Source: Gracilariopsis chorda
Lineage: Eukaryota; Rhodophyta; Florideophyceae; Gracilariales; Gracilariaceae
Assembly (NCBI GenBank): GCA_003194525.1
Contig: NBIV01000324.1
Location: 1-61,425 of the forward strand
Length of the DNA: 61,425 nucleotides
Reading direction: 5' to 3'
Position 1 is the stretch's first letter. Each line of letters opens with the position of its first letter. Both the position numbers and the translations under genes were made by a program. This document shows, piece by piece, positions 1-61,425 of the stretch. The notes beneath the pieces are model-generated. The model saw nothing but the letters and a program-made list of their open reading frames with translations, was not told the DNA's origin and did no database searches.

Positions 1-2694
1 GCGATTCCGGCAATAGGTGGAGTGGCGGTGCCTGTGCATGGAACGAATGAGGGCACGCAACGCGTCGTCTTCACCGGGAAGAGGAAGTTCTGCACGAATC
101 AGCTCGTCGATCACATCAACGTCTTCAATCACGCCTCCTTCGAGCCACACGAGCATGTGGTGATTAGGCACATTGCGCTCCTGAAACTCGAGCTTTGATG
201 CAAGCCCCAGGCACTTCAATCCGAAGATGTGCTCCGAGTTCTTCTCCAAGTCCTTCATGAAGTCGTTTGCGTACTGGTTGTACACCCTTGCAATCAGATC
301 AGGTCGGTCAAACGGTCGAGGGCGGTTACTCTGTGCCGTAAATGCACTCCGATTGCTGGTATCCATACCAAGGCGCTGGATGTCCTCTCTCCAGATGTTC
401 ATGGTGATTGTAATGAACAGAGAAGGCGGTCCTCTCCGCTCTACGATCGCCTGTACATCCATGCGCTTTTTCTCCCAGTACGCTGCTGAGTTGACCGAGT
501 CATCGGGCAGAAATATGCGTCCCATTTGTGCGAACTGGGATGGTGACACATGACCTGTTTGCTGCTGTGCTTGCTGGATCTCTTGCTCTTGTACAATACG
601 TGCCTGTTGTTCTCTCTCCAGGAAACGTAGTCGCATGTCCTCAATGTTTGTGTGCGTGCGGAGCATCCACATCTGCATCAACGGTCCACTGTTGAGGAGG
701 ATGTTGTCTGAGTACAAACGTCGCTTCGCGTTCTGAGCCCAGGTGAGCTTTCGGAGCTTCCACTCGTTGACGCTGAGATCTGAGCTTTGCTGTGTGGAGT
801 TCCTTGCCTCCAGGAACAGTCCGATGTCAAATGGTTCGTGCTGATCACCGTACGGGTAGAGAAGAGGGAAAGTGCCCTTCTCTGCAAGTTTGGATGCCGG
901 TTTTAGAAGTCGGTACCGCACTTGCGCATTGTTTGCGGCATTCTCAGTCGCCCCTGCTCCAGCAGCAGCAGCGCTCGTCACTGCAGCGTGCTCTTCGGTT
1001 ACGGTTCCTTCTACCAAGCGCGGTACTTGAGACTCCACTCGATACAGGCCAGTTGGATCCACGACGAGCGTTCTCATCATGGTTGGCCCGCCACCAGGAG
1101 CATCTTCAGGGAGAGGCCCAGCACCTGCGTGAGGAGCACTGACTGTGGCACTTCGGGTTCCTTCGTAACCACGTACGACTACTCCCTCTTCTGCTGCCTG
1201 CATGCTGATATCGACGGCGGTATCTGCATTTTGTTGTTGTTGTTGCGTGCTAAGCATGGATCGGTACCGCTCACGCACCACGTCTGGCTTGGGGTGGATC
1301 ACATCGTACAACTTGGGCACGATGTCTCGTACGTTGATGTCTTGAATGAACGCACGCAAATTGGCACGCACATAGTGAGAGGGATCCAAGGAAGGTGGAC
1401 CAGTACCCCACAGAAAGCTGTAGCGCGTGTTGTTCTGGTTCTGCGCGGGCAGAGCGAGAGCTGCGTTGCCCTCAAGTCTGAGAAAGGAGGGACCGCCTCC
1501 CGTCACATACGACATGTCCATGAGCGCTTGCGTCATCGCGAAGAGCGTATTCAAGTTGAGGAAATGGCTGTGGAAGGCTCTCAGGCTATAAAGACTGCGA
1601 ACCAACTCACTGCTATGCCTTCTGCGGAACGTGACGCCCCATCCTGACATTCTTTTCATTCCACAGCACACTCCAGTGACCTCTGTGCCAAGCACAACAC
1701 AGCCGCAATACTTGCAGCTATGTATTTTCAATGTCCAGTCCGCGTACGGGCAGGAGGAGAGCGTGTGTGAGTATTCGCCGCATCTTCCGCATCGCCTTTG
1801 ACCTGCAGTGGGAAGCGTCTCAAACTCCAGCACGCTTGCACGGATGGCCGGATCATTCCTCGCCTGAGCTGCCACGGAATCCCACGCATAGTACACGCGA
1901 TAGAGTCCTCGATCAGGACGCCCAGCACAGTGCATGACCGTCATATCAAGCTGTTGCTGTGGCTGATGCTGCGGCTGGTGTGAGGGAGCCGGTGTGATCT
2001 CATCCGCTTCCACCTCCATCGGAATGGACATCTGTTGTTCTTCCTGTTCAGCTTGTGGCAACGCAGGCTGCGGCGGCGGGTGTGAGGGAGCCGGGGTGAT
2101 CTCATCCTCTTCCACTTCCATCGGGACTGGCATCTGTTCTTCCTCTTGTTCAGCTTGTGGCAGAGCAGGCTGCTGTGATGGCGGTGGCTGTGAGGGAGCT
2201 GGGATGATCTCATCCTCTTCCAATTCCATTGCAATAGGCATCTGTTCTGCAGGCATCGGTGGGAGAGGGGGAGGCATCGGAGGCGGTGGAATGTGACTTG
2301 GAAGGCCTCTCACAAACTCCAGAAATCCAGGAATTGGGCACGAGGTTGGTAGATCTGTGGCAGCGGACCCACTGGCTCCAGCGGCGCTTGTGCTAACTGC
2401 TGCTGCAACCGAAGTAGGTGCAGGAGTAATTTCGTCTTCTTCAACCACCGGAACAATAGGTCCTTGAACGTGTGCTCCGCTCTCATTTACTCCCAACTCA
2501 TCTGGAGATGGAGGAGCTGGTTCTCTTCGGGGTCTTCCAGCTCCTGCCCGTGCTCCACCACTGCCGACGCGACGACCACCAGCGTTTTGCCTTGAACCGC
2601 CTGCGTTCAACCTGGCACCTCCAGAATTGTCTCTGGCACCTCCCGAGTTAGATCGGATGCCACCAGAGTTCAGACGTCGCCCTCCTCTCGTCAT
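1..2694 (-). CDS. Helitron-type Rep protein, N-terminal 898 codons (runs off left edge)
   Basis: A single frame stays open from ATG 2694 to the window edge; an in-frame TAA lies four codons upstream of that ATG. Order of features: a Gly/Arg/Asn-rich start; a Pro-rich stretch; a tripled acidic repeat (residues 151-239); a CCHC zinc knuckle (C302, C305, H310, C315); a second cysteine cluster (C327, C330, C332, C343, C344) of the kind found in Helitron N-terminal regions; FPLLYPYG (609-616); PPSLFITITMNIW (from 756); RPDLIARVYNQY; and PNHHMLVW (843-850). The last blocks are the hallmarks of the Helitron Rep (HUH nuclease) domain, which nicks and joins DNA for rolling-circle transposition. The usual HUH reads NHH here. 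The Rep tyrosines and the helicase would lie left of the window. No stop or frameshift was seen, so this copy may be young or under selection. Family assignment is by motif; activity is unknown. Confidence 0.85.
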   Translation of the reverse strand, partial: MTRGGRRLNSGGIRSNSGGARDNSGGARLNAGGSRQNAGGRRVGSGGARAGAGRPRREPAPPSPDELGVNESGAHVQGPIVPVVEEDEITPAPTSVAAAVSTSAAGASGSAATDLPTSCPIPGFLEFVRGLPSHIPPPPMPPPLPPMPAEQMPIAMELEEDEIIPAPSQPPPSQQPALPQAEQEEEQMPVPMEVEEDEITPAPSHPPPQPALPQAEQEEQQMSIPMEVEADEITPAPSHQPQHQPQQQLDMTVMHCAGRPDRGLYRVYYAWDSVAAQARNDPAIRASVLEFETLPTAGQRRCGRCGEYSHTLSSCPYADWTLKIHSCKYCGCVVLGTEVTGVCCGMKRMSGWGVTFRRRHSSELVRSLYSLRAFHSHFLNLNTLFAMTQALMDMSYVTGGGPSFLRLEGNAALALPAQNQNNTRYSFLWGTGPPSLDPSHYVRANLRAFIQDINVRDIVPKLYDVIHPKPDVVRERYRSMLSTQQQQQNADTAVDISMQAAEEGVVVRGYEGTRSATVSAPHAGAGPLPEDAPGGGPTMMRTLVVDPTGLYRVESQVPRLVEGTVTEEHAAVTSAAAAGAGATENAANNAQVRYRLLKPASKLAEKGTFPLLYPYGDQHEPFDIGLFLEARNSTQQSSDLSVNEWKLRKLTWAQNAKRRLYSDNILLNSGPLMQMWMLRTHTNIEDMRLRFLEREQQARIVQEQEIQQAQQQTGHVSPSQFAQMGRIFLPDDSVNSAAYWEKKRMDVQAIVERRGPPSLFITITMNIWREDIQRLGMDTSNRSAFTAQSNRPRPFDRPDLIARVYNQYANDFMKDLEKNSEHIFGLKCLGLASKLEFQERNVPNHHMLVWLEGGVIEDVDVIDELIRAELPLPGEDDALRALIRSMHRHRHSTYCRNR
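1978..2244 (-). repeat. Threefold acidic Pro-rich repeat inside the Helitron Rep frame
   Basis: Residues 151-239 hold three imperfect copies of a unit of about 30-37 residues. Each unit has a core like MPxxMEVEEDEITPAPS followed by a Pro/Gln-rich segment; in the first two units this segment ends in PALPQAEQEEE or a close variant. The repeat is visible in the DNA as recurring agctgag/tcatcctcttcca blocks. It is probably a disordered linker; its role is unknown. Confidence 0.8.
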
Positions 2695-3359
2695 TTCAAT
2701 TTACCAAAGAAAAGAAAAAAACAATTCTATGTTTTTAAACCGTTAAAAAATTTGCCAGAGTTCCAGAATAATTCCCAATAAAACACAAAGTTGAAAGTGA
2801 AAAAACTGGTTGCAGTTTGTTGCGTTGCACCCACCGGGCCTAGTCGCATGCAGCAATTAAAAAAACAAATTGCTGCAAGGCTTACATTTACCCGATGCAG
2901 TCGTGCGCAGCACAGGGACTCTCGACACACTCCTGTTGGATTATGACGGGCGGAGTGTGCCCAGCCGGTTTTCAAGCCGTTTGATGTTTAACCCGCGTCC
3001 GGTTGTAAGGATTGGTCTGCCTTTACTCACACACCGAAGTGTGCTTTCCGGCCCCAAGAGGTACGACACGGCGGCCGCCCCGGACCCTGCACAGCAAGCT
3101 GGTATTAGGTCCGGTAAACCCTCAGACTTCCTGATCGCCGTCAAACGACCAGTATACCACAGAGGAGCACCTGACTTTTCCCAGATCCGTGGTACTTGGT
3201 GGGTTACTCTTGTGGCGACCTGCACACGAGCTCGGCCTTGCCTAGGTCCCAGGCCAGCAAACAGTGCCCAAAGTAGCAAAAGGTTACGACACTGCGCTAT
3301 TGGCCAAGCCTGAATGGGATGCAAAAAAGTGGTTAGGGTCAGCAAGCGAGATGCATTTG
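2695..3359. other. Region upstream of the Helitron-type gene, no gene recognised
   Basis: About 660 bp between the Rep start codon and the repeat cluster. It starts with an A-rich stretch next to the ATG that could be a 5' untranslated region. The ORFs on both strands here overlap each other and show no family motif. If the element is a Helitron, its 5' terminus (TC on the gene strand) should lie in this stretch or in the hairpin cluster beyond it; I could not place it. Confidence 0.4.
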
Positions 3360-3440
3360 GCACTGCGCCAGTGCAGTATATACGTCTGTTGCAGGCATGT
3401 CTGCAATGAAACGTCAGTATACACTGCACTGGCGCAGTGC
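3360..3440. repeat. Inverted repeat, 23-bp arms
   Basis: Arm 3360-3382 pairs with arm 3418-3440 at 22 of 23 positions, around a 35-nt spacer. Each arm also contains a short internal palindrome (cactgcgccagtg). It lies about 670 bp upstream of the Helitron-type gene. Confidence 0.85.
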
Positions 3441-3504
3441 AATTTGCCACGTGTTGGAATGCAATGCACTGGCGCAGTGCAATTTGCCACGTGTCGGAAT
3501 GAAC
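3425..3504. repeat. Tandem duplication, 40-bp unit
   Basis: Copy one (3425-3464) and copy two (3465-3504) share an identical 30-nt start that includes the palindromic gcactggcgcagtgc core; one base difference then precedes a shared ggaatg. The first copy reuses the right arm of the inverted repeat that begins at 3360. Confidence 0.85.
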
Positions 3505-3613
3505 CGCTGGGTTTCTGCTGCTGAGTGGCTGGCACTACAATTTGATTGTATTGCAAGCCATTCAGCAGCCATTGCACAGTCAACATGCAGCAGCAGCAGC
3601 TAATTAACTGAAC

Positions 3614-3768
3614 GCTTTGCTGCTGCTGCTGCTGCTGAATTTTTTTATTGGTAGGGAGGCGTTGCGCCAAATGGGCGATTTGGATGGGCAAACGGGGGCG
3701 TGCAAGAGGATTTTGTGGCGCAACGCCTCCATTCAATCAAGAACACCCCCCTCATACGCGTATAAATA
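3614..3768. repeat. Foldback repeat, copy 1 (with CTG run)
   Basis: About 155 bp. It begins with a run of six CTG units, then carries a perfect 14-bp inverted repeat (ggaggcgttgcgcc at 3655-3668 with its complement at 3717-3730), and ends with a caatcaagaacaccccc block. It is repeated at 4047-4200, so it looks like a small non-coding foldback element or a segmental duplication. Confidence 0.8.
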
Positions 3769-3948
3769 CTTATAATGGAGAGACAAGTGGAAACGGCCTT
3801 TGGCCGTGGGCGACGCTGCGCGCCGCGTTTTGTTTGTAGCTTTGTGTATTTCGTGGCGTTCGGAGGCTCTCCGAGCACTTTGCTCGCTTGCGCTCGCAAT
3901 AGTGCTCGTAGAACCACGGGGCGCCGCGGCGCCTAGGTGTCTAAATTG

Positions 3949-4015
3949 ACTGCAGTGCCAGCCAATGATGAGAAAGCGCGACACGTTGCTTTGTGTAACT
4001 GGCTGGCACTGCAGT
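3949..4015. repeat. Perfect 16-bp inverted repeat
   Basis: Arm 3949-3964 (actgcagtgccagcca) is the exact reverse complement of 4000-4015. The 35-nt spacer includes aaagcgcgacacgttgc. A related tggctggcact motif occurs near 3528, so these may be ends of a small mobile unit. Confidence 0.8.
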
Positions 4016-4046
4016 CATTATGGGAGTGCGAGCCAGTAAGCAGGAA

Positions 4047-4200
4047 GCTTTGCTGCTGCTGCTGCTGCTGAATTTTTTAAATGGTAGGGAGGCGTTGCGC
4101 CAAATGGCAGTTTTGCATGCGCGTAGAGGGGCATACAGAGCGGTTAATTGGCGCACCGCCTCCTATCAATCAACAACACCCCCCTCATACATGTGTAAAT
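4047..4200. repeat. Foldback repeat, copy 2 (with CTG run)
   Basis: Second copy of the unit at 3614, in the same direction, with the same CTG run and 3' block. The inner arms are 4088-4101 and 4150-4163, pairing at 13 of 14 positions. The loop between the arms is completely different from copy 1, while arms and flanks are kept. Confidence 0.8.
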
Positions 4201-4215
4201 CATTAAGAGTGGGGT

Positions 4216-7200
4216 GTTGAGATGTACATTGTGGCCCAGTTGCCAGTATTGGTAGACCATTTTGATGGCAACTTGATCCCGCGTTGCGTTTGAATGTGCA
4301 CAGCACCATTTTGCAGTCTGCGCGACGGTCGGCGGCGCATCTTCTTTGCCGTTAATATGAAACTGAGATTTAATCCTTTCTCCCTCACCAGAGGCTCCGT
4401 TCCGGATAGCGGAGCGTGGCTTGTATGTTTTGGTTGTCATTTGACCTTTTGGAGCTACGAGACATTTTCCCTTGGGCCGATTCAAGTCACTTCTTTGGTT
4501 GTCTTCCCCGTGCGCTTGGGGACCCTATTGGCAGTCTTCACCATTTGGTCAGCTGACGAACTGCATTCGCTCCACCCTTTACAGTGGATCCCTGTTCCGT
4601 TTGGTACATTTGCTTCCAGTTGGTCTTGCTCGTCTGGTTCAATTTGATCTAAGCTTATTCGCATTACCTTGATGCCCACTGGTCTTCCTGCCGATTGGCC
4701 GATCCTTTTCCGTCACGTCATGCGTACCCCTGAGGAAGTGGCTGTCGTTTTGAACATAGAGGAGCGGGAAGGACCATCCGTTCCTCCACCACCTGGTGTG
4801 GAGGAGGTCCCCCCTCGGCGCAGCGTTACTTCCGCACCCACACGGAGTATCCTCAGCGAAGATGGTAGGTGGAGCACCCAATCAGGTCATTCCACGCGGA
4901 CGCAGCCGCGTAATACCCTTCGGTGCTTTCCCCGTCTTTCAAAGTCGTTCACCGATGGTGCGAAACCAAAACGTAAGATGGCTCCCCCAAGAGTCGCAGA
5001 TACATCTCCTAGCCCTCATTTAACCACCTGAAAGGACTCCATAGATCGATCTTCTCATCGTTCGCCTTCAGGTTTTTACATAGTACCAGTTGGTTTAGCA
5101 TCTTCGATGAACCATCACCCTCGGATGGGTCCCTACAGTGGTATAGCAAAACGGGTCACTTGCGCTCAATTCTGTGGTGGTCCACAGACTTCCAGCATTG
5201 GTCAGGGTTGCAGTTGCGGTCTCAGGCACGCCTCGACCTCTGAAGATAATTATCCTGATCCGGAGATGGTTCCTGGAACATCCTACACCACTCCGGCTGC
5301 TGTCTCTTTCATTCGTCAGCCAAATCCGCGTGCTCTTCCTGTTAGTGAACTGTTTTGCTCTCAAGGTGGTTACGAGACAGCCCCTGGAGGATCTTGATAC
5401 CCGTATCTTCGACTTCACCTTTTGGCCTATCAATACCAACTTAGTTCAAGCTCCGAATGAGTACCTTCGACCCTCTGTAGACACATACGTCACATACAGC
5501 CGATTGGATTTGGTGCAACTCACGCAGATCTTTAGCTACTCGGCTCCTCCACCTCTAGGCATCAAGAATCGTCTCCTAAACCGATCCGCGGTATTCAATG
5601 CCAAGGGGCGTCATAAATCATTTTTGATGTCATTTCCCCTATCGTTCTGTCTGATGTTCTCTTCTTCTGCCGTCCCTTACAGTTTGAATACTTCTGCCGA
5701 ATGGTTTGGGTCCTATAAGACATGGGTCCTCATAACTCACCAATGCAGTAGAACTTCAACAGGGTTTGTATCAAAAAGCCATTACATACCAATTGATTAA
5801 TCGACCGAGGCCAGTAAGCCGGGAACCCCGCCAACCAATCACGTCTCCGTCACCGAAGGGGTAATTTGCAACCGATGAACACGTAAAACCTATTTGACTT
5901 CTCGCATGATGACGCCATGCGTCGTAAGATTTACGTCGCAATACGAAGTTGGTGGGAGCATTACGAGTTCTGCTAGTTCCTGGGCGTTCCAACCCACCAG
6001 CATTTGACTATCTTAACAGTGTTATCATATATATTTTCCCTTTCACAGGTGCCATTTGTACAAATGGCCTCGCGGATTTCGCTGCGATGACGGCGCTATC
6101 ATCCCTACGAACGGCTCGGGAAAGCGTGACGTGGCCTACAAGATTCAACGACCCCTCCTTTCCGTCTCACCCACTCTATCCTGTTGGTCGCATGTTCCTT
6201 AAGTCAAAAACCCTTATGAAGACTGTCAGTGACCAACTTGATGTGGAAAAACTTAACAGGGACGCACCATATTCGGTAGAGGACCTCACTGCTAATTTGG
6301 ATGCCGGTGAAAACCAACTCTCGATGGCAGGTCAGGCCTGGGTGGTATGGAACTATAAGGAACTTCGTGTAGCTACCACGGGAGAACAGAGCTGTCCAGG
6401 TTTGCCAATTGAGACGATGGGCGGGATGAGGGTGTTGCTATGCCCCAAGCGGCTACAGAATCCCCCGCAGTGCCTCTGACCATCCCAATGGCTGCTAATC
6501 GTCCTAAGTCGGGTGCGACCCCTGCTGGTTGTGGGTTTCCTTCCACTCCAGTGGGTGAAGGTGTTTCCGGTCCGTTTCGTTCTATCGCAGTGGTACGTGC
6601 TTTGGTCCCTCGCGACTTTGGGCACCTCGACGGTATGGAAAGCGCTCTGCATCGACTCCATCGTGGTTGTCTGCAGTATTTTATCCGACTGGGTCCTCCG
6701 AGCGCCATCGCGTCCGTAGACACTCTGATCGGTTACCTTCCGGTTTTGGCCCGGCACGTGACCAAAAACCATGGACTCCGTCGATTCCAACATCAGTTCC
6801 AGCACTCGGTATAGCAGACGGTGACATCCCATGTGGGATCTCCTTCCCAGATAAACGACGACACTCCCTCCACTGTTACTTTTTACAACGAACAGGCTGC
6901 CGTGAGACTGGCCCCATCGTTTGGTCTCACAACTGAATCCATGGGGACTGGTTTCCGACTACCTTCCTGGGCAGGTTTCACTTCCCACTCAGGTGTCCAA
7001 ACCATGGCTCAGTTTAGTACCCGACCACTTTGGCTGAACCGACACAGACCCGTCAGGTATATCCCAAACTTCCTCCACCTATTATGGGCATGCAAGGTGT
7101 ACCATCTGGTCACTCTGGTCCCTCAACTGGTCAGTCTCCTGTGACTGGTACTACTCCAGGCGGTGGTGGCATTACCAGTGCGTCGGTCGGTCGTGGTCGT

Positions 7201-7474
7201 GGATGGTTCCCTCCATGGCCTACTAACGTCTTGTTGAGGGCAGTGTACGCCACAGAAACGGTGGTGAATATCCCTCTACTCATGCTTCATAAGGGTCTCG
7301 TTCTTTCTGGTATCCCCTTTTGACAACTCGTGAGTATGGTTATTCGTAAATCTTGAGTGCTGTTTGTTATTTGTAGGTATTATTAGTTATGTACCTCTTG
7401 ATATTGCGCCAAAACGTCTCCCCTCCCTTGCTTAACGGTGCTGCACCACATTGGCATTACGTGATCAATTTGGT
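4216..7474. other. Unresolved remnant region, possibly decayed gag text on the + strand
   Basis: No recognisable domain over 3.2 kb. The + strand holds several medium frames, for example 4669-5031, 5949-6479 (176 aa) and 6440-6814, and a Gly/Pro-rich piece near 7030-7250 ending in GRGRGWFPPWP. Together they resemble a broken gag-like protein, but I see no zinc knuckle or protease motif to support that. The last part (about 7000-7470) should contain the 3' LTR of the neighbouring chromovirus ChrB; a purine-rich tract on the - strand at about 7412-7426 fits a polypurine tract, but no LTR copy could be matched. Confidence 0.3.
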
Positions 7475-8088
7475 TGAGTTTCGCCTCATTTATGCCAGTC
7501 TCTTATGAGGAAGGTATTAGGTATGTATGTTGGCTGCTCCATGATGTCATGGAAAGCCGTTCACCCACACCACCGTACATGGTAGCAAATCCCGAAAATG
7601 GTATGTTCGTGACCGACTATGAAACCGGCTACTCTTTCGGTGTTCATAGATTCATTCCCTTGAGGTGGTTGGGTGTTATCTGTCTGGAGGACCTCCGAGG
7701 GGACGGTTGGGTATACCTTTACCTCTTTGTTCACAGCCTGTATGGTATGTCCTTGGAATTTGGGAGTGGACACGGGACTTCTTCTATCAGTTGCTTCCTT
7801 CAATGGCGTTGTGTCTTGGTATTGGTCCACCGGTGATGAAAAGTTTATCTGTGTGGGTGGCACCTCTCGGCGTGAGTGATCAGAGCTCGGGGCTCTTATC
7901 ACCTTATCTACAGATACGGTATTCTCCATTCCGTGTTCCAAGATGGTTACCGTTTGTTCGTCACACCGAGTAACCTCAAAGTGTCCCGTGTAATTGGGCA
8001 GCAGTTTTGACCGTATGTCTTTGTCAACCAAGCGGTCATCCATTTCTTGATTCTGGGATGGGCGAGCCCTCTTTGGAGGTGTGTTCAA
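7475..8088 (-). pseudogene. ChrB integrase C-terminal domain and chromodomain
   Basis: The frame 8088-7561 contains LLPNYTGHFEV and a following TVTILEHG block, which is the small barrel at the end of Ty3 integrases. A linker of roughly 90 residues follows, then a chromodomain beginning VAGFIVGHEH and running through YHVRW. A stop cuts it just after the Trp. The remaining chromodomain text (D-I-M-E-Q, then Y-I-P) is still readable downstream in the same frame. Chromodomains on such integrases target insertion to modified chromatin. The equivalent linker in ChrG is several times longer. Confidence 0.75.
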
Positions 8089-8125
8089 AAAACGTAATCT
8101 ACCTGTTGTAATTTGGTTATCGTTC

Positions 8126-9222
8126 TCACCTTTTGGTCATAATTTTTTTATACCTCTCTTGGGCCTTTGTTCGTTTGTCAGTTGCTACCTGTAGAGATTC
8201 CCTCAACTTTCGGATCATATCTTTCTTCACCTGAGCGGTCGATTGCTTCCCTGCAGCCCATTGGTTACTTGGACCTGGCTGTACTGTAATACCGGGAGAG
8301 TGTCGTGATAAAACCAAATCAATGGGATTGGTTGGCGCTTAGCGATGTACCTGTACTTTCTAAGCATATTTCAAGGGCAGTACAACTTGAGCGCAATCCT
8401 ATTTGTATTCCTCCGGATAATGGGGCAAACGAGTCATTTGAGTTTTGTTAAATATCAATTTGCCCGTTGGTTTGGTGGTTGTATGCAGTGGTGAAGTAGT
8501 GCTTCAAACCTAACATAGTACAGACTGATTTAAAGAACTTCGAAGGTTGAGAATCATTATTGGTGAGTAGATAGAGTGGCAGACCATATGTATAAACCCG
8601 GTGGATTGGGAAAGCTTCCGCGAGAACCGCTGAGGTCATGCTCTTAAGGGAGATTTCCATCGTCAGCTCCGCAAAACAATGGTTGATTACAATGATATAC
8701 TTGCATCTTTTGTTGGTTTTGGAAAGCGGCTCCAATTTTTCAATAGCTACACACTCCAATGAGCCAGTTACCTGAAATAGCTTCAAAAACTTAGGATGTT
8801 TCCGAGTACCACCGGTTTTGACGCTCTATTTGCATCTGGCCACACAATTATAAGCGTCTTGACATAATAACGGTCACTAGAAGCCTCTCGTTGGGGTATA
8901 ATACATTCGTGTACCCCCCTGGTGACCTGCAAACCGTGGCCAATGGGCCAGGTGGAGAACACTTTGGCAAAGCGATTCCAGTACGCATTTTAGAGTATAC
9001 CATCCAGCATGGATCACCTAACGAGATAAACGTCATGTTCCACCTTGAAATGATTACCTTCCTGCCCAACACGGTGTAGCACTGACTTGCAGTAACTATA
9101 TTTTGTTTGCTCTCAGCAGAATTTCTCCTTGGTAATGGGAGAAGACTCCTGCTTTTCCATTGCAAACACAGCATTTGTTGTATCCCCTGCCACAAAAACC
9201 TCATGGGGTTCTCCCTCTTCAT
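8126..9222 (-). pseudogene. ChrB integrase core and zinc-binding region (broken)
   Basis: Frame 8786-8448 is the catalytic core: it reads VINHCFAELT, then LLTNNDSQPSKFF, then TAYNHQTNGQIDI. Against the family pattern (D...LSDNG...TNGQVER), the second catalytic Asp is Asn and the Glu is Asp, so it cannot be active as written. Frame 8317-8126 is the helical region after the core, ending AQERYKKIMTKR. Frame 9222-8848 covers the degraded N-terminal zinc-binding region. Frame changes separate the three pieces. Confidence 0.7.
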
Positions 9223-9256
9223 CGAAGAAGGTACCTACTTCAGTTTACTTTTCTTT

Positions 9257-9740
9257 TCAATCCTTAACCAATTGTATATTGAAGCACGGGATATGATCCT
9301 CCACTAATGCCTCTTCCAACCCATTGGTAATCCAGCGTGACATGGCATCGGCCGCGTTGTGCTTCAAACCCGGGCGGTATTGTACCTCATACTCACACTC
9401 GGATAGTCTTAACGTTCCTCTGGCTAGCTGTCTGGAAGCGTCCGCCAGGCTTATGAACCACCTTGAGGCGTCATTATCTGTCCGCAAGGTGAACGGCGTT
9501 CCATATAGGGAAGGACGGAGTATCAACATGCCCCATACAACCGCTAGAAATTCCTTCTGAGTAATGGTGTAGTTCTGCTCCGTTCTGGTGAGCACTTTAA
9601 TCTAGTAACGGATATAAAATTGCTCCCGTAGTCTTTGTGTTGCATTAGGCTGGATCCTACCTGAGCGGAGGATGCATCCGTATCAAGGATATAGTGATAA
9701 CTGAAATTGAGTAAAGCCAATACTGGTGGGGAGATAAGAC
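9257..9740 (-). pseudogene. ChrB RNase H domain
   Basis: The text starts with YILDTDASSAQVGSSLMQ (near 9700), which carries the first catalytic Asp. After a frame break it continues in frame 9595-9257 with NYTITQKEFLAVVWGM, the second block with the catalytic Glu, then LRTDNDASRWF with a further Asp, and ends with EYEVQYRPGLKHNAADAMSR. This order is diagnostic for the RNase H of gypsy elements, which removes the RNA template during reverse transcription. Confidence 0.8.
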
Positions 9741-10198
9741 CAGATTTCAGCTCCTAGAATGCTTGAAGCTCATTCCTCTCAAGGCATACAAACCGATGTT
9801 GTTGTCCTTTCTTCAGTTTTGTATTAAATGGAGCTGGCCTGCAGAACATCTTGCTAAAAAGTCGGTACAAAGTACACAGAGCAATAGTGGGACGTATATC
9901 CCTTTTTGAATAGGGAAGCGTGGCTTCCTGAACCCCTCTGGTACTCCTTTTGGCCACCTGGAGGAGACCTCAGCTTAAAATATGGCCCAGATAATCTACC
10001 TTTTGGTCAACGAACACGCATTTGCGTAACATTAGAGTCATCCCCGAATTCTTTAGAAGCTGGAGCACCGTTCGAAAGTGCCCGAAATGTTCTTCAACCG
10101 ATTCGGAATAAATGTATAGTTAATCTATGTACACCAATGCCGTTTGCCACCTTACCTTTGATAGGATTATATAGAGAGCCCTTTAGAACGTAACAGGC
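9741..10198 (-). pseudogene. ChrB reverse transcriptase, C-terminal part
   Basis: On the - strand from the CAGGC junction one reads a short bridge, then LVYID followed by a stop where the second catalytic Asp should be. Next comes SESVEEHFGHF and the LMLRKCVFVDQKVDYLGHIL block (thumb and connection), followed by several stops and frame changes. It is the direct continuation of the RT half at 21783-22080. Part of the decay consists of CAA or CAG codons turned into stops. Confidence 0.75.
10194..10198. repeat. Target-site duplication CAGGC (left of ChrA)
   Basis: Identical to 21783-21787. Five bases is the size expected for a Ty3/gypsy integrase. Confidence 0.9.
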
Positions 10199-10870
10199 TG
10201 TTAGGAATAGAGGTGCAGTGGTTAAGAATGGTTGGAAGTCGATGGTCATGATCCGAGTTGAAGTTCGGATCATCCATTGGGGTTAATATAAAGGGTGTAG
10301 CCTAGTTCTATCAGTGCTACTACTCAATGAGAAATCGTCCGAATGTAACGGTATTATGCTCGTTTTTCTCGTTGGCCTCCATATGTGGGTGGTTTACCGG
10401 GTTCAATGCCAGAACTAGTGGTTTGATGACTTGGTGAATTCCCCAGTTGATGATTTGTTCTATGAGTTGGCAAGATTCAGCAACAGACAGGGTCTCGATG
10501 ATCTGGCATATGAACCCAGGGTGCCCACGATGACTTGGCACGGATGTCTCGGGAATCTTCCATAGCCATTTTATCATTTCTGTACCGTTTGAATTGTTTG
10601 ACAACGTGGTTAGTAGGCAACTTGTATTTCGGAGCCAACTTTGTCCACGTGGTTGGTCGGGGCTTTTCTGACATAAGTATGTTGTCGTGTCATATTGACA
10701 GTATGTCACAAATGATGTCCACTCGGCTTTGAGGCCAGATAAAAATGTCAAATAGGTACCCGATCTCTTCAGTAGATCAAGTAGAATAAAACTAGGAAAG
10801 TAGACTCGTCAGAAGTGATGCTGGAGCCAACTTTTCTCAAACAAACGTAAAATAGTAAGTGAATCGAACT
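10199..10870 (-). repeat. ChrA 3' LTR
   Basis: 672 bp, aligned end to end with 21110-21782 (for example both carry tcgatggtcatgatccgag and cgttggcctccatatgtggg). It starts TGTTA on the + strand; the inner end has drifted from ACA to ACT. A purine-rich stretch (agggaaga on the - strand) lies just inside it, as expected for second-strand priming. Confidence 0.88.
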
Positions 10871-10977
10871 TCAATCTTCCCTAACTGTAGAGTCGACTGT
10901 ACTCATAAGTAATCATAACCAAGATTCCCTTAGACTCGCACAAACCCAAATTCCGGAGGAACTGGGAACAGGTCTCG

Positions 10978-11382
10978 TTAAGAGCCAGGTTCCAGGGTGA
11001 AGGGAACTTGACTTTCGCCCTCCAAGCGGTTCAAGATTTCACCAATTTCCTCCGTAAAACTTCGTTCACCAGTGAGGTGTCCATGACCTGCAACCATGTA
11101 GTAGAAAAGATGCATTTCAAATGTGTCGTCTAAAATCGTCAAAACTCCGCCATTGTAGTTGAAGGAAAGTCGGTGCTGACGTATTCCTATTTCGTCGGTG
11201 TTGCAAGGTCCACGATATTTGGCGAATAAAAAAGATACATGGCAAGCTGCCCGGTGAAGACATAGCCTAATTGCGTTGATGCTAGTGATTTCACCCATCC
11301 AGTTATATAGTGATGTTACACTGAGGTTGAAATTGTTGTAGAACTCTCTTGCACCTTGAATATTAGTGTTCTGATTCATCAT
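10978..11382 (-). CDS. ChrA extra ORF between chromodomain and 3' LTR (134 aa, unknown)
   Basis: It begins 24 bp after the chromodomain frame ends and lies in the position where env genes sit in retroviruses, but it has no signal peptide, membrane segment or glycoprotein features. No known family is recognised. The diverged fragment ChrD carries the same protein at 28370-28812, with matching blocks GAREFYNN, FNY, GVLT, FEM followed by LF, GHL, EILN and VPF; many differences are silent or conservative, which indicates past selection on the protein. In ChrD the match continues past the ChrA stop (DLFPVP), so the TAA at 10978 is probably a late truncation and the original frame ended at 10930. 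Function unknown. Confidence 0.7.
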   Translation of the reverse strand: MMNQNTNIQGAREFYNNFNLSVTSLYNWMGEITSINAIRLCLHRAACHVSFLFAKYRGPCNTDEIGIRQHRLSFNYNGGVLTILDDTFEMHLFYYMVAGHGHLTGERSFTEEIGEILNRLEGESQVPFTLEPGS

Positions 11383-11406
11383 GAAAGCTGGTTGATACTG
11401 GAATGC

Positions 11407-11856
11407 TTATTTTCTTCTCAGTAGGATTCCGTTCGTCTTCTTATACTGCTGGAGAAGTGCTTTGAAGTTCATGAGGTCTTTCTCTTTCATCCAAGTGTTC
11501 TCATGGCTTGGATATCCGAGCCATTTGACAAGAAATTCAAATCGTCTGGCTCTTCTTCTGTGGTTCACAATGCAATCTACTTCATACTCTTCTGTCTCAT
11601 CCTTCAATGTTACTGGGGTTTGATGAGCTATCCCTGGGAGAGTTGACTTCTCTTGTTGGTAAGGTTTGAGAACACTGGCATGGAACACATCATGAACCTT
11701 TGACTTCAGTGTATGGCTTAAGTCTAGACGAAATGCTACTCGGCCAAGTTTTTCTGTGATCTTGAATAGCCCACAATATCGGACTCGTAGCTTGGACTGC
11801 TTCCCCATATGGTCCGAATTGAGGTTTTGTGTGGACAACATGAATTTTTTGTCCAA
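11407..11856 (-). pseudogene. ChrA integrase end and chromodomain (149 codons open)
   Basis: The open piece starts in the integrase C-terminal region (RVRYCGLFKITEKLGRVAFRLDL, a GPF-like barrel, then HDVFHASVLKPY) and ends in a clear chromodomain: EYEVDCIVNHR, then FLVKWLGYPSHENTW, then the terminal helix. The aromatic residues of the usual methyl-lysine cage are only partly recognisable. In chromoviruses this domain steers integration toward heterochromatin. The upstream integrase is interrupted, so this frame is only the tail of pol. Confidence 0.85.
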
Positions 11857-12700
11857 CTTTCAATTTTTAAGGGGATCGATTCTTGTCGGTGTATGACTTG
11901 GAGTAACGATTCTGTCTTTCAATCTGACTTCTTGCTTCTCCTATTGCTTGCTTCATGCTTTCTACGAACTTGAGAGCTGCATCATTCTCTGATATGAGAG
12001 TATCGAGCAGTAGTACTCTTGGGTGGTCACCATACGCTAGGAAGAATGGTTTAAACTTCGTAGTTGAGTTCTCTGAAGAGTTTTATGCGACTTCGAAAGT
12101 CTATGAGGTGCTTTTCTTAGTTAGATTAATTGAGATTGACGTACGCTATAATCATTTCTTCAATTTTCCTGTTCATTATCTCGGTTTGACAATCTGTTTG
12201 TTCATGATATGCTGTTGACGTCCTTATCTTAGTTCCAATGAGACGAAATAGTTCTTCTCAAAATTTGCTCATAAAAACCTTGTCCCTGTCGACGATACTA
12301 ACTTCAGGAACTCCATAATGCCTCTATATGTGTTTAAAATATAGCTTTGCAGTCTGAACTGCAGTGAAATCCGATGTAGTTGTAATTATTCTGATCAATA
12401 TGGATAGGCGGTCTACTACTAGGTACAATGCACTATTCCCATTCTTTGTTTTGGGAAGGGTTGTGGTGAAGTCCATTGTAATTTGTGCCCACTTAAATTT
12501 GTGCCCACTTTCTTTTCGGCGGAGGTAGTGGTTGAAGTGGACCCTGTGGTTTTGTGGTTCGTGATTTCATTTCTTGACATTTCAGACATGAGTGGAGTTA
12601 TTATTTAATCGTTTAGCGTAACTATTTCCAGTGGTATAGCGTTCGAATGTTTCGTATGTCTTTCTGAATGCTACTTGTCCTGACAGAGGTTGATCGTGTT
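11857..12700 (-). pseudogene. ChrA integrase core, heavily decayed
   Basis: Reading - strand frames gives CLKCQEMKSRTTKPQGPLQPLP (end of the zinc-binding domain and start of the core) and then short pieces broken by many stops. No intact catalytic triad can be traced. It is assigned by position between RNase H and the chromodomain and by the CxxC piece. Confidence 0.6.
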
Positions 12701-12939
12701 GGTCTTGTAGTATCTGTTACTTGGCCTTTCGGTACGCAGAGTTGTCTTTCTTTATACAAGAACCCAATTTTTTTTGTGAAATGGGCTCTGTGGATATTTG
12801 TATAAGTTTTTGAACTCTTTGCTGTTTAGAGATCGGTTGATGGATGCGCGTGTATCGTTTTTGGATACTTCACCAAGCTGGGACACTCCACTGACTTTGG
12901 AAGTTCTGAAAACTGCTTTGTGGAGTAATGACCGGTTCA

Positions 12940-13413
12940 TCACTTCAAGATTTTCAGCATGTTTTGGGTATCTTGAAAGCGAATCTGGGACAAAATTGGA
13001 TTCCCTTTGATCAGCTGAAAAGAAAAGTCAAATTCCACGAAGTTTTCCAGCCAGCGTACCTGTCTTTGACATAGGTTTGGCTGACATTCAAGATACTTCA
13101 AAGGGTAGTTGTCTGTGCATAGTGTGAACATTTGGCCATGAAAGTACACTCTCCATACTCCTAGCCTGTCTATGAGCCCCAAAAGTTCTCGCTCCTGGGC
13201 GGCATAACGTTTTTCTGCACTCTTCAATCTTGACGAAAATGCTACACGTCGTTTGACATTATTTTCGATCGGTTCCATGACAGCTCCAATGGCGTATTGA
13301 GAAGCGTCGGTAGTAACGATAATGAGCAGTTTTGGGTCAAAGTGTCTGAGTACTGGGGTTCTAGATATAGATTTCTTCAAAGACTCAAAACTCTCAATTT
13401 CTTCTTGATTCAA
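12940..13413 (-). pseudogene. ChrA RNase H domain (open fragment)
   Basis: A 157-codon frame holds the RT-RNase H connection (SFESLKKSISRTPVLRHFDP), the first RNase H block IIVTTDASQYAIGAVM with its Asp, AAQERELLGLIDRLGVWRVY with the Glu, CTDNYPLKYL with an Asp, and RQVRWLENFVEFDFSFQLIKG. The domain is therefore nearly complete at sequence level, though isolated from its neighbours by frame breaks. Confidence 0.85.
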
Positions 13414-13439
13414 TTCAAACTCGGATTTTCTGCAGAGTT

Positions 13440-14282
13440 TGGTAAAAGGTTTTGATGTTGCGGAACAGTTCTTAATAAGTCTTCGGAAGTAGTTTAGTTA
13501 CCTGAGAAATGCCTGGAGGTCGGTTTTGGTTTTCGGTGTGCATCAAGTCAAGATTGCATCAACTTACTGCGCCTCGATGGATATACCTTCTGCACTCACA
13601 ATTCGTCTTAGGTACCAGACTTTCTTCTTCATGAACTCACATTTTGCAAGCTTCCCATAAAGCTCGTGCTCGCGCAGTATGTCGAGTACACATCTGAGAT
13701 GCTTGAGATGTTCCTCTTCGTTTGTACGATAGAACAAAATGTGATCTAGATATACTAGAACGATGGTTTCTAAGTACTCTCGTAATACGATATTCATCAG
13801 GCTCATGAACGAGGCTGGCGCATTGGTACCACCGAAGGGAAATACAAGGAACTGAAAGTGACCATATCTTGTCCAAAAAGCTGTTCTAGGAGCCGACTGT
13901 TCAGAAAGCATTATTTGATGATAACCTGAACGGAGATCTGTTTTCGAGAATATTCTAGCTCCAATTCATTGATCGAATATGTCATCATTCTTGGGTATAG
14001 GATAGCTGTTCTTCACCGTTAGTTTGTTCAAAACTTGGCAGTCTATGCATAGCCTTAACGACCCATCTTTCTTCGCGACAAACTTTACGGGTGCATCCCA
14101 AGGACTCGAGCTCGGTTGGATTGTCGAAGTAGTTCGTTGAGCTGCCTACGCATTTCTGTAAGCTCTTTATCCGACATTCGATATACTCCTTTCTTTAGTG
14201 GTGTACATTTGAGTAGTAGGTCGATGTTAAAGTCTTGTTCTCGTTTCGGGCGTAGCCGTTTTGGGAGTTTATCGGGGAACAC
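13440..14282 (-). pseudogene. ChrA reverse transcriptase (YLDH at the active site)
   Basis: The N-terminal piece (14282-14085) has the LLLKCTPLKKGVYRMS linker and [10 protein letters not shown]. After a frameshifted stretch, frame 13911-13564 gives FLVFPFGGTNAPASF, then VLVYLDHILFYR, EHLKHLRCVLDIL and CEFMKKKVWYL. The catalytic YxDD motif reads YLDH, so the second metal-binding Asp is lost. Together with the frameshifts this shows a dead polymerase. Confidence 0.85.
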
Positions 14283-14782
14283 ATCTTTTCAATCAGTTAA
14301 CAACGAGTTTTGGCTGGGATGTTGTACTTTTGTTTCTTCTGGTTCATTTTGTGGTCGTACAAGAACGGCAGATACTGGTAACGTCTACTGGATAAATTTC
14401 TTGATAGCGTTGAATGTTTTCATATTGTTTTTTCTTTTCCATGTAGCGTGAATAACAACTTGTTCATTTTCGATGGGGAATGATATGACGTTTGTTCGAT
14501 AGTTGAAGTAAGGATGTATTGGTGGAGCCAGTTCTTTCCAAGGATTTCATCATATCCGTACAGTGGGCAGATGGCGAACCTTCTTTTTTCTTTGAGTGGT
14601 CCCATTTCCAATGTGACACCTTCCTTGTTAGTCTCTTCTAGGAGGGTAGTTGATCAATTCGCCATTTCTGCTTTGTAGTTCGTCTTGACTGTTGGAATTC
14701 CCACGCGTTTAACGAAAGATATAGAAAGGTACAGGTAAACACTGTTATTAGTATGGGTTAGAAATTAGTGTCGACACAGTAT

Positions 14783-14799
14783 TAGTGTGGATCACACTA
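14783..14799. repeat. Mar-1 left subterminal palindrome
   Basis: A 17-bp near-perfect palindrome, tagtgtggatcacacta, about 50 bp from the left end. The same motif recurs at 16649-16665, 16701-16717 and 16755-16771 near the right end. It is likely a transposase-binding site; that role is inferred. Confidence 0.75.
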
Positions 14800-14951
14800 T
14801 TTTCCGTGTGCCACTGGCGTTCTCTCACGATATTAGTGTAGACAAAGAGCTTCTTTTGGCAGCAACTGCAGCGTATATCACCATACGAATCCCAAGAGGC
14901 GCCAAAAACACTTCCAGAAATAGTCGCAAGACCAGTCGTGCATCTCCTACG

Positions 14952-16608
14952 ATGTCGCTATATGCCTCACCACTTCTGTCTGCCTTTCAACACATGGCCT
15001 CACATGCACAGAACCCGGCAGGTTCTCAACCAAAAGCACTATCACCGGCCAACAATAGTGACGATACTACTCAGGCCCCTGTCATTCCTTCTAATCCCAA
15101 CTGCATCAATAATGATAACATCAAAACCAAGCGATCCCCACAAAATGTATTGACTCATACAAACAGGGCAGTTATCGCCAGATGGATGATTGAAAACGCT
15201 GATATAGAAGGCGAATCTCATATTACTACTGGAGCAGTTACCAAGTTTCCACAGTGGTTTCGTGGGAGCTACAAGGCCAACGTGCAGCGTGCAAGCAGGT
15301 ATTGGAAACAGCGCAGTACGCTAGTGAATGGACACAACCGCACCAGTAAGAAAAGTGACATTTCGTTCGTTAAAGCAACTAAGAACGGGGTCAAGCGCCA
15401 CTACTGCAAGGCGAAAGCTGGAAGAGGTCGTCGTGTTTTGCCCTGGTTACAGGCGTTACAGAACGACATGTTTGATGAATTTAATCGCATGAGAAAGGCG
15501 GGGGGGAAGTTTAATGCCCGGCTGCTCCGATGATTAGCGTTGAACTTAATTGCAAGCGAGACGGAGGGTGTTTACAACAAGACATTGGTGGACTGTCGAA
15601 GTAATTGTCTGATATCCGACAGGATATCTTGTCCGTGGATCCAAACGTTCATGGAGAAATCGCATATCGTTAGCAGGGCACAGTGCAGGAAACTGATGGT
15701 TTCTCCTGCGAAGCAGGAACAAATAGAACGCGAAGTTGCCTACCATCTGGACCAGCTGGCCAGAGATTTTCAATCCAAGTCCCTTCGTGATGAAGACGTG
15801 TACAATGCAGATGAAACACACTTTTGTATAAATATGGACAATCATAAGACTCGCGCTTATTGGACACAAAGGTGTACGCTATGCTGATGTAGTGTCTGGT
15901 GACGACGGTATTACTATGATGGTGTTGATATCCGGAGGAGGAAACGCAGGACTTGAGACGCCGATGCTTATATTCAAGAACGTGGACAAGAATTACCCTA
16001 TACGGGGTCTGACGGACGATGTGCCCGGTGTGGTTTATCGAACCGGGCCTAGAGCGTGGATGGACAAACGTGTTTTCTTGGAATGGATACGAGAGAAAAG
16101 AGTGTTTAGACCTCTACCGAGCGGCCGTAAGCGAGTTCTTTTTATAGACAATGTGAATACGCATGCTCTAACCAATGACGTACGGGATGCATTGTCTCAG
16201 AGTAACACGGAAATTAGATTCTTTCCGTGTAATGCGACGCATTGAGTTCAGCCTGGGGACAGTTTTTTAATTCCGAAATTGAAGACATACTGGAGACATG
16301 AGTGGGATGATTTTAAGATGAGTATGCTACAGAATGGTATGTGGGTGGACGGACCACGTGCTTCTGGAAAGCTGTCTAATCCAGGCAAAAGACACTTCCT
16401 TAAGCTTGCTGCAAAATCTACCAGGGCTGTTAGTGCGATGCGTGACTCTGAAGGTGTTACATATGCGAGAAAAGCGATGATAAGATGCGGACTATCGTGT
16501 AACTTGAATGGGCAGTGGGAAGAACGGCAACTGTTCCCATCACTGCAAGCTATAATCGGCAAGTATAGGGAAAACGTTAATGGAGAAGTAGTTGGCAGTA
16601 GCACTTGA
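14952..16608 (+). pseudogene. Mar-1 DD36D transposase (two stops, one frameshift)
   Basis: The start at ATG 14952 is chosen because the following residues (M-S-L-Y-A-S-P) match the Mar-2 start M-E-F-H-A-S-P. An N-terminal region that may bind DNA (RAVIARWMIEN) is followed by a catalytic core with NADETHF (first Asp), LFIDNVNTHA (second Asp) and VQPGDSFLIPKLK (third Asp), with 36 residues between the last two. The reading is broken by an in-frame TGA at 15531, a frameshift near 15855 and an in-frame TGA at 16243; all three catalytic Asp are still present. It would cut and paste DNA between its terminal repeats. The pogo/DDE_1 assignment is by motif. Confidence 0.85.
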
Positions 16609-16648
16609 AGGCAGTCATTCTGTCAACAGTATTTGTGTGAGCATAAAT

Positions 16649-16771
16649 TAGTCTGGTCCACACTATTTGTTTCTACCTGGAATTAGTGTGGGTTAGAGTA
16701 TAGTGTGGTCCACACTAATTGTTGTGACCCCGCCCCAAATCGAGGCTTCTAAATTACTGTGGACCACACTA
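16649..16771. repeat. Mar-1 right subterminal palindromes (three copies)
   Basis: Copies at 16649-16665, 16701-16717 and 16755-16771 follow the pattern TAGTGTGGNCCACACTA. The 16701 copy matches the consensus exactly, and the other two each differ at one position. The array lies within about 140 bp of the right end and downstream of the transposase stop. Confidence 0.8.
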
Positions 16772-17072
16772 ATAACAGTGTTTACCTGTAGCTGAGTTCG
16801 GATCTGTTACCAGACAACGCTTTATATCTTTTTCCGTTTACGCGTACTTGCGCAAGTAACAGTTTTGGGGCGGGGGTTTCAAAGGGTGACGCGAGATTTG
16901 CCGTCAAAAGTCTGTATTTCTTGTGATCTATTTTGGTACTCGTATGCGGGTGTTCCGTGCGTTTTTCGACCTTGGCATTAGTCGTCGATATATTGGTTTT
17001 TTCTATGGGTACGAAGGTTTTGATTGGAACTGAAGATATGTCGGTCAGTTCCTCTTGGCGTTTTTTGGGCAA

Positions 17073-17821
17073 CCCGGATCATTTGCCGTATGCCCTGGTC
17101 TTCTGCAACGGAAAGAAATTCCGTGGTTGCGGCAGTGTGCTCTGGTTTCCTAGTTACGCTTCTCTAGCCTCACGTTTCCTATTTTCATCGGTACAGGTTC
17201 GTTATTCTGCCACTGGGCGCCTGCTGATCTGCTGAATCTACTGCAAACTCCTCTTCTATACGCTGATTCAACTCTTTCCGCATCCTTCATGGCGTCTGTA
17301 ACAGATTTGTATTCTTTGGTACAAATTTCTTTCCAACTAAAGCTCTCCAGACCTCTTGTGTATCGGTCTACATGTTCTTCCATACTGATATTAGAAATAT
17401 CAAGTATGATCTTCAAGAAGTGTTCATTGTACTGCTGGACGTCCTTCATCAGTTTGCACTTGCTCAGCTTATCGTGAGCAGGTTCTTATTTGTTCAATAT
17501 ACTAAGGCTAGTCTCCAGACCATCAAATAGCTCATCGAGTGTAGTAACGCCTTTTCCTTTCTTCACTTGGGCGATGTACTACTCGTAAGCAGCTCCGCCA
17601 GTATAGCTGAGTGCATTAGAAAGCGCCTTCTTGTTTGACGTTCCTTCAAGATATATTTGGACGTGGGCGATCCAGCTATCAATATTTTGCTTCCCAGTGA
17701 ACACAGGAGGCTTATTGATCTTTTCAGTACACAAAACTTCGCCTCTAGAGCTACGAAGGAGGGCAAGAGCAGACTCGAGCGGTGTGATCTTCTTTTTGGT
17801 TTCATTTTCGAGTCTTTCCAT
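17073..17821 (-). pseudogene. ChrA gag remnant with decayed zinc knuckle
   Basis: It starts at ATG 17821 (M-E-R-L-E-N-E) with a short helical region, then PPVFTGKQNIDSWIAHVQIYL, the block that opens the gag capsid domain of gypsy elements, then ALSNALSYTGGAAYE. After a stop, frame 17449-17150 continues with EEHVDRYTRGLESFSW and an E/R-rich helix. A zinc-knuckle remnant (CRRPGHTANDPGCP) follows in a shifted frame next to the protease. Gag would form the particle core and bind element RNA. Confidence 0.75.
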
Positions 17822-18271
17822 TCTACCACGTGCATTTCTCAGCGCATGTGAGTGATTTTGGATGATCTGAATGCGCAGGACTACGGGGAGGGCGCGAATT
17901 TGCCTGGAGTGCCCGATATTGCTTGAAATCAGGTGAAACAGGAAAACCTTGCCAAATGAGTCGAATTATTTGGCCAAAAATCTGGATTTTGATAACTATA
18001 ATGCAGATTTCTTTTGGCACCCCTCCAGAATAAAAATATGGGATGTGACCAATTGCTTTCAGGCTATAAATCCGAAGTTCGAAGTCTTGGGTTCGAATTA
18101 CTTCGCTGTAAGAACGTGGACGCGTATCGGAGTGGCTACAGTAGAGTTCCTTCAGTAGAATTTACCGGACGTCAAGAGATTAGGAAGATACTAAGACCCG
18201 TACGACTACTTCTCCCTTGACAAAGCTTGGCAATCTTGGTGCTGTGGGAGCTAAAACACAGCCACAAACGG
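17822..18271 (-). other. ChrA leader, part between gag and Mar-2
   Basis: About 450 bp upstream of gag. Only short overlapping frames with no family motifs were seen. It is the gag-side part of a leader of about 1.2 kb that Mar-2 interrupts. Confidence 0.6.
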
Positions 18272-18290
18272 TACAGGCGTTCAATACCTC

Positions 18291-18361
18291 TAGTGTGGCC
18301 CACACTAAATCAATGTGCCTTCCTTCCAGTAACATCACAAAAAATAATGTGGAACACATTA
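18291..18361. repeat. Mar-2 subterminal palindromes (two copies)
   Basis: tagtgtggcccacacta at 18291-18307 and taatgtggaacacatta at 18345-18361. They are variants of the Mar-1 palindrome and lie within 90 bp of the left end. Confidence 0.75.
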
Positions 18362-18479
18362 TATCCAGCAACCACACCATATGGTAGTCAGAAAAAATAG
18401 TTTGGGCTGCAAAAAAGGCTTTACTCAAATATAATGTGGGTAGCAGATCCTATTACTGCAACTCTCTACTTCCATCACC

Positions 18480-20104
18480 GCTCGTAGTTCCGACCAACTC
18501 TCCATCAAAATTGGCTCTATACTTTTGTATGATTCATTGTAACTCAGGAAACTGTTCTTTCTCCTTCTACACACCATTCAGATTCAATGTTAGTCCGCAT
18601 CTGGTCATAGCCATGCTAACAAACGTCACTCCGTTGGTATGTCGCTGCATTACAACTGCTCCAACAGCCTTTGCGGCGATCTGCAAAAAGACCGGCTTAC
18701 CAGGATTTGTAAGTCTACCGGAACTGTTCTCTCCTTCCACCCACATACCATTGTCAATCATGTCAAGTTTCTTCTCATCCCACAACTTATGCCAATACTT
18801 CTTTACTTTTTGGATGAAGAAACTGTCAGCAGGTCGAACTAAATGCGTGGCATCGGCAGGGAAAAACCTGATTTCGTTGTCGATATCTGGTAATGTTTCC
18901 CGAACAGCAGGGGTTAAATTGTGGCTGCTGCAATTATCAATGTATACAACCCTCTTCCTCCCGTCTGGAAGAGATGATAATGCTCTCCTTTCCTTCATCC
19001 ATTCGAAAGGTATTCTCTTCTCCCTCCATCCCCTGGGACCAGTTCTGGAACAACCACCCAAAACATCACCTGCCAGTCCCCAAGTAGATTAGTTGCTGTT
19101 TTGGTTCTTGAATATCATCATTGGATGTTCTAAAACCGCTCTAAAACCCCTAAATATTGTTCGCATCATGATCATTCCTTCATCAGCGGATATAACATTT
19201 GCGTATTAAATATGCATGTCACCGATAAGAGCAAGCGTTTTGTGATTTTAGACACTGATACAGAAGTGAGTTTCTTCTGCGTGATGTATGTCCTCTTCGC
19301 GCAACTGTCCGGAATCAAATTACCTTCTCAACACTCCCAGATGATATGCTGCCTGTCTCTCAATTTGCAGTTGCTCTTCTGGCGAAACCATAAGTTTCCC
19401 TCACTGCGCGGGACTAACGACTCCATTTTGTTGCATAAATGTTTGTATCCACCTTGTAGTCACAGTTGTTTGAGAAGATATAAGGTTGGAGGGTCTAACA
19501 TCGTCGCAAAATATGGTCTGCTTTGGGAGTTGGAAATCAGAGTGTGTGCGAGCCACAGTAGTAGGAATGCGTTGTATTGGAATCCCAGCTTTCGTAGTCT
19601 GTTGAATTCATGTGACAAATCACTGTGCGTTACTGCCACTCAAAGATCAGGACGTCGACCTCTACGTTTTCTGGCTTTCACATAATGCCTTGTAACTTCG
19701 TTGCGATTCGCCTTGACAAACGATGAGTTGTTTGCTCTGTTCTGCTCTCCTTCTATGGGATGATTTTTCTCTCGCCCGTACGTACTGGCCCTTTGCAGGT
19801 TTGTTTTGCTCTTTCCTAGAAACAGTGATGAGAACATTTTTGACGGTTTTGCATTTAATGATTTTGATCCGTGTTTGTCGTTTTCTGCGATCATCCAACG
19901 AACAATGTTTAATCTCTGAGGTAAGGTTAAAAATTGCTTAGAAGAGCGCTTGGATGTGTTTTTGGGGTTACGAATAGTCATGATAGCAGTGCTGGGTGTA
20001 GCAGACCTATTGCAATCAATCAAAGGTTTTAACGACTGTGAAGGAGGATTTGCACGTTGCTGGCGTTGAATGGCAGCCACAATTGGAGAGGCATGGAACT
20101 CCAT
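18480..20104 (-). pseudogene. Mar-2 transposase relic (first catalytic Asp is Glu)
   Basis: The start is ATG 20104, matching the Mar-1 start. Frame 20104-19640 holds the N-terminal region (LTLPQRLNIVRWMIAEN). The middle (19640-19060) has several frame breaks but still reads HHAEETHFCI, where Mar-1 has NADETHF, so the first catalytic Asp is replaced by Glu. Frame 19061-18567 holds VVYIDNCSSHNL (second Asp) and LVRPADSFFIQKVKKYW (third Asp), again 36 residues apart. The end (near 18480) reads on after a stop. Most differences from Mar-1 are substitutions; the architecture is the same. Confidence 0.82.
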
Positions 20105-20396
20105 CTTGAGAGGACAATCCTGAGAAACGAACTTCAATGCTGGTTCTTCGTGCCAAGAGCCAAGATTGCAACCGGAGACTCGAGATGTGCTCTTTCCGAC
20201 ACTTACTTTTTCTGGTCTAAACACTTTAGGCACCATTTCTTGTCACGCCACCTACACTGATTTACAGTAGCGTGAAGGAGGGGTCACATAAATTACTTTG
20301 GGCTGCAATACTCGCGGCAAACACAATAATTCTTCACCCACACTAATGGCAGTGACTGCTTGTAGCTTTAACGGTAGAACCACCAATTGTTATTGT

Positions 20397-20978
20397 TCAC
20401 AAAAATGTGTTCAATGGGCTATAAACAGCTGTTGAAGTAACTCTGTTGACCTCATTGTTCTTTTCCCTTAGCCAATCGATGCTTTTTGTCTTTTCCGTGG
20501 TCTTTGTAATGCCTCCAATTGTTGCACGACGGTATAAGGCAAATATAACAACCAGGCGGTGACATTTTCGATGGCACCTTGTTTTTTTGTTTGGTACCCT
20601 GAAGGTGTTCTTCAAATTGTGTGCGGCTGTTAGAGCGTAAATTTCAGTCATCATACCTAGGTGTAAGGAGAGGACGTCGAAGTGTACGCTTCTTCTGGCG
20701 GCGGATGACTTCGTTTTCCACACGGTAAAGGTTGATGTTTCCCGCGTCGATGATCGGCAAGACACGTCGGCGTTTCTGATTGGCTGAGTCGTACGGGATC
20801 CGAAGGAGAGGTTGCGGTCAGGGACGGGGGTTCCAGGGTCGGTGAGGTCCGCGGGTGACGGTGATGGCGGTGTTGACGGTGGTTTGGAGGATACGTCGGT
20901 GTTGGTGTACACCGACAACGAGGGCGGCGGTGACCTGGATCGGAGTATTGAGACCAATAGAAACACACAATTGGTCAT
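20397..20978 (-). CDS. ChrA leader ORF, 193 aa, unknown
   Basis: An ATG-started frame in the ChrA leader between the 5' LTR and gag. Its first half is Ser/Pro/Thr-rich (SPPPSLSVYTNTDVSSKPPS) and the second half is basic (NKKTRCHRKCHRL); no family is recognised. The underlying DNA at 20660-20950 is GC-rich compared with the rest of ChrA, and a second overlapping frame is open there too, so it may simply be stop-poor DNA. It might be an extra leader gene or an N-terminal extension of gag. The related fragment ChrD lacks this part, so conservation cannot be tested here. Confidence 0.35.
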   Translation of the reverse strand: MTNCVFLLVSILRSRSPPPSLSVYTNTDVSSKPPSTPPSPSPADLTDPGTPVPDRNLSFGSRTTQPIRNADVSCRSSTRETSTFTVWKTKSSAARRSVHFDVLSLHLGMMTEIYALTAAHNLKNTFRVPNKKTRCHRKCHRLVVIFALYRRATIGGITKTTEKTKSIDWLREKNNEVNRVTSTAVYSPLNTFL

Positions 20979-21109
20979 AAATCAACAGTTAGCATGATCT
21001 GGATATCTTTGGTTCAGCCCAATTTCGGAAATCCTTTGTAGCAGAATTCAATAAGGCTGGATGGTCACCCGTTTCAGGTAGGCGCAATACTTACTTGGGA
21101 TGCTACCAA

Positions 21110-21782
21110 TGTTTGAAACGGAGGTGCAATGGTTGAAAATGGTTGGAAGTCGATGGTCATGATCCGAGTTGAAGCTTGGAGCATCCACCGGGGTTGATTT
21201 AGAGGGTTTAGCTCGGTTCTATCAATGCCACTAGTCAATGAGAAATCGTCTGAATTTAACGGTATTATGCATGGACTTCTCGTTGGCCTCCATATGTGGG
21301 TGGTTTACCGGGTTCAATGTCCGATCTAGCGGTTTGATGACTTGTCAATTCCCCAGGTGATGATTTGTTCCATGAGTTGGCAAGAATCAGCACCAGACAA
21401 GGTGTTGATGATCTAGCATGAACCTAGAGTGCCCATGATGACTTGGCACGGATGTTTCGGGAATCGTCCATGACCGTTCGATCATTGGTGTACCGTGTGA
21501 ATTTTTTGACATTGTTGTAAGTAGTAGGCGAATTGTATTTCGGAGCCAACTTTTTCTACGTGGTCGGTCAGGGCTTTTCTGACATAAGCATGTTGTTGTG
21601 TCATCTTGACAGTATGTCACAAAGGATGTGAACTCGGCCTTGAGGCCAGGTAAATATGTCAAATAAGTACCCGACCTCTTTCAGAGATCGAGTAGAACGG
21701 CAATAGGATAAGTATACACGTCAGAACTGATGCTGGAGCCAACTTTACTCAAAAAAAGGAAAAACAGTAACTAAATCTAACA
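21110..21782 (-). repeat. ChrA 5' LTR
   Basis: 673 bp, partner of 10199-10870. On the - strand it runs TGTTA to CA. The sequence next to its inner end on the - strand is tTGGTAGCATCCCAAG, with the TGG one base in from the LTR, as expected for a tRNA primer-binding site; I do not name the tRNA. Confidence 0.88.
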
Positions 21783-21787
21783 CAGGC
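21783..21787. repeat. Target-site duplication CAGGC (right of ChrA)
   Basis: Identical to 10194-10198. Confidence 0.9.
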
Positions 21788-22080
21788 ACATTTTGTAAGT
21801 CAAATGGCATTCGAAAGAAGCGAAAGAGAGCAGCATGGCACGTGAACGTAGTCATGTCCGTATAACCTCTACCCTCTTCAGGTATCTTCACTTGCCAGTA
21901 ACCGCAACTGGCATCAAGTGTGAGGAAGACTTTCGCATCCTCCAGATAATCGACACATTTGTCCATTGAAGATATCGGATACGAGTCCCTGACCATAATG
22001 GCGTTTAGTTTTCGATATTTCATACAAAACTCATTCTGGTTTCTCCATTCTTTAGGACCAATACCACTGGGCTGGTACAC
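21783..22080 (-). pseudogene. ChrB reverse transcriptase, N-terminal part
   Basis: Reads CMKYRKLNAIMVRDSYPI, then MDKCVDYLEDAKVFLTLDASCGYWQVKI (the block with the first catalytic Asp), then TTFTCHAALFRFFRMPF up to the ChrA junction. The order matches the RT fingers and palm of gypsy elements. A short insertion after the GYWQVKI block and loss of the Gly after MPF show decay. Its continuation is at 9741-10198. Confidence 0.82.
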
Positions 22081-22790
22081 TCCGCATATGCGGGCTCAAT
22101 AACCCCTTCCTTCAACATTCTTCGCACATCTTGGATTCAACCTCTGGTGCTTTTGGACCTGCCGGGTATGAATTTTGGTGTACCGGCCTGGCTGCAGGAA
22201 CCAATTCCATACGGTGTTGCGTGGCTTTGAGTAGGTGACCTCATCACATGGCACTGAATGGATACCATAGATCGAGGATACGTTCCTTACAAGGTTGCCA
22301 TTCAAACCCGGTGGTTACATCCTCTTTCCAGTTGGTATTTCCGTTCGTTCTTGGTGACATCGCTCTGTTTACCGGCATGGTTGGTGTCTTTTCTTCTGCG
22401 ATTTGCTTCTTTCCCCCCTCCTTAGGTTGGAGTTCTCCGGACGACTGATGTGGTGTCAAGGTAAAATTAATACCGCGGGCAGAAGATGCTAAACCTACAG
22501 GGGTGTTGTGTTCTTGGCTATTTTGAACGCATGGTTACTGAAGTTGCTTAAGCAAAACAGAAAGGTTTGATTTGGTACATTGTCCAAGATTCCGTTTTCA
22601 ATCATGGTCCCGTGGCGTTCCAATACTTTATGGCTGCTTTGTAGTGTTAGAAGAGCAGGTCAGTTGGATACCACTTTGTATACAACGTGATGCATGGGCA
22701 GAATCCAAATGGACTTCGCAAGTTCAATATTACTGGATGCTGTCGCCGAAGGCATTTACTGCTTTGGTCCCGATGCATTTTTTGACTTGT
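22081..22790 (-). pseudogene. ChrB protease-RT linker
   Basis: A weakly conserved region with several frames, for example 22459-22244 (Lys/Glu-rich) and a piece ending RNVEGRGY-like text just before RT that fits the usual run-up to the RT domain. It is assigned mainly by position. Confidence 0.45.
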
Positions 22791-23163
22791 ACCGACCAAC
22801 TATGGCTACTCTTGGACCTTCGTGGAACAATACCGTTCCAGTTTGAGGCAAAATGGTTCGTACATAGTTGTAAATGAACGTAGCTCCAAGGATACAATCT
22901 GTTGCCAATTTGTTGATCACGATAAACTATAACCGGAACTTGAGGGTTCCTACGGCTATCATTCAGTCTAGGCTGCCGTGGATCGCTAATGGTCGCGTAT
23001 TCGCATCCACCAAAGTGTTAGTAAGGGGACATGGCTCTACGCTTTCCAACAGCTTCTGGGATAATGACATCGCATTAACCAGATTCGGTCCAGGTACCAT
23101 ATCCGAAATCGCAGCGCACTGGATCAAATCGTTAACATAAAACCCAAAAGTGATGTTTACCAT
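22791..23163 (-). pseudogene. ChrB protease remnant
   Basis: Frame 23163-22963 contains NLVNAMSLSQKLLE after a corrupted active-site loop. It continues past a stop with FIVINKLATDCILGATFIYNYV, the retropepsin pattern hydrophobic-A-T-D-x-I-L-G-x-x-F. The catalytic D-T/S-G is not intact. Confidence 0.6.
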
Positions 23164-23990
23164 GCATTTATCATGCTTCAGAAAGCTAATAGATACCGAC
23201 TGGTTCTGTAGCGCCTACTGTTCGGTACGCAAAGGGTTAAAATCAATACGATAACCCTTTGTTGCCGTTGGCCTTCTGAATAAGACCAGTTGGGACTGGT
23301 CTAAGAAACCCCAACCTTTAGGCGTTCTCCGCCTGGGATGGTGTGGCATCTGCTTTGGTTGCTTACTCCGTACCGGTGACCAGAGTATCCTGTTCTTTTA
23401 CAGGGTACTGCTCGTCTTGACCCTGTCGGTTCCCACTCGCTTGGCCCAATTCCACCTGATGGTTCTGCTGATGCACTTGGAAGAGTGCGGACCAAACCTG
23501 AGCAGTGACATTCGGACATATCGTATGCAAATGGAGAGGTGATAGACCAAACCAACAAAGAAGATTTCCAGTGGTTGGATCCATCAGGGCCATCCAGATT
23601 CCGCGCATCTGCCTTCATTTCATGGGTTGGACGCTTACCGTATGGTACAAAGACTGCTGACTCTTTGGTTTGGTCCTACCAAAAGGTGGTATTGCGAGTA
23701 CCTGTGATCGGAGACGGACACCTGCATGAATGGCATTGATACCCTCGTTGTAGATGCTGCTATTTTGAGCTCACAGGCGGATGATGGAGAGAACGATGGG
23801 GAGGCGGCTTCGCTTTGTACCACATGGACCGTAGATCCAACTACTGTGACATGTTGTGCCATGTACTCTGATTCTACCGCATTTGTGACGTCGTTTGGCG
23901 AGATGTTGGCCCTGATCTTTGTTGGGGATAGAAAGGTCTGTAGAGAAAGCAGCGAATTCTGTAACTTTATGTTTATTGTAGTCTGCTATG
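23164..23990 (-). pseudogene. ChrB gag region, decayed
   Basis: Frames 23862-23635 and 23618-23301 cover this part; no zinc knuckle is readable. Assigned as gag because it lies immediately upstream of the protease on the same strand. The right end of ChrB and its 5' LTR could not be recognised. Confidence 0.35.
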
Positions 23991-24191
23991 GTTCCTATGT
24001 GCTTCACTGCAGTTACTTAGTCTATCCCTAATAACAAGAGTTTGCAGACGTAGTCTACGTTTTACGTACTACTTATTCTGGGGCAGGTGAGGTTTCTAAC
24101 GGCACACATACCGCCCTTGTCATAAGATGCAGAGGATTATTCTATGACAGAGGCAGTGTCTGTGCTCTACCTGTGAATTTGCGCATACAAC

Positions 24192-24610
24192 CTAATGGAG
24201 TAGCATCATGAGAACATCTGCATGCATGTTTTCTCTTGGGATTCCGTACAGTTGTATGTGCTTCTCTGTTAGTTGATGCTGATAATGGTGGCCCAAGTCC
24301 AAGTGCTTTCTTCGTTTGGTAGGGACTTCATTCTCCGCCATGTAGACAGGTGGCCGAACATCTTTGTAGCGAGGTTTTCTGGTTTTGTCTCGAATATTGA
24401 TCAATTCGAGACGATTGCAGAGCAACTGCGTGTCCGGAATGTTTTTGGCTGAGATATACTCCGCACCAGCTGTTGAAGGCAGTTTGATGCTCTGCCTCTC
24501 ATAGCAACACGACACTGGTGTCGAACCAATGAAATGGACGGTGCCAGAGATGGTATTTCGTTATGTTGTGTTCCCGTAGTCGACATATCTTTATGTCTGA
24601 ACATCTAAGT
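24192..24610 (-). pseudogene. Ty1/copia RNase H fragment
   Basis: Frame 24515-24192 gives IKLPSTAGAEYISA, the copia block S-T-A-E-A-E-Y-x-A with Glu changed to Gly, then VYMAENEVPTKRRKHLDLGHHY (copia pattern N...RTKHIDIRYH) and a terminal NMHADVLMMLL (pattern ADxxTKxL). This is the C-terminal end of a copia polyprotein. The rest of that element is absent; it is unrelated in position to CopA. Confidence 0.75.
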
Positions 24611-24919
24611 TGTTGTAATTGTGTGGTGTGCATCGAAAGGTGTATAGAAGACTATGTACTGGGGTGCATTATATGTAGCGGAGGATAGTATTGAGGGCGT
24701 TTCAATGACGTAATTGCAGCTCTTTATTTAAGTCCGTAATTCCAGTCTGTTTCAGAATAGCTGCAGTAGTATGTGGTTGGGAAATGTAGGCGCTGCCAGT
24801 GTGTGCGTAAATAATGATCCATTTCACCAAATAGGTAGGTTTAGTTAATCGCTTGACTTATTACTTGGCTTTTATATCCATTTATAGCTGACCGATACGT
24901 TTTTGGGTAGAGGCGAGCA

Positions 24920-27500
24920 CGCGATAATGCTCAAACTGTAGTGCGTACGATGATGATACCATCTCGCATTACGTTTATGTACGGGCAGGGGTTATGGTGG
25001 GATGAGACGGGTTTGTGGTTGTATAGGAAGGTTTTGAGATTACTATACGTGATGTTGTGTTTTCTTGTGCCATGTAATAGTGGCATTTGTCGAACATACA
25101 CTGCCTCATTGTGATCGCAATTCTCATGAAAGTACGTGGAGGTTATACCGAAGAGCTCAAGAGGCATGTTTTGTTTGGTGTGAAGTGGGAAGAGTACTCC
25201 TTGGGTGGTGCCGTTCGACGTTTAAATGCTTCTGTGTTTGGGTTTGAAAAGGAGACCGGGTTGTATGAAGTCCCCTCTGTGATTAAATCGCGCTTTGCGT
25301 TGTTTGAAGCTTATGGTTCTTGCTCTATAGCAGTAAAGCATCATGAAGGGAATGGTCGTGTGGGGGTGCGGGACGAAAGTCTGTTGGTAGCTATTGAATG
25401 CAGATGTACTGACCAAGGTTGTGGATTTCTCTATCTTGTTCCTTTTGTCAATGAGAGACATTGGGGTAGTGACGCGCTTTAGCATTGTCGCTTAAGTTGG
25501 GGTGGCTATAGTCCTTGTTGTGAGATAGATGTAACTGCGACGTATGGACATGTGAATGTTTTGTGTGGTGGTGGGTGTGGGAGTCGTGGATTGGTGATAC
25601 GGTGCGAAATGTTGTACTCCTATACATTGATACTGGTTTGTCTGCAGGGTGAGTGTAAAGATGTTAGAAAGGCTGTCTGCGTGCATTAACATGGTGGGGT
25701 TGGCTCATGGTTGCAGTTCCGATTTGGGGTCATGTATTGGGACTTTGCCGACGCGTCCAAAGGTACACAGACGTTTGATGTTTGTTTGATGGTTGTCCCT
25801 TTTGTGGTATGTCTAATGGTTCTTCGCAGGATTGTGCACTTGGTTCTATTTGAAGATACTGTTACAAAAAGCATCCACGTAATATCACTCATCTAGTCCA
25901 CATGTGTCAGCTTTGGCACACCCCGTGTTCGTAATCGTTCTATTAATTGGCTCCACGATGGAGGTTTCTTGTGGCAGGTGCGAAGTTCGAAGTAGTTGGG
26001 TTGCATTGTGCTTTCATGATATGCTCTGCATGTTAGGCGACGTGCTTCCATTGGATTTCTCAATCCAGAATTCCAAGAGCGAGAGATTCATTCGTTTCGG
26101 AATGCGATGGAGCATTTTGTCAAATTACTGAAGAATTCCCTGAGATTTTGCATAAAGTTCGCGAGAACGACACGAAACACTGCGCACATGATGATGTGAA
26201 GGTGCTTGTTTGTGTGTCCAAATGTAGGCTTAATGGGCAGATATGTGCTGGAACATACGTAACCTCCTGGGGGCTCTCGAGGGTGCTTTCCTTTGTGTGG
26301 TGAGGGGTGCGCCTGAGCATGTTTGCAGGCACCGAATATGATGAATACGTCATACCGGAGAGATGTTGGCATGGTCAGGATGGGGCGTTGCTGAGCTTCT
26401 ATCTTGAGTTTGCGTGGATGATCATGATTTAGATTCAGGTGCCAGGTGTGGGCTTGGATCTGAAGCACATTTTTGGGAGTGTGCTTGTCGGGTTGTGTGA
26501 GATGATGGATAAATTGATTGTTGAGAGGAGACGGGTGCAGTGCTAAGGCGTGGGTGATGGTGACTGGAGGCCAACGAGCAGTCCGTTGTTTGGTGGGTGC
26601 TGGGTGCGGGAGGGGTTGGATTCTGGTTTGGGCTTTAGCACGCTTTGGTCTTGTACAGGCTACGGTTCTGGATTTGCATGCGGTTGCTCTATCAGGCATG
26701 GTTCCAGTCAGTTTGTACTGGTTGTATTTCTGAGTCGTTCACGCAGAGAGTTTGGGTGGTAGAGTGTGAGTGTTCACTATGCACCCGTCGTTTGGTGTGA
26801 AGCAGACCATGCCAGAAAAGTGGGGAAGGTCATGGATGGAAAGACAGCTATGGCAGAGATGGTGATATACCACGGAATATGTTTTGATGGCGTTCGTGTT
26901 CCCATGTGGGCAGATTTGGAGCATTAGAAAATGGCTGCATTTGGTGTTTGGGTTTAGAAAATTATGCGTTTGTATGCTTTGTGTAAGTTCTGGCCTTTTT
27001 GGATATAACTGTAATGAATTGAGTGGGGTGTGCACTGCTGTGCCGTATGAAACAACCGTTGGCATCGGTTTGGTTTTCGGATAGGACGCTCACTTGGGGA
27101 TGTGGGATGGTGGTAGATGAGATGCCGTAAAGGTCATGGGTTGAGGGAGAACTTGTAATGGTATAATGGGGATGGCGGGATGGGCCTGGGTGAGCATCGC
27201 TTGCGGTATTACGTTGCAGTATTGAGGATGACGAGGATCATGACATTGTGCATCAGTAAGTTTGCACCGCCTTCCGAATGCAATGTGAAGTTGGCATAGT
27301 TGCTACGGCGGTATCCGTGAATCTGGGTCAGGGTCGACGGAATGGTCAACGACTGGGAGTGAATGGTCTTTATTCTGTGCTGTAGTCTCTGGCGAATCGC
27401 GGAGTTGTAGAAGCGGTGCCGGGTTCACCAAGAAATGGCTGGTAGAGGTTGTATACGTGCTTGAATGTGCGGGTGATTTTCTTAGTAGGCGTGGGTTATT
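24920..27500. other. Strongly G-biased stretch without a recognised gene
   Basis: The + strand is rich in G and T and poor in C over about 2.6 kb (for example 27 G against 9 C in 26521-26580). This differs from all neighbouring elements. Several + strand frames are open (25087-25482, 25904-26131, 26518-26762, 26884-27084) and read like a chain of broken coding text, but no domain is recognisable. The - strand frame 26088-26699 is most likely a by-product of the bias. Confidence 0.5.
25087..25482 (+). CDS. Hypothetical protein frame, 131 aa
   Basis: The longest + strand frame of the G-biased stretch (nominal start GTG-like; an ATG follows at codon 14). It contains alternating charged and hydrophobic text (GYTEELKRHVLFGVKWEEY, then YEVPSVIKSRFALFEAYGS) and a Cys pair near the end (CRCTDQGCGF). 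No family is recognised. It could be one exon or a fragment of a longer decayed gene that continues to about 27080. Low certainty that it is translated. Confidence 0.3.
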   Translation: MSNIHCLIVIAILMKVRGGYTEELKRHVLFGVKWEEYSLGGAVRRLNASVFGFEKETGLYEVPSVIKSRFALFEAYGSCSIAVKHHEGNGRVGVRDESLLVAIECRCTDQGCGFLYLVPFVNERHWGSDAL

Positions 27501-27660
27501 TGGCAAAGATAGGCACGATGATAGTAGTGATGTTGGTAATGTTCTGTATTCCTTCGATCAGGGAGTCCACGGTTGTGCTCTCTTCTCAGATGTTGGGATA
27601 TTAGCCCATATCACCTTCGGTCTGACACCCATGTGGTGCTTGATATACTCTTCGACGATG

Positions 27661-28299
27661 TGTTTAAAACAGAGCAGCTATGGTTGAAAACTAGTTGGAA
27701 GTAGACGATGATGATCGGAGTTGAAGTTCAAAACATCTGTCTGGGGCTACATAGAGATTCTAGTCTACTTCTATCAGTGGCGCGAGTTTGATGGAAATCG
27801 TCAGTGATGAAAGATAGTATGCATGATCTATTCGTTGGCCTCCGAACGTAGGTGGTTCTACTGTGTTCAGAGCCAGACCTAGTCGTTCGATGACTTTGCG
27901 TACTCCAAAAGCGTTAGGTGAGGTCTTGATGAGCTGGTATGATCCCAATTTTTTGCTGATTACTTCCCATAAACCTTCTGGGGACTTTTCCATGACTGCT
28001 TGACCATTCCTGTACCAGCTGAAATCTATGCCAACTTCGTAAGTAGTGGGCGACGTGCACTTTGGATCCACTGATGTGCACGCGTTCAGTCAAGGTTTTC
28101 CCTGACATGAGCCTGGTGCCATTTCATATTGGGAGTTTTTCACAAAGATTTCACCTGGAATTTAAGATGAGATATAAATAGCAATTGGGGAACTGATTTA
28201 TTCAGGAGGTCGATTAGATTAAACATAGATGATAAAGAAAAGTTAACACTGATGCTCGAAACAGCCTCATTCAAAGAAAGGTAAATGTTAACTGAACTC
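27661..28299 (-). repeat. ChrD LTR
   Basis: About 640 bp, starting TGTTTAAAACAGAG and matching the ChrA LTR in blocks such as gttggaagt, gttggcctcc and gtggttct. The inner end is placed by alignment with the ChrA LTR end. No target duplication partner exists because the other side is missing. Confidence 0.7.
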
Positions 28300-28369
28300 C
28301 AATATCCTTCCCTTCAAACAGTATAATCAACACCACTCGTTAATGATCAAGACAAATATTTCCCTAGAT

Positions 28370-28812
28370 TCATGCAAACGAGGATTCCAGGGGAACCGGA
28401 AACAAATCACATTCGGGCTCCAGTTCCAGAGCGAATGGCACTAGATTTTCGTCCTTAAAGGGGTTTAGGATTTCACAAACTTGCTCGGTGGAACTCCGTT
28501 TGCTCTTCAAATGACCATATCGCGCAAGAATATAGTGAAAGAGAAACATTTCGAAGCTTTATTCTAGAGTCGTCAGAACACCACTATCGTAGTTGAAGAA
28601 AATTCAGTGTCGCAGTATATCGTTCTCTTCGGTGTTGACTGGTCCACGATGCTAGATACTTGAGAAGGATATGTGGCTGGCTGCCCAGCAGAGCGTAGTC
28701 AGATGGATGCGATGCTGTTGATTTCATCAATCTACTTATGTAATGATCTTCCGCCAAGGTTGATATTGTTGTAGAATTCTCTTGCCCCTTCGATATCGGG
28801 GTTCTGATTCTC
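28370..28812 (-). pseudogene. ChrD copy of the extra 3' ORF
   Basis: Homologue of the 134-aa frame of ChrA. Matching blocks are GAREFYNN at the start, NSIASI, then after a one-base slip FFNY, GVLT, FEMFLFHYILARYGHL, EILNPF, VPF and DLFPVP to a TGA at 28370. It has several stops and one frameshift, and its first codon is GAG rather than ATG. Third-base differences dominate in the best-matching part, which supports the frame as formerly coding. Confidence 0.7.
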
Positions 28813-29330
28813 CGTTAGAGTTGCTTGATACTGGGATATCTAACTGTTTTGTGAAAGAAGACAATATGTCTTTTCATACTGCTGCATAACTGCTTCGCAA
28901 TAAGAATAGTCTCTCTCTTTTATCTCAGTGTTCTCATGACTTGGATTTCTAAATCATTTGAAAAGAAATTTAAATCGTCTAGCTTATCTCCTATAATTGC
29001 CAACATGTTCCCCTTTTCTACTCTTCTGTTCAAATCTTTGGCATTACTGGGGTCAAGTGAGTTGGCTCAATACAAATTGGATCTTCTCATCCGTAGTTTT
29101 TCAAGACACTAGCGTAGAACAGGTCATGAATTTTGGGTTTCAGTGAAGGGCTTAAGTCGAGACGAAATGATACTCGGCCAAGATGCTATGTGACCCTGAA
29201 CTTTCTACAGTATGGGTTTCAGAGTTTTTAATTCTGTCTCATGTAGTCTGAATTGACGTTGTTTGTGGACAGCATGACTATTTATCCAACTTTTAATTTG
29301 CAAAGGGATCGAGTCTTGTCGTCGTATGAA
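28813..29330 (-). pseudogene. ChrD chromodomain and integrase tail
   Basis: RARRFKFLFK, NPSHENTEIKE and MQQYEKT match the ChrA chromodomain (RARRFEFLVKW, YPSHENTWMKE, LQQYKKT). Upstream text near 29150-29300 matches the integrase tail (LSHTLK-like and DKKF-like pieces), with stops in every frame. Confidence 0.7.
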
Positions 29331-29625
29331 TGGGAGTAACGGTTCTGCTTTTCAATCTGGCCTCTTGTGTTCTTTTTTGCTTATTTCATATGGTCCAGAA
29401 ACTTTTTAGCTGCATCATTCTCTGAGAAGAGGGTATCAACTCGTAGTAATCTTACTTGGTCACTTTAGGTTTGACACAAGGGGCGTAAACTTGATAGTTA
29501 AGTTCTTAGAAGAATTGTACGCAAATTCGACCTCTATGAGGTGCTCATGGCAATTAGATTGCCTGATATTGACGTAGGTTCTAATCATTTCTTGGATTTT
29601 TCTGTTAACGACTTCTGGCTGTCAA

Positions 29626-31845
29626 GAGTTTGAAACTATCAGCCGATTCTACTGCAGCCTCATCTGCAAACCCAAGAAACCCTTCCATGTAATCAAGCAG
29701 ATTTATGTGCAAGTAATGTTCTTAAAGTTTTGGCATCACTCGGAAAACAATCTTGAATTTGGATGTTGATGTGACACTCTGATGCTAGATGGTTATTACT
29801 ACGTTGGATAGCGGGCGTTATTTTCTACGCATGCATTCAATAAAATGTGTGCAGGCCCATCCAATGCGCATCCAGGTACTTCTCAGGGAGGAACATGGAA
29901 GAATTCTATCAAGAAAACATTTTTAAACTCTCAAAACGTCTCTGGATGAAGCAACTTCCATTGCTCTATATGGACACCATCGCCCTTCCGTTTGAGAAAA
30001 CAGGTTGCCGCTTGAACTATATACAGATATATTATCCAAATGAACAATGATATCGCCATCCTATTACTTTTGTATGCCACAGAAGGCTATGGAAACATGG
30101 AGGTGGATACTCGGATTTCAAGAAGATTCAAAAGGATTGAAGACTACTGTCAACTAACAGCTAGACGTAGCCATATCAATACAATCCACCTTCGTGATGA
30201 GTTGCTTGCTTGCGAAGTCACAGCACTCAACTCTGGAAGGAAATAGCATGTCTTTACATCCAAGCATTTCGGACCATGCCGTGCAACCAGGTGTAATCAT
30301 TCTCGCCATAACAGACAATTTTTCACGGTATAGTGACAATCCAACCAGTTTACATGAGAAAACTGAAGCTCTATCGGTTACGCCTATTGATGCCAAAATA
30401 TTAGGAGGGAACTTCCACTAAGCACTAAGCATTTGATTTATTGAATACTATTGAATGCTGCATGTTTGAATATCATTATTTGCTGTTCACTAACGCGTGC
30501 TGTATTTATCGCGTACCTTTGCAATGAAGGTATAGCGTCACTCAACTCCTCTGCAAAGCTTCAGTGAAACCATGGATGCTCAGTGATGATGGGGCTCCGG
30601 GCTATTAATTATGATGATTTTTGAAGAGTCGATAGCAATTGCATTGTCTCTCCGGAACTGTCACGAAGACGAAAAAGGTCCCAATCAGGACTGGCGAAAC
30701 AAGCTACAAAACCAATTCAATATCAGTAGTGGGGTAAAATTCGAAGATCGAGGCCAAGAGCCGAATTATTAATAGCATTTAATGCATTGCTAGAATTTTG
30801 CACCGCATGAGTGAACTGAAAGACAGCATTCTCTAGTCGATCTGTGAACTTTGAGACTTTTTAATTTGAACCAGAGCGGTAAAGAGCCACCTGATCTGTA
30901 CAGTTCGTAGTGGTAGCAGAAAAACAATTACCCTTCCTGTGGCGTCTAAGAGCCTTACGACCATGATGTACACGGACGCGGCTGAGACAAAGGAGAAACG
31001 AAGAAGCATCAGTTTTTCCAATCGCGATAAAAAATTCTGAATGAGGTTTGATTGGTTCTAAATTCCGTATAAGGTTTCCTCTAATCTTATTAACCACTCG
31101 CTGAAACTGGAGGTATTATATATCGAACACGGAACGTCTTCTGAGGAAAATTTTTTGTAGCATGTGGAGTCTCAGTGATGATTATACAAGAAACGTGGTT
31201 TTTGTCTTCGTTGAAAAGACAAAGAGAAACGGTATCGAACTAACAAAATATATCAATACTACCTTGACCAGAAACACATCCATACACCGTCCCAAGTAAA
31301 AGAACAGATGCTCTCTTTCAAGTTACATCTCTAATCATACGTATCTCGACTAACAACTCAGTACCTGCACTTTCACAGAAGCCAAGGAACAGTTCACTAC
31401 AAACGTATTGCATTGTTCATTGGACCACTATTGTTTAGAAGAAAGAGAGGAATGATTCACAGTAGGACTTGAAGAAAACATGAAATCCTAGGTGGAGAGT
31501 CCAGCAAGGCTGTCCAATCATAGGAGCCCTTTCTTCGAGAACCTCCTCTACTATACTGACCACATCACCAGGGGTAGAAAATGGCATATGGTCTGGAATT
31601 AACATGTGTTTGGTATACATTTGCATGTAAACCGACGTGGCAGAGGGTTGCTAACTTGAATTCGTGAAACATGGTTCGCACCTTGTGCGTAAATGACAGT
31701 TCTTTTCATTTGATATCAGAAACATCTTAGTCGTAGCCGTCAAAATGTGTTTCATGTCGCCCAAACCTGCAACTCTGATGACTTGGTGAGAAGAATATTG
31801 ATACAGAGCACACATTTTAGCTTTATGATGATACTAAAGAACACG
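29626..31845. other. Unassigned 2.2 kb between ChrD and CopA
   Basis: Short frames occur on both strands (29847-30050, 30194-30421 +; 30154-30396, 30861-31097 -). None shows a known domain, zinc finger or catalytic motif. A - strand piece near 29640-29730 loosely resembles the copia RNase H opening (F-A-D-E-A-A), but not well enough to call. The stretch is AT-rich and probably very old repeat DNA. Confidence 0.4.
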
Positions 31846-31850
31846 GAACG
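31846..31850. repeat. Target-site duplication GAACG (left of CopA)
   Basis: Identical to 39125-39129, directly abutting the LTR ends. Confidence 0.9.
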
Positions 31851-32222
31851 TGTGAGGATAAATCTCCTGTTACCGTCCTTTTCAGATGGTGAGGAAGAAG
31901 GAGATGTAGTGGACTATCTCACCATTCTTGGGGATGGTGAGAAAGCGTCCTGCCTTCTCACAATCCCCGAGGATGGTGCGATGACTGCTTGCAATGCCGC
32001 TGTTGTGCGAGCATTTTAGGACTCTCATTACTGAGAAAGACAACTAGCGTCTTTCGCTCTGAGTGTAAAAGGAGGAGACAGAGATCGGCCTTCGCCTCTC
32101 GTCTGTTCCAAAACCCGTTTTATCATGAAATTGACTTCCCTAAGCAAAGGAACCTTTATTTTTGGGCCGTCTCTAGCTACCACTACAGGCCGCTCCTTTT
32201 TTTACCGTATTATTTCACGACA
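31851..32222 (+). repeat. CopA 5' LTR
   Basis: 372 bp, TG to CA. It contains a decayed TATA box (gtgtaaaagg), where the 3' LTR has tataaaagg, and a hairpin ctcaccattcttggggatggtgag. Confidence 0.9.
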
Positions 32223-32447
32223 TTCCGGAATTATCCGTGGATAATCGTCGATTTTTACCGTTTACAAGTAAGTCATTCGACAACTTAAGAATTGAAAATT
32301 TCTGTTAGTACCTATGAGGCGTTGTTAACCAATACGTAAAAGACTTAATTACTAACCACAATGTTTTCTAATTTATATTCTTTTAGTTTCCAATAAGCAT
32401 ATAACTACAGTGACTTGTAATAAGCCAGACACTGTATTTATTAATAA

Positions 32448-33020
32448 TTCAATCTATCTTACGGTAGCCGTAGAGCACCCAGCCTCCCTGCATCGTCACC
32501 ACCTTGCTGTACTACCAGCGCTACCAGCCAATCAGCAACGACCGAACAATTGGACCATCTGACCTCTTCAGAAGTGGACAGTGAATCAGAACGAGGCCAC
32601 CACTCAAGTACATCTAGCCGCAAGCCGCCAAGTGTGTTTTTCCTTGAAGCCGAAGAGGTACCCGTGCCCCGCCGAGGCCAATACGCACAAGTGCCAGTGT
32701 AGTCGAGCACCAGTGGCATACAGAAGCTCCGCAGGATAAAAGCCAAGTGTTTGGCTGACCAATTACAACCGAAGAAAAAGACCACGCGAGTGGGACGTGC
32801 CAAACGCTTCTGTATGCTGTGCAAAGTTCAATGCAACAGTGCAAAAACCTTTTTTGACCACTGTCAGTCTAAAACACACCGCAACTGCGTGCAGTGCAAA
32901 CGCACTCTGCCTTACTGTGCTATATGTAAGCGCTCATTTGAGTCGCATCATCATTTGAACCGTCACAAAAACGTCAAAGCACACCAAAAAGTGCTTTACT
33001 ATCAAAATTTAAGTAAATAA
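32448..33020 (+). pseudogene. CopA extra frame before gag: double C2H2 zinc-finger protein
   Basis: A frame of 190 codons with a single internal stop (TAG 32700) and no ATG, so it may begin by splicing or use an upstream start. The first half is Ser/Glu-rich. The second half carries two fingers of identical spacing, C-x2-C-x12-H-x5-H (from CMLC near 32814 and CAIC near 32925), with an additional CxxC pair between them, preceded by a basic stretch (QPKKKTTRVGRAKR). This finger spacing is that of matrin/U1-type RNA- or DNA-binding fingers. It lies between the 5' LTR and gag, where copia elements normally have only a leader. It could be a captured host gene or an accessory nucleic-acid-binding protein. 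Confidence 0.65.
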
Positions 33021-33160
33021 ATACTTTTGTTTTTGCATATTACTCTACGATTACTTAAAAATATTATTAGGCTAATTTCGTAGAAGTAAAACTTAGTTAC
33101 ACGCAGTACTCTATTTCATTAGCAAACAAAACACTGTACTAGTAATTGGTATATATCATC

Positions 33161-33597
33161 ATGCCGCCACTTAAAAGAAATTCTACTAACAACCTTAGGT
33201 ATGCAATCCGCAGCAATGACAATTTATCGAACTCATTAAGAATATTCAGGAAAACAATACCCAAATAGAGCCTGCCCAAATAAACGAACTTTTGATAACT
33301 GAATACCCACCAGATAAGCTACTTACTTTTACAATTTTAAGTAATAGTTTGCTTATGCGAAAGTTTGCAAAGTTCTTAGAGGATCATGGAATTAATCTCG
33401 CAGAACATGAACGCGGTCACCTCTTAAAAAGAATTGCCAAAACGATTCTCGAGGAGTCTCATTCAGAGGATGCGTTCACTGCTATAGATTTTTTCGAGCA
33501 AACGCCGGCACCTGCTCCGCCCACCCGACAACAACCACGAAGATATGCACACGAAGAAGAAGACACTGAGGTTGAGCAACAATGTGAGCTCTTGTAG
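33161..33597 (+). pseudogene. CopA gag, N-terminal part
   Basis: It starts at ATG 33161 (M-P-P-L-K-R-N-S), has a frameshift near 33230 and continues as ELIKNIQENNTQIEPAQINELL, then a helical region (SNSLLMRKFAKFLEDHGINL) and an acidic end (HEEEDTEVEQQ). The frame stops where a foreign segment begins. No Pfam-type block is readable, as is common for gag. Confidence 0.55.
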
Positions 33598-34290
33598 TGC
33601 AATGCCTGCAAGCGGGAAAACACTCTGAAGATGTTTGGGATCTTCCTCTCACGAGGTGAAACCAGTGTAAGAGCCCTTCCAGAGATGACAGGGCGAAGCC
33701 GATTGTAAATCGGGGTCACCATTCGCAACAAGCGTAGGAAGGTAGTTAGAAGCCGGTTTTCAGTATCGCTCCAAAGGAGGCAGATATCCACACGTTGGCG
33801 CACACACGACGGTAAGTCGGTATGAGCCACGACAGTGGGAGCTGCGCAAAAGAGGAAAAGGAAAGAAAAAGGTGAGGAAAAGGAAAGGGAAAAGGGGAGA
33901 GAATGGAGTAGGGGCGGGAGTCACGAGAGGAACGCGGGCGCGAAGCGGCAAGGCTGGACAAACCGTATACACGGGCGAAAACCACAACAGTGGGTGATAG
34001 TATCCCAAGTAGGGGCTGTCTTATGCGAGAGAGGGGGTTGAGCGAGCTGTGTGCAACGGGATACCTCTCCACCATGGAGTTTAGTACCGGCGAAGGCGAA
34101 AGCATCCAGAGCCAAGTTCTTGGAGTAGAACACCCTTGTTGGGGAAGTTTATTGAGGTGCACCGGCGGCCGCCGCTGCACTAAGTACAGTAGACTACCCA
34201 GTATAATAGCTAAATAAGTAAATAAGTTGTATCTAGCCCGCTATCCACTACTGTGGTGTACCCGTGTAACACGCGCAGATTCCGTTGTTA
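33598..34290. other. Foreign segment inside CopA gag, with a long polypurine tract
   Basis: About 690 bp that separates the acidic end of the first gag part from a second gag-like frame. It is GC-richer than CopA. It includes a run of almost only A and G from about 33846 to 33906. I could not find matching ends or a clear target duplication, so it may be a solo LTR, a small non-autonomous element or simply a diverged part of the leader. Confidence 0.4.
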
Positions 34291-35603
34291 CGGCGCAACC
34301 GGCCAAGCCGTTGCCACGTGCACGATCTGATCTGTCGGCACAACTACACCCTCTACTCATAAATGAGCAAGAACCCGGAATACCCGAAACGGCGATTAAG
34401 TGCCATCGCGAGCGGTTGCACTTCAGCTCTCACCTCCGAAACGCTTGAATGAGCAAAATCGCCAACGCCAGCCATGGCGTCCTCAAAACGTTAACAATGA
34501 GTCACGAACGAACTTTGGAGACATTCGGGACAGGACTGCTCATTATATCGCATCTCCTTTCAAAGATGTTTTTCTTCTAACTTCTCAGGAGCCCTTGGTG
34601 AATTTTTGGAGGAATTTCTGAGCGAATATAAGTATGTCGCTCTAGATTACAATCTATCCAACCATCAACGACCCCAATATTTACACCACCTTTTGCGTGG
34701 AAACAGGAAGCGTTTTTACGTACAAAACGTTGATGGCAGAGTGCGAAGTTTCAGGGAAGCTTCAGTACTAATGGGAAAGGAGGTTAATTCTCTTTCCCGT
34801 CAGAACCGCATTGCTGCCTACTTACGTGACTTACGAATCCAAAAATTTGTTTCGAAGAGTTCTTCATTAAGGGACGCTTTGGAGAAACTCCATGAACAAA
34901 TTTCGAAGTTGTCCCCATAAGGCCATAAGCACTGCCGATCCGAGCGCAACAGAATCGATTATTTACAGAATACTGTAATTGTTAATTCCTGGGCACGAGA
35001 TGCCTGCAACATAGCCAATGAGGGACCGATTACTTATCATCAACTTTACAGTCAGTTGGAAGCCGCAATTCAACTGGACCAAGAAGAGAAAATCAGTCGC
35101 ATGCGGGACCAAAAGAGCCTTCAGTTGGATTCACTTTCCACCGACGATTTTCAGACCTCTAACACGATTGAAGCGTTCTATGCTAGCCAATCCCGATACG
35201 TACGTCACCCGCACTCTACAAACAAGGCAACCTTTCGTCAGTCTAGAAACAAACGAAACGTTCACTGTTGGAATTGTGGAAAACTCGGACACGTAATTGC
35301 CAATTGCAGGCAACGCAAGGACCTCACCAACAATGCTGCCAGCGTGTGCAATATTTGCAACGCAATGGCTGCAAGGATCAGAACAAGGCTTTGAAACGCG
35401 TCCTGTATGAAATCTGCCAACAGCTTGAAGAGTCCAGTGATTCCGATGAATTCGAAAGCGCGGACACATTCTGTGCTGGCAACGGCGAGGCAGATATCAA
35501 TGCAGACAACGAAAACTCTCATACTTCCGAACAATTCTTTGCGTCAAATTCTGGAACGGAAAATACCGACCTCTCTCTCTCGAACTGCCATGAGGAATTT
35601 TAA
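34291..35603 (+). pseudogene. CopA gag, C-terminal part with CCHC zinc knuckle
   Basis: Frames 34227-34448, 34400-34621, 34606-34920 and 35056-35394 follow one another with frameshifts. The middle reads FLSEYKYVALDYN and EASVLMGKEVNSL. The end holds a perfect CCHC knuckle (CWNCGKLGHVIANC, 35266-35307), the RNA-binding motif of gag. An acidic tail (SSDSDEFESADTF) follows in another frame up to the stop at 35603. Confidence 0.75.
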
Positions 35604-35689
35604 CTGGGAGTACTAACGGTTTCTGCCGTAGTGGTCCTCCAAAGCAGCAGAACAAGAAAGTCCCAGACAAGTCCTCTAACTGCAATCAT

Positions 35690-35960
35690 TTGTTTGTTTG
35701 TACACGAAAGCAAGCACGTTACAATTCCCAAACAGCTCGTTGGAACCGTATTGACATTTCCAATGTGACGACAAGTTCAATCTACAGAAAAAGACGCGAA
35801 TTTTAGGGCGCATGTCTGGACTCTGGCGCACAAAAATCCAGGCCCGTGCGTATTGTAAGCTTGTAAGCATTCCATTAAAGCTCAGCCACTCCAATAAAGC
35901 CTTTAAATTTGGTGATTGCGTATACTTTAGCCAAGGAACTATGCAAGTACGCATTCCGTT
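35690..35960 (+). pseudogene. CopA protease remnant
   Basis: Reading from 35810 gives CLDSGAQKS, the retropepsin active site D-S-G in a different frame from the following integrase frame; a slip in the A-run after it joins the two. Upstream text (KQARYNSQTARWNRIDIS) is the likely protease start. Confidence 0.65.
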
Positions 35961-37047
35961 ACCTGGCAAAACTTTCCTTCCACTAGAAATTGACGTTTTT
36001 GACGCCTCTGTACCTCTCTATATTGATGTAGATACTTTGGACCTACAAGCTCTTGTACCTGACAACGCGGACAACATGCTAGTCAACGAGAAGCTCAACT
36101 GGTCGATACCAATCACGAGGAAATTAGGTCATATGTACTTAGAATGGGACTTCTCTGAGATTCTTTACACCAAGAGCGAACTCCAAAAAACGCATATGAA
36201 CTTCTACCATCCAAGCGCAAATGAGCTTTCCAACTTGATCTCACAAACAAAGCCAGAAAATGCCACACCCGAGACCAAAACACTCATCGAGCGTATCTTA
36301 AAATCATATGCCATGTGCCAACGTTTTACACCTCGGCAATCCTTCCAAGTATCCATTCCCTGCAAAATAATACTTAACAGTGAAATTGCTTTGGTTCTTA
36401 TGTTCTTGGATAAACTGCCAGTTTTACACGTTGTTGATAAACAAACACACTTCAGCTCTGCAGTATTTTTAAACAGTCAAACCACAGAGGCAATCTGGTA
36501 TGCATTTATCAGTTGCTGTGCAACCTTATACACCGGTTATCCAGACAGGATGAGACTGGATAAGGCCAGACAATTCACATCCACTGGATGGAAAGAACTG
36601 ACAAGCATGGCTGAAATCACCTCACAATTCTCAGGCGTCACAAGTCATAATTCCGTTGGAACTGGTGAGCGGTACCATGAACCCCTACGTCGTATATACC
36701 AAAAGATTCGATGCAGCAAGCCCGATGTCCCCATGGCCTCAGCCCTTCGACTTGCTGTCAAGGCTATGAACAATACAATGAGTCCCGAAGGATTTGTAAC
36801 TTCACTACTCGATTTTGGGGTTCTTCCTCGCTTTGCGCCGGTTACCAAAGAACTTCCAAATCATGAGGAGCGAATGAGAGCTCTTCAAATCGCGCGCACT
36901 GAGATGGAAACCATCACTTCGGAGCTTCGTTTGTGCCGCGAAATCATCTCTCGCATTCCATCTGCTGCATCGACAAACTTGAAAGTGCGGAAAGACGTTC
37001 TAGTTTGTCAAGAAGATTTGAAGCCAATAAAATGGACTGGACCCTAA
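35812..37047 (+). CDS. CopA protease end plus integrase (411 codons open)
   Basis: The first 100 residues complete the protease; a zinc-binding region follows (HMNFYHPSANEL, then YAMCQRF, in which the first Cys of the CxxC is lost). The core reads LPVLHVVDKQTHFSSAVF (first Asp), PDRMRLDKARQF (second Asp) and SHNSVGTGERYHEPLRRIY (Glu). The S-H-N-S-x-G-x-G-E-R-Y-H form is typical of a group of copia integrases. Upstream and downstream neighbours are in other frames, so the polyprotein is broken even though this segment survived. Confidence 0.85.
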   Translation: MSGLWRTKIQARAYCKLVSIPLKLSHSNKAFKFGDCVYFSQGTMQVRIPLPGKTFLPLEIDVFDASVPLYIDVDTLDLQALVPDNADNMLVNEKLNWSIPITRKLGHMYLEWDFSEILYTKSELQKTHMNFYHPSANELSNLISQTKPENATPETKTLIERILKSYAMCQRFTPRQSFQVSIPCKIILNSEIALVLMFLDKLPVLHVVDKQTHFSSAVFLNSQTTEAIWYAFISCCATLYTGYPDRMRLDKARQFTSTGWKELTSMAEITSQFSGVTSHNSVGTGERYHEPLRRIYQKIRCSKPDVPMASALRLAVKAMNNTMSPEGFVTSLLDFGVLPRFAPVTKELPNHEERMRALQIARTEMETITSELRLCREIISRIPSAASTNLKVRKDVLVCQEDLKPIKWTGP

Positions 37048-37189
37048 AAAAATTGTAAGAATTGATAACAAATAGTATTTATCAATCAAAATGGTGAAAC
37101 AGTCCAACATTCTATTGCACAGGTCAGACCTTTTCATCGTGACGAACTAATGAACAACCTTCATACTTGTCTCCAAACAATGTTTCCTA

Positions 37190-37860
37190 TTGATATTGAA
37201 ATTTATGATGTTCAAATCACTGAAGTGTAAGGTCCTTCCGATCACCGTCAGAACCTACCAGCATTCAGTGAAGCCAAACGAAAAGAGCTGGCAGGACTGG
37301 TATCCCGAGGAACGTGGAAAGTCATTAGAAAAGATGAAGTATCAGAAGACGCCAGTATCCTCACTGGCTGCTTTGGTCTTGCCATCAAAAATCCTGAAAC
37401 TGATAAAGAGACATTCAAATCCAGATTTGTCGCCCAAGGGCACAAAGATCCAGAAAAAGCGATTCTAGTGCACATCTTGCCTAATCTAAGACAATATTCA
37501 ACCCAAATTCTAGTTACCGCGCCGCTATTCCTAGATATAGAGTATGGAAGACAGATGTTCTTCAAGCATACTTGCAATAGGCACAGAAGCTCATGCATAA
37601 AGTATACCTGAAACCTCCAAAAGAACTGGAACTTTCAGCCCACATGTTGTTGGAACTACTCCGCCCCCTTTATGGACTTTCAGACTCTGGGGACTATTGA
37701 TACAGAACAATAACAACTTATCCGAAAGAAGACCTAGGAATGACCCTCACGAAAGGAGATCTGTCACTGTTTATGAAACACGAATAGGCACAGCTCATCA
37801 GCTTAGCTGGTGTTTGCGTAGATGACCTTCTTCAATGCGGAACTGGTCAATTCTTGCAAC
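37190..37860 (+). pseudogene. CopA reverse transcriptase
   Basis: Pieces in order: ELAGLVSRGTWKVI, then FKSRFVAQGHKDPEKA (copia K-x-R-x-V-A-Q-G), a QAYLQ piece, LLRPLYGLSDSGDY, and LAGVCVDDLLQCG with the YVDD active site written CVDD. At least two stops and two frameshifts. Confidence 0.8.
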
Positions 37861-38729
37861 AGGCAAAGCTCAGCGTTCAGAATTTTGAATCAAAGGACTT
37901 AAAAATGGATTCCGCTTTATTGGCAGGCGTCAGAATACGCACAACCGATAAAGGATTTGTTTTAAGTCAGGAACATTATGCCAAACGATTGCGAATTCTT
38001 CCAAAAGATTGCACCTTCTCTGATTTCCGTTCATTGGGACATAAAATGTTTTGTTTGACCCGCACGCGACCAGATATTTGCTGTTCTGTGAGCATGAATG
38101 CTCAAGTTACAGAACAATATTTCTCAAACGAATATGTGAAGAACAACAAAAAAGTCTTAAAACATATTCAACAAAGTCAGAATGTAGGTTTGAAATATGT
38201 CAAACTTGATGTCAATTCACTCCGCCTCAAGGTATATTCCGATTCTTCATTTCCCAACAATGCAGATAACTCATCTCAGATCGGATTCATCATTCTTCTC
38301 GTAGATAAGTTCGATAACTGCAATAGTCTTCATTTCTCAAGTCACAAAAGCCGGCGTGTTACCAGATCTGTTTTAGGGGTAGAACTATACGCATTTACAG
38401 ATGAATTCGATATAGCTTACGTTATCAAACATGACTTAGAGTGAATAATTGGAAAGGAAATTTTAGTCACAATGCTCACTGACTCAAATAGTTTAATAAC
38501 AAAAAGCTCATCGACATCTGAAAAGCGACTAATGATCAACATTTCTGTAGATCGTGAAGCCTACTCGAACCACGAAATTTCTGATTTTGGGAATATCACC
38601 TCCAACAACCCCACCGATTGTTTTACCAAAGTTAAGAACTGTGATGCTTTGAATCAACTTTTAAGTACTTCAAAATGCGTTTTCGGTATTGATCAATTAG
38701 TTGTACGTGATTTTATGCTACAATTGTAA
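37854..38729 (+). pseudogene. CopA connection and RNase H
   Basis: Frame 37854-38444 has the connection block (GFVLSQEHYAKRLRIL, then RTRPDICCSVSMNAQ) and the RNase H opening VYSDSSFPNNADNSSQIGF with its Asp, then TRSVLGVELYAFTDEFD with the Glu. After a stop at 38444 the text resumes as TDSNSLI with a further Asp, and ends at 38729. Confidence 0.82.
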
Positions 38730-38735
38730 GCCATA

Positions 38736-38751
38736 CAAAAAGAGAAGGGAA
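38736..38751 (+). other. CopA polypurine tract
   Basis: aaaaagagaagggaa directly before the 3' LTR, the second-strand priming site. Confidence 0.8.
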
Positions 38752-39124
38752 TGTGACGATAAATCTCCTTTCACCGTCTTTGTCGCATGCTGACGAAAAG
38801 GAAGATGTAGTGGACCATCTCACCATCCTTGGGGATGGTGAGAAAGCGTCCTGCCTTCCCACCATCCCCCAGGATGGTGCAATGACTGCTTGCAATGCCG
38901 TTTTTGTGCGAGCGTGTTAGGACTTTCATTACTGAGAAAGACAACTAGCGTCTTTTGCTCTGAGTATAAAAGGAGGGAACAGAGCTCGGCCTTCGCCTCT
39001 CGTCTGTTCCAAAACCCGTTTTATCATCAACTTCACTTCCCTAAGCAAAAGAACCTTCCTTTTTGGGCCGTCTCTAGCTACCACTACAGGGGGCCCCTTT
39101 TTTTTAACGTATTAATTCACGACA
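38752..39124 (+). repeat. CopA 3' LTR
   Basis: 373 bp, TG to CA, with TATAAAAGG near 38965 and the hairpin tctcaccatccttggggatggtgaga. Confidence 0.9.
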
Positions 39125-39129
39125 GAACG
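39125..39129. repeat. Target-site duplication GAACG (right of CopA)
   Basis: Identical to 31846-31850. Confidence 0.9.
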
Positions 39130-41312
39130 AAACGGAACAACAGCCACTTGTATTTATAGGAAACTGTGCGCAATTTCCATTGCAGGCGCTGCGAAAGGGA
39201 TCGCGTAATACGTTTCATACATGTGTATGACCACAGTGACCTTTGTTAGCCATGTCATTGCTATTCTGCTAATCGTATTGGGTAACATGGCTAAGTAACC
39301 TTTCAGTCATGCAATACGTGTTAGGATTTTTTTTAATACCAAAGAGAATGTAAGCAGATAAACTACAGACTCTTTGTTTGCACAAAAGAATAACAGAAAG
39401 CAACAAAAACAGTCAATCACAATAAGCATTCGTGCATACACACCTGCGTTAACACAAAAGTTGTCATCTCTTTTCATTCCTCGGACATTTTCTCTTGCCA
39501 GTAGCCTGAAAACCAATTTAGGGTTGGGGGTAGCGAAGATCTCTAAGCGTCATGATGCACCTGTTGTATACGCGGTAAGTACCAATGTTTGGACTTCTTC
39601 TTGGCATTCGATGCGTGCTTGTTCATGCACAATCTTGGGCTTCCATCTTTCGAGGTAGTTACTACAATTCTGAGATACTAGACAGACTTTTATAGTGTGA
39701 TTGTACTCGCAAAAAGCATCTTAACCATCTCTCTGTGGACCAGGTGGTTATGTCTTGGCAAAAGGCTTCTTCTTACCCGAGAGGTTATGGGTTCTGGATC
39801 GTTAATCTTAAAATCACGGCTTAATAGAACGTCAAAGAGTCTAAAGTCTTTCAAGTATCGTGCGATGCCGTCCCACTTTATATGTGTTGAGGAAATAGCT
39901 CCGAGTTTAATATGCAACTCTCACGATCGTTGTCGGATCCTTTTACTTCAGGAATGAGTTCATCCTACTCAAAATTTAAGATGGATTTCTTTTCTTTTAT
40001 ACTTAAGTCACCATATCATTCCCGGTGTTGATGAAGTCTTGAAAGTTCCTCAACTATCGCTACCCAATAATCAAATCCATAGATGAATCATCAAGAACTG
40101 AAGAGGTAGGCAGGGTGTATGTTTCATTGAAAGCAAACGCCGCATACTACAATAGAGCTTCCATCCGCAACTTTTGACTTTCTTATGGTCGCGTTCAGAG
40201 AGATTCTAAGTTCTTCTAACATTGAATTTCAGAACGGGTTCGGTATCGCTCTGGCATGTAGCTTTGCATTAAATTTGGTTCTGAGTAGCTTAACGTTCGA
40301 CACATACAGTTCTCTGATAATGCCTTGGTTATGAGCAACAGCAACTATCTGGGATCTTGTACTGTTTGTTCATAGCTACAATATCCACCGTCTTGCGCTT
40401 TCAGAGTCTCCATGGTGCAGCGGACCAAAGTTGAGTCCGTATAAAGCATATTAAAGCTTGATAAGCACACTGTACCGTCCATCGAAATCTGAAATGCCGC
40501 CTTTCTGAGCTTCCTGGGAATTATTCGGGTCCTGTTTGGAGGTTTTGGGCACTTATTTTCTTTCTAATAGATAAAACCTTCTTGAGGTCTATGAAAAGGT
40601 CACTTTGTGTGTGTAGGAGGTTTTTTAAGGCTACTCGTCCATATAATGGCTGCGCCAGTAATGCTCTTATCTCAGCGTCTCTCTTCGTACCATTGAGAGA
40701 CATTTCTTATGCTGCTTTTTCAATTACTTTCCCAACCGTACTCTCCGTATCCTTTCCATGGTATTTCGGTTTCCAGTTCTCCACTGTCATGTGTTTGTCA
40801 TTGTGGGGACTCCAGGCCCCACATTCTGCTTCCTTGGCCAACAACTGGCTTCCGAATGTCTAGTGTCCTCACATTATAGACATCAAGTATTGCAGTGCGA
40901 GGTTTGTCATACTTAGTTCCTCCATTTCATGGCTTGTGACAAAATAGGCAAATGCAAACATTGCTTCTTTCGTTCATACCCTGTTTGTTGTCACCCAGAC
41001 GCTTATGCTTATGCTCAATTTATTTGATAATTGCGGTACTTAGCTTTTTTTGGAGTGACTCAAACGTTTGTTCTGGACTACGAGAAATCTCCGTAGCATG
41101 AGTTTTCGTACCGCATCTCAATAACAGAAATTTTTTGCATTTTGAGTAGGGCTGTTGGAGTGGGATACTCGAGAAACTCGCACTCCATACGATCTCAACC
41201 AGAACTCCACGAGTAATTCATAGTCACACCTATGGTACAGAGAATAACAATCTTTGAATTACTTGGATGTCACCTGGATCACAATTGAACTTTGAGGGCT
41301 TTCCAAGGAGTT

Positions 41313-42376
41313 TGTGGGCGCCATCACGAGACAGTGACGCAGGGGGCCGAAGTAAATGACAAATTAGCCTAAAAAGGTATTCCTCGTAGCTCCAAGCCCC
41401 AAAAAGATGAAACGACACGAACAAAAGATCAAACGAACAACCAATGCAGGGACCAAAAGGACTCAACCTGCAACGATAACAACAAATACAAAAGGAGAGC
41501 ACAAGGCTCAATCCAAATACAAACTTCTTGATACTTCTTGAAACGGCGCACAACCAAGAATTATTTCAATGGTCACTAGGAGTCAGACTCCCGGCTTCCG
41601 GTAAGACACTCCGGATGGGAAGTGATTTCTGCAGCCTACCCACTTCTGCACCAACCAGAAACCGATGCGTACAATCCTTACAGGGCTTCCAAAGGACATC
41701 TACTAACAGCGGGATATGCTTTCACTCTATACCCAATCTGGCCCTTTGCAGGAGAGGTTGCACGGCACGTCGCCTGCCGAAAGCTTCCCGTCAAGCACCT
41801 CCGTCCGGAAACCACCAGGTCTTTCGACCGCCACCGTTATCCGAGCAAAGCTCCGCTGGAGTCTCACAGACGACAGAAGCGCCTTTGGTACACACTACCC
41901 GTCTCCCGTCCACGCCAAGGGCGCTTCAACCGGTCTCAGCGCCGGTAATGCCCCACCCCAAGTATGCAAAAAGCGGCAAGCGCCTCACTAAGTGCGCTTG
42001 AGAGTTGATGGTTGATAGTAATAGTTGAGACAGTTGTGGGGGTGAGGACTTGAAATGTGTTTCTTCTAGAGATGAGTCCAGACCGAAGTTCAGGACTCAA
42101 CTTGCCTTTTTATAGAGTCAAAAAGCATGCAAAACAACACAGAAACGCATTATTACTTTCTACTTACTCACGTGTGCGTCTAAGTTACTCCATTGGCTTC
42201 CAGAAGCCTCTGGAACTGCACACTAACCAAATGTAATTTAGCAACTGGCGCCTGCATCACCGAAATACAGTGGTAATGCTGGGCCAGCGAAGCTTAGAAT
42301 GCTCCAGACACTGGGGGAGCACTCTACACGTGTGTTCCAGCAGTGCTGGAACATTCTACCAATTTTGCCACCCACA
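41313..42376 (-). repeat. GypF-family solo LTR 1
   Basis: 1064 bp, TG to CA, aligned along its length with the GypF LTRs (for example gcgccatcacgaga at the start and the cttccggt, actccgga, ctttgcagga, cccgtctcccgtccacgcc blocks). Flanks GAGTT and TAGTT agree at 4 of 5. No internal sequence remains, so LTR-LTR recombination removed the rest. Confidence 0.88.
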
Positions 42377-42756
42377 TAGTTTTTTTTGCTGGTAAAAAGG
42401 ACGCAAACGGTATCTCCAGCACTTCATCTGCATACCCCTGGTACAGTCGTCGCTCCACGTAGCTTCCAATGCGACACGTCATATATAGGCTAGAGATACA
42501 GATTCTGAACCTTCCACATGGGTCCAGTTGGCTTTGATGTGTCATCCAACCCTGCAATTCGCCATACAAAGGCACTCTTCTTTTCAAAACGCAGCTCTAA
42601 GGGTCTGTTTTCTGTCTCGATTTAGACTTGAATGGAAGCTTTTATGCAGCGCATATCGCTCCACGTAGTGCGCTTGGGCGGCTCGTATTCGTTTGAAACT
42701 CTCAAAGAGACATACTCAGCTAGGTGCATGTTTTTCATAACTGCCCTTCACAGCAG

Positions 42757-43005
42757 TCAGAATCGAGCCTCATCATGGACGTTCTTCGTCTCAAATGCGA
42801 CATCCATGTCCCTCAACAACTTGGACGTATCCAGCAGAAGAAGCTTGCACTCCATAGCTTTTGGCATACACTTTTCCTGACGGCCTACCTCACACAAATT
42901 TTCATCTATGAATTGCATTACAGTGGCAAAGTTTAGCGCTCTTTTGACCAGATTCTCTTCAAATGTGCAAGTCATATAGAAAACTTCAAGCTCCTCTTCT
43001 GCCAA
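42757..43005 (-). pseudogene. GypE gag fragment, 82 codons
   Basis: Alpha-helical text (EENLVKRALNFATVMQFIDENL, then ECKLLLLDTSKLLRDMDVAFETK) that fits GypF gag near LLKKAVMEYADLAQFV and the following helix. The neighbouring pieces at 43033-43296 and 42324-42587 continue it in other frames. The assignment rests on order and short matches. Confidence 0.45.
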
Positions 43006-43300
43006 AGATGGTAAACAATGTGTTGCCCTTTGTCATTCGGTGCCAATTTTGGCTACAAAACTGTTAAAAGAAAAGAATATTTTGAATACATCTGAGTCAG
43101 GTTCACCATTAAACACAATTGCTGAAGATGAGGAAATTGTTCTCAAAAACAACTTTGCGAATAGCATGAAAGAAACAGATCTGCTTGCCTTCCTCCCTCG
43201 GATGCGGAGGGAGGAGGAACAGACTTTTCTATATGTGAGCCTTACAGCGAGATTTCTAAAGAGCCAATCACAGGAATCAAGAAAACCTGGCGTCATGCGT

Positions 43301-46300
43301 GCCAGTACAAATGGGCCAAAGGGCGGTGCTTGACAATACCATTCGGTGATGTTACATGGTACGCACCTTCATACACGCGACGGTGGCAATCGCAGAGCAC
43401 TGGTTGCAGCAACATCGAACAGAAAGCACGTGATCTGAATAAGATTGGTAAAGAATAATCAAAGAGGGTGCTTTCTAATGGAAGACACGTTAAATGCCTT
43501 CTGCAAAGATCGTACACACAATTCCATAAAATCAGGCACTTTGAAAACACTCAAATTGCGAGAAGTTTATGAGGCTGGTCATCATCAGAGGAGTTCCTCC
43601 TCAGCCGTAGGGATCACATATTTGGCACGAAAACCTTAACCTAAACCCTTCCCATACAGAAAAAAAAACCGTTATCATATACAGATGGGCAAAAGAAGCA
43701 GCGTACATGATACACTTAACTTCCTGAACTCTCCCACTACCAGCCAGATTTGGCTGGCTTCTAACAATACAAGCTTTCCACCTCTGGCCACCGCGTTAAA
43801 CGTCTCCTCCCTTTCACACTATCCATGGCGTTAACTTTAAACTGCTCTGACAGACATTTTAGTTTACATTATCTGAACTAAAACCCAACCAGAACACTGC
43901 AAAATGCTTGTCACACTACATCTACCGGCCGCTGCTCTAAAACTCCATCGAAAAGCAACGTCCAAGTTTATCCGTCAGGACAATGTTGATCGTATCAAAA
44001 GAAAAGACTACAAACCATGCCTTGTGGCGGTGCAATTAATCAAATCGAGGACCACCATCTTCTACCATTGATGGAACAGTGTTTGCTGTTATGGCGCTGA
44101 GAATAGGATGTAATGTTTGAAGTTCATACTAAGGCATCTCCACAGCTACAAAGAACTATGGACGGTTTACGCCAAAAGCTGGCTACGTTATATCGCCATC
44201 CTACTTCAACTAGGTATCTGTTGATAACTACTGACGTTAGAAGGGCAAAGCGTATCCAGAAGACCGTAAAAGACAGAGGAGATATGGATGATCGTGAACA
44301 AATGGACTAGAACATTGGGTCTTGTTTTCTTACGTTGGTTGCATTTCCACCGTAATCATACGAGGAAAACGCTCCCCCGAGACATAACCGTACGAAGCCT
44401 GAGTCTAACGTTGCATTGCAACCATAGCCGTTGGGTTGTCAGAATCGTTATAATTCTTCGAAGAATGAACAAGTCAATATGATATATTTATTAAAGTTAT
44501 CGTTACTGAAGTGGTGATGAGAAAAAGCTAGAACGCCCTACGGATGAAACAGGAGAGATCTGTTCGTAACTCATTGAGAATACCGTACATTACGAAAATT
44601 TTATGAGGATAACGCTGATGGTGATCGACTAGTCCTCTTCCAAGAACAGCTAAATATTTGAACTGCTTTGAAGAAATTTGCTTGCCTTAAAGCTCATTCG
44701 TGGCATATATGTGCTTAGTATTGGATTGATTTATACCATTGGCGTTCAAAAAATAAAGATCTGTATGCTATATAGCAATATATCGGGTTTTTTGCCAATT
44801 GTTTCGTAAAGAATTCTGCCTTTCAGTCGCGGAAACATACCATGAAATGCTCTTATACACTATTCTGATGTTGGTGTTGCGGATGTCGCCTGCTTTATGT
44901 GAATGAACTCTCTCTAATCTTTTGCATGTGTCTGCATGATATCTGGAACATATGGATGTGCGGCAAGCGCGCGAGCATTGATTCACTGATGAAGTGATTC
45001 ACACGTGTGTTGCTGGGCCGTGGACAGCTGTTCTGCCAAGCAACAGAATTGTGTGGACCACAAGCGTGCTGTACTACAGTAGTTAGTAAACTTATTTTAT
45101 TATGACCATATCGTATTTACCGGAGGACGGCCCTGCCGTTTATGCGTGAAGAAAAGTTAAGCTGTTACTTGCCTCTGAGTTATCACCATCAAAAAGTGAC
45201 TAACTCCCCCCGGGGTCTCACAGCGTTCAGGTGTCTCGTTACACTCACCTGCACAGTGTCTTTCAGGACGTCTGATCTGCTTCACCCTGTGGATTCTTCC
45301 AGTGTCACTTGTCAACAATGTTTTGGTTATCTTTATTATCTTGGTGGCAGATAGTTATTCGACACGTTTTACAGCGCAGGCCGAGTACGCATCACCCTCA
45401 TTGTCAGGTCTCGTTCGGCTTTTCGCACGACCGGCTAGGTTGTTACCTTTTCCTTTGGGACTCTTCTATTTTCTCCTTGTTCAGGAACACCGTTCACACT
45501 GATTTGCACGTCAAACCAAACGTCTGGTATACTGATTCCTAGTAACCCCTCCATAGCCAAAGCCAGTACTCACGTCGGTCTTATCCTTGAACACCGTGTG
45601 GTGCATAGGGGTTTATCACTGAATTAATCCCATAAAATGGTAAGGCCATGAATTACTTCGGAGGGTTTTCTTTCTATAGGCGATGCCCTACAACAGCCAG
45701 CAATCAGATTCCGAACGTTACATTTGGTCTGGAATTTCGGTCACCATCGGAAGAGCATAGCCTTCGCAAAGGCATTATTTTGGACAGTGGGAAAGTTGAG
45801 GTAGTTTCCCATCATGTTTCCCGCAAACTGAAACCGCTCCTATAACGCTCTCTAATACTTCTTGCTAGCCCTTGTATTCCTGGTATTCCCACCAGGTCAC
45901 CCCATCTTGTCGTTGTGGCTGTTTTCGGCAGCTCTCTGAATACCTCCAATTGTCCCACCTCTGCCAGTGCTTTCTTACAATCCGCAGTCATTACATGCGT
46001 ACAATGATTATGACCATCCACTCCGCCATTGTTTTTATGTCTACCAGTTCTCCTACCACCCTGTTCTTCACTTTCCTCCCCTGCACTTATTCCCGCCAGT
46101 TTTACGGTACTCACCAGTCATCCTCACTCCCTTCAGCCCTCCTAATATGCAAATTACAACCAGCACCCCATGTGACCACCTATAGATTAAACAATGTGCA
46201 CTTTCGTATTGGAAACCTAAAACCACACTTCGGTCACGTTTTTGCCAACAAGGACACTAAAAGCCCCACAGGTTCTGTCGGAAGGCCTCAAATTACCACT

Positions 46301-47350
46301 ACCAGCTTCAAATTTGGCGAAAAGCTGCAGAATACAATATGCGAGCGTAACACCTCGTAGAACAGTCCAAAACTCGTCTCACACCAGCAGAATCTCTGCA
46401 AAAGAGCAATATGGTTCGAGTAACAACCAGTATGGCAGTCTAGCGTAGCCAAGTTCAAAGACTTGGAAGATGTATAGAAATCAACAAAAAAAGCTCCATT
46501 GACTAAAAAGTCCTAATATCACCGCTGGTGGTCCTTCCGGTATCATTGCAGAAGAAGCCACACTGATAAATGCACGACTAAGACTGGCAACATCCAGAGA
46601 ATTTGCAGTAGATAACCCTCAAATCAGACACGTCATGTCCTGCACCGGCACTGACCGACGCCGAGGATTCAAGAACGACTTCCAAGCTCCGAGGTGTCTC
46701 GGAAGTACAGAACTCTTTGCCGTTATATCTTGTACACGACAATCGAAAATAAAAGGCATGCTATACCTGTGACAGAATGTTTCTCTCACATTGACACATT
46801 CCTCGCGACACTTGATGATATACAAAAACGAATATCCAGGCATACTATTCTATACAAACCACATCTAGAACATCGATGAATCTTCCTTCGGAAGCACGCT
46901 AGGGAAATGGAGAAAGGCTTTCACATCAAGTGATACAGTCAGCGTATAGTACAACAAGAATATAACTGCCTTAATTGATGCATGTGCTGCGGTGCTCATC
47001 AAGAATGCTTTTTTCATTGCTAGTGCGAAAGAGAAATCTCCGACTGCTATGCTCCTGTTACAGGAAGTCTCTCTGCATCCCCAATCGATATTATCAAGCG
47101 ATTCACTTTGGAAGGGTGGTTACACTTTGGTGGTTGCATAATAGTGTAAAAAAATGGACAATTGGAAGGTTTTGTGCTTGAAACGTTTGTCAAGCATGTT
47201 CAAATTACTAAACGCACAGCACTGAACAGTAATTCAGGTTTAGTACTCTTCTTCGATGGTCATTTGTCAGAAAAATACTTGCGATGGATTTAGTACTGCT
47301 CGCACACGGTATGGAAACTGTTTGAAATGCTGTAAATACTGTGAACTTGG
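43301..47350. other. Unassigned 4 kb, scattered coding-like text
   Basis: No domain or LTR pair is recognised. Coding-like text appears on the + strand at about 46500-47150 (pieces such as NARLRLATSREFAVDNP and ALIDACAAVLIKNAFFIASAKEKS, broken by stops) and on the - strand at 45812-46114 (100 codons, KKALAEVGQLEVFRELPK). These may be remains of one or two decayed genes. The rest (43650-45100) has only short chance frames. Confidence 0.35.
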
Positions 47351-47354
47351 ACGT

Positions 47355-47421
47355 ATGCCCTTGCCATGATGGCAGGGCATGCCTCCCAGATTTACATGCT
47401 CTGCCATCATGGCAAGGGCAT
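47355..47421. repeat. Strong hairpin, 27-bp arms with 13-nt loop
   Basis: Arm 47355-47381 pairs with 47395-47421 at 26 of 27 positions. The predicted transcript would be a long stem with a small loop. It could be a small-RNA precursor, a foldback transposon remnant or a cruciform; the sequence alone does not decide. Confidence 0.85.
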
Positions 47422-48603
47422 GCTCACGCATAAATATGCATGCCGCCCGTTTGTCCGTACACCGTCCGCACCGCCACGCAACCATGCGCACCACCATCTG
47501 CCGCCCACGCCGTCGCGTAGTCCGGCGCCTTTAGTGCGTCCCAGTAACCGCACCCGTCACCGCCAATGCCGCTGACGCCCCGGCTTCGATCCTGCGCTGC
47601 TCTTCGGCTCCGTCTCCATTCTCCTGGCGCACCTGCCAACGTCGCGTCGCCGGCCGTGTCTTCCACTCAAAGGCACAAAAAGAAATACCGTACGAGGTAT
47701 AATAACTTTTGCCAAGCTGGTCCTTCATGGCAAGTATGTGTCCCCTGAAAGGTTGTTATGAGTTATTGCTTAGACCTAAGATGCATAAATAAAGATTATG
47801 CGCCTAGCATATTTGTCTATAAAAGCCGGAGTTCGGCAACCTCCAAGCCAAATCGGGCCAGACCACCTCTCCTCTCTTTGGCAACCCTCACCTTCTCTTA
47901 GAGAAGTCTGCTCCTCCCTGCCATGAACCACACTCTTCACCACTCAACCCTTTACGTTTTGCGGCTCGTTCTCCCGCATTTTCCCCAGTGCTTGTACTAC
48001 ATTGCCTTTGTTTGGGCTTGTCTTGTGTAGCACGGTGCGATTTGGCCACGCACTAGACCTAAGGTTTTGGTCGTGCGTGTTGGCCATCGCGCTATGCTAG
48101 GACTGATCATCAGCACTACGCTAGATATAAGGTTTTGATCGCGTAGGTTATCCGCTGGTGTAGTCTCTTTGCTACATTGTCCCGGGCTTTGGCACTCGTT
48201 GTGTTTTGTTGTCACGACTGGGTTTCCTTTCTACCTTCCATCTTGGTTCTTTGTCACGGTTTGTGCCTATTCACTACATTGGCATCGCACGCCTGTGCTG
48301 GTACTCTCGAGCTACGATTCTATTTCTGACCTGCCCTCCAGTGAACAAGGGTACAAAAAAGACTGTCATCGTATGTTGTCGTGACAACGTGCAACATGAA
48401 ACTCACAAATACTTCCTCAATCCTACACGTTTGTGATCAACTAGCCAACCAAATTCTGAGAGCCCGTCCGAGAAATAAGAGAACTTCTGTCGGCAAGGAT
48501 GGGTGGATATATTGAAAGCTAACTTCATGGTGGCTTTTGCCTTTAATAACTGAGTCCAAATCACTCTCGAACCTATTCACAGGTTGTTCAAATTAACAGG
48601 TAC
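47422..48603. other. Unassigned, LTR-like regulatory region
   Basis: 47460-47690 is C-rich with open frames in several phases. A TATAAAAG at 47818-47825 is followed by TC-rich DNA and then by two near-copies of a ctagaccta-aggttttggtcg motif (about 48052 and 48122). This arrangement resembles a retrotransposon LTR, but ends and target duplication were not found. Confidence 0.35.
47818..47825 (+). promoter_or_regulatory. Possible TATA box
   Basis: TATAAAAG followed by pyrimidine-rich DNA; no gene downstream is recognised. Confidence 0.35.
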
Positions 48604-48608
48604 ATTTC

Positions 48609-49671
48609 CGTTGGTCGCGAAACGTGTAGAATGTTCCGACACTGCTGGAACACAAGTGTAGAGTGTTTCGGCAGCCCTAGAGCATTCTTTGCTTCGCAGA
48701 ACCAGCCTTGCTGCTGTATTTAAGTGATTTTGGTGCCAGGATATGGAGTGGTATTGGTTAGTGTGCAGCTCTAGAGTGTGCTAGAAGCCAATGGAGTACA
48801 TTATAAGCACAAATGAGTAAGTAGAAAGTAGTACTGCGTTCCTGCATTGTTTCAAGTCATTTTAGACGCTCTAAAAGGGCACGTTGAGGCCCAAATTTCG
48901 GTCTGGACTCAGCTCAACATCACACTCATACACAAACTTCACCCCTTAACCTTTCCAACGCTTTCAATCAACCATTCAACCATCATCTGCATCTAGTGAG
49001 GCGTGTGCCGCTATGTGCCTATTTGGGGTGGGAACCTACCGTCGCTAAGACCGATTGAAGTGCTTCAAGCGTGGACGGGAGACGGGCAGTGTGTACCAAA
49101 GGTGCTTCTGTCGTCTTTGAGTCCCACCGGAGCTTTGCTCAGATAACGGTGTCGATCGAAAGACCTGGCATTTTCCGGACGGAAGTGCTCGACAGAAAGC
49201 TCTACGCAGGCGACGTGCCGTGCGACCTTTCCTGCAAAAGGCCAGATTGGGTACAGTGTGAAAGCATATCCCGCTGTTAGTAGCGCTACTTTGGAAACCC
49301 TGTAAGGATTGTACGAGCTTGCTTATGGTTAGCGCAGAAGTAGATAGGCTGCACAAATCCCTACGAATCTGGAGTTTCTGACTAGAAGCAGGGACTCTGA
49401 CTCCTAGTGGCCACTGAAATAAGTATTTGCTCGCGCGCCGTATCAAGAATTTTTGAAGAAGTTTTTTAGGATGGAGACTTTTGCTCTCCCTTTTGTTTTC
49501 ATATTTGCTTAGCAGGTTGACTCCTTTTGGTCCCTGGATTTCCATTCTTTCGTACATTCTATTTATCATTTTCATCTCTACGGGGCTTTCAGCTACAAGG
49601 ACACCCTTTTTAGCCTACTTTATTGCTATGCTTGGCCCCCCTTGCCTGACCGTTTTGTGATGACACCCACA
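48609..49671 (+). repeat. GypF-family solo LTR 2 (inverted relative to GypF)
   Basis: 1063 bp, the reverse complement of a GypF LTR, ending cccACA at 49671; its first base pair has mutated from TG to CG. Perfect target duplication ATTTC at 48604-48608 and 49672-49676. Only 75 bp separate its right duplication from that of GypF. Confidence 0.9.
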
Positions 49672-49745
49672 ATTTCTATTCTAGTACCAGTTTGCTGAAA
49701 AGTACAAGATGTAAAAAGGTGAGCAAAATGAGTGCATCGACGTAG

Positions 49746-49750
49746 AATAA
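49746..49750. repeat. Target-site duplication AATAA (left of GypF)
   Basis: Identical to 56496-56500. Confidence 0.92.
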
Positions 49751-50814
49751 TGTGCGCGCCATCACGAGACGGTGACGCAGGGGGGCCGAAAAGTTGTAAT
49801 AATAAAAGCCAAAAGGGTGCTCTTCGTAGCTAAAAGCCCCAAAACAAGTTGAAAACAGTGGGATCAAAAGAACTAAACCCACTCGATGAAATAAAACAAC
49901 ACTAGGGAGAGCATGAGGCTCAATCCCCAAATAAAACTTCTTAACTTCTTTGTTGAAACGGCGCGCAACCCAAGAATTATGTCAAGGATCACTAAGGGTC
50001 AGACCCTCGGCTTCCGGTCAGACACTCCGGATGTGAAGTGGATTCTGCAGCCTACCTACCTCTGCACTAACCAGAAGCAGGCGCATACAATCCTTACAGG
50101 GCTTCCCGAGGAGAGCTACTAACAGCGGGATATGCTTTCACTCTATACCCAAGCTGGCCCTTTGCAGGAAAGGTTGCACGGCACGTCGCCTGCGGATAGC
50201 TTCCAGTCAAGTACTTCCGTCCGGAAATCCCCAGGTCTTTCGACCGACACCGTTATCCGAGCAGAGCTCCGGTGGGGCTCACAGACGACAGAAACACCTT
50301 TGGTACACACTACCCGTCTCCCGTCCACGCCTAAGGCGCTTCAACCGGTCTTAGCGACGGTACTTCCCCACCCTATTGGACAACTAGCGGCACACGCCTC
50401 ACTAGAAGCCCTTTATCCAGTGGCTAACGCCTCACTGGTTGTTGATGATAGTTGAAGTGGCTGAAGGTTGATAGGGGGTGGGGCTTAGATGTTGGTCGAT
50501 TGTTGAGGTGAGTTCAGACCGAAGTCCGAAGCTCAGAACCTCTTTTTATAGTGTTTAGAGGCACTACAAACGAGCCAAATACGCATTTCTACTTGCTAGT
50601 TACTCATGTGTGCGTCTAGGTTACTCCATTGGCTTCTAAAGACCTCTGGAGCTGCACAATAACCAATAATAAAGCGACAATTTGCGCCAGCATCACTAAA
50701 ATACTGTAGTCTTTGCTGGGCCAACAAAGCGTGCAATGTGCTAGACACTACTGGAACATTCTACACGTGTGTTCCAGCAATGTCTAGCACATTCCGCAAC
50801 ATTAGCGACCGACA
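49751..50814 (-). repeat. GypF 3' LTR
   Basis: 1064 bp, TG to CA. Contains the TATA box on the - strand (near 50550) and an imperfect palindrome (gtgctagacact...agtgtctagcac-like) at 50736-50793 near its outer end. Confidence 0.95.
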
Positions 50815-50827
50815 CAACCCCAACCTC
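50815..50827 (-). other. GypF polypurine tract
   Basis: gaggttggggttg on the - strand, directly adjacent to the 3' LTR. It is G/T-interrupted, so not a classical pure-purine tract. Confidence 0.6.
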
Positions 50828-50858
50828 AAGGGTTGCCACGCCGCGGCAACCTGAAAAC

Positions 50859-53800
50859 CTAACGTTCCATCGGGCGCGCAATATACTTCTTCAAACGACG
50901 GGCGTGTATTCCATGGCGAGTGTACCGGTTGTGTGGAGAAACCAACGTGTACCTTGGATGGTGAGCCCTCACCACACGACATGGGCCAAAGTACTTAGAG
51001 GAAAAAGCAGGCCATTTCACGGTACTGTTCAGGGCCTTTCCACGAGCCACAAGGACCAGATCACCGACTTCAAACTTCGTAATGGAGACTGCATCGACTT
51101 CCTTCAAAGGCCTCTGAGCAGAACGTTTAGCTCTATGATTCCTTGATGCGAGCAGCTCCACTGAGCGGAACCGGTCGGAGGAGTCCCCAACTCGTGCCAC
51201 GACACCACCTTCATCGGAGGTCATACGTGGTTTCACACCGTAAAGCAACTCGAACGGAGAGATCCCACTGCCAAGATGTCTGCGCCGGTATCCGTACAGA
51301 ACCGAAGGCGGGTGTTCGTCCCAACTTGAACGATTATCCAGAGCTTTCTTTCCTATTGCTCTTTTCAGAGTACCAACCATCCTTTCAGCTCGGCCATTGG
51401 ACGTGGGGGCGTACGCCAAGACCGTTTTCCATTTGATACCATGGTCCTCCATGAATGAGACGAGCGATTTAGAAGTGAAGCATGTAGCATTGTCCGACAC
51501 CACGATACGAGGGAAACCAAACACGGCAATGATCTCTTTTCTCACGAAGTCTATGACCTCCTGTGACGTAGACCATTTTGTCGCTACGGCAAGTGGCCAA
51601 CCAGTCAAATGCTCAACACAAACCAGAATGAAACGGTTTCCGAATTCGGTAGTCGGAAGAGGACCTGCAAAATCAATCGAGAAAACGTCAAAGAGAGAGG
51701 AAATGGGAGTCCGAAGGTTGCTGTAGTACCTTGGTAGTGGTGCGAGTCTCTGGCATTCGTCACAACTCTTGACGTAGTTGTCGATATCTTCATGCATAGT
51801 GGGCCACCAGTATCTCTCAGTGATGAACTTCCTTGTAGTCTTCAAATCCCAGTGTCCAATCTCATCATGAAATGATTTGATAATGATCTGTCGCCGACCA
51901 ATAACAGGAACAACTCGCAGTGCGTTTGGGATCCTTCTGAATAATTTTCCTTCCCAGACCAGGAATTTCTTCGCATTTCGTCGGATTGCTTGGCGGAGAC
52001 GTGCATCAGTCTCATCTGTAAGCAGACCACACAAGAAGCGCGCAATGTTTGCGTCGTATGGTTCAAGACCGGAGAAGTCGTCAGGCTCAACAGCCATACA
52101 AGCAAGGTCGCCTTCATCTTCTAACGGCTCGACCTCGTCTCCGTGAACTATCCTTGACAGATAATCTGCTGCGCCATTCTCCTTGCCTGCGCGATACACT
52201 ATTTCAAAGTCATACTCGGCCAGAAAGTCTAGCCAGCGAGCTAAGCGTCCATTTATATCGCGCTCCTGAAATGCATATTGTAAAGCCATATGGTCCGTGA
52301 TTACCTTGAATGGAAAAGACGAGAGTAGATACAATCTGAACTTCTTGAGAGCAAAGATAACTGCCAATGCTTCTCTTTCACATGCCGAGTAGTTCTTTTC
52401 CGCAGCGGTCATAGTACGACTGGCAAACTGCAGAGGATGTATCTTCCCATCTTCCTTTTTCTGAGAGAGAACTGCGCCGAGTGAAACACTAGAGGCGTCC
52501 GTTTCCACAATGAAAGGCTGCTCGAAGTTTGGAAATGAAAGTAGTGGAGGCTCAGTCATTTTTTTCTTCAGACCGTGGAAAGCTTCTAGCATCTCTCCGG
52601 TCCAACGCAGCTTCTTATTCCCGGAGGTAGCACTGTGAAGCACGGCGGAGGTCTCAGCAAAGGTTCTGATGAACCTTCGATAGTATCCGGCTAGTCCCAG
52701 AAAAGATCGTAGTTCCGTAGTGGTGGCAGGAATTGGGGCATCCTGGATCTTAGCCATCTTCTCCTGGTCCACGTGCAATCCATCTCCGTTGATGACATGG
52801 CCTAGAAGAGACACCTCCGATGGTGCAAAGAAACATTTGGACAGTTTGAGCTTCAATCCATGCTTCGCAATCCGACCAATCACAGCGTTCAAGTGAATCA
52901 CGTGCTCTCTGAGGCTTCTTGAGAATATGAAAACGTCATCAATGTAAACCCGAACGAATGGAAGTCCTCTTAGCACATGATCCATCATCCGTTGAAAGGT
53001 GGAAGGGGCATTCATGAGACCAAATGGCATGACTTCGAACATGAAAGTTCCGTATCTGCACACAAAGGTCGTCATCTCTTTGCAATCCTCAGACATCTTG
53101 ACTTGCCAGTATCCAGAGAACAGGTCGAGCGTAGTGAAGACACAGCAACCTCCAAGTTCCTCAAAGATCTCTTCCATGCGTGGCAAAGGCCAGCGGTCAG
53201 CTTTCATGACTCTGTTCAGCTCTCTGTAATCGACACAAAACCTTGCGCTTCCATCTTTCTTCGAGGCAATGACAATTGGAAACGACCACGCAGAGGCTGA
53301 AGGGGTAATGATACCAGCTTCGAGAAGAAGATCAATCTCCTTGCGTACGAACTCGTTGTGCTTCGGCGACATCCTCCTGGCTCTGAAGTAGATTGGTTTG
53401 TCAACTGTCAACTCGAAAGAGTGAGAAACAGTCACATCGGCTGGGCGTAAGTCTTTCAATGACCAAGCGATTACATTCGAGTCCTTCAGACAAGAAACCA
53501 AGTCGTCTCTTTCATCCTCTGAAATGTGCGAGAGTTTTGAAAAGAGTAACTTCTCGTGCTGCTCATCAGTAGTGATGTCCAATTGCGGCATCATTTCGGG
53601 AGTCTCGCCATGGTTCTTTTCTGTTAGAGCAACCATGAGTTGTTCGTCATTTTTAGAAGCAGTATCAGAGTCAATAGCGGCGTCAGAATCTGAAGTGAAG
53701 TCGTCGCTATCCGTCTGGAAACCCTCTTCGTATGAAATCTCGACGCGAGCATAGTCAAAGCCAAGTGTTACTCTTTTTCCATCAATATGCATCTTCACGT

Positions 53801-55442
53801 GCTGATTTCCGAGGTCAAGGCAGGCTTGTAACGATTCAAGTGTTGGACAACCCACAATGATGTCGAATGGCGGACCATCAATAACAAGAAAGTCTAATGG
53901 AACGGAGACGCCCCTGAAGGATATAGGGATATCGTATAGTATTCCTCTGCACACGGCGCTCTGTCCATTGGCAACAGTTATCTTCTTCGTCGTATGCTTG
54001 GGTTCCAGTGCTAGCCTGTCACACAGCTTGGTTGACATAAGGTTTGGAACAGCTCCAGAGTCGAGCAAAGCTTCAGTCTCAGTCCCATATATCATAACGT
54101 GGACCGCCTTAAGACGTCTAGGCTGCTTACCCACTGGCCCAACAAAAGGGCGTCGAACATTGCTTTTGCGACCGATGAGCTTACGAATCTCTTTCTTCGC
54201 ATCATCTGCGTCTCCTCTGATAAGTTGTCCAAAGGTTAGTCCGGAAGAGGCATTCGCGAGCTCAGTGAGAACGTTATATTTGCTTGCATGGTCTTGAAGA
54301 CTCTGCTTCTTCGACTTCCTCTGTTTCGGCTTCTTGACTTTCTGTTCATGAACCTTAGGTCTCCGAACTCTCTCTTCGTATCTTGTTGGATTGAGCAAAA
54401 GCGGGATGGGTGCACCACCGTCTGAACGGCGCTGTTTGGGCAACGCTTCACCGTCAGCACTTCTCTTGGTTGTGGCGACTACATCAGCATTCCCGGCGTT
54501 TTCGGTGACAATTGATACGGGGTCGGATCCTTTCTGAAGATTAGATGCTGACTCTTTAGATTCCTCATTGGCATCCCATACTTTGCGGGTCTCTTCGGGT
54601 CGGATTCTTCGCCAACAAGTGATCTCTGAGTGTCCAATTTTCCCACAACGCGGGCATCGCGTATCTCGGTGCGGATTAGAGTCACATTGTGAGGCATAAT
54701 GTCCGGGCTTCTTGCAGTATGAACAAACCTTTTCGTAGTCTCGACGCTCCGTCTGTGTCTTCTTAACCATTAATGACAGCTGAGCAAACTGCTCAGAGAG
54801 TTTGTCGACCTTAGACTCCAAAGCATGAGAGATAGTTTCTTCAAAAGACCTGTGGTTTTGGACAATACGCTTAGGTGGGGTACTTAATGAAACGTAGTTC
54901 CCCATTGCTTTCCGGGCAGCATCGAAGGCTTTCACTTGAACCTTCAACTCATCATAATCATCAGCGCCACGGAAAACAACGAACTGGGCTAGATCAGCGT
55001 ATTCCATTACAGCTTTCTTCAAGAGACCAAACTTAGCCTTAGCGTTGAATCCTGCCTGTAAGAAGAGGTTGTCCATATAGGTCAAGGAACCAACCAAGTC
55101 TGCATAATCCAATTTAGCAGAAATTGCAAGGCGTATATCTTCCTCAGGCTCCTCGGCTTTTCCAAAACGATCGATGAAAGCTTGCTTAACGGAGCGGTAG
55201 TCCTTTGCTTCTTCCGAAAGTGAACCATTAACAGCATAAGAATCATAGTAGAACTCAAAGGCTTTGTTCTCAAGGAAACCAAGCAACTCAAGTGCCATGT
55301 CCTCGTCAGTCCTTCCTCTCATCGCAACATTCTCAAAGTAAAAGAAGAATTTTAAGACGTCAATAGAAGAACCGTCATAAGAGGTAAATGCAGCGTTAGA
55401 GTCAGAAGAGCTCCCTCCTCGAGAGTACCATGTGGGCGCCAT
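50859..55442 (-). CDS. GypF gag-pol polyprotein, 1527 aa, single frame
   Basis: I choose ATG 55442 (M-A-P-T-W-Y), 12 bases before the end of the 5' LTR. The frame is also open upstream to 55673, but that part lies in the LTR and is not kept in related LTRs. Domains: gag capsid region; two CCHC knuckles (240-253 and 263-276); a basic linker; retropepsin with D461-S-G; RT with FCVDYRELN and YIDD (833-836); RNase H with D982; integrase zinc domain H1192, H1197, C1227, C1230; catalytic D1257, D1317, E1353 (35 residues between the last two); a GPY/F-like tail (YFGPCRVV). Everything needed for reverse transcription and integration is present. Gag and pol are fused without frameshift or stop, so the ratio of Gag to Pol must be set some other way. 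Confidence 0.95.
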   Translation of the reverse strand: MAPTWYSRGGSSSDSNAAFTSYDGSSIDVLKFFFYFENVAMRGRTDEDMALELLGFLENKAFEFYYDSYAVNGSLSEEAKDYRSVKQAFIDRFGKAEEPEEDIRLAISAKLDYADLVGSLTYMDNLFLQAGFNAKAKFGLLKKAVMEYADLAQFVVFRGADDYDELKVQVKAFDAARKAMGNYVSLSTPPKRIVQNHRSFEETISHALESKVDKLSEQFAQLSLMVKKTQTERRDYEKVCSYCKKPGHYASQCDSNPHRDTRCPRCGKIGHSEITCWRRIRPEETRKVWDANEESKESASNLQKGSDPVSIVTENAGNADVVATTKRSADGEALPKQRRSDGGAPIPLLLNPTRYEERVRRPKVHEQKVKKPKQRKSKKQSLQDHASKYNVLTELANASSGLTFGQLIRGDADDAKKEIRKLIGRKSNVRRPFVGPVGKQPRRLKAVHVMIYGTETEALLDSGAVPNLMSTKLCDRLALEPKHTTKKITVANGQSAVCRGILYDIPISFRGVSVPLDFLVIDGPPFDIIVGCPTLESLQACLDLGNQHVKMHIDGKRVTLGFDYARVEISYEEGFQTDSDDFTSDSDAAIDSDTASKNDEQLMVALTEKNHGETPEMMPQLDITTDEQHEKLLFSKLSHISEDERDDLVSCLKDSNVIAWSLKDLRPADVTVSHSFELTVDKPIYFRARRMSPKHNEFVRKEIDLLLEAGIITPSASAWSFPIVIASKKDGSARFCVDYRELNRVMKADRWPLPRMEEIFEELGGCCVFTTLDLFSGYWQVKMSEDCKEMTTFVCRYGTFMFEVMPFGLMNAPSTFQRMMDHVLRGLPFVRVYIDDVFIFSRSLREHVIHLNAVIGRIAKHGLKLKLSKCFFAPSEVSLLGHVINGDGLHVDQEKMAKIQDAPIPATTTELRSFLGLAGYYRRFIRTFAETSAVLHSATSGNKKLRWTGEMLEAFHGLKKKMTEPPLLSFPNFEQPFIVETDASSVSLGAVLSQKKEDGKIHPLQFASRTMTAAEKNYSACEREALAVIFALKKFRLYLLSSFPFKVITDHMALQYAFQERDINGRLARWLDFLAEYDFEIVYRAGKENGAADYLSRIVHGDEVEPLEDEGDLACMAVEPDDFSGLEPYDANIARFLCGLLTDETDARLRQAIRRNAKKFLVWEGKLFRRIPNALRVVPVIGRRQIIIKSFHDEIGHWDLKTTRKFITERYWWPTMHEDIDNYVKSCDECQRLAPLPRYYSNLRTPISSLFDVFSIDFAGPLPTTEFGNRFILVCVEHLTGWPLAVATKWSTSQEVIDFVRKEIIAVFGFPRIVVSDNATCFTSKSLVSFMEDHGIKWKTVLAYAPTSNGRAERMVGTLKRAIGKKALDNRSSWDEHPPSVLYGYRRRHLGSGISPFELLYGVKPRMTSDEGGVVARVGDSSDRFRSVELLASRNHRAKRSAQRPLKEVDAVSITKFEVGDLVLVARGKALNSTVKWPAFSSKYFGPCRVVRAHHPRYTLVSPHNRYTRHGIHARRLKKYIARPMER
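55410..55430 (-). other. GypF primer-binding site
   Basis: TGGTACTCTCGAGGAGGGAG immediately follows the 5' LTR; the leading TGG pairs with the CCA end of a tRNA. The tRNA is not identified. The site lies inside the gag frame and would be translated as W-Y-S-R-G-G. Confidence 0.8.
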
Positions 55443-56495
55443 CACGAGACGGTGACGCAGGGGGGCCGAAAAGTTGTAATAATAAAAGCCAAAAGGGTGC
55501 TGTTCGTAGCTAAAAGCCCCAAAACAAGTTGAAAACAGTGGGATCAAAAGAACTAAACCCACTCGATGAAATAAAAACAACACTAGGGAGAGCATGAGGC
55601 TCAATCCCCAAATAAAACTTCTTAACTTCTTTGTTGAAACGGCGCGCAACCCAAGAATTATGTCAAGGATCACTAAGGGTCAGACTCTCGGCTTCCGGTC
55701 AGACACTCCGGATGTGAAGTGGATTCTGCAGCCTACCTACCTCTGCACTAACCAGAAGCAGGCGCATACAATCCTTACAGGGCTTCCCGAGGAGAGCTAC
55801 TAACAGCGGGATATGCTTTCACTCTATACCCAAGCTGGCCCTTTGCAGGAAAGGTTGCACGGCACGTCGCCTGCGGATAGCTTCCAGTCAAGTACTTCCG
55901 TCCGGAAATCCCCAGGTCTTTCGACCGACACCGTTATCCGAGCAGAGCTCCGGTGGGGCTCACAGACGACAGAAACACCTTTGGTACACACTACCCGTCT
56001 CCCGTCCACGCCTAAGGCGCTTCAACCGGTCTTAGCGACGGTACTTCCCCACCCTATTGGACAACTAGCAGCACACGCCTCACTAGAAGCCCTTTATCCA
56101 GTGGCTAACGCCTCACTGGTTGTTGATGATAGTTGAAGTGGCTGAAGGTTGATAGGGGGTGGGGCTTAGATGTTGGTCGATTGTTGAGGTGAGTTCAGAC
56201 CGAAGTCCGAAGCTCAGAACCTCTTTTTATAGTGTTTAGAGGCACTACAAACGAGCCAAATACGCATTTCTACTTGCTAGTTACTCATGTGTGCGTCTAG
56301 GTTACTCCATTGGCTTCTAGAGACCTCTGGAGCTGCACAATAACCAATAATAAAGCGACAATTTGCGCCAGCATCACTAAAATACTGTAGTCTTTGCCGG
56401 GCCAACAAAGCGTGCAATGTGCTAGACACTACTGGAACATTCTGCACGTGTGTTCCAGCAATGTCTAGCACATTCCGCAACATTAGTGACCGACA
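55431..56495 (-). repeat. GypF 5' LTR
   Basis: 1065 bp. Its last 12 bases encode the first four codons of gag. Differences from the 3' LTR are one extra A in an A-run and eight substitutions. Confidence 0.95.
56223..56231 (-). promoter_or_regulatory. GypF LTR TATA box
   Basis: TATAAAAAG on the - strand, about 780 bases upstream of the gag ATG. It is the only clear TATA-like box in the LTR and is present in both copies. It would start a transcript with a long leader within the LTR. Confidence 0.6.
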
Positions 56496-56500
56496 AATAA
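56496..56500. repeat. Target-site duplication AATAA (right of GypF)
   Basis: Identical to 49746-49750. Confidence 0.92.
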
Positions 56501-56547
56501 GACCGGAGTATTAACACCAAGGTAGCCGCAAATTTTGTGTCTGTCTG

Positions 56548-57000
56548 ATGAAGGCACGCCAACGCCCCCAGTATCTGGTAAAGAACCAAGTAATTGGAAG
56601 GGTCACTCCACACCCCCTTGGGATGACACCGACGAAGATGACGACCACCGATGTTCTCGGTATTGCCGCCTCTTCTGAGGAAGCCACCCCCACCACTGAC
56701 GAACTATCGTCAAAGGAGGTGGAGGAAACCGTTGTTTTAAGGTCGAACACCCCGAATAACTCGGAACCGACGGCCACACCTATATCACAGGACATTGTTA
56801 CAGCGCGTTCTGACCGAGTGGACCCCATAAGGGCACTCGAAGATATAGACCTCGGCCATTTGTCGGAGTCACACCGCGACAAACTCTGTGCAATGCTAAG
56901 CGAATTTACCACGAAGTGGGATGGCTCGCTCGGCAAGATTAATGCTTCGAAAAAACCGGATAGATTTGTTACCGGGTGCACGTCCGATGGCCCAACCCCC
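56548..57000 (+). pseudogene. ChrG protease-RT linker
   Basis: Frame 56548-57180 is open through an acidic, Thr/Ser-rich linker (SSEEATPTTDELSSKEVEE) and ends in the helix before RT (LGHLSESHRDKLCAMLSEF, then WDGSLGKI). Near 56960 a frameshift moves the reading into the RT frame. Confidence 0.65.
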
Positions 57001-57610
57001 TTACAAGGCTGGACCAAACGCTCGGGAAGAGGAGCAGTCCCAAATGGACAAAATGCTCCGCGCAGGTGTGATAGAGCCCGCTCAATCACCCTGGGCATCT
57101 CCAGTTGTACTGGTGTTGAAGGCCGACGGAACCTGGAGGTTCTGTGTCGACTATCGCCGGCTCAATGCAATGACTGTTAGGTACACATATTCCATCCTTC
57201 GAATGGACGAGTGCATGGACTGCCTTGGAGACGCTACCGTGTCCACGGCTTTGGACGCCAATTGGGGTTATTGGCAGGTTTCTGTTAGACAGAAGGATCG
57301 TGATAAGACTGCATTCACCTGCCACGCAGGATCGTTCCACTTCAAGCGGATGCCGTTTGGTTTGACCAACGCTCCCGCTACCTTTCAACGTGCAATAGAT
57401 ATTCTATTGAACCGCTTCAAGTGGCGGAGCTGCCTGGTCTATCTGGATGATATTATCATCTTCTCCAATAATTTGGACCACCATCTCACCCATGTCAGGG
57501 ACGTTCTGACCGTGCTCCGCGATGCGGGAATTACCCTCAAGTTGAGGAAGTGCGAGTTCTTCACAGATACTGTCAAGTATCTGGGACATATCATCCGTCC
57601 GGGAAGTTGA
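56921..57610 (+). CDS. ChrG reverse transcriptase (229 codons open)
   Basis: A well-kept RT: MLRAGVIEPAQSPWASPVVLV, WRFCVDYRRLNAMT, DANWGYWQVSV, FKRMPFGLTNAPATFQRA, SCLVYLDDIIIFS with intact YLDD (residues 174-177 of this frame), LKLRKCEFFTDTVKYLGHII. The frame ends in TGA at 57608; the connection to RNase H resumes one frame on. Start and end of this frame are produced by frameshifts and are not natural gene limits. Confidence 0.88.
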   Translation: MARSARLMLRKNRIDLLPGARPMAQPPYKAGPNAREEEQSQMDKMLRAGVIEPAQSPWASPVVLVLKADGTWRFCVDYRRLNAMTVRYTYSILRMDECMDCLGDATVSTALDANWGYWQVSVRQKDRDKTAFTCHAGSFHFKRMPFGLTNAPATFQRAIDILLNRFKWRSCLVYLDDIIIFSNNLDHHLTHVRDVLTVLRDAGITLKLRKCEFFTDTVKYLGHIIRPGS

Positions 57611-58356
57611 TGATCGAGAAGGCTCGAGTCAAGTCCCTCGTTGGGGCTAGGGAACCCTGCACTCAAACGGAACTCCGCTCTTTTTTAGGGCTGGTCAACG
57701 TCTACCGACGGTTTATGCCGAGCGTTTCGGATATCGCTGCACCGTTGAACGCGATGTTACGCAAATGAAATCCCCCACAATTGGGACAATTCACGCCCGG
57801 GCAATCGGGAGCGTTTAACTCTTTAAAGGCGGCTGTCACGTCAGCACCGATCTTATCTTTACCCAAACTGGGACTCCCGTACTCCATGGACACGGACTCG
57901 AGCGACTACCAAGTTGGTTGTGCTCTTTTCCAAACCACCCCAGAGGGGGACCGAAGGCCAATTGGTTATTGGTCACGCTCGCTCAATGTCCACGAGTGGA
58001 ATTACTCTGTGTCGGAGAAAGAGTATCACGCCGTCGTGTGGGCGCTTTTCACCCTACGCCCCTATCTTATGGGAGTTCAGTTTACCGTATACACGGATCA
58101 GTCCTCGTTGAGGAGGTTAATGAACATATCCGATCCCTCGGGCCGCCTTATGCGCTGGAGACTCCACCTTGCGGAATATGACTTCCAAGTCAGGGGGCAC
58201 TCAAGACCCAGGCCGACGTTTGGTCACGTTTACCCACGAATGGGGAAGCAATCCCAACGGAGGATGAAGACATTCCATGCTTCATGGCTGAAGAACCGGA
58301 TGATCCCCGAGTGGAAGTTCGAGGAATTTCCAGAAGACTGGGATGAAAGATGCTGA
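57608..58356 (+). pseudogene. ChrG RT connection and RNase H
   Basis: ARVKSLVGAREP, TELRSFLGLVNVYRRFMPSVSDIAAPL (connection) is followed by an in-frame TGA at 57766, then the RNase H: YSMDTDSSDYQVGCALFQ (Asp), NYSVSEKEYHAVVWALFTLRPYL (Glu) and VYTDQSSLRRLMN (Asp), RLMRWRLHLAEYDFQV. The ending has drifted. Confidence 0.85.
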
Positions 58357-58435
58357 CTTTGACAACTTACTAGCATCCTGCGAGACCCCTGAGAACCCCT
58401 TACCGAGATGTTATGTACCGGTTTAACCGGAGGAA

Positions 58436-59510
58436 TTGATCCGAGAACAAATAGGTGACCCCTTCTGTATGAGAACTCGCGCCCGTGTAAACGGTGGCGA
58501 AGACCTCCCGTTCGAGGTGAACGATAAAGGCTACCTCGTTCGGTTGGTCGAAGCTCACCTACAGATTGTGGTACCTCATTCCCTGCAGTCGCGGGTGTTA
58601 CATCTCTCTCGCACTATGCGAAGCTCGTGGCCACGTAGGTGGGAGGAAGCTCTACTTCACCCTGCGAAGGGCTTTTTACTGGCCCGCCATGGCAGTTGAT
58701 TGATACGCAACTGCAGTTTTGTGCTTAATGCTCGAAGAACCGGGTGAAGCTCCGCAGGAACGCGAAGAAAATGAAGTTATTCCCTGCTAGGGCGCCACTC
58801 GAGTTTATCGCAATCGATATTCTCTGACCCTCCTCACTACAAAGAGAGGCAACAAGTTCTTGTGATCACCGATCGCTTTTCAGAGCTTGTTCGAACTGTC
58901 CCTCTTCGGAGGATAACCGCATTCACGGTGGCCCAGGCTCTGGTAACGCACTGGACTTTTGTCTACGGTCCTCCTGTGGAGGTCCTCTCCGATAACGGAC
59001 GGCAGTTCGCGTCCAAGTTCTTCCAGGATGTTTGTCGCATCCTGGACGTGAAGAACGTGTTCACGACTACCTACCATACCCAGTGTAATGGGCAAGTCGA
59101 ACGGTTCAACCGGACTTTGTTAGCCTCTCTCCGTTCCTACGTTGCTGATCATCCCAAAACTGGGGACTTGTATGCAGATGCTTTAACATTTGCATACAAT
59201 ACACAAGTTCACCGGACTACCGGAGTGTCACCGTTCGAATTGGTTCTATCTCGTTCACCCCCGCCTGTGGCGTTAGAATCCCAAGCCACCTTGCAAAATT
59301 TCCCATCTGTGGGTCGCTACCGCTAGGAATGGAAGCAATGGCTCAATAAACTGGTCCCCGCAGCGCGGAAGTCTATGGAACCGGCGGAAACCACGTACAA
59401 GCAGGATTTTGACGCTCGTTTACGAGATAATGCTCCCGCATACGGGCTAGTACCTACGTCTTTATACGTAAGGAAATATATACCCGGAACGGGAGAAGCG
59501 TCACAAGCTT
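58436..59510 (+). pseudogene. ChrG integrase
   Basis: A zinc-domain remnant (58436-58699, then CxxC-like text near 58730) leads to the core. The first Asp is in FIAIDIL (58816), followed by a stop and frameshift. Frame 58862-59326 has VITDRFSELV, VEVLSDNGRQF (second Asp, 58991) and CNGQVERFNRTLLA (Glu, 59099), 35 residues apart. After a TAG the post-core helix continues (LVPAARKSMEPAETTYKQDFDARL). All three catalytic residues are readable. Confidence 0.82.
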
Positions 59511-60594
59511 TCGCCTGTGGCGGATGGACCGTTTAAAGTGGTATCCGTTAACTCCGACACTGTCGTAGTGGAAATGGGCAAGGCACACGAGCGGATTTTC
59601 CGCGATCGTGTTGTACCTGCCCCTCCTCCCTCGTCTGAGGTCGTCCTGGAAACAGGGAAACCCCTCTCTACGGACTCAGCAACACCGGAAACCCCGGGAC
59701 TAAGTAGACCGACTACTCTATCACACCCTACTCGGGGCCTCTTAGATTTACCGACTTTGTCGGAATCCCCGGCTCGGCCGGATCCTTCAGGTCCAAAGGG
59801 ACCTTTCTCTAGTTCTAACACTACCGCCCCTTCGGCGCGCATTTACACCCGCCATGCGGGATATCCTACTATTACTCCCCTTGCTCCGTCTAAGAAGGGG
59901 GAGGGACCTATCGCCACGCTGGAAGTTTATTACCGTCGCAACGGGATTTGAGCCGTGAAACACGAAAGGTCGATGAAGCCTCGCAATCCCTCACACAGGG
60001 TTCTGGAACGACGCAGTTACACCGTATGATACGGGAGAGTGGACCGACATCGCATTCCGTACCCCTGAACCAGGGCAATTCCCTGAATCAAGATAGCGAT
60101 ACCGTTTTGCAGACCCCTCACCAGGGTGTAGTCACAGAACTGTCGTCGACGGAATTTCCCGCCAGAACTGATTCCTCAGCACCATCCACACCGCTGGTAG
60201 CAGGCAACACACGCCTTGGAAAACCAGCAACGCTGGAAAGTGAAAAGACCCTCTTGAGGGAGGAAGGCAGGAATGCACATCTTTTACCTCAAGTCCGTGG
60301 CTCTACAGCCCCGGAGTTGAGAACTGTTCATAACGGGAATGTTGTCCGAACTTCGGAGATAGAAGTGCCAAAGTTTCCGCGCAATCGCAGTAATATACCG
60401 AGCGTCTCCGAAAAATCCGTCGTCGTCGCCAGGGTTAAACCGGTCGTCCCGGATGATGCACCTCTTGAGGAAGACATCACAACTCACCTAGAGGCAAAGT
60501 CTCTGAACAGGGTGTCCACGGCGCCAGCTGTCCACGCCCACCAGGGAGTTTGAGGCAACACACCGGAGCACCGGAAGTAACCGCCGGATAGCGG
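59511..60594 (+). pseudogene. ChrG integrase tail and long Pro/Ser/Thr-rich spacer
   Basis: It starts with the barrel PVADGPFKVVSVNSDTVVVE, MGKAHERIFRDRVVPAP. Low-complexity Pro/Ser/Thr-rich text then follows for roughly 450 residues in two overlapping frames (59517-59951 and 59948-60553), and on into the chromodomain frame. The related ChrB needs only about 90 residues here. A tripeptide-like motif (LLRE/LLRD after T) and KLAV...Y pairs recur, pointing to internal duplication. Confidence 0.65.
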
Positions 60595-61269
60595 GTGCCA
60601 ACACAGCAGTGCACGGCTCAGACGGACAGTGTAAGGCCCAAGCCAAGGGAGGCAGAACGCAAGGAGGCGGTTCAGAGCCACATGCCGTGGGAGTTACGTG
60701 AAGACACGGAGATTGTGCGCCCCGCACCAATCACCGCGCGACGCGGAAAGCACCACCAGGGAGTGACCTCCACAACTCCGCCAAAGTGGCAAGATGCCCG
60801 CAAGCTCGCGGTTCGACCGGAGTACCGTCAACATGGGACGGAAGACCCCCGAAAACTAGCGGTACAACCCAATTACCGCGGTACGCGGCAACCGTTCCAC
60901 GAAGACACCCTCTTGAGGGATATCATTCCGCACTCTGCGCCGCATCCTCCGAGCGAAGCCGGCACGTTGCACCCTGACGCACCCCTGATTGGAAACATCC
61001 CGTCCATCGGGCAACCCCTGACAAGCGAGGTCACCATAAAACGGCAAGGCCGGCAGGTATACAAACAAGAGATTGTGGTTGACCTAATCGTCGGGCACAC
61101 CTGGAATCAGGAAGGCATTCTAAGATACTGCGTCCGTTGGTACGGATATGACCCAAGCTGGGACACCATGGAACCCATCGAACACCTCCCTCGTTCGAAG
61201 GTGGTCCAATATCACCGCAGCGCGGGTACCGCAAATCCAGCTACGCTGTTTAACGCCCAAGTGGGATAA
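60595..61269 (+). CDS. ChrG spacer end and chromodomain (224 codons open)
   Basis: The first 155 residues are charged spacer with two near-repeats (ARKLAVRPEYR and PRKLAVQPNYR). The end is a clear chromodomain: YKQEIVVDLIVGH, LRYCVRWYGYDPSWDTMEPIEHLP, VVQYHR. Cage-type aromatic residues are present (Y, W). The stop at 61267 lies 15 bp before a purine tract. As a gene this is the 3' end of pol; the start at 60595 is only where the frame opens. Confidence 0.8.
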   Translation: MPTQQCTAQTDSVRPKPREAERKEAVQSHMPWELREDTEIVRPAPITARRGKHHQGVTSTTPPKWQDARKLAVRPEYRQHGTEDPRKLAVQPNYRGTRQPFHEDTLLRDIIPHSAPHPPSEAGTLHPDAPLIGNIPSIGQPLTSEVTIKRQGRQVYKQEIVVDLIVGHTWNQEGILRYCVRWYGYDPSWDTMEPIEHLPRSKVVQYHRSAGTANPATLFNAQVG

Positions 61270-61283
61270 AACGCCGCGACGCC

Positions 61284-61305
61284 GGGGAAGGTAGGAAAGA
61301 AGGAG
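61284..61305 (+). other. ChrG polypurine tract
   Basis: ggggaaggtaggaaagaagg follows the pol stop. The 3' LTR should start within a few bases, but its first bases cannot be fixed without the other LTR. Confidence 0.6.
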
Positions 61306-61425
61306 TACACCTTTTTTTGTATGGACTCCGTCAAGGACGGGAATGAAAGAGAAAACGCCGTTCTAAACGGGAAAGTTTACTCAGCAGCCTCGCGCTCCTG
61401 TGTGATGTTAAGCTAAATTACTGGC

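What the first reader, a model, noticed from the sequence alone, without database searches (positions are those of the whole stretch)
10930..11382. Conserved extra ORF between the chromodomain and the 3' LTR of ChrA
A 134-codon frame lies in the env position and has no recognisable domain. The diverged fragment ChrD carries the same protein at 28370-28812, with shared blocks GAREFYNN, GVLT, FEM-x-LF, GHL, EILN, VPF and DLFPVP. Conservation runs past the ChrA stop, and third-base changes dominate in the best part. Both signs point to past selection on a protein, so this lineage probably had an additional gene.
Basis: partly seen in the sequence, partly recalled or inferred. Interest (0 to 1): 0.78.

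Follow-up and report, generated by a model that had tools for sequence, protein, structure and literature searches.

The report
Extra gene in red-algal retrotransposons
A genome parasite of a red seaweed carries a small extra gene after its usual genes; the same protein also turns up joined to the end of the replication protein in other parasites of that genome, and damaging changes in it were weeded out by selection, so it once did a job whose nature is still unknown.

Summary
Window 10930-11379 (minus strand) is a 149-codon frame between pol and the 3' LTR of a chromodomain Ty3/Gypsy element; this copy has a TAA at codon 134. Protein records and contig lengths point to the red alga Gracilariopsis chorda. 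Of 42 genome matches covering at least 147 residues, 14 have no stop. Near-fixed differences between two subfamilies fall 10/1/29 on the codon positions, singletons evenly, 129/126/127. dN/dS is 0.23, against 0.38 for the chromodomain end of pol and 1.00, 0.79 and 0.68 in three frames of 3' non-coding DNA. So a protein was under selection. No credible Pfam, NCBIfam, PHROGs or PDB match, and no relative outside this alga in the searches made. It does not look like an envelope protein. Most likely role, unproven: a small non-enzymatic partner of integrase or the pre-integration complex.

The parts
10930..11379 (-). Extra ORF: 149 codons plus TAA, after pol
   Evidence: 10930-10932 is the native stop
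10978..10980 (-). In-frame TAA that truncates this copy at codon 134
11380..11406 (-). 27-nt linker between pol stop and ATG (27 nt in 23 of 29 copies, 26 in 5, 24 in 1)
11407..11409 (-). pol stop codon TAA
   Evidence: TAA in 22 and TGA in 2 of 29 aligned copies
11437..11586 (-). Chromodomain at the end of Pol
   Evidence: Pfam PF00385, E 8.8e-16, residues 92-141 of P0002
11656..11841 (-). Tf2-1-like SH3 (integrase C-terminal) domain
   Evidence: Pfam PF24626, E 1.7e-15, residues 7-68 of P0002
13024..14130 (-). Reverse transcriptase and RNase H stretch of ChrA (decayed)
   Evidence: tblastn, L009 3871-4977
10871..10882 (-). Purine-rich tract before the 3' LTR
   Evidence: read by eye
10199..10870 (-). 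3' LTR
21110..21782 (-). 5' LTR, 85% identical to the 3' LTR
10194..10198 (-). Target-site duplication GCCTG, 3' side
   Evidence: read by eye
21783..21787 (-). Target-site duplication GCCTG, 5' side
   Evidence: read by eye
28373..28809 (-). Decayed copy of the same protein in ChrD

Best explanation
The frame is a genuine third gene of a Gracilariopsis chromovirus. It encodes a protein of about 150 residues without a recognisable membrane segment. The protein belongs to a family of Pol-distal modules present in at least four Ty3/Gypsy lineages of this genome (the names A, B, B', C are mine). Shown: the protein was kept by purifying selection while lineage A was active; in the loci read it lies just after the integrase/chromodomain region; it is a separate ORF in two chromovirus lineages (A: pol stop, about 27 nt, ATG; C: ATG overlapping the pol stop); it is fused in frame to the end of Pol in B and B'. 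Inferred: in A and C a ribosome that ends pol re-initiates at the nearby ATG, giving small amounts; in B and B' the protein travels as the tail of integrase or is cut off by protease. Because both arrangements deliver it with integrase, I think it is a non-enzymatic partner of integrase or the pre-integration complex (tethering, nuclear entry or target choice).
For: Selection: near-fixed A1/A2 differences 10/1/29 by codon position against even singletons 129/126/127 over 29 copies; with the 20 DNA-picked copies 7/1/25; dN/dS 0.23 in the ORF, 0.38 in the chromodomain end of pol, and 1.00, 0.79 and 0.68 in the three frames of the 3' non-coding stretch. Homology A~B: single-sequence matches to E 5.6e-11, reciprocal 1.2e-10, hhalign E 9.3e-11 over 132 columns. 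B~C E 5.3e-18. A~C weaker, E 3.5e-6. Best of 4824 shuffled or reversed controls: E 0.041, 0.037 and 0.056 for the A, B and C profiles. Fusion in B: one open frame holds RT, RNase H, integrase and the domain. B' in open frames of up to 1634 aa, with integrase-end sequence (judged by eye) directly upstream without a stop in L037-L040. C: a chromodomain (Pfam E 1.3e-9) ends in one frame and the domain's ATG overlaps its stop. Separate translation in A: a 1-nt linker deletion shared by L013, L015, L017 and L022 breaks the frame with pol. No membrane segment.
Against: Nothing here tests function. Both structure models are of low confidence (mean pLDDT 45 and 53). In B and B' protease may free the domain, so fusion does not prove action with integrase. 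A and C already have a chromodomain, so a second targeting part is not obviously needed. The window's own open Pol of the B clade (50859-55679) lacks the domain, so it is dispensable for some elements. Re-initiation was not measured; a spliced message could serve as well. In 24 of 29 A copies the linker length keeps the pol frame, so occasional stop read-through is not excluded.
Confidence: 0.45

Rival explanations
1. A regulatory or defence-blocking accessory protein (for example RNA or DNA binding, or silencing suppression) that acts away from integrase; its place after pol is only a convenient site.
For: The plant Retand TRP28 protein, encoded in the same part of another Gypsy lineage, is thought to bind DNA and to be regulatory (PMC11963269, abstract). 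Low sequence conservation between lineages (12-27% between A, B/B' and C) suits a protein in conflict with the host.
Against: Direct fusion to the end of Pol in two lineages and strong purifying selection within A. Net charge is negative or zero in 22 of 24 members, +1 and +3 in the other two, which does not favour simple nucleic-acid binding.
Confidence: 0.33
2. A structural, capsid- or nucleocapsid-like helper derived from Gag.
For: The low-confidence models are mostly helical.
Against: No Gag, capsid or zinc-knuckle match; position after integrase rather than before protease. The Gag part of the window's open element was not compared by profile.
Confidence: 0.1
3. An envelope-like protein, as the position suggests.
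For: It lies between pol and the 3' LTR, the env position.
Against: No strongly hydrophobic stretch in the 24 members scanned (maximum 19-residue mean 1.67 in one, 0.81-1.59 in the other 23); 0-4 N-glycosylation motifs; fused in frame to Pol in B and B'. No signal-peptide predictor was run.
Confidence: 0.03
4. Not a gene: a chance open frame in old repeats.
For: The window copy and ChrD are broken.
Against: Third-position bias and dN/dS, 14 of 42 near-full-length matches without a stop, a homologue at the end of a 2145-aa open frame.
Confidence: 0.01

Closest known systems
ORF3 genes of bdelloid rotifer LTR retrotransposons (PMC5408684; abstract and section 3.4 read)
   Same: A third ORF, not always an envelope, shared between different retroelement lineages of one host.
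   Different: Those described are GDSL esterase, DEDDy exonuclease, coiled-coil or membrane proteins; this one matches no family credibly and is sometimes fused to the end of Pol.
Retand antisense TRP28 ORFs of plants (PMC11963269; abstract read)
   Same: A conserved extra protein of unknown function between pol and the 3' LTR.
   Different: TRP28 is antisense and Retand is non-chromovirus; here the ORF is sense and the element has a chromodomain.
Tcn1-like chromoviruses of fungi and plants (PMC2864245; passages read)
   Same: Chromodomain Gypsy elements; a figure legend lists an additional ORF of unknown function.
   Different: That paper says Tcn1-like elements are absent from the red algae examined; its additional ORF was not compared here.
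Oomycete Ty3/Gypsy elements with added RNase H, Chronos and Archon (PMC5348765; passages read)
   Same: Ty3/Gypsy elements that gained an extra domain.
   Different: Their extra domain is an RNase H; no RNase H match in this protein.

Membership tests
Chromovirus (Ty3/Gypsy with chromodomain) | Chromodomain at the C-terminal end of Pol/integrase | tested here: met
   PF00385 E 8.8e-16 in the frame ending at 11407; lineage C also, E 1.3e-9
Chromovirus (Ty3/Gypsy with chromodomain) | Gypsy-type RT/RNase H upstream of the integrase end | tested here: met
   34% identity over 373 residues to the RT/RH of the window's open Pol, which matches RVT_1 and RT_RNaseH
Chromovirus (Ty3/Gypsy with chromodomain) | LTRs and short target duplication | tested here: met
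   LTRs 85% identical, GCCTG on both sides
Chromovirus (Ty3/Gypsy with chromodomain) | RT placed in the chromovirus clade of a tree with named references | not tested
   No named reference RTs were compared; one search holds only elements of this genome
Retroviral-type envelope protein | Transmembrane anchor and glycosylation sites | tested here: not met
   Hydropathy and motif counts on 24 members
Retroviral-type envelope protein | Signal peptide | not tested
   No predictor run
Bdelloid-type enzymatic ORF3 (GDSL, DEDDy) | Matching enzyme domain | tested here: not met
   No credible Pfam match in 24 members, best E 0.034 to an unrelated family
TRP28 (Retand antisense ORF) | Antisense orientation | tested here: not met
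   Selection and open frame lie on the pol strand
TRP28 (Retand antisense ORF) | TRP28 sequence profile | not tested
   No TRP28 profile was compared
The family described here (lineages A, B, B', C) | Shared domain over about 130 residues at the Pol-distal end | tested here: met
   hhalign and hmmsearch with shuffled controls; A-C directly is weak and rests on B as a bridge

The most novel reading that the evidence does not exclude
A new class of integrase-associated targeting or tethering module, found so far only in a red alga. It stands at the end of Pol where chromoviruses carry their chromodomain (B, B'), and works as a free partner protein in elements that kept the chromodomain (A, C). 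It may have been exchanged between lineages, since C is nearer to A by RT but nearer to B by this domain.
Probability: 0.2. Interest if true: 0.75.

Novelty: new variant of a known kind. Interest (0 to 1): 0.55.

Why it matters
Extra genes in LTR retrotransposons show what an element needs beyond copying and integration. Here one unknown protein family is kept in four lineages of one genome, in two arrangements (free or fused to Pol), with clear purifying selection in the lineage tested best. That natural swap lets one ask directly whether the protein works with integrase. No earlier report of it was seen in the listings.

Tried and rejected
Envelope reading: rejected. Chance frame: rejected. 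Pure stop read-through as the only way to express the protein in A: disfavoured by the shared 1-nt linker deletion, not excluded. Known families: Pfam, NCBIfam, PHROGs and PDB gave nothing credible (best Pfam E 0.034, PHROGs E 0.012 to a family of unknown function, PDB profile E 0.3). Three searches of 5.8 billion proteins: none, none, and four proteins all named as Gracilariopsis chorda. Viral contigs: no relative in two scans. Structure: two models of low confidence, so no fold search was made. A tree test of exchange between lineages is not possible with three groups and no outgroup.

Full report
WHAT IS THERE. On the minus strand, ChrA is a chromodomain Ty3/Gypsy element from 21782 to 10199. 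Its LTRs are 672-673 bp and 85% identical (574 of 676 aligned positions); five bases, GCCTG, lie outside each end. pol ends with a Tf2-1-like SH3 domain and a chromodomain, then TAA at 11407-11409. After 27 nt comes ATG at 11379 and a 149-codon frame to TAA at 10930-10932. A purine-rich tract and the 3' LTR follow within about 60 bases. A second, decayed copy lies in ChrD.

THE GENOME. The genome has 91.3 Mb in 1081 contigs. The four proteins found with the family profile (four at E up to 0.1 among 689 candidates) are all named as Gracilariopsis chorda hypothetical proteins. The contig lengths printed for three of them, 319431, 172594 and 637882, equal those of contigs C72, C185 and C10 here. 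So the window is very probably from that red alga (taxonomy). The fourth length, 286246, was not checked.

COPIES. A DNA search scored 40 of 87 candidates: the window itself and 39 others at 77-84% identity. A protein search scored 150 of 211 candidates. By my count from that table, 42 rows cover at least 147 of 149 residues, the window among them, and 14 of the 42 have no stop.

SELECTION. So stop counts are biased, codon-position counts much less so. Over the 29, singleton differences (mostly after insertion) fall evenly on the codon positions, 129/126/127; shared ones are 109/73/120; near-fixed differences between subfamilies A1 (19) and A2 (10) are 10/1/29. With only the 20 DNA-picked copies the last count is 7/1/25 in the ORF, 2/2/13 in the chromodomain end of pol and 8/4/6 in 3' non-coding DNA. 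Mean dN/dS for A1 x A2 pairs is 0.247 in frame 0, 0.88 and 1.47 in the other sense frames, 0.82, 0.41 and 1.66 antisense. In one search the ORF gives 0.23 (20 copies), the chromodomain end of pol 0.38 (17 of 20 copies; L015, L021 and L022 dropped for low coverage or identity), and 240 columns of 3' non-coding DNA 1.00, 0.79 and 0.68 in three frames. Within A1 alone dN/dS is 0.59, and shared differences are nearly even (78/63/72), as expected for copies that decayed after insertion. Between the subfamilies the frame was thus under selection at least as strong as that on the end of pol.

EXPRESSION. The pol stop site is TAA in 22 and TGA in 2 of 29 copies, the start is ATG in 27, the end is TAA in 25 and TGA in 1. 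The linker is 27 nt in 23, 26 in 5 and 24 in 1. Four copies (L013, L015, L017, L022) share one linker deletion that takes the ORF out of the pol frame. This points to a separate start rather than read-through, but most copies would allow read-through.

THE WIDER FAMILY. The intact protein of L024 also finds matches of 21-25% identity inside other, often long, open frames. In C157 (L033) the domain is the last 154 residues of an open Pol frame that holds RT, RNase H and integrase but no detected chromodomain. The LTRs of that insertion match over 2376 bp at 99.96%, so this lineage (B) moved recently; intact insertions exist. A second lineage (B', L037-L043, 42-50% identical to B in the domain) has the same fused form, open from the integrase end through the domain in L037-L040; L041-L043 carry stops in or before it. 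In a third (C), a chromodomain (Pfam E 1.3e-9) ends in one frame of L044 and the domain starts with an ATG that overlaps its stop; L045 looks the same by eye. The alignment over all lineages has few gaps. Profile comparisons give E 9.3e-11 (A-B), 5.3e-18 (B-C) and 3.5e-6 (A-C). In one search the A profile finds all 9 B/B' members (E 9.5e-13 to 8.8e-4; best control 0.041). The B profile finds 11 of 12 A members at E 3.7e-9 or better and misses L056 (0.31; best control 0.037), and 3 of 3 C members. The C profile lists 11 of 12 A members at 0.00036 to 0.53, which overlaps its best control (0.056). So A-C rests mainly on B as a bridge.

RELATED ELEMENTS. By RT, B, B' and the window's open element at 50859-55679 form a group (62-64% identical between them), and C is nearer to A (44-55%) than to that group (37-41%). 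By domain, C is nearer to B/B' (16-27%) than to A (12-18%). That may mean exchange between lineages or faster change in A; three groups without an outgroup cannot tell. The open element in the window lacks the domain, so the module has been gained or lost within that group. Within B and B' domain pairs dN/dS is 0.39-0.52 on few differences, and 0.52 in C; L033-L034 has four differences, none synonymous. Selection is therefore well shown only for A.

WHAT IT IS NOT. No membrane segment and few glycosylation motifs. No credible match in Pfam, NCBIfam, PHROGs or PDB. No relative outside this alga in three protein searches or two viral-contig scans. These searches have limits: protein length windows, shared 5-residue words, and no other red-algal genome to scan. 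AlphaFold models from five sequences are poor (pLDDT 45 and 53); they suggest mostly helices and no more.

HOW IT MAY WORK. The constant feature in the loci read is delivery at the Pol-distal end, next to integrase, as a tail or as the next small frame. The simplest reading is a non-enzymatic partner of integrase or the pre-integration complex. This is inference. A regulatory or anti-silencing role away from integrase is nearly as likely.

IN PRINT. The listings (titles and starts of abstracts) and the passages read showed extra ORFs or domains in rotifer, plant, fungal and oomycete elements, but none that describes this family or an extra ORF in red-algal Gypsy elements. The library holds only open-licence papers; the genome paper of this alga was not seen.

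Ranges for ChrD, for domain identities and for the controls were corrected, the chromodomain of lineage C was tested, and the overlap of ATG and stop in C was read from the DNA.

Noticed in passing
window 14730-16790: A DNA transposon with inverted ends (read by eye) and a broken transposase (Pfam DDE_1, E 1.7e-10, in 15832-16242) is nested inside ChrA.
   Followed up: partly
L033 4451-6826 and L060 710-3085 (C157): Lineage B LTRs are 2.4 kb, 99.96% identical, and hold a 152-aa antisense frame (L033 5610-6068) also present downstream in L034; the middle of the LTR (about L033 4587-5500) has no match in L034, as if a segment had been swapped.
   Followed up: partly
window 9625-10197: Just past the 3' LTR end lies a distant RT match (31% over 192 residues), so ChrA may have inserted into another retroelement.
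   Followed up: no
window 28370-28870: The ChrD stretch is listed as 100% identical to contig C787:6762-7263, pointing to a recent duplication or a second haplotype in the assembly.
   Followed up: no
window 50859-55679: An uninterrupted 1606-aa Gag-Pol frame of the B-clade type without the extra domain.
   Followed up: partly
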